From a virus, in the IMG/VR virus record IMGVR_UViG_3300046048_000485, positions 1 through 22,431 of that record: a stretch of 22,431 bases of DNA; one strand, written 5' to 3'. How positions within the stretch are numbered: position 1 is the stretch's first letter; the number at the start of each line of letters is the position of its first letter. A program made the position numbers and the translations under genes. This document shows, piece by piece, positions 1-22,431 of the stretch. The notes beneath the pieces were generated by a model. That model worked only from the letters and a program-made list of their open reading frames with translations, did not search any database and was not told where the DNA came from.

Positions 1-2
1 AT

Positions 3-677
3 GATGCCGACGTGTCGTGGTACACGCGCGCGTTACCCGAGCTCCGCGCGCGCGGCCTGCATGCAACTTTCGGGGTGAATACCGGGCAAATCGGGACCAA
101 TGACGGGCTCTACGTAAACGACGCCAAACTGCACGAGATATATGCCGGCGGAAATGACATAGGCAATCACAACGTCACTAACACGAGTCTGTCCGCATCG
201 TCACTCGAGGAGTATCTCGCCGAATTCGACGCAGCCGCGGCCTACAACAAGGCGCGCGGGTGGCATAGGGGCGCCCGGTATCACCCCTTTGTACAGGGAC
301 TTTTTTCGCCTGCCTTAGTAAACGCGCTGCGCGCGCGGGGCGTGACCGTCATGCGAAACGCCAGCCTAACAGTAGCGCCCATGCGCGAAAAGGTGCACTT
401 TGGCGCGCCGGTGCTCTTAAATGCCTCGTGCAATCTGCAGACCGGCGTGTCGCTCGCCACCGCCAAGGGCTATATAGACACGGCGATCATTTATTCGCAT
501 GACGTTGTTTTTCTGGCGCACATCCTCGCGGCCGGCGCCGGCGCCTCGGCCTGGGCACAAACGGATTATGCGGCGCTCCTCGACTATGCCGTCGGCAAAG
601 TTCACGCCGGAACGCTCGAGGGCATTGGCTCGGTGTCGGAATGGGCGGCGCTGCGCGGGCTGCCGTTTTGGCAATGA
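3..677 (+). CDS. Polysaccharide-deacetylase-like (NodB fold) phage protein, 5' end missing
   Basis: The frame is open from the window edge and ends with TGA at 675-677, so the N-terminus lies outside. The visible part starts D-A-D-V-S-W-Y and continues with a TRALPELRARGLHATFGVN helix-strand unit, which is the segment just after the first NodB motif. A GNHNVTN segment at about 162-182 matches the metal-binding H-x3-H motif, but the second His is Asn. Near the C-terminus VVFLAH resembles the last NodB motif. The protein is clearly a paralogue of the next gene, sharing the TA-x-I-x-A-x-I...AH...DY..G.V..G order at the C-terminus. Family knowledge: NodB enzymes deacetylate surface glycans. The lost His suggests a binding fold or a weak enzyme. 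I infer a virion surface or fibre protein; its substrate is unknown. Confidence 0.7.
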   Translation, partial: DADVSWYTRALPELRARGLHATFGVNTGQIGTNDGLYVNDAKLHEIYAGGNDIGNHNVTNTSLSASSLEEYLAEFDAAAAYNKARGWHRGARYHPFVQGLFSPALVNALRARGVTVMRNASLTVAPMREKVHFGAPVLLNASCNLQTGVSLATAKGYIDTAIIYSHDVVFLAHILAAGAGASAWAQTDYAALLDYAVGKVHAGTLEGIGSVSEWAALRGLPFWQ

Positions 678-710
678 TGGCGAGGCGCGCGCCGACGTTG
701 GGGTGGTGGG

Positions 711-2240
711 ATGAGTGAACAAATCACGTTGACCGATAATCGGATGATCGCCGGAACAGCGTATGCGGCCGGCTCGACGGTTGCGGTTCCTGAGCAAGTG
801 GCCGAGGAGCTAATCGCCCAGGGCCTGGCCGTTCGCGTGGGGCGCACTCCCACAGTGCGCACCGCGGCCGGGTTCCTGAATCTCGGGCCGCTCAATGAGG
901 TGCGCGGGCTTTCCGGGCCCGACGGCCAGGTGTTACCGTTCGGGCGCTATCCGCGCGCGGCCGGGGGAATCTTCTGCGATTGGCAAAGCGCCACGGGCAC
1001 CTTGTCGATGGTTTCGGTCGACCCGGGCGACGACATCGCGCTCGATGCCACGGTCACCCTCGATGGGTTTGCGGTTCCCAAATGCACATTTTCAAACGCG
1101 GCGAGCGGCACCTATATCGCCAAATTCGTGTTTACTAATCCCGTGTCGCTGGCAAGCTACGCCACGATGCAGGTGCCGATCAAAAACACCTGCAACGAGA
1201 CGGCGAGCGGGGTCGGGCTGTCCACGGCCACATTCGGGGTGTGGCTCTATCCATCCGGCGGCGGGACGATCCGACTGCAATGCGATTTCGCCAATGTGCC
1301 CCCGGGCGCCTGGCACGTGTTCACATTCGGGCGCGAGTCGCCGGCGGGGCTTGTTCAGTTTGCTGGAACCACGGCGGCGACCTGGGACATTCTCGATACG
1401 CAGACCATTTCCGAGGTGCGCTTCGTGCAGGGCACGATCGCCGCATCGGTCAATTATCCCGTATGGGTCGGGCCGCTAAGGGTTGATGCGCGCGCGTTGG
1501 CCCACGTGTCCATATGCATGGACGGCGAATACTCGTCTCAATATGAGATTCTGCGCCCCCTGTTAGACCGCTACGGATTCAAGGCGAGCTTGGCAATCAC
1601 CAATTCAGATATTGGCGGCGCCGGGCGCATGAACGCTGCGCAGATCGACGAGATGTATGCGGAGGGGCACGAGTGCATCCACCACGTCTATGACGCCACG
1701 AAGAGCAACGGATACGCCAACGCGACCGATTGGCCGAGCGCGGCCGTGATCTCGGCGGACATACGCGCCCAGTGGGCCTATTTTCGCGCCAAGGGATGGA
1801 CGCGAGGGATTGGCAAAATAGTCAATTCGTATACAAACCCATTCGACAAAACGGTCGCGCAAGCCCGGCAAAAGCTCGTCTATGAAGCGATGCGCGCCGC
1901 GGGCGTTGAATGCTCGCGCGCCTCGACCGGGCTTTACACCGCACAAATGAGCCTCGGCTATGGCGGGGTGCGGCCGTTTCATCTGCGCGGCGCCGTCCAA
2001 ATTTCGAATACGCATACTGCCGCAGACATCATCGCAACAATCACCCAAGCCGAAACCAACGGCGAATGGGCGATTGTCACGGCACACCGCGCGGTGGCCG
2101 CCTCGCCGGGGTCGCTGGAAATGACCACGGCCAATTTTGCCACCTGGCTCGATTACCTCGGCGAGCGGGTACAACGCGGCGCGATTGCATGCGCGCCCTT
2201 GGGCGAAGTTTATGACCGGCATTGGAAAGTCGCGGCATGA
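711..2240 (+). CDS. Virion-associated protein: N-terminal anchor, beta-sandwich and degenerate NodB domain
   Basis: This 509-residue protein starts at ATG 711 behind a G-rich stretch (GGGGTGGTGGG) and has three visible parts. Residues 1-45 (ITLTDN...YAAGSTVAV...IAQGLAV) resemble the small module found at the N-terminus of several phage capsid-associated proteins. Residues about 80-260 are rich in beta strands, W, G, T and S, like a carbohydrate-binding sandwich. From residue 265 a NodB-like fold begins: ICMDGE at 268-273 replaces the usual TFDDG, so the first Asp (normally the catalytic base) is Met. GHECIHHVYDA at 319-329 keeps His325 but has Ala at the second metal-His position. TAHRA around His459 matches the last motif. 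It lies in tandem with a paralogue and overlaps the head-tail joining gene by ATGA. A host-glycan-binding head or tail fibre is the most likely role; catalysis is doubtful. Confidence 0.65.
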   Translation: MSEQITLTDNRMIAGTAYAAGSTVAVPEQVAEELIAQGLAVRVGRTPTVRTAAGFLNLGPLNEVRGLSGPDGQVLPFGRYPRAAGGIFCDWQSATGTLSMVSVDPGDDIALDATVTLDGFAVPKCTFSNAASGTYIAKFVFTNPVSLASYATMQVPIKNTCNETASGVGLSTATFGVWLYPSGGGTIRLQCDFANVPPGAWHVFTFGRESPAGLVQFAGTTAATWDILDTQTISEVRFVQGTIAASVNYPVWVGPLRVDARALAHVSICMDGEYSSQYEILRPLLDRYGFKASLAITNSDIGGAGRMNAAQIDEMYAEGHECIHHVYDATKSNGYANATDWPSAAVISADIRAQWAYFRAKGWTRGIGKIVNSYTNPFDKTVAQARQKLVYEAMRAAGVECSRASTGLYTAQMSLGYGGVRPFHLRGAVQISNTHTAADIIATITQAETNGEWAIVTAHRAVAASPGSLEMTTANFATWLDYLGERVQRGAIACAPLGEVYDRHWKVAA

Positions 2241-2509
2241 ACGACTTAAGCGCGTTTTTCGACCCCGCCGACGGCTTCGTGGTCGAGGCCTCGCTCGATG
2301 GCGCCGACCCGATCTATGTGCACCTCGATGCTGGATTTGCCGAGGCGCTCGACATCGCCACCGCCGCCCCGGTGGTCACCGCCCGCACGGCCGACGTGAC
2401 CGCCGCCGCGCGCGGGTCGGTGCTCACGATTAACGGCGATGATTACGAGGTGCGCGGGATCGAGCCCGACGGCACGGGGTTGACCGTGTTGCGACTGTGG
2501 GGCGGATAG
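2237..2509 (+). CDS. Head-tail joining protein, lambda FII-like
   Basis: A 90-residue protein. ATG 2237 is preferred because it forms an ATGA overlap with the preceding stop; an in-frame TTG at 2222 would add five residues. The C-terminal half, RGSVLTINGDDYEVRGIEPDGTG followed by LRLWGG, follows the pattern of lambda FII (GDTLTI..E.FWV..V.PDDGG..HLWL). FII binds the portal/head-completion complex and forms the surface to which the tail joins. Its position directly before a tail-terminator-like gene and the tail tube gene fits the usual order of head completion, tail completion and tail tube. The N-terminal half is less conserved. Family assignment rests on pattern and position only. Confidence 0.65.
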   Translation: MNDLSAFFDPADGFVVEASLDGADPIYVHLDAGFAEALDIATAAPVVTARTADVTAAARGSVLTINGDDYEVRGIEPDGTGLTVLRLWGG

Positions 2510-2512
2510 ACC

Positions 2513-2977
2513 ATGCCTTATCACGTACGCCGACAAATCCGCGACGCCCTCGGCACCCTGGTCACGGGGCTTGCGACCACGGGCGCGCGCGTGTACCTGG
2601 CGCCGGTGGTGTCGATTCCGATTGCCCAACTGCCCGCCCTCGCGGTTTGGGTCGACGAGGAGGCGCTCGAGCTCGCCACGGGTAGCGCGCCGATGGAGTA
2701 CGCCCGCACGATCACCGTGCGCGTGGTGGGCTTCGCGTCCGAGGCCACCGGGTTGAGCGGGGTGATTGACAACACCCTCGACCAAATCGCGCTCGAGCTC
2801 GAGGCGGCCATCGGGGGCGATGCCACGCTATTGGGCGGGATACTCAATTCGCCGCTCGAGCTCGTCGCCATCGGTGTCGAGCGCAGCGCCGAGGGCGAGG
2901 CGCCGCTCGGGCGAATCACTTTGACCTATACGGCGCGGGTCGAGACAAGCGCCGCCGCACCTGAATCACCGCTTTAA
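2513..2977 (+). CDS. Tail terminator / minor tail protein U-like
   Basis: A 154-residue protein starting 3 nt after the previous stop. It begins with an amphipathic helix (VRRQIRDALGTLVTGL), then has ARVYLAP...IAQLPALAVWVDEE, a strand-turn typical of gpU-type tail terminators (short helix, then FPAVAVYL in lambda U). YARTITVRVVGFAS follows, and the protein ends with a strand LGRITLTYTARVET. The family caps the growing tail tube, fixes tail length together with the tape measure, and contacts the head-tail joining protein. Position between an FII-like protein and the tail tube supports this. A gpZ-like tail completion protein is the main alternative. Confidence 0.6.
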   Translation: MPYHVRRQIRDALGTLVTGLATTGARVYLAPVVSIPIAQLPALAVWVDEEALELATGSAPMEYARTITVRVVGFASEATGLSGVIDNTLDQIALELEAAIGGDATLLGGILNSPLELVAIGVERSAEGEAPLGRITLTYTARVETSAAAPESPL

Positions 2978-2995
2978 CGTAGAGGAGTTATCACC

Positions 2996-3643
2996 ATGAG
3001 CGCACTCAACAAATGGGTCAAGGTGCAGGCGGCCATCGGCGCCCTCGGCACTGCGGTGCCCCTCAACTCGGTTTCTAAGGCCAATCCTGGGGTTGCCGCC
3101 TATACCGGCACCGATCCCAACACCGGCGACTTGCTCGCCTTTACCGATATTGTCGGCATGTATCAGATCGACAATCGGGTGATACGGGCCTCGGGGGTCG
3201 ACGGCACGGGTAATACATTCAATCTCGAGGGCCAGGACACGACCCTTTATGACACCTTCGTGTCGGGCAATTTCCAGCCGATCACCTGGGGGTCCAACTT
3301 TACGACCGTGATCGACTTCGGCGCCGGCGGGGGTGAGTTTGATACTTTGGACGCCACCACCGCGCACGATGCGTTGCGCAAGGTGTTGCCCAACATGGGG
3401 GCCGCGCCGGTATTCAACATGGTCAGCCAATGGAAACCGGATGATGCGGCGCTCGCCGCCGCGCTCGCCGCCAGTGAGGCGCAAAGCCTGGTGGCGCTGC
3501 GGGTGGTGTTCGCCACCGGCTATCGTTTTGCCCTCCTCGGCTATTTTGGCACCATCCTATTGCCCACCGGCGCGACCGGGCAATTGGTGCAAACGCCGGT
3601 GCTGTTTACTGGCGCCGCGCGGCAAACGAATTACGCGACATGA
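2996..3643 (+). CDS. Major tail tube protein
   Basis: A 215-residue protein preceded by the strongest ribosome binding site of the structural block (AGAGGAG at 2981-2987, nine bases before ATG 2996), as expected for the most abundant tail protein. The composition is Gly/Thr/Ala-rich with many short strands: a DIVGMYQIDNRVIRASGVDGTGNTF hairpin region, a NFQPITWGSNFT segment, and a C-terminal YFGTILLPTGATGQLVQTPVLF stretch, all in keeping with the tail-tube beta-sandwich of lambda V and type VI Hcp relatives. It sits between the tail terminator and the assembly chaperones, the standard position. No Ig-like C-terminal decoration domain is seen. Its end overlaps the next start (ATG 3640). Confidence 0.75.
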   Translation: MSALNKWVKVQAAIGALGTAVPLNSVSKANPGVAAYTGTDPNTGDLLAFTDIVGMYQIDNRVIRASGVDGTGNTFNLEGQDTTLYDTFVSGNFQPITWGSNFTTVIDFGAGGGEFDTLDATTAHDALRKVLPNMGAAPVFNMVSQWKPDDAALAAALAASEAQSLVALRVVFATGYRFALLGYFGTILLPTGATGQLVQTPVLFTGAARQTNYAT

Positions 3644-4014
3644 TGACTCGCGCCGACGCCGAGCTCGCCGCTCTGCTCGCCGAGGTGCGCGAATTCGAGC
3701 ACACCCTCGGCGACCTGACTTTCCGGCTGCGGTTGCCGTCGAAGGATGCCGTGCGCATGACCTATGCGCGACTCGGTGACGGCGCGCCGATCGAGGAAAA
3801 AATGGGCGCGGTGCTCAAGGCCTCGCTCTTGTGGGTGGTGGGCGCGACCCATCGCGACCTGGGCTTAGATCGCGACGACCCCCTGCCGCGCACCGCCTAT
3901 GCGGCGGCCGAATACGTGGCCGAGCACCTCGAGGTCGCCGACGAGCTCGTGCTCGAGCTCTTTAGGCGCCTGCAGGATCGGCTCGGCGAGATTGAGGGCG
4001 ACGCAAAAAACTAA
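3640..4014 (+). CDS. Tail assembly chaperone, G-like
   Basis: A 124-residue acidic, helix-rich protein. It begins at ATG 3640, overlapping the tail tube stop; a second ATG at 3643 is equally usable. It carries LGDLTFRLRLPSKDAVRMTYARLGD and ends in EGDAKN at a TAA placed right after a slippery run. In siphoviruses gpG-type chaperones coat the tape measure protein before the tube polymerises and are absent from the finished virion. The gene is positioned between tail tube and tape measure and is followed by an open -1 frame with a canonical frameshift site. These two facts, not sequence similarity, are the main evidence. Confidence 0.8.
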   Translation: MMTRADAELAALLAEVREFEHTLGDLTFRLRLPSKDAVRMTYARLGDGAPIEEKMGAVLKASLLWVVGATHRDLGLDRDDPLPRTAYAAAEYVAEHLEVADELVLELFRRLQDRLGEIEGDAKN

Positions 4015-4274
4015 TCGAGCGCCTCGACTTTGATCTTGGTGAGGCCGGGGCGCTCAAAACGGTGGGATTTTCAGATGACGAGATCAACAAGGCGCGCCCC
4101 GCCCTCAACGAGCGAAACCAAGAGGCCGCGCGGGTGTGGCGGGAAATGGGCGGGTGGTTCCCCGAGCGCCTGCCGGTCATCCTCGCCTTTGTCGAGCTCG
4201 AGCACTTCGACGGCTTGTGGGAGCGCTTGAGCGTGATTCGGGATACTTTGTCCGCGAGCGCAAGCGATGAGTGA
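3640..4274 (+). CDS. Tail assembly chaperone G-T fusion made by programmed -1 frameshift
   Basis: After decoding up to the A-run at 4005-4010, a -1 slip lets the ribosome avoid the TAA at 4012-4014. It then enters a frame that reads L-I-E-R-L-D-F-D-L-G-E-A-G-A-L-K-T-V-G-F without interruption and continues to TGA 4272-4274, giving about 211 residues. The T part alone has no good start of its own before GTG 4062. Its helix-rich sequence (EINKARPALNERNQEAARVWREMGGWFPERLPVILAF, shown only in part by these landmarks) fits the T domain that binds the tail tube subunit. The frame change is needed for tail assembly in lambda and is widely conserved. The T end overlaps the tape measure start by 8 nt. 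Confidence 0.75.
4005..4011 (+). other. -1 ribosomal frameshift site A AAA AAC
   Basis: The heptamer A-AAA-AAC fits the X-XXY-YYZ rule in the frame of the G-like gene (GCA AAA AAC TAA). The zero-frame stop follows immediately. Slipping back one base joins the open frame that runs to 4274. Among bacterial -1 sites A-AAA-AAN heptamers are common. I saw no clear pseudoknot or strong hairpin just downstream. Confidence 0.8.
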
Positions 4275-6174
4275 GCCCACGATCCGGCTATCGGCCGTCG
4301 ACCAAACCAAGGCCGCATTCGATGCGGTGGGCAAGCGCTTCGATGGCCTTAAAAAGCAGGCCGAGGTCGTGTCGGGCCCGCTTCTCAAGCTCAATGCCGC
4401 ACTCGTGGCGATCGGCGCCGCCGGCCTGGTGCTCGAGTTTAAGCAGGCGGTCGACGCCGCCGACGAGCTCGGCAAACTGTCGCAGCGCATCGGGGTGTCG
4501 GTCGAGAGCTTGTCGACCCTGGGCCATGCCGGCGCGCTCGCTGATGTGAACCTGCAGGCGCTCGGCGACGGGCTCAAGCGCCTATCGGCCAACATGGCCG
4601 ACACCCAAGCGGGCACGGGTGAAGCGCTGAACGCATTCAAGGCGCTCAACGTCACCGTCGAGGCCTCGCCGGGCAAGCTCAAATTGACCGAGGATATTTT
4701 GCTCGAGCTCGCCGAGAAGTTCTCGGGCTTTGCCGACGGCGCCAACAAAACCGCCCTGGCGATGAAGCTCTTCGGTAAGTCGGGCGCCGAGCTCGTGCCG
4801 TTTCTCAATCAAGGCCGCGACGGCATCGAGGCCCTGCGTAAAGAGGCCGAGCGCCTGGGCATCGCAATCACCTCGAAAGCCTCGGCGCAGGCCGAGGCCT
4901 TCAATGATAATTTGACCGCCCTCGGGGGCAAGGTGCGCGGGCTCGCCAACGACATGGCCGCCAAGTTCCTGCCCTCGCTGGTGCAGATCACCGAGCAAAT
5001 GCGCCTGGCCGCGCAGCACGGCGGCCTATGGGCCACCGCGCTCGCTGGCGTGCGCGAGGCCTTCGCTCAAATGTTCCTGCAGCAATCCACGCTCGCCGGC
5101 TACGGCGCGAGCGTGGATAGCTTGAGCGAAGCAATCACGCGCCAATTACTCTTGATTGATCGGCTCGAGAATAGCCCCGGCCGGCGGGGCACCCGCTTGG
5201 CGATCAAGGAAAACCGCGACCGGGCCATCGAGGCGGCCAAGTCCGAGCTCGAGCGGCTCAAGGTCGAGATGACTAAGGCCCAAACGCTCGCCCAATTCGA
5301 CACGCCTGGCGGTTTGAACCCCGCCACCCCCAAGCCCACCGCGCCGGCGTTGCCGGATGACACCCGGGCCAAAGAGCTCGAGCGCCTTGCCAAAGAGCGC
5401 GAGCGCGAGCTCGGAAAATTCAATGCCGAGGTTGACCGCGCGCGCGCCCAGGCGATTGCGTTGGAAGAGGCCACGGCGAAAAAAAGTCGGGCCGAAACCC
5501 TCGAGCAAGAAAAAGAGCTTGCCGACTTGCGCGATGCATACATCGCCCTCGCCGATCCTGTCGAAAAATATCGCAAGCAATTGGCCGACGTGGCCTATCT
5601 GGTCGAGCGTGGCGCCTTAGACCCTACCCAGGCCGCGGCGGCCGTCAAGGTGATTGAGGAGCAGGTGCGCAAGCTCGCGGAGCTCACCGACGAGGGCAAA
5701 AAGGCCAACGACACCGCGCGCGAGCTCGGGCTTACGTTCTCGTCGGCATTCGAGGATGCGATCGTCGGGGGCAAGGGTTTGCGCGAGGTGCTGCGCGGGC
5801 TCGAGCAGGATCTCGTGCGCATCATCATTCGCAAGGCCGCGATCGAGCCGCTCGCCAACGCGGTGAGCGAAAAGATCAAGGGCTCGAGCCTGGGGCAATC
5901 GCTCGGGGCATTCGTGACGGGGCTATTCGGCGGGGGCAAGGCCGGCGGGGGGCCGGTGTTCGCCGGCACGAATTACCTTGTGGGCGAGCAAGGCCCCGAG
6001 ATATTCCGCCCCGCGAACAATGGCGCCATCGTGCCGAATCATGCGATGCGCGGCGCCGGCTCGACCTACAACATCAACGTCAACGTGCCCGCGGGCACCT
6101 CGCAGGAAACGGCGCTGCAGATGGCCGCACGCACCGCCGCGATGCTCCAATATGCGGCCGGTTACAACGGATAA
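4267..6174 (+). CDS. Tail tape measure protein
   Basis: A 635-residue, helix-rich protein located right after the assembly chaperones. Residues about 1-60 contain an amphipathic helix followed by a hydrophobic helix (LVAIGAAGLVLEF). Residues about 60-240 hold the TMP pattern of the lambda H/TP901 type (ELGKLSQRIGVSVESLSTL...NKTALAMKLFGKSGAELVPFL). Residues about 330-480 are a charged coiled-coil region (AKELERLAKERERELGKF and following). The C-terminus has the classic Gly-rich end GGGKAGGGPVFAGTNYLVGEQGPEIF followed by a TYNINVNV strand. It scaffolds tail tube assembly and sets tail length: at roughly 0.15 nm per residue this would give a tail near 95 nm, an estimate only. It is also likely ejected with the DNA. 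The start overlaps the T frame. Confidence 0.9.
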   Translation: MSEPTIRLSAVDQTKAAFDAVGKRFDGLKKQAEVVSGPLLKLNAALVAIGAAGLVLEFKQAVDAADELGKLSQRIGVSVESLSTLGHAGALADVNLQALGDGLKRLSANMADTQAGTGEALNAFKALNVTVEASPGKLKLTEDILLELAEKFSGFADGANKTALAMKLFGKSGAELVPFLNQGRDGIEALRKEAERLGIAITSKASAQAEAFNDNLTALGGKVRGLANDMAAKFLPSLVQITEQMRLAAQHGGLWATALAGVREAFAQMFLQQSTLAGYGASVDSLSEAITRQLLLIDRLENSPGRRGTRLAIKENRDRAIEAAKSELERLKVEMTKAQTLAQFDTPGGLNPATPKPTAPALPDDTRAKELERLAKERERELGKFNAEVDRARAQAIALEEATAKKSRAETLEQEKELADLRDAYIALADPVEKYRKQLADVAYLVERGALDPTQAAAAVKVIEEQVRKLAELTDEGKKANDTARELGLTFSSAFEDAIVGGKGLREVLRGLEQDLVRIIIRKAAIEPLANAVSEKIKGSSLGQSLGAFVTGLFGGGKAGGGPVFAGTNYLVGEQGPEIFRPANNGAIVPNHAMRGAGSTYNINVNVPAGTSQETALQMAARTAAMLQYAAGYNG

Positions 6175-6179
6175 CACGC

Positions 6180-7052
6180 ATGGCCGAAATCGAATCGCCG
6201 CGCTTTCCCGATAAGGTTGCTTACTCGGTCACCTCGCCCGCATTCCGCACCGGGCTCGTGCGCACCTCGATCGGGCGAAGCTATGCCAATCAATACTGGC
6301 CCGAGGCGCTGCGCACCTACGACCTGGCGCACCCGGTCAAGCTGCGCGCCGAGCTCGAGGAGCTCCACGCCTGGTTTCACGCCATCGCCAAGGGGCGGGC
6401 CAATATCTTTCGATTCCGCGACCCCTTCGACAATGCCTTGACGGTGGCCTCGGGGGTGCTCGGCGCCGGCGTGGGCGACGGCGCCCCGGTATATCAAATC
6501 GGCAAGCGCCATGTGGCCGGCGCCTATTCGTCAATCGTCGAGGTTAAAAAGCCCGTCGTCAACACGACCCTTTGTTATCGCAACGCGGCCCCGATCACTT
6601 TCGGCGCCTCGCCCGGCAACATCGCGCTCGACACCACCACGGGCCTCGTCACGTTCGTGGCCGATGCCACCGTGGCGATCACCGGGCATACGCCGGGGGC
6701 GGGTCACCAGTTCACCACCGCCACCGATCCGCTCGGGCTCGCGATCGGGAAAAAGGTGTATCTAACCGGGGTCACCGGCACCGCCGCGGCCACCTTAAAT
6801 GCGCTCGCCCATGAGATCACCGGCAAGTCGGGCGCGGGCCCGTTCACATGGACGATTGTCACCAACACCACCGCGTTGACGGCGACCACGGGCACCGCGT
6901 TGGCCTATCCGCAGGCCTCGGATGCCTTGACGGCGGCCGGTAGTTACGACATTGCGGTGCGCTTGATGCGCGATGATTTCCCGGTTCGCCAGGTGGGTCG
7001 GGCCTTGTGGGTGCTGGACACGCTGCCGCTGGCCGAGGAGCGGCTCGCGTGA
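6180..7052 (+). CDS. Distal tail protein, DUF2460 family, with an inserted segment
   Basis: A 290-residue protein. Residues 6-125 follow the DUF2460/TIGR02217 pattern (FPDKVAYSVTSPAFRTGLVRTSIGR...YANQYWPEALRTYDLAHPVK...WFHAIAKGRANIFRFRDPFD...YQIGKRHVAG). The family end DVxVRLxxDxFPV is also present (YDIAVRLMRDDFPVRQVG). Family members form the distal tail ring between tail tube and tip complex and correspond to ORFg12 of the Rhodobacter-type gene transfer agent. Usual length is nearer 210 residues. The excess of about 80 residues is a Thr/Ala/Gly-rich beta-like segment at about 170-255 (HTPGAGHQFTTATDPLGL...KSGAGPFTWTIVTNTTALTAT). The next gene starts inside its stop codon. Confidence 0.8.
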   Translation: MAEIESPRFPDKVAYSVTSPAFRTGLVRTSIGRSYANQYWPEALRTYDLAHPVKLRAELEELHAWFHAIAKGRANIFRFRDPFDNALTVASGVLGAGVGDGAPVYQIGKRHVAGAYSSIVEVKKPVVNTTLCYRNAAPITFGASPGNIALDTTTGLVTFVADATVAITGHTPGAGHQFTTATDPLGLAIGKKVYLTGVTGTAAATLNALAHEITGKSGAGPFTWTIVTNTTALTATTGTALAYPQASDALTAAGSYDIAVRLMRDDFPVRQVGRALWVLDTLPLAEERLA

Positions 7053-7894
7053 AGGCCTCAGTACCCGCGCTCGACGCGCACTATGCCGCGCGCACCACGA
7101 CGATCGCGACGTGCATTCACATCACGCGCCGCGATGCCACGGTCGCGCGCTTTACCGATCACGCGCGCGCCCTGGTGGTCGACGGCGAGCGCTACGAGTC
7201 GGCCGGGGGCTACACCGCGAGCGCGATCACGAGCTCGAGCCGGTTGAACCCCGACAATCTCGAGCTTTCCGGGGCGATCGATTCGGAGGTGTTCACCGAG
7301 GCCGACTTGATGGCCGGCAAATGGGACTTCGCCGCCTTTCGGATTTTCGAGGTGAATTGGGCCGACACGAGCATGGGTCGCCGGCGGCTGCGGCGCGGAA
7401 GTTTCGGCGAGGTGCGCGCCGCCGGCGTGGCCTTTACCGTCGAGCTCCGGGGCATGATGGATGCGCTACGGCAAAACATCCTGCCCCTTGTTTCGGCGCG
7501 CTGCGATGCGCGCGTGGGCGATGCGCGCTGCGGGGTGGATCTCGACGCCTTGAGCGGGGGGCGGGTCACCACCACGGTGAGCGCGGCGCCCGATCGGCGC
7601 ACGTTCACCGCCACCGGCTTGACCCAGGCCTCGGGGTGGTTTGACACCGGGGTGCTGGTTTGGAATACGGGCGAGAATGCCGCGCTCTTCGCCGAGGTGC
7701 GCACGTTCACCTTCGGCGGCGCGGTGGTGCTGGTCGAGCCGGCCGCCTTCGACATCGCCGCCGGCGATGAATTCGAGCTCGAGGTCGGCTGCGATGGCCT
7801 GCTCGCCACCTGTCGGGACAAGTTCAACAACGTCACCCGCCGGCGCGCGTTTGACTTCGTGCCCGGCGTCAACCGCCTGGTCGCCGGCCAATGA
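7049..7894 (+). CDS. DUF2163 / phage BR0599-type tail tip protein (GTA ORFg13-like)
   Basis: A 281-residue protein read from GTG 7049, which overlaps the preceding stop (GTGA); an in-frame ATG at 7007 inside the upstream gene is less likely. The N-terminal part (ATCIHITRRDATVARFTDHARAL, then YTASAITSSSRLNPDNLELSG) is the DUF2163 pattern. The C-terminal part (ILPLVSARCDARVGDARCGVDL, then GCDGLLATCRDKFNNVTRRRAF) is the BR0599 domain, with four conserved-looking Cys residues that in the gene transfer agent homologue hold an iron-sulfur cluster. That cofactor is family knowledge and not shown here. It belongs to the hub/tip complex, encoded directly before the NlpC/P60 peptidase as in gene transfer agents and many alphaproteobacterial phages. 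Confidence 0.85.
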   Translation: MKASVPALDAHYAARTTTIATCIHITRRDATVARFTDHARALVVDGERYESAGGYTASAITSSSRLNPDNLELSGAIDSEVFTEADLMAGKWDFAAFRIFEVNWADTSMGRRRLRRGSFGEVRAAGVAFTVELRGMMDALRQNILPLVSARCDARVGDARCGVDLDALSGGRVTTTVSAAPDRRTFTATGLTQASGWFDTGVLVWNTGENAALFAEVRTFTFGGAVVLVEPAAFDIAAGDEFELEVGCDGLLATCRDKFNNVTRRRAFDFVPGVNRLVAGQ

Positions 7895-8313
7895 TGCCCG
7901 CCGAGCGCGAGCGCCTGGCCGCCCTGGCGGCGAGCTTCGTCGGCGTGCCCTTCGTCGATCGAGGCCGCGAGGTGGCGACCGGCATGGATTGCCTTGGGGT
8001 CGTGCTGGCGCTCGGCGCCGGTGCCGGGCGCGCGGTCGAGGTGCCCCCCTATGGGCGCCAGGTGGACGAGGCCAAGCTGCGCGCCGAGGTGCGCCGCCAC
8101 CTCGAGCCGGTGGCCTTTGGGGCGCTCGAGCTCGCCGACGTGCTCACGTTTGAGGTGGTGCACCGCGAGCAGCACTTCGCGGTCGTGACCGGGCTCGACC
8201 CGGTGCGCTTTGTGCACGCCTACGAGCCCCTGGGGCGCGTGGTCGAGCAACCCCTTGACGCCAAATGGCGCCGGCGCCTGCGCGGGTGCTGGCGCTTTCC
8301 TGGGGCCTCATAG
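7891..8313 (+). CDS. NlpC/P60 tail-tip peptidase (GTA ORFg14-like)
   Basis: A 140-residue protein starting at ATG 7891 (ATGA overlap; ATG 7894 is an alternative). FVGVPFVDRGREVATGMDCLGVV carries the nucleophile Cys34 in the usual D-C-x-G setting. REQHFAVVTG supplies the catalytic His95, and a later His109 (FVHAYE) follows. The family cleaves the peptide cross-links of peptidoglycan, here as a tail-borne enzyme for DNA entry. Length matches the phage cell-wall peptidases of TIGR02219. The gene lies in the conserved order DUF2460, DUF2163, NlpC/P60, tip protein, and its stop overlaps the next start. Confidence 0.85.
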   Translation: MMPAERERLAALAASFVGVPFVDRGREVATGMDCLGVVLALGAGAGRAVEVPPYGRQVDEAKLRAEVRRHLEPVAFGALELADVLTFEVVHREQHFAVVTGLDPVRFVHAYEPLGRVVEQPLDAKWRRRLRGCWRFPGAS

Positions 8314-11300
8314 TGGCCGTGCTTGCCTTCACCGCCGCAGGCGCCGCCGCCGGGGGTTGGCTCGCCGCCTCGGGCTATGTGGCGGCGAGCTTTCTCGGGG
8401 TGTCCGCGGCCGGGTGGGGGGCGTCCATCGGCGCATACGTCGGGGGCCGCCTTTTTGGGCCCAAGTCGCCCACCGTCCACAACGAGGGCCCGCAATACAC
8501 CGAATCGCGCTTGATGACATCGGCCTATGGAAAGGCCGTGCCGAGGGTGTGGGGCACCTATCCGGTGTATGGGAACGTGGTATGGGACATGCCCTTGCGC
8601 AAGGTGAAGCGCACGCGCACCTCGAGCGTAGGCGGCAAGGCCGGCGGCGGGCAAAAGGTCAAGAATACGACCTATCAGCACTTCAAATCGGCCGCGATCC
8701 TACTCTGCACGGGCGAGATTATCGGGGTTCGCCGGATCTGGTTCGATGATGTGCTCAAGTATGACGTGGGCGACGCTGCGAGCTCCGAGGCGGTGATTGC
8801 CTCGGCGTTGAACGCCAAAGCAATTCGCGTTCATCCTGGGAGCGAAACCCAAGACATTGACCCCTTAATCGCCGCCGACAAGGGGGGCGATGCCTCGGCC
8901 ATGCTCGGGTATGCCTATATGGTGCTCGAGGATCTCGAGGTGAGTGATTACGGCGGGCGGCTGCCGCAGATCAAGGCCGAGGTGGTTTCGGTGGGCTCGG
9001 GCGCGGCCACGCTCGGGATCACCGCCGGCCAGGTGGTGGGCACCACGGCGGTGATCAATTCGTCACCCGGTTTCGTGCTCGGGCGCTCGGGCTCGATTTG
9101 GGCGCTCGGCACGGCCTCGAATACCGCCGTGCGGTTGAATTTTTATGCCGGCTCAGTTCAAGGCACATACACCCGGGCGAGCTATGGCTACACGCCCGCG
9201 GCCTTGTCATTCGATGGCGAGGCCACCGCGCCCAACGCGGGCGGGGTGTTCTCGATCCTGCACGATGACGGCAGCGTCGACGAATACACCGGCGCGCCGG
9301 CGAGCTTCGGCTCGGGCGCAAGCTGGCGCCCGGTGGCTTGGCTCGATCGGTGGAACGGGTTCGCCCTGGGCGACGGCTCGAGCTCGTTGAATATGTACCG
9401 ATTCGCGCTCAACGATTCGACCATGCAAGTCGACGAGACACTAATCACGCTCGCGCGCGCTTCGCACCTTTTTCAGAATGCGACGGGTATCTCGGGGCGG
9501 TGCTACGTGTACGGCTATACCACCTTCAATCACGAGGTTGGCTATATCACCGAGGGCAATTCCAAGGTGTTGCTCTTCTCGGGCAACACGTACGCCGCCG
9601 CCGGCCTGGTCGTGTCGCGCGATGGGTATCTCTGGATGGCCCGCAACGGGGCTTCGACCGATGTCGAAAAGCGCGACGCCGACGGCACTTTGCTCATGTC
9701 GGTGGCGATTCCTTCGGGCGCGGTGGGGCGGCTATTCGAGGCACCCGACGGCTATATATGGGCCTGGGTGTCGGGCGGGGTGTGCTATGGCATACACCCT
9801 GCGCTCGGCACGGTGGATTTCACCAGCGTCAACACCGGCACGAAGTTTCCCTTGGGCTTTACCGAGGATGGCCGGCTTGTGTTCTGGTCGAGCACGGCGG
9901 GCAATTACTCGCTGCACGAGCTCGAGCCCATACCGAGGATCACGGCCGGCGCGGTGGCCGCCTCGACGATCGTGGCCGACGTGCTCGCCCTGGTCGGTTA
10001 CTCCGGGGCCGATGTCGCCCTCGCGGCGCTCACCGACGAGGTGCCCGGGTACATGGTGGCCTCGCGCATGCCGGCGCGGAGCGCGCTCGAGCAGGTGCTC
10101 GCGTTTTGTCGCGCCGAGCTCGTCGAATCCGATGACCAACTCAAGGCCGTCAAGCGCACCGGCACCGTGGCGCAGGCGATCGACGCCGGCGACCTGGGCG
10201 CCTATGTCGAGGGCTCGTCGGCGCCGGAACCGTGGACCGTGCGCCGCCTGGGCGAGATCCAGCAACCGCGCGAGCTCGTGGTCGAGTATGTGGACATCGA
10301 TTCGGGGTATGAGGTGAACGCGCAGCCGGCGCGGCGCTGGACGCACGAAAGCGAGCAAACCGAGCTCGTGCAGACTGCCCTCGCGATGCAAGCCGATGAC
10401 GCCATGCGCTTGGCCGAGGATGCACTCGACGATCGGTGGGCCGCGCGCATGCTCTACTCGATCGCGTTGCCCCGGCGCTATGCCCGGCTCGAGCCCACCG
10501 ACGTGATCCAGGTGCCGGGCATCACGCCGGCGCTGCGTATCCTGGGCTCGAGCTCGGCCGAGGGGGTGGTCGCGCTCGAGTGCGTGTCAAACAATGACCA
10601 GCCGATCGCCTCGAGCGCGAGCGGCGCGCCGGCGCCGGCGGCCTCGGGCGAAGTGGTACAGGCCGGGCCCACGCACTTGCGCTTGCTTGACATCCCGATT
10701 CTGCTCGACAGCCACGATAGCCCGGGCTTTTACGTGGCCGCCACGGGCTACTATGGCGGGTGGGAGGGTGCCGAGCTTTGGGTGAGTGCCGATGCCGGCG
10801 TGACCTATGCGCCGATCGCCACCCCGATACTCGATGCGGCGGTGATCGGCGCGGCGGCCTCGGTGCTCGCCACCTGGGCGGGGGGCAATGTCACCGACGA
10901 AGCAAACTCTATCGATGTTCTAGTCATCAACGGCGAGGTGCCCGCCTCGGGGGCGTGCTATCTCGGGGGCGAGCTCATCGAATACGGCGCTGCGGCCTTG
11001 ATCGATGTGCGAAAGTATCGGCTATCGAGCCTGCGCCGCGCCCGCAACGGGACCGAGCAATACCTTGGCACCCACAAGGTGGGCGAGCTCTTCGTGGTGC
11101 TCGATGTCGACACGATCGTGCGCATTTCGGTGGATAGCACCGAGCTCGGGGCCGAGCGGCTTTACAAGGCGGTGAGCTTCGGCCAGGACATCAACGCCGT
11201 GGCGCCGGTGGCCTTCACGCTCGCCGGCGTGGGGCTCGAGTGCTATGCGCCGGTGAACCTGCGCGCGGGCCGCAGCGCCGCCGCCGCCTGGGACGTGTTG

Positions 11301-11582
11301 CTCGATTGGGACCGGCGCACCCGCGTGGGTGGGGCCTGGCGCAACAACACCGACGCGAGCTTGGGCGAAACGACCCAGGCCTATGAGGTGGAAATCTACG
11401 ACGCCACCTTTACCACGCTCAAGCGCACCTTGACGGGCCTCACGAGCTCGAGCGCGACCTACACGAGCGCGCAGCAAGTCGCCGATTTCGGCAGCAATCA
11501 GTCGACAGTGTATGTGCGCGTCTATCAACTTTCCGCAATCATGGGGCGCGGTTTTGTGGCCCAAGCGAGTTTGACGACATGA
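8313..11582 (+). CDS. Large tail-tip / host-specificity protein with propeller-like insertion
   Basis: Read from GTG 8313, which overlaps the upstream TAG, the protein has 1089 residues; an in-frame ATG at 8265 would add 16. Residues 1-50 are hydrophobic and Gly/Ala-rich (AAGAAAGGWLAASGYVAASFLG), as in lambda I/J-type and GTA ORFg15 proteins. Then comes the tip fold (YGKAVPRVWGTYPVYGNVVW...SAAILLCTGEIIGVRRIWFDD...YGGRLPQIKAEVV). Residues about 240-540 show repeated strands of the kind DGYLWMARNGASTDVEKRD and DGYIWAWVSGGV, a beta-propeller-like insert. The phage-tail_3 part follows (ADVLALVGYSGADV...RSALEQVLAFCRAEL...RELVVEYVDIDSGYEVN), then an ELIEYGAAALID...LRRARNGTE segment and a C-terminal Fn3-like end. 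It is the central adsorption device of the tail. Confidence 0.8.
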   Translation: MAVLAFTAAGAAAGGWLAASGYVAASFLGVSAAGWGASIGAYVGGRLFGPKSPTVHNEGPQYTESRLMTSAYGKAVPRVWGTYPVYGNVVWDMPLRKVKRTRTSSVGGKAGGGQKVKNTTYQHFKSAAILLCTGEIIGVRRIWFDDVLKYDVGDAASSEAVIASALNAKAIRVHPGSETQDIDPLIAADKGGDASAMLGYAYMVLEDLEVSDYGGRLPQIKAEVVSVGSGAATLGITAGQVVGTTAVINSSPGFVLGRSGSIWALGTASNTAVRLNFYAGSVQGTYTRASYGYTPAALSFDGEATAPNAGGVFSILHDDGSVDEYTGAPASFGSGASWRPVAWLDRWNGFALGDGSSSLNMYRFALNDSTMQVDETLITLARASHLFQNATGISGRCYVYGYTTFNHEVGYITEGNSKVLLFSGNTYAAAGLVVSRDGYLWMARNGASTDVEKRDADGTLLMSVAIPSGAVGRLFEAPDGYIWAWVSGGVCYGIHPALGTVDFTSVNTGTKFPLGFTEDGRLVFWSSTAGNYSLHELEPIPRITAGAVAASTIVADVLALVGYSGADVALAALTDEVPGYMVASRMPARSALEQVLAFCRAELVESDDQLKAVKRTGTVAQAIDAGDLGAYVEGSSAPEPWTVRRLGEIQQPRELVVEYVDIDSGYEVNAQPARRWTHESEQTELVQTALAMQADDAMRLAEDALDDRWAARMLYSIALPRRYARLEPTDVIQVPGITPALRILGSSSAEGVVALECVSNNDQPIASSASGAPAPAASGEVVQAGPTHLRLLDIPILLDSHDSPGFYVAATGYYGGWEGAELWVSADAGVTYAPIATPILDAAVIGAAASVLATWAGGNVTDEANSIDVLVINGEVPASGACYLGGELIEYGAAALIDVRKYRLSSLRRARNGTEQYLGTHKVGELFVVLDVDTIVRISVDSTELGAERLYKAVSFGQDINAVAPVAFTLAGVGLECYAPVNLRAGRSAAAAWDVLLDWDRRTRVGGAWRNNTDASLGETTQAYEVEIYDATFTTLKRTLTGLTSSSATYTSAQQVADFGSNQSTVYVRVYQLSAIMGRGFVAQASLTT

Positions 11583-12235
11583 GCGACTTAACACCCTTGC
11601 AAGATTCGATCGCCTCGAGCTCCGAGGATAAAGAGGGCCAGGCCAACTATAACTTTTTCGGGGTGTCGCTCGCGTCGTGGTTTGCGCGCCGGCGCGCCAC
11701 CGCCGGGCTCACGTGGCAGTACACCGGGGTGGATCGCTGGCCGATCAATGGCGTGGCGACGGTGAAGGCCAACGGGTCGATCGCGATCACCCCCTCGGCC
11801 ACCCGCTACGTGCAGGCCGATCGGGCGCTCGCCGTGACCGAGGTGCCAACCGAATTCGGCGCCGATCGGCTCGGGCTTTTCAAGCTCACCACCGGCGCGA
11901 GCTCGATCACGGGCCAAGAGGATTGGCGCAACTCAAAACACCTCGTGCGATTTCTCTACGATCGCCAGGCGCTCGCGATGGCGGACGCCAATAAAACGCT
12001 CACCTATCTGCAGGCGATGGCCGACTCGCTCGAATTGACGGGCGCGTTGACGGCGCTGCGCGACGTGATCGTGCCGACGATCGCGCGCGCCTGGACGATC
12101 TACGCCAACACCACGGGCGGGTTCGGGGTGCGGGTTAAAACGTCGGCGGGCACCGGCATCACGGTGGCCGACACCAAGCGCGCGATCGTCGAGTGCGACG
12201 GCACCAACGTCGTGAGGATCACGCCGGACACATAA
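11579..12235 (+). CDS. Distal tail fibre / minor tail protein
   Basis: A 218-residue protein overlapping the tip protein by ATGA. After a polar N-terminus it has GVDRWPINGVATVKANGSIAITPSATRYVQADRALAV-type strands. It ends with YANTTGGFGVRVKTSAGTGITVADTKRAIVECDGTNV, broken here at its familiar elements: N-N/T-T-G-G, V-K-T-x-x-G-T-G-I-x-V, and E-C-D-G-T-N-V. That end is common in short phage fibre proteins next to the tip gene. Its role in receptor contact is inferred from position. The transcript continues with a good AAGGGGAG ribosome site for the lysis genes. Confidence 0.65.
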   Translation: MSDLTPLQDSIASSSEDKEGQANYNFFGVSLASWFARRRATAGLTWQYTGVDRWPINGVATVKANGSIAITPSATRYVQADRALAVTEVPTEFGADRLGLFKLTTGASSITGQEDWRNSKHLVRFLYDRQALAMADANKTLTYLQAMADSLELTGALTALRDVIVPTIARAWTIYANTTGGFGVRVKTSAGTGITVADTKRAIVECDGTNVVRITPDT

Positions 12236-12243
12236 GGGGAGAC

Positions 12244-12603
12244 ATGGAACCAAGCGCACCGGGGTGGATCGAGCACTTTGCCCCACTAATCGTCGCGGGG
12301 GTGGTCGGCATGGGTGGCCTTGTCGTGGAAACGGTTCGCCGGTTATTTGCGCGCGTGCGCCGGCTCGAGCACTGTCGAGTTCACAAAGACGAATTCGAGG
12401 AGCTCGATAAAGTGGCGGTGCGCATCGCCGAATTCGACGCGCTCGATAAAGAGGCCGTGCGCAAAGAGGAGTTTCGCGCCTACGTGCACCGCACCGAGCA
12501 AAGCACCCGCGAGCACCGTCAAGAGGTGCGCGCCGAGCTCGGCGCCCTATATCGCAAACTCGACGAGCTCCAAGTCGTGTTGCTGCGGGAATTCCGGCGG
12601 TGA
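12244..12603 (+). CDS. Membrane-anchored coiled-coil protein of the lysis cassette
   Basis: A 119-residue protein whose start ATG 12244 follows AAGGGGAG, so the longer frame from 12193 is not used. One hydrophobic segment (FAPLIVAGVVGMGGLVV, residues about 12-28) is followed by a basic stop (RRLFARVRR). After it come about 80 charged, helix-forming residues with near-repeats D-E-F-E-E-L-D-K-V-A-V-R and E-F-D-A-L-D-K-E-A-V-R-K-E-E-F. I do not recognise the family. As the first gene of the lysis block it could be a holin or antiholin with a cytoplasmic or periplasmic helical domain. Its stop overlaps the lysozyme start. Confidence 0.6.
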   Translation: MEPSAPGWIEHFAPLIVAGVVGMGGLVVETVRRLFARVRRLEHCRVHKDEFEELDKVAVRIAEFDALDKEAVRKEEFRAYVHRTEQSTREHRQEVRAELGALYRKLDELQVVLLREFRR

Positions 12604-13067
12604 GCATTAAATCTCGCTCGGCAGTGGCCGCGCTCGTCTTGAGTGCGGCGGGGCTGGTGAGCTTGGTGGGTTATGAGGGATACCGGGGCGAGGCCTATGT
12701 GCCGATCCCGGGCGATCGGCCCACGCTCGGGTTCGGCACGACCGAGGGCGTGCAGATGGGCGACACCACGACCCCGCCGGCCGCACTCGGGCGGGCGCTG
12801 CGCGATGCGGGCAAATTCGAGGGGGCGCTGCGCGAATGCGTGCGCGTGCCCTTGCATCAGCACGAGTACGACGTGTACGTGGGCTTTTCGTACAACGTGG
12901 GGGCGCTGGCCTTTTGCGGCTCGACGCTGGTGAAGAAATTGAACGCCGGCGATTACGCGGGCGCCTGCAACGAGCTCGCGCGGTGGGTGTACGCCCAGGG
13001 CCGGGTTGTGCCGGGCCTGGTGGCGCGCCGCGCGCGTGAGCGGGCGCAATGCCTGGCGCCGTCGTGA
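12600..13067 (+). CDS. Signal-anchor-release endolysin, GH24 lysozyme
   Basis: A 155-residue protein from GTG 12600 (GTGA overlap). Residues 4-24 (KSR then AVAALVLSAAGLVSLVG) form a weakly hydrophobic Ala/Gly-rich segment, typical of SAR domains that tether the enzyme and later release it. The catalytic Glu26 lies in GYEGYRGEAYVP. PGDRPTLGFGTTEG is the lysozyme strand-turn of the T4/P21 family, with Thr42 in the usual place; the canonical second Asp is replaced or shifted (Asp39), as in related phage enzymes with the PIPGDxPTLGFG form. It hydrolyses the glycan strand of peptidoglycan. Cys residues at about 79, 101 and 120 could take part in SAR-type disulfide control, which is inference. Confidence 0.9.
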   Translation: MSIKSRSAVAALVLSAAGLVSLVGYEGYRGEAYVPIPGDRPTLGFGTTEGVQMGDTTTPPAALGRALRDAGKFEGALRECVRVPLHQHEYDVYVGFSYNVGALAFCGSTLVKKLNAGDYAGACNELARWVYAQGRVVPGLVARRARERAQCLAPS

Positions 13068-13324
13068 ACGCGCTTTTGCGGTGGTGTGATGTGCGGATGA
13101 AGGGCGCCGCCCTGCTATGGATGGCGACCCTCACCACCTGGGCGCTCGCCTGGGCGATGCGCTTTGCCGAGGCCTCGAGCCTGCCCGGGCTCGAGCGCGC
13201 GGCGGTGGTGGCCGCGGTGCTTGCGCCCGTGTCCGCGTTGAATGGCTACGTTTTCAAGTGGTACACCGACTCACGGGCAACCGTGTCAAGCGCGGCCGGC
13301 GCACCCGGTCAAAACACGTCTTAG
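13064..13324 (+). CDS. Holin-like two-TM protein
   Basis: About 86 residues if read from GTG 13064 (GTGA overlap with the lysozyme stop); ATG 13049 and ATG 13097 are in-frame alternatives. It has two hydrophobic segments, GAALLWMATLTTWALAWAM and AAVVAAVLAPVSALNGYVF, separated by a short loop (RFAEASSLPGLER), and a polar tail. Size, topology and position beside a SAR endolysin suit a class II holin or pinholin, but I recognise no specific family. A small accessory membrane protein is the alternative. Confidence 0.6.
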   Translation: MNALLRWCDVRMKGAALLWMATLTTWALAWAMRFAEASSLPGLERAAVVAAVLAPVSALNGYVFKWYTDSRATVSSAAGAPGQNTS

Positions 13325-13334
13325 GGGAATTGCC

Positions 13335-13529
13335 ATGAAAGCACCGTTCAAGCTCACCATCGAAATTCGCGACGCGGCGGGCGAGCTCATCGTCGAGCAC
13401 CATAATCACAAGATCAAGGCCGATGGGCTCTTGCCCGTCGAGCGCGCCCTCGCGGCGGCCTTGATCGGCATGGGTCAGGCGGCCGAGGAGGCCAGGGCCG
13501 CGCCGGCAAAGCCTACGCGCCGGCGCTAG
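13335..13529 (+). CDS. Small hypothetical protein in the lysis cassette
   Basis: A 64-residue protein with start ATG 13335 behind AGGGGA. The N-terminal half (KAPFKLTIEIRDAAGELIVEH) looks like a beta hairpin. The rest is helical and ends in a basic tail (KPTRRR). I do not recognise it. It may be a small regulator of lysis or a leftover structural gene. The frame one base back (-1) stays coding-like beyond its stop, see the findings. Confidence 0.45.
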   Translation: MKAPFKLTIEIRDAAGELIVEHHNHKIKADGLLPVERALAAALIGMGQAAEEARAAPAKPTRRR

Positions 13530-13699
13530 GCCTCGAGGCGCGGCTTGACCGCTATGAGCGGGTGCTCGCCGAATTCGTCGGCCTCGAGGCGCGCCGGCTG
13601 CGTTGGCCGGTGTTTGCCTGGGCGCTCGGGTATTGGCGCGCTCGAGCGCTCGCCCGGGGCGATGAATGCCCGAGCTCGAGGCCGGCGGTGATCGGCTTG

Positions 13700-14146
13700 A
13701 TGGCCTGGCCCTACAAGGCCGCCGCGATCCTGGCAATAGTCGCCGCGCTGGCCCTTGTGGGCTACGTGAAAGGCCGTGGGGACGTTCGGGCGCTATGGGA
13801 TGCAGAGCGGGCCGGGTATCGGGCCGCAGCCGCCCAGGCGGCCATCCGTGAGGCGGAGACGGCCAAAAGGTGGCGGGTGCAAGTCGACGAAGCGCAAAGG
13901 GCTTACGATGGGGAATTACGCACGATTGAGCGCCGTAATGATGATTACCTTGATCGGCTGCGCGACGCCCTCGCCCGCAGTGATCGAGTGCGCGCCGGTG
14001 CCCCCGCCCCCGCCGGGGGTGAGGGTGCAGGCCGAGCAACGGCTGCCGAGCTATTCGGAAAGGGCGAGGAGCTTGCTCGATTGGTTCGAGAAGCAGATCG
14101 AGATCGCGCCGCGCTGATTGCCTGCGTGGGCGCGTGGCCGCGCTAG
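13700..14146 (+). CDS. Inner-membrane spanin, Rz-like
   Basis: About 148 residues from ATG 13700. An N-terminal TM segment (YKAAAILAIVAALALVGYVKG) is followed by a long charged periplasmic coiled coil (RAAAAQAAIREAETAKRW, ELRTIERRNDDYLDRLRDALARSD), the Rz pattern. The open frame extends upstream to GTG 13562 and looks like real coding sequence there, so the start is uncertain and a 194-residue form is possible. A complete Rz1 gene is nested in the +1 frame, which strongly supports the assignment. Rz and Rz1 span the periplasm and fuse the membranes in the last step of lysis. The end overlaps the convergent minus-strand gene by 3 nt. Confidence 0.8.
   Translation: MAWPYKAAAILAIVAALALVGYVKGRGDVRALWDAERAGYRAAAAQAAIREAETAKRWRVQVDEAQRAYDGELRTIERRNDDYLDRLRDALARSDRVRAGAPAPAGGEGAGRATAAELFGKGEELARLVREADRDRAALIACVGAWPR
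13908..14117 (+). CDS. Outer-membrane spanin lipoprotein, Rz1-like, nested in Rz
   Basis: A 69-residue protein in the +1 frame inside Rz, start ATG 13908 behind AAAGGG. A short signal sequence (ARLSAVMMITLIG) leads to a lipobox L-I-G-C with Cys18 as the lipidation site. A Pro-rich segment (APVPPPPPGV) follows, as in lambda Rz1, and then a short helical C-terminus (ARSLLDWFEKQIE). It would be anchored in the outer membrane and pair with Rz. Full embedding of one spanin gene in the other is the lambda arrangement. Confidence 0.85.
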   Translation: MGNYARLSAVMMITLIGCATPSPAVIECAPVPPPPPGVRVQAEQRLPSYSERARSLLDWFEKQIEIAPR

Positions 14147-14325
14147 GGGGCGCTGCGCTTCGGCGGGCGGCCCTTGGGGAGCGGAGCGACGCCGGCGCGC
14201 CGTAGCGCCCGGCGTAGGCTGCGCACGTCAACGCCGTGGCGCCGGGCGGCCTCGGTCACCGAGTGCCCGCGCTCGAGCACGAGCTTGAGCGCGAGCTCGA
14301 CGGCGCGCGAGGTGCGCCCGCTCAC
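14143..14325 (-). CDS. Small helix-turn-helix protein
   Basis: A 60-residue protein read from GTG 14325, which overlaps the upstream stop (GTGA). SRAVELALKLVLERGHSVTEAARRHGVDVRSLRRALRR has the form of a helix-turn-helix (E-A-A-R-R-H-G-V-D-x-R-S-L-x-R-A-L), like the recognition half of transposase-type or small-terminase-type HTHs. A basic tail (PKGRPPKRSAP) may add DNA contacts. It is the last gene of the minus-strand series and ends 3 nt inside the Rz gene. Target unknown. Confidence 0.6.
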   Translation of the reverse strand: MSGRTSRAVELALKLVLERGHSVTEAARRHGVDVRSLRRALRRAGVAPLPKGRPPKRSAP

Positions 14326-14606
14326 CGTGCGTGTGCCAGGGCGCGCTTGAACGCGGCGAGGCGCCGGGCGCGCTCGGCGGCGAGCGCGGCGCCGATCCGC
14401 GCCTCGAGCTCGCCGAGCAACCCGTGCCTCGCGGCGGCATGCGCGGGGAAATTCATCAGTGGCCACAGGGCGAGCCGATCAAAGAAACCGGCGCCCCATC
14501 GGGTGAGCGCGCAATCGGCGTGCGCGTAGTGGCGCACCGAATATTTCACGAGGGGGCCCGTGGTGGCGTTGGTGCGCCAATCGTCGCAAAGTCGGCAGGT
14601 GCTCAT
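14322..14606 (-). CDS. Small putative zinc-binding protein
   Basis: A 94-residue protein from ATG 14606 behind GAGGGGG. Residues C4-x2-C7 and H26-x2-H29-x2-C32 form a plausible zinc site, followed by RWGAGFFDRLALWPL and a helical, Ala/Arg-rich end (RIGAALAAERARRLAAFKRAL). I do not recognise the family. It sits in a chain of overlapping genes with two other small proteins, so it is probably translated with them. An anti-host or regulatory role is possible but not shown. Confidence 0.55.
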   Translation of the reverse strand: MSTCRLCDDWRTNATTGPLVKYSVRHYAHADCALTRWGAGFFDRLALWPLMNFPAHAAARHGLLGELEARIGAALAAERARRLAAFKRALAHAR

Positions 14607-14827
14607 AGTTCCCCCTCGGCAAAGGCGCGTGCGCGGCGGTTGTTGCGCCGGGTGCGGGCGAGGCGCGCCATGAGTGCGGCCTCGAAGTCTTGCGCCCATG
14701 CGTTGTGATAATACGCGTGGACACCGCGCCCGGCGCCCTGGTGGCGATAGGCGAGCTCGAGCACGATGGCGAAATCCTCATCGGTGAGGGGCGCGAAGCG
14801 CGCCCCGGGGGCGGGGCGGGCGCTCAT
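14603..14827 (-). CDS. Small hypothetical protein
   Basis: A 74-residue protein joined by ATGA overlaps to the genes on both sides. FAPLTDEDFAIVLELAYRHQGAGRGVHAYYHNAWAQDFEAAL is helical and has several His and Tyr residues; the C-terminus is very basic (RLARTRRNNRRARAF). I recognise no family. The tight coupling suggests it acts with its neighbours. Confidence 0.5.
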   Translation of the reverse strand: MSARPAPGARFAPLTDEDFAIVLELAYRHQGAGRGVHAYYHNAWAQDFEAALMARLARTRRNNRRARAFAEGEL

Positions 14828-15561
14828 GATTGCCGCTCGACCGGGGCGAGGCGCACGTCGATCCAGTGGGCATCGAAAGCGCCCAGGGCCTTGCGCGCGT
14901 TGGCTTCCGACATCGACCACCGCAGCACCTCGAGCCTGCCGTCGCGGGCCTGGTCGCGGGGGCTTTCGATTAGGTGCTCGAGCTCGTGGGCGGTGTAGGC
15001 CTCGAGGCTGCCCCGCATGAGCACGTGCGCGCTGTAGTCGGTAAGGGGGTTTTTCTGCGCGTAGGTCCACGCCGCCGCGCACTGCGCGCGGGTTCGCTCG
15101 ACGCGCCTGGCCGCAAACTTCGCGTAGGAAAAAACCCCGACCACCGCGTGGGTGTAGATCCGATATGAGCTCCGGGTATCGGTGCTACCGGCGACGGTAT
15201 GCTCGGCCGCCCGCGTGGCGATCGGCGCCGGCACGACGGCCTCGAGGCCTTCGGCGAGCTCGAGCCCGCGGCTGCGGGCGATGGCGACGGCGGCGCGGAT
15301 GCCTTCGCCGAGTTTGCCGGCGACGAGCTCGGGCCAGGCGCCCGGGCGCGCGCTGTGCAGGTGGCCGCGGGCGCGGGTGACGGCCAGCGGCCAGGTGTGG
15401 GCCACGCCGATCACCGGCGCGAGCTCGTCGCACACCAGCACATCGCCATCCTTGATGGTGGTGGTTACGACCAGGGCCCCGAGCTCGTCGTCGGCGTAGG
15501 TGTGCCCGGTTTGGGTGGCGTCGTAGGCTGCGCCGGTGGTGTCGAAAGTGTGCGTATTCAT
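14824..15561 (-). CDS. Hypothetical phage protein, 245 residues
   Basis: Start ATG 15561 follows GAGGAG. It is the largest unrecognised gene of the minus-strand series. The N-terminal half is strand-rich with VLVCDELAPVIGVAHTWPLAV. The middle has a long helix (GIRAAVAIARSRGLELAEGLEAV). The C-terminal half contains YTHAVVGVFSYAKFAARRVERTRAQCAAAW and an acidic/His stretch YTAHELEHLI. No signal peptide or TM segment is seen. Position under a separately regulated promoter (15882-15911) suggests an accessory function. Confidence 0.55.
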   Translation of the reverse strand: MNTHTFDTTGAAYDATQTGHTYADDELGALVVTTTIKDGDVLVCDELAPVIGVAHTWPLAVTRARGHLHSARPGAWPELVAGKLGEGIRAAVAIARSRGLELAEGLEAVVPAPIATRAAEHTVAGSTDTRSSYRIYTHAVVGVFSYAKFAARRVERTRAQCAAAWTYAQKNPLTDYSAHVLMRGSLEAYTAHELEHLIESPRDQARDGRLEVLRWSMSEANARKALGAFDAHWIDVRLAPVERQS

Positions 15562-15586
15562 GGTGAGCTCCTCGTCGGGGTTGGGC

Positions 15587-15847
15587 TTAGATGGCGCGGC
15601 GGTTCGTGTCGACGAATCCGACCCAATGCGCGAAGAGCCGCTCGGCGTCGGTCACATCGGCGGCCAGCGTATGGGTGCCGGTTAAGCCGGTGAATGTGTA
15701 GTAACCGCCGGTGAGGGCGGCGCGCGCGATCACTCGGTCGCCTTCGTGATGCGTGACCGTGCGCCCGGTGTCTAGGGTCGATTTGAGCAGGTCGCGAATG
15801 CGCCGGCTGATTGCGCTCGGGTCGGTGCGGGGGGCGGTGCGTTTCAT
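15587..15847 (-). CDS. Hypothetical protein, first gene behind the 15.9 kb promoter
   Basis: An 86-residue protein. ATG 15847 is chosen because a GGAG lies at a good distance; ATG 15859 would add four residues and lacks one. DPSAISRRIRDLLKSTLDTG is helical, then HEGDRVIARAALTGGYYTFTGLTGTHTLAADVTD is a beta-rich part. The family is not recognised. Its ribosome site sits in the 3' arm of a 9-bp inverted repeat, so translation may be controlled. Confidence 0.5.
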   Translation of the reverse strand: MKRTAPRTDPSAISRRIRDLLKSTLDTGRTVTHHEGDRVIARAALTGGYYTFTGLTGTHTLAADVTDAERLFAHWVGFVDTNRRAI

Positions 15848-15849
15848 TT

Positions 15850-15880
15850 GAGACTCCATTGGGTTGGTCGGTGGAGTCTC
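15850..15880 (-). promoter_or_regulatory. Leader hairpin covering the ribosome binding site
   Basis: A perfect 9-bp inverted repeat (GAGACTCCA at 15850-15858 and TGGAGTCTC at 15872-15880) with a 13-nt loop. In the minus-strand mRNA the GGAG of the gene starting at 15847 is in the 3' arm. Folding would hide the ribosome binding site if the transcript starts far enough upstream to include the 5' arm. Confidence 0.5.
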
Positions 15881-15881
15881 T

Positions 15882-15911
15882 AAAATAGGGCATGATGCCC
15901 TATTTAGTCAA
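15882..15911 (-). promoter_or_regulatory. Sigma70-type promoter for the 15847-14143 genes
   Basis: On the minus strand TTGACT (15911-15906), 18 bases, then TATTTT (15887-15882). The spacer is filled by a perfect palindrome. The position just upstream of the gene starting at 15847 and the match of the -35 box support it; the -10 box is weaker. Confidence 0.55.
15883..15905. promoter_or_regulatory. 23-bp palindromic operator
   Basis: Perfect 11-bp arms (AAATAGGGCAT and its complement) around a single central G. It fills the spacer of the promoter above, so a bound dimer would block RNA polymerase. Geometry equals that of the 19664-19686 palindrome, but the sequence differs except for the CAT-N-ATG centre. 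Confidence 0.65.
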
Positions 15912-15918
15912 GTACCGT

Positions 15919-16389
15919 TTATCGGGCGCGGGTGAGCAGCACGGCGGCGCATTGGCCGGGGTAATACCACGACCAGGCGAGCGTTTCGGCGATGAGCCCG
16001 AGGGCTTGTGCGTAGCTATGCACCTCCTCGGCGGTGCCGTAGGTGTGCGTAATGAGCGCGGCCGGGCGGTAGGGCCGCGTCGGTTCGCGGAAGCATTCCG
16101 GGTGGTCGATCACGTGTGCGCTGCGATGCGACCATGATTCGTCGCGCAACGATCCGTTATGCCCCGCGGCGAGCCGTTGGGCGGTGAACGAGGTTCGGGC
16201 CATGATCCAGCCGCGCGAGGCGGCGAAGTCTTGGCGCAGGCGCTCGCGGGCCTGGGTCAGCGCATGGCGATCCTGCCACGCCTGCGCGCTGTTATGGTCC
16301 GTTCGCCTGCTCATCGATTGGATAAGGCGCAGGATGTTGGCCGCCGGGGCCCCGCCGGCGAGCTCGATTTCTTTCGCATCAGAATTCAC
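15919..16389 (-). CDS. Hypothetical protein next to attP
   Basis: A 156-residue protein from GTG 16389, which overlaps the preceding stop (GTGA) and lies inside an integrase arm-type repeat. The N-terminal half is helical and basic (AWQDRHALTQARERLRQDFAAS). The C-terminal half has His, Tyr and Trp-rich segments (ESWSHRSAHVIDHPECF, TYGTAEEVHSYAQALGLIAETLAWSWYYPG). I recognise no family. In the phage form it can be read with the integrase operon. After integration at attP it would be separated from that operon and placed behind the host tRNA promoter. Confidence 0.5.
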   Translation of the reverse strand: MNSDAKEIELAGGAPAANILRLIQSMSRRTDHNSAQAWQDRHALTQARERLRQDFAASRGWIMARTSFTAQRLAAGHNGSLRDESWSHRSAHVIDHPECFREPTRPYRPAALITHTYGTAEEVHSYAQALGLIAETLAWSWYYPGQCAAVLLTRAR

Positions 16390-16398
16390 GTCAGCCCC
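16379..16398 (+). repeat. Arm-type direct repeat, copy 1
   Basis: TCAGAATTCACGTCAGCCCC, identical to the copy at 16591-16610. It contains one CACGTCAG (16387-16394). It lies about 55 bp to the left of the tRNA-like core. Confidence 0.8.
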
Positions 16399-16787
16399 TT
16401 GGGTGATCGCCTGGAAAGTGGCGCGGGGCTTGGGGTTGCGGGCGATAGCACGCCAGATTTTGAGTCTGGTGCGTCTACCAATTCCGCCACCCCGGCATTG
16501 CCTTCAAACCCGCGCCCCGCTTGCGTTTGCGGGTTTTTCTCCATTTTCTCTACTGCCTCGCCTGACGTGTATTTTCGCGTCAGAGTCACGTCAGAATTCA
16601 CGTCAGCCCCCGCGAGCAATTCTGCTAACTCGGCCGCAACATACGCCGCCTTCGTTGGATCGCGAAGCATGGCCGCGTACCATAGCGCATTGTCGCCGCG
16701 AATGAATACCCCGGGCCAATCGTCACCGAATTGCACCGCGCCCGATTCGACTCGCGGCTCGGCTGCCGGTAACTGTCTCGCGCTCAT
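16386..16787 (-). CDS. Hypothetical protein whose 3' part runs through attP
   Basis: A 133-residue reading frame from ATG 16787, overlapping the integrase stop by ATGA. Residues 1-85 look like a genuine small globular protein (VQFGDDWPGVFIRGDNALWYAAML, KAAYVAAELAELLAGADV). From about residue 60 the frame crosses the right arm sites, from 84 the hairpin and from 98 the tRNA-like core (VAELVDAPDSKSG), then ends at the left arm. The tail is thus att sequence, and after integration it would be replaced by host sequence. Function unknown. Confidence 0.55.
   Translation of the reverse strand: MSARQLPAAEPRVESGAVQFGDDWPGVFIRGDNALWYAAMLRDPTKAAYVAAELAELLAGADVNSDVTLTRKYTSGEAVEKMEKNPQTQAGRGFEGNAGVAELVDAPDSKSGVLSPATPSPAPLSRRSPKGLT
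16453..16496 (-). other. tRNA-Leu(CAA) 5' half, att core, not a full tRNA gene
   Basis: Read on the minus strand from 16496: acceptor strand GCCGGGG, TG, D arm GCG-GAATTGGTAGA-CGC, A, then anticodon stem CCAGA, loop CTCAAAA (anticodon CAA) and stem TCTGG. Similarity stops right after the anticodon stem: no variable arm, no T arm (GGTTCGA) and no 3' acceptor strand follow. It therefore cannot make a tRNA by itself. The translated form in the overlapping ORF, VAELVDAPDSKSG, is the well-known reading of Leu tRNA genes. Confidence 0.85.
16506..16538 (+). terminator. Rho-independent terminator, plus strand
   Basis: AAACCCGC (16506-16513) pairs with GCGGGTTT (16529-16536), followed by Ts. It acts only on plus-strand transcripts, which would be antisense to the int operon here. 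On the minus strand the hairpin has no T tract and lies about 9 bases before the tRNA-like core. Confidence 0.55.
16562..16610 (+). repeat. Cluster of arm-type sites, including direct repeat copy 2
   Basis: This cluster holds CTGACGTG at 16562-16569 (inverted copy), CGCGTCAG at 16576-16583, CACGTCAG at 16587-16594 and CACGTCAG at 16599-16606. The last is within a second exact copy (16591-16610) of the 20-bp repeat at 16379. Direct spacing between the last three is about 11-12 bp, one helical turn, as expected for cooperative binding by an integrase arm-binding domain. Confidence 0.75.
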
Positions 16788-17740
16788 TTCAACCTCCCCA
16801 CCGCCCGGCGCTTGGCCTCGACGTTGAGGTGCGTATAGCGCGCCGTCGTGGCCGCGGCCTTGTGCCCCATGAGCTCGGAAATGGTGTGGCCCTCGACGCC
16901 TTGCTGCGCGAGCCACGAGCCGAAAGTGTGCCGCAGATCATGCACCCGCACGCGCTCGAGCCCCGCCTTTTTGCGCGCCCAATTGAATGCGGCCTGCAGG
17001 TTCCGGGGCGCGCCCTCGAGGGGCAGCCGGCGCACCGCGGCCCGAATCGCCGGGTGCACTGGGATCAAGCGCACCGATTCGCCCCCCGCCTGGCGGGCCT
17101 TGCCCGAGCGCGCGTAAATGACCCCGGCGCGCACATCCTCACGGCGCAGGCGCACGAGCTCGCCCAGGCGCAGGCCCGTATAGGCGAGGAGCACGATTAA
17201 ATCCTTGGTGCGTTGATACTTCGCGGCGGCCACGAGCTCGCCCACCTCGGCAGGGGTGCACCATACTTGCCGGCGCACGGCCCCGGGGAGCAACCGTATC
17301 CGCTTGCCGATGTAGTGCTCGGTCCAGCCCGCCTCGAAGGCGAGCGAGCAGGCGCGGCGAAGCGCCGCGAGTGATAAATTGATCGTGGCGACCGCGTAAT
17401 GAGCGCGGGCCGCCTTGATGAATTCCTGGGCGCACTCATAGGCCTGGTCGATCGTTTTGCCCTCGGCGTACGGGGCGAGCCGGTACACGCTCACCTCGGC
17501 CTTGCCCTCGCTCGGGGTGCCCTTGATCGAGCGCTCGATATGGTGCTGCAGACACGCGGCGAGCGACACGGCCGGGCGCTTGCCGTTTAGCTTTTCTCGC
17601 CACATATCAGCGCGAAGTTTGGCTTCGTAGGCGACGGCCTGGGCTTTAGTTGCGCCCGGCGGGCACCGGCGAAAAATGCGCCGGCGCGCGGCGGTAAAGT
17701 CGACGCAGTAACGGCCTCGGGAATCCTTGCGGACGGACAC
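16784..17740 (-). CDS. int: Tyrosine recombinase integrase
   Basis: A 318-residue protein. GTG 17740 is chosen because AAGGGGG precedes it and the following residues (SVRKDSRGRYCVDFTAARRRIF) form the usual N-terminal arm-binding strands; the longer frame to 18070 is a shadow. Residues about 55-150 are the SAM-like core-binding domain. The catalytic domain shows Arg191 in YTGLRLGEL, His267 and Arg270 in HDLRHTFGSWL, His293 in LMGHKAA and nucleophile Tyr302 in TARYTHL. It catalyses recombination between attP (immediately downstream at 16379-16610) and a host tRNA-Leu gene. The gene overlaps an excisionase-like gene by 154 nt and is followed by an ATGA-coupled gene. Confidence 0.95.
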   Translation of the reverse strand: MSVRKDSRGRYCVDFTAARRRIFRRCPPGATKAQAVAYEAKLRADMWREKLNGKRPAVSLAACLQHHIERSIKGTPSEGKAEVSVYRLAPYAEGKTIDQAYECAQEFIKAARAHYAVATINLSLAALRRACSLAFEAGWTEHYIGKRIRLLPGAVRRQVWCTPAEVGELVAAAKYQRTKDLIVLLAYTGLRLGELVRLRREDVRAGVIYARSGKARQAGGESVRLIPVHPAIRAAVRRLPLEGAPRNLQAAFNWARKKAGLERVRVHDLRHTFGSWLAQQGVEGHTISELMGHKAAATTARYTHLNVEAKRRAVGRLK

Positions 17741-17913
17741 GTGCCCCCTTGACGTATGAACCGATCCAAGCCCGAAATCGTAACACGAAGGCCCCGGGTG
17801 CCGATCCGCACGTGCTCGAGCGCGCCCTCGGCGCAGAGCCGATAGACTTGGGCCGGCGAGCACGCCAGGCGCTCGGCGGCGGCCTTGACCGAGCAAAGGC
17901 GCGCGGTGCTCAC
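17587..17913 (-). CDS. Excisionase-like helix-turn-helix protein
   Basis: A 108-residue frame from GTG 17913. Residues 1-60 (LCSVKAAAERLACSPAQVYRLCAEGALEHVRIGTRGLRVTISGLDRFI, given by its landmarks) form a MerR/excisionase-type winged HTH: V-K-x-A-A-x-x-L-x-x-S-P-x-Q-V-Y-R-L, then a wing with R-x-T and D-R-F-I. Proteins of this kind bend att DNA and direct the integrase towards excision. The remaining 50 residues overlap the integrase start in another frame and look less protein-like, as if only the frame stays open. Position directly before int supports Xis; a plain transcription regulator is the alternative. Confidence 0.7.
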   Translation of the reverse strand: MSTARLCSVKAAAERLACSPAQVYRLCAEGALEHVRIGTRGLRVTISGLDRFIRQGGTCPSARIPEAVTASTLPPRAGAFFAGARRAQLKPRPSPTKPNFALICGEKS

Positions 17914-18113
17914 CCACACACCTCGACCCGCTCGGTGATCCACGCCCAACCCGGGCGCTCGGGGAATGTGGTTTGCTTGAGCCGGTTGCGCGCGCGCAGC
18001 TCGGCCTGCGCCGCCGAGGATGCCCACACATCGACGTGGCCGTCATAGTGCGCCCACATGCCCGGCGCACTGCGCAGGTGGACCCGATACCGGGCGCTCG
18101 TCTCGGCGCTCAC
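17910..18113 (-). CDS. Small hypothetical protein of the int operon
   Basis: A 67-residue protein from GTG 18113, coupled by GTGA overlaps on both sides. The pattern RYRVHLRSAP...HVDVWASSAAQAELRARNRLKQTTFP...WITERVEV is that of a small alpha/beta protein found in many phages beside integrase or recombination genes. Its function is unknown to me. Confidence 0.55.
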   Translation of the reverse strand: MSAETSARYRVHLRSAPGMWAHYDGHVDVWASSAAQAELRARNRLKQTTFPERPGWAWITERVEVCG

Positions 18114-18394
18114 TTGGTCACCCGGCGGCGCGCGGACGTCGGCGCCTTCTCGAATGCCTTTAGCGCCCGGCGCCGATCGACGAGGCGGCGCTGCTCGGCG
18201 ATGAAGTCTTGCCCCTCGCGGGTGAGCCCATAAAGGAGCTCGATGCGCCCGCGCTGCATGTGTTGCCACAGTCGGTTACGCAATTCGTCGACCGTGAGGT
18301 CGGTGGCCTCGGCGAGCTCGCCGGGCGTCATGAGCCCCACCTCGCGCAGCGTTTCCAGCGCGATCAAAATCGGATCGGCGAGGGTGCGGCTCAT
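18110..18394 (-). CDS. Winged helix-turn-helix protein
   Basis: A 94-residue protein from ATG 18394. LIALETLREVGLMTPGELAEATDLTVDELRNRLWQHMQRGRIELLYGLTREGQDFI, seen through L-T-P-x-E-L-A-x-x-x-x-L-T-V-D-E-L-R-N-x-L and a wing R-I-E-L-L-Y-G-L-T-x-E-G, is a clear winged HTH like MarR/PadR relatives. The basic tail (RRLVDRRRALKAF...RRRVTK) fits DNA binding. It could be a regulator of its own operon or of the 15.9 kb promoter; no target is proven. Confidence 0.65.
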   Translation of the reverse strand: MSRTLADPILIALETLREVGLMTPGELAEATDLTVDELRNRLWQHMQRGRIELLYGLTREGQDFIAEQRRLVDRRRALKAFEKAPTSARRRVTK

Positions 18395-18615
18395 TCGGGC
18401 CCCCGCTGCAAGTCCGCGGCCGGGGGGGCATTCGCGGCGGCGGCGGCCTCGAGTAGCGTCAATATGGCCCGCATCATCGCGACTTCGGTGTCCATGCGGT
18501 GTTGTGAGTAGTGCCCGGCATCGACCCAACGTGGGGCCATCGATTGGCGGTGGGCGAGCTCGCGGCGCTGAAAGGCGCGCAATTCGGCGATGCTGAAGGG
18601 TTCGGCGGCCATCAT
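18391..18615 (-). CDS. Small hypothetical protein
   Basis: A 74-residue protein (ATG 18615, overlapping the previous stop; ATG 18612 is an alternative). It is helical throughout: FSIAELRAFQRRELAHRQS, then HRMDTEVAMMRAILTLLEAAAAAN. No family recognised. Confidence 0.5.
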   Translation of the reverse strand: MMAAEPFSIAELRAFQRRELAHRQSMAPRWVDAGHYSQHRMDTEVAMMRAILTLLEAAAAANAPPAADLQRGPE

Positions 18616-18965
18616 TCGCCCTCGGCCTTGAGCCCCTCGAGCTCGCCGCACAACAGCCAAATGCGGCCGAGCTCGTCGCGTTTCTTGTTGAAAAAGGGCG
18701 AGGGCTCACGACAATAGACGTTCATAAACGCCATGCCGATCGAGCTCGCGCGAAGGCCCGCATCGGCCAGGCGGTTGCATTTGCGCTCGAGGGCAAAAAC
18801 CTTGCGCTCGAGGGCTGCGATATATGCGGGCAGCCCCGGCGAGCACCGCATATACGGTAGGTTGACCGTGGGATCGATTGCCGTGGTCACGCATTCCGAC
18901 AGGAATTCAACTTCGCCGCGGCGCTCCTCGATGGCGCGCCGATCGGCCGGGCTAATAGTGTCCAT
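18612..18965 (-). CDS. Hypothetical coiled-coil protein
   Basis: About 117 residues from ATG 18965, chosen for the GAGG seven bases before it; ATG 18980, which overlaps the previous stop, is an alternative. RRAIEERRGEVEFLSECV and YIAALERKVFALERKCNRLADA form a likely coiled coil. The C-terminal part (FFNKKRDELGRIWLLCGELEGL) is also helical. No family recognised. Confidence 0.5.
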   Translation of the reverse strand: MDTISPADRRAIEERRGEVEFLSECVTTAIDPTVNLPYMRCSPGLPAYIAALERKVFALERKCNRLADAGLRASSIGMAFMNVYCREPSPFFNKKRDELGRIWLLCGELEGLKAEGE

Positions 18966-18979
18966 GTGTGGGCCTCGCA

Positions 18980-19270
18980 TCAGAGCACGCGCGGAATCGC
19001 GATGCATTCAACGTCGACGATCTTGGCCTCGACCGACCACCGATGCTCCATGATCGAGACATACGCATCCGAGGGCGGGCACAACGACCCCGGGGTGGCG
19101 GGGGCGATCAGCGCCGACGCGCCGGCGGGGCCGGTGCGCTGCCCGGCCTCGAAACCGACCCAGGTGGCGAGCCCCGCGAGGGCCACGGCAAAAATGATGC
19201 GGTCGACGAGCTCGGCGCGCCGCGCGAGCGTGGCGGCCTGGGCTTCGACCGGATAGCGCGCGGCGCTCAT
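18980..19270 (-). CDS. Small membrane protein
   Basis: A 96-residue protein from ATG 19270 (ATGA overlap). An amphipathic N-terminus (VEAQAATLARRAELVDR) leads to one TM segment, IIFAVALAGLATWVGFEAG (residues about 25-43). A polar C-terminal domain of about 50 residues follows, with one Cys pair (Cys64 and Cys89). In a lysogeny-side operon this could be a superinfection-exclusion or envelope protein, but that is only an inference from topology. Confidence 0.5.
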   Translation of the reverse strand: MSAARYPVEAQAATLARRAELVDRIIFAVALAGLATWVGFEAGQRTGPAGASALIAPATPGSLCPPSDAYVSIMEHRWSVEAKIVDVECIAIPRVL

Positions 19271-19557
19271 CGGGGCCACCCCGCGCGGTCGAGGTGAAAC
19301 ACCACCGAGCGCGCATAGCGCGGGATTCTCGCGAGGATGTTCTGCAGCGAGATCGGCAGCCGGGCGCGGTGGCGCCGGCACTCGGCGAGGAGTGTCTCGA
19401 GATAGATGGAGCTCGCCGCGGCCTGGTCGCGGGCGGTGGCGCTGCGGGCCAATTGCTCGGCGAGCAGGCGCGCGCGCTCGGCTTCGGTGGCGGTCAGTGT
19501 GACGCCCAGGCCGGCGCAGCCAGGAATGCCGGTGCCGGGCGGGTCGGAAAATAACAT
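19267..19557 (-). CDS. Hypothetical protein, first gene of the int-containing operon
   Basis: A 96-residue protein from ATG 19557 behind AAGGGGG. The N-terminus (FSDPPGTGIPGCAGLGVTL) is Gly/Pro-rich; the rest is helical (ATEAERARLLAEQLARSATARDQAAASSIYLETLLAECRRH and following). Family not recognised. It lies about 100 nt downstream of a strong operator-bearing promoter, after a structured leader. Confidence 0.5.
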   Translation of the reverse strand: MLFSDPPGTGIPGCAGLGVTLTATEAERARLLAEQLARSATARDQAAASSIYLETLLAECRRHRARLPISLQNILARIPRYARSVVFHLDRAGWPR

Positions 19558-19573
19558 GATCGGGCCCCCTTTT

Positions 19574-19591
19574 CGTCTCGGTGATGAGACG
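19574..19591 (-). promoter_or_regulatory. Leader hairpin before the int-containing operon
   Basis: CGTCTC and GAGACG form a perfect 6-bp stem with a 6-nt loop. In the minus-strand mRNA it lies just before the AAGGGGG ribosome site of the gene starting at 19557. A second GC-rich stem (CGGCGGC-GAG-GCCGCCG in the same leader) lies upstream. No T tract follows, so neither is a terminator for this strand. Confidence 0.4.
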
Positions 19592-19661
19592 AGCCGGGGC
19601 GGCGGCCTCGCCGCCGGGTATCCGGCTCGATTGGCACCGCCTGGGCGGCGCCAACGGCCAG

Positions 19662-19691
19662 ATCATAATCACATCATGTGATTATGGTCAA
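19662..19691 (-). promoter_or_regulatory. Sigma70-type promoter of the int-containing operon
   Basis: On the minus strand TTGACC (19691-19686), 18 bases, TATGAT (19667-19662). Both boxes match the consensus in five of six positions. The spacer is a palindromic operator. The predicted start near 19655 gives a leader of about 100 nt. The -35 box overlaps the stop codon of the small upstream gene. Confidence 0.7.
19664..19686. promoter_or_regulatory. 23-bp palindromic operator
   Basis: Perfect 11-bp arms (CATAATCACAT and its complement) around one central C. The inner part ATCAC-N5-GTGAT (19668-19682) recurs in the cro promoter. Occupation would block the promoter of the int-containing operon. 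Confidence 0.75.
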
Positions 19692-19861
19692 CACGATTCG
19701 TTTTTATCGGCGCCGGCGGGGGGCGGCTCGAGCGCGGGGTTTAGCTCGGGGGCGACGAGCTCTCGGGCCAGCGCGAGCAGGCGCTCGCGCACCTCGGGAC
19801 TGACCGCGCGCACGAGGGAGACAAAATCGAATTCATCATCTTCCAGAAGAATGTACCTCAT
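19688..19861 (-). CDS. Small acidic hypothetical protein beside the repressor
   Basis: A 57-residue protein from ATG 19861 behind GGAGGAG, a strong ribosome site. MRYILLEDDEFDFVSLVRAV is acidic, followed by a helix (EVRERLLALARELV) and a Pro/Ala-rich tail. It is 128 nt downstream of the CI-like gene; in that gap TTGCCA-N16-TATTCT could be a weak promoter. The combination of HTH repressor and small acidic partner recalls antirepressor-like pairs, but no family is recognised. Confidence 0.5.
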   Translation of the reverse strand: MRYILLEDDEFDFVSLVRAVSPEVRERLLALARELVAPELNPALEPPPAGADKNESC

Positions 19862-19989
19862 TCGCTCCTCCGCGCCGCCTCGGTGCTTCGCTCGACAAGG
19901 CGAATCACACCATTGGCCGTACGTTAGTGAGCAAGAATAAGGCCAAATCCACCCCTGGCAAATAGGGTTAATTGCCCGGGTGTGCGAAA

Positions 19990-20313
19990 TTATCGGGGGA
20001 TGCGTGGAGACTGTCGGGTGATCCCGACCATTCCGCGAAAAATCGCGCGCTCGGCTTCCGAGGCGCGACGAAAGGCGGCGACGAGCTCGAGCTCTTCGGC
20101 CGACCACCCCGACACGCCGAAAGCTAACTCACCCGGGGGCACCCCGAGGACGTCCGCCAGGCGCGCAATGTCGCCCAAATTGGGCTCGCGTACTTTGGAC
20201 TCGTAATTGCCAACGCGCCCCTGCGCATCCTCACCCCACCCGCAGCGCCGCGCGAGCTCGGCTTGTGACCAGCCGGCCGCTTCCCGCAACCGCTTGATCC
20301 GTTCTCCCAACAT
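19990..20313 (-). CDS. CI-like phage repressor, HTH only
   Basis: A 107-residue protein from ATG 20313 behind AGGGGG. Residues 1-65 are a classic HTH_3/lambda-repressor domain (ERIKRLREAAGWSQAELARRCGWG, YESKVREPNLGDIARLADVLGVPPGELAFG). The C-terminal 40 residues are helical (SAEELELVAAFRRASEAERAIFRGM). There is no S24/LexA-type peptidase domain, so RecA-stimulated self-cleavage is not expected from this protein itself. Divergent orientation to a YdaS-type Cro makes it the lysogeny repressor candidate. It is complete as read, with no sign of a lost downstream domain in other frames. Confidence 0.8.
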   Translation of the reverse strand: MLGERIKRLREAAGWSQAELARRCGWGEDAQGRVGNYESKVREPNLGDIARLADVLGVPPGELAFGVSGWSAEELELVAAFRRASEAERAIFRGMVGITRQSPRIPR

Positions 20314-20348
20314 GCTGCCCCCTGTTTGGCTGTTACTTACAGTTACGC

Positions 20349-20360
20349 AATGCCGGCATT
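20349..20360. promoter_or_regulatory. 12-bp palindrome at the repressor promoter
   Basis: AATGCCGGCATT is perfectly symmetric and overlaps the -10 box of the presumed repressor promoter by three bases. It does not match the ATCAC-N5-GTGAT operators. Nearby CTGTTACTTACAG (arms CTGT/ACAG) at about 20331-20343 is a second, weaker symmetric element. Confidence 0.4.
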
Positions 20361-20385
20361 AAACCGCGAGCCCACATATTGTTAA
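20358..20385 (-). promoter_or_regulatory. Promoter of the repressor gene
   Basis: On the minus strand TTAACA (20385-20380), 16 bases, TTTAAT (20363-20358): each box matches the sigma70 consensus in five of six positions. It lies about 45 nt before the repressor ATG and diverges from the cro promoter. Confidence 0.55.
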
Positions 20386-20399
20386 AACGACATTAGGTG

Positions 20400-20430
20400 T
20401 TGCCAGCAATCACGTTTCGTGATGTATGAT
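20400..20430 (+). promoter_or_regulatory. cro promoter
   Basis: TTGCCA (20400-20405), 19 bases, TATGAT (20425-20430). The spacer is long but holds the operator. The predicted start falls at about 20436-20438, immediately before ATG 20439, so the mRNA is probably leaderless. Confidence 0.6.
20409..20423. promoter_or_regulatory. Operator in the cro promoter
   Basis: ATCACGTTTCGTGAT, perfect arms ATCACG and CGTGAT around TTT. It shares ATCAC-N5-GTGAT with the operator at 19668-19682, three bases after the -35 box in both promoters. Confidence 0.75.
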
Positions 20431-20438
20431 ACCAGCCC

Positions 20439-20702
20439 ATGACGACTCCCAACCCTATTCGCAAGGCCGTGGCCCTCGCCGGCGGACCCACGCGGCTCGC
20501 CGCCGAGCTCGGCATTCGCCCGCAAACGGTATCGATGTGGATGGCCCGGGGCCGAGTGCCGGCGGGCCAGGTGATTGCCCTCGAGCATGCCACCGGCGGC
20601 GCGGTGACGCGGTACGAATTGCGCGCGGACATTTACCCACGTGAGCGCTCCCAACACCACGGCGGGGGGTTTTTAGACGCGCCGCCGCACCTAGAGTTCT
20701 AG
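20439..20702 (+). CDS. YdaS-type Cro-like protein
   Basis: An 87-residue protein. NPIRKAVALAGGPTRLAAELGIRPQTVSMWMARGRVPAGQVIALEHATGGAVTRYELRADIYPRE, recognised by L-A-A-E-L-G-I-R-P-Q-T-V-S-x-W, the V-P-A-x-x-V-I-A-L-E motif and the ending Y-E-L-R-A-D-I-Y-P, is the YdaS/Cro HTH family. Such proteins switch off the repressor and commit the phage to lytic growth. It is divergent from the CI-like gene and first in the replication operon. No ribosome site precedes the ATG. The C-terminal 20 residues (SQHHGGGFLDAPPHLEF) are extra to the domain. Confidence 0.85.
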   Translation: MTTPNPIRKAVALAGGPTRLAAELGIRPQTVSMWMARGRVPAGQVIALEHATGGAVTRYELRADIYPRERSQHHGGGFLDAPPHLEF

Positions 20703-20707
20703 CAACG

Positions 20708-21019
20708 ATGGCCGCCTTTCGTAGTCTCGAATCCGTGCGGCGCATCGTCGAGGCCCATTCCATCGAGGAGCGCGCCCTGCTCCTACGCCTGGTCGAGCCG
20801 GCCGAGCGAGAGCTCGTCGAGGAAACGCTACGGCGCGCCCTGGGCGAAGCGATCGGGCTCACGCCGACGCTCGCGGGGCGCCGCGCAGCGCTTGCCCAGG
20901 TGCCCGGGCACCTCCTCGGCGGCCCCCGCGGGGTCGAGGCCCATGTGCGCAACGTGTTTTGGCGCCGCGTTGAGCTCGAGGCGCGCGCCAAGAGCCCCGC
21001 CGAGGAATATGAATTTTGA
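20708..21019 (+). CDS. Hypothetical protein before the primase
   Basis: A 103-residue protein 5 nt after cro. It is all-helical and charged: FRSLESVRRIVEAHSIEERALLLRLVEPAERELVEETLRRAL, then GLTPTLAGRRAALAQVPGHLL and VEAHVRNVFWRRVELEARAKS. I recognise no domain. The position between Cro and a primase suggests a replication accessory or early regulator. Its TGA overlaps the TTG start of the primase, with GAGGAA upstream of it. Confidence 0.55.
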   Translation: MAAFRSLESVRRIVEAHSIEERALLLRLVEPAERELVEETLRRALGEAIGLTPTLAGRRAALAQVPGHLLGGPRGVEAHVRNVFWRRVELEARAKSPAEEYEF

Positions 21020-22431
21020 CGACCCTCGACCAAGCCCTCGCGCAAATGGCCGCGCACGATATGCCCCCACTGGATCGCGCTCGCGTCACGGGGCGCATTG
21101 AACGCTACGGGCCCAAAAAGCGCGCATGGTATGTGCTGCGCGAGTACCGTACCCGTGATGGCACGGTCGTAATCACTGGCGCCTTCGGCATGTGGGGCCG
21201 CCTCGAGGCCACCCCGATCGAGGTGGATTGGCGCGGGATCAATGCCGAGGAGCGCGCCCGCCTGCAGGCCGAGCAGGCCGCCACCGAGGCGCGCGAAGCG
21301 CAAAAGCGCGAAGAGCGCGCCCGCCTCGCCGCCAACCGCGCGCGCCAGCAATGGGAGGCGGCCAACCGCATCGGCGGCTCGGCCTACCTCACGCGCAAAA
21401 AGGTCACACCCGAGCCGGCGCTGCGCTTTATGGCCGATGGCACGCTGCTCGTGCCGGCGATCCGCTACGACGGCAAGCCCCGCCTGGTCGGCCTGCAAAA
21501 GATCGGCACCGACGGGACGAAGCGCTTCAATGCCGGCATGGCGAAAGCCGGGGCCGCCTGTCGCCTGGGCCCTTCGCCCAAGGATGGAGAAACACTCCTC
21601 GTGGCCGAGGGTGTCGCCACGGCCTTGAGCCTACGCATGGCGCTCGAGCGCAAGGTCACCGCCTTTGTGGCCTTCGACTGTTACGGCCTCGAGGCGGTCA
21701 CCAAGACACTGCGCGGGCTCTATCCCGCCTCGCTCATTGTGATTTGTGCCGACGACGATTATCTGACCCCGGGCAATCCTGGGCTCACGAAGGCCCGGGC
21801 TGCGGCGGCTGAAATCGGCAATGCCGTGGTCATGGCGCCACGCTTCACCGAGCGCGCCGACGAGGCCAAGCTAACCGACTTCAACGACCTGCACTGTGCC
21901 GAGGGCCTCGAGGCGGTGGCGCAACAATTGCGCGAGGCCTTCCGCGCGCCGCCCTCGAGCACGCACAAAACCGAGGCCGGGCCCGCGCCGAGCTCACCCC
22001 GAGCCGTGCGCGTGCTCGCGCGTCTGCTAAAGCATTATGTTTTGCTTCGGGGCACCGACACGGTGTATGACGGAGAAAACCGTGAAATTCTGACGGTGGG
22101 CGCGCTGCGGCTCGCCGAGGGCCGGGCGGCGGTAAATTTCTGGATCGATCACCCCGACCGGCGCACCGTGCTGCAAACCCGGGTTGTGTTTGATCCGACC
22201 GGCGCCGTCGATCCATCGAGCTCAATCAACCTATTCGACCCGGCCGAGATCACCCGCCCGAGCGCCGCCGGCGACTGCGCCCGATTGCTCGAGCTCTTGC
22301 AATACCTTTGCGGCGAGGCCGGGCAGGATCAGGCGCCGATCACCGATTGGGTGCTTAAATGGTTCGCCTATCCGCTGCAGCACATCGGGGCGAAGATGCA
22401 AACCGCGGTTGTGTTCGCGGGCCCCGAGGGC
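21016..22431 (+). CDS. Toprim DNA primase/helicase, 3' end missing
   Basis: At least 472 residues, still open at the window edge. TTG 21016 is chosen for the GAGGAA eight bases before it and the overlap with the preceding stop; ATG 21046 is the next candidate. Residues about 20-70 contain KKRAWYVLREY...GAFGMWGR, the N-terminal part of phage and plasmid primases. A charged coiled coil follows (RARLQAEQAATEAREAQKREERARLAA). The Toprim domain begins with LRFMADGTLLVPAIRYDGKPRLVGLQKI...DGTKRF, with the Glu in LLVAEGVATALSL and the metal-binding VICADDDY. From about residue 330 a segment leads to ITDWVLKWFAYPLQHIGAKMQTAVVFAGPEG, the start of a helicase domain of the DUF5906/SF3 type, cut within its Walker A loop. 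It would prime and unwind phage DNA. Confidence 0.85.
   Translation, partial: MTTLDQALAQMAAHDMPPLDRARVTGRIERYGPKKRAWYVLREYRTRDGTVVITGAFGMWGRLEATPIEVDWRGINAEERARLQAEQAATEAREAQKREERARLAANRARQQWEAANRIGGSAYLTRKKVTPEPALRFMADGTLLVPAIRYDGKPRLVGLQKIGTDGTKRFNAGMAKAGAACRLGPSPKDGETLLVAEGVATALSLRMALERKVTAFVAFDCYGLEAVTKTLRGLYPASLIVICADDDYLTPGNPGLTKARAAAAEIGNAVVMAPRFTERADEAKLTDFNDLHCAEGLEAVAQQLREAFRAPPSSTHKTEAGPAPSSPRAVRVLARLLKHYVLLRGTDTVYDGENREILTVGALRLAEGRAAVNFWIDHPDRRTVLQTRVVFDPTGAVDPSSSINLFDPAEITRPSAAGDCARLLELLQYLCGEAGQDQAPITDWVLKWFAYPLQHIGAKMQTAVVFAGPEG

Follow-up and report, generated by a model that had tools for sequence, protein, structure and literature searches.

The linear virus record IMGVR_UViG_3300046048_000485 (22,431 bp, analysed over its whole length and called the window here) is a fragment of a phage genome in which positions 16375-16606 are, on sequence grounds, very probably the attachment site (attP) of a tyrosine integrase encoded at 16784-17740. 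It is an ordinary attP in all but one respect: the half of the tRNA gene in it is the front one, whereas in most such viruses it is the back one. The reading draws on the identity of the core, the arrangement of arm-type sites, the recurrence of their motif in a relative, the gene order and the restoration of a tRNA in a joined junction (Table 1). We are highly confident in the explanation as a whole, in which the integrase would bind arms and core, recombine the site with a host tRNA-Leu(CAA) gene and rebuild the tRNA on the integrase side. A first-pass annotation of this DNA had already proposed an attP of the adjacent integrase, whose coordinates it gave correctly, and the core, the arms, the intact integrase, an excisionase-like ORF and the gene order bear this out. 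The polarity of the tRNA half and its detachment from the host promoter are absent from that annotation. With this, the attP is mapped in a lineage of phages that has no close relative in the collections searched.

Table 1. Features of the attP region and of neighbouring genes in the window (int, integrase gene).
Feature	Position	Strand	Remarks
Predicted arm-type site, degenerate, CGCATCAG	16375..16382	+	far side; 12 bp from 16387 site
ORF through whole attP	16386..16787	-	starts at int stop (ATGA overlap)
Predicted arm-type site CACGTCAG	16387..16394	+	far side
Probable attP core, nt 1-46 of tRNA-Leu(CAA)	16451..16496	-	46-nt identity to JALHQN010000001.1; joined junction rebuilds tRNA
Terminator-like hairpin followed by T5	16516..16533 (hairpin and T-run 16509-16541)	+	between arms and core; consensus scan only
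Inverted CACGTCAG copy, role uncertain	16562..16569	-	int side
Predicted arm-type site CGCGTCAG	16576..16583	+	int side; 11 bp from 16587 site
Predicted arm-type site CACGTCAG	16587..16594	+	int side; 12 bp from 16599 site
Predicted arm-type site CACGTCAG	16599..16606	+	int side
Tyrosine integrase, 318 aa (Phage_integrase)	16784..17740	-	Pfam 3.5e-22; PHROG integrase 4.9e-45; predicted structure
Excisionase-like HTH_17 ORF overlapping int start	17587..17913	-	Pfam HTH_17 2e-8; phrog_66 excisionase and transcriptional regulator 2e-4
Repressor	19990-20313		

The core extends from the first tRNA base to 2 nt beyond the anticodon stem. Minus-strand positions 16496 to 16451 are identical to the tRNA-Leu(CAA) of a Burkholderiales MAG (JALHQN010000001.1) and differ from it from nucleotide 47 on; the 5' half recognised earlier at 16453-16496 is present on the minus strand, with its length extended from 44 to 46 nt. 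Used as a query against bacterial genomes, a comparison that the first-pass annotation had proposed, the 44-nt core has an exact match in one of 84,980 species genomes, and this is the same MAG, in which the site is empty. Four of 399 genomes sampled from the MAG's order contain the core with three mismatches or fewer, three of them from the MAG's own family, and three of the four genomes that represent this family in the set match within two mismatches; genomes outside the order were compared for exact core matches only. The concentration of near matches in one family makes the core a pointer to a host from that family or a close one, and the MAG need not be the host itself. The tRNA sequence of the core is unusually lineage-specific and in this way indicates the probable host family. 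Between the window and the four genomes of that family, DNA similarity is limited to tRNA-Leu genes and some marginal matches of short length. No complete tRNA is detected by ARAGORN in the 22.4-kb fragment, and the half scores 26.6 bits with the Rfam tRNA model, under the gathering score of 29. Searches of viral contigs gave no match to the exact core (46 or 44 nt), the exact arm repeat or a tail protein query, and one distant integrase when close relatives of the phage were sought. Neither a lysogen of this phage nor a sequence of its junctions was found, the site being empty in the species genome with the exact core; this and the minority polarity of the tRNA half count against the attP reading, as does, weakly, the failure to recognise a promoter upstream of the 5' half.

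To either side of the core, direct arm-type sites follow one another every 11-12 bp, in agreement with the flanking sites and one-turn cluster described earlier, and the exact 20-bp direct repeat TCAGAATTCACGTCAGCCCC, also described earlier, occurs at 16379-16398 and 16591-16610, 212 bp apart. All four exact copies of CACGTCAG in the 22.4 kb are in the attP region. With positions given on the integrase strand relative to the middle of the anticodon loop, the integrase side has TGACGTG or TGACGCG starting at -144, -132 and -121 and an inverted copy at -108, and on the far side TGACGTG starts at +68 and TGATGCG at +80. TGACGYG occurs nine times in the window, with five occurrences in the 232-bp attP stretch; no 232-bp span in 300 Markov-simulated windows contains five copies, with a maximum of four. 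Four copies of some 8-mer per 232 bp are not extreme by themselves in GC-rich DNA such as this. Because repetition of an 8-mer alone is unremarkable, the prediction that the TGACGYG sites are integrase arm sites gives most weight to their arrangement and to a relative, L073 (IMGVR_UViG_3300031951_000595), in which the motif recurs independently.

The two closest integrases, those of L073 and L152, both belong to tRNA-Leu users. The L073 integrase is 36% identical over the best segment and 34% overall, and its locus has, from the integrase end onwards, TGACGCG at -103/-92, the 3' half of a tRNA-Leu(TAA) (by eye) and TGACGCG at +93/+104, with no further TGACGCG copies in the 5.8-kb locus. L073 resembles the window in having TGACGYG pairs 11 bp apart on both sides, a tRNA-Leu core and an overlapping HTH_17 ORF; it differs in carrying the 3' half, of tRNA-Leu(TAA), and in the placement of its arms compared with -144/-132/-121 and +68/+80 in the window. 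Its 3' half is also in line with int. An arm motif common to related integrases can accompany the 5' or the 3' half of a tRNA-Leu gene. L077 and L078 have the same layout with another motif, TTACACMGG, flanking a tRNA-Val 3' half (by eye). In L004, L005, L007, L012, L072, L074, L076, L082 and L152 a complete tRNA adjoins the int stop, and its 3' end faces int. Relatives ending at a tRNA had been suggested as a check, and L152 (36% identical integrase) ends beside tRNA-Leu(TAA) and the D3-like L082 beside tRNA-Leu(TAG). The first-pass annotation had set its proposal against two outcomes, a core shared by no bacterial tRNA-Leu and relatives that integrate elsewhere; neither arose: a tRNA-Leu has the same core, and the two closest integrases use tRNA-Leu. 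The window is alone among the loci compared in having a 5' half that is in line with int. L111 was considered as a second same-direction case and dropped, as its tRNA lies outside both arm groups, with phage genes beyond, and is a single copy. At 3184-3558, beyond int, L111 has GCTGACCG-type repeats in two groups and a complete tRNA-Thr(CGT) just outside them; this locus is possibly an attP with its own core beside a phage tRNA.

The tRNA half could instead be a passive remnant and the true core a different, short stretch that also lies between the arms; tRNA-dependent lysogeny works with cores of this kind. Short cores do exist, one of them at a tRNA-Leu-CAA gene (phage Gaia, PMC10865867). 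Decay would be expected of a passive remnant, but from the first tRNA base onward the 46 nt are all those of a present-day tRNA, and in the joined junction a complete gene results from them; the window has no complete replacement tRNA, and in L073 a tRNA half occupies the equivalent position between arms of the same motif. We consider a passive remnant quite improbable and retain the tRNA half as the core of the attP.

The integrase has the conserved residues of the tyrosine integrase family, and its predicted structure (mean pLDDT 89.6, pTM 0.69) consists of an N-terminal three-stranded sheet plus helix, followed by helical core-binding and catalytic parts. Structural or profile matches include Lambda Int, Tn1549 Int, P2 Int, HP1 Int and Xer proteins. 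The HTH_17 ORF, whose excisionase match is weak, likely encodes an excisionase; its start codon is not settled (the open frame reaches 18027), and an overlap of this kind with the int start is also present in Pseudomonas phage D3 and L073. Across the site the genes run in the order tail, endolysin, spanin, attP, int, excisionase, repressor, Cro-like and primase, and the order around attP is that of D3 and L073. The Cro-like gene (20439-20702) lies opposite the repressor; its best Pfam match is YdaS_toxin (8e-20), with weaker matches to P22 Cro and CI. In the structural region, just before the head-tail attachment gene, two consecutive ORFs (3-677 and 711-2240) are polysaccharide-deacetylase-like, the second with a weak match. 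A single integrated prophage would have its site split, so the unbroken continuity of lysis genes, attP, int and excisionase indicates that the window is phage DNA in un-integrated form, as had been claimed earlier from the uninterrupted genes. Two tandem prophages could also place such a site at their junction, in integrated DNA. Tandems of two or more are counted 125 times in Islander (PMC4383910), and the evidence here is a single linear record. Even so, the shared site would remain an att site of this integrase, a full two-armed attP would need both prophages to be of the same kind, the exact 20-bp arm repeat is present on both sides, and the gene order is that of the single phages D3 and L073, which together make a tandem very improbable. 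Least probable of all is that a regulator such as the repressor uses the TGACGYG repeats as its operators: one-turn-spaced direct repeats do occur in operators and the arm role is a sequence-based one, but the motif flanks a tRNA-derived core just after int, away from the repressor-Cro intergenic region, it recurs in L073 in the same layout, and other relatives keep this layout with a different motif.

With the attP reading, the N-terminal domain of the integrase would bind the direct TGACGYG arms on both sides, and its other domains would bind the anticodon-stem region of the core. Strand exchange would take place in or near the anticodon loop (CTCAAAA), likely the overlap region, with a host tRNA-Leu(CAA) gene as attB. 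Joining in silico, with the crossover in the anticodon loop and the MAG tRNA as attB, gives a complete tRNA-Leu(CAA) on the integrase side and none on the far side, and the displaced host piece is a 5' fragment. Integration would thereby restore the target tRNA: as the phage carries the 5' half, the integrase-side junction would unite it with the host 3' half in an intact tRNA-Leu(CAA) that reads in the same direction as int, and the far junction would keep the host promoter with a truncated gene. In three genomes of the probable host family a CATAAT box can be seen by eye a short way upstream of the tRNA; on integration it would stay with the displaced 5' fragment. A consensus scan of 16300-16800, which takes in DNA upstream of the 5' half, found no sigma-70-like promoter; it did not pick up one in the host promoter region either, so this absence carries little weight. 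Detached from the host promoter, the rebuilt tRNA would depend in a lysogen on phage-side transcription, of which read-through from the int region would be the simplest source. The terminator-like hairpin is on the plus strand and minus-strand transcription would not be stopped by it; in a prophage it could block host transcription entering the int region. The 5'-half polarity thus predicts that the host tRNA is expressed from the prophage side in a lysogen. In E. coli the counterpart is leuX, a dispensable gene that is known as a site of island insertion, so poor tRNA expression might be tolerated. It is conceivable, if unlikely, that the phage takes over transcription of the host tRNA-Leu(CAA), which would then be made only through int-region read-through or from a phage promoter; if so, host tRNA supply would be tied to the prophage state, and this could favour cells that retain the prophage.

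The attP lies inside an ORF, as the first-pass annotation had it, since one minus-strand frame spans the whole site. Only about the first 60 residues of this ORF belong to a conserved phage family, which is found in 53 viral contigs, and most of 19 inspected members end after about 60-85 residues. The conserved part (16590-16787, minus strand) represents a small-protein family with the motif GDDWPGVFIRGDNA, and the window copy has no Pfam or PHROG match. Because the arm sites start near residue 60, the remainder of the ORF is most plausibly att DNA in which no stop codon happens to occur. The frame also remains open across the in silico joined junction. A search for linkage of the family to this kind of integrase gave one weak match only.

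Comparison with known systems places the window close to phage D3 (AF165214), whose integrase is 28% identical, whose attP directly follows int, whose excisionase overlaps the int start and whose lysis genes lie on the other side of attP. D3 carries a tRNA 3' half with its 3' end facing int (by eye), whereas in the window the half is the 5' one and runs in line with int. Among Islander tRNA islands, 3760 have a 3' tDNA fragment and 159 of 3919 a 5' fragment (PMC4383910), so the polarity of the window is a known minority type. As in those 5'-fragment islands, the element would provide the 5' half and push the host 5' fragment upstream; the islands are known in integrated form, through their ends (PMC4383910), and the window displays the un-integrated attP. 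Mycobacteriophages such as Fionnbharth and Gaia, which have tRNA-dependent lysogeny, combine a tyrosine integrase with an attB in a tRNA gene, tRNA-Leu-CAA in Gaia, and arm-type sites around the core (PMC10865867). In these phages the core measures about 8-10 bp and does not restore the tRNA, for which a replacement is encoded (PMC10865867). The window departs from this type, with a core that rebuilds the tRNA and no complete tRNA in the fragment, and, as far as this fragment goes, does not match tRNA-dependent lysogeny.
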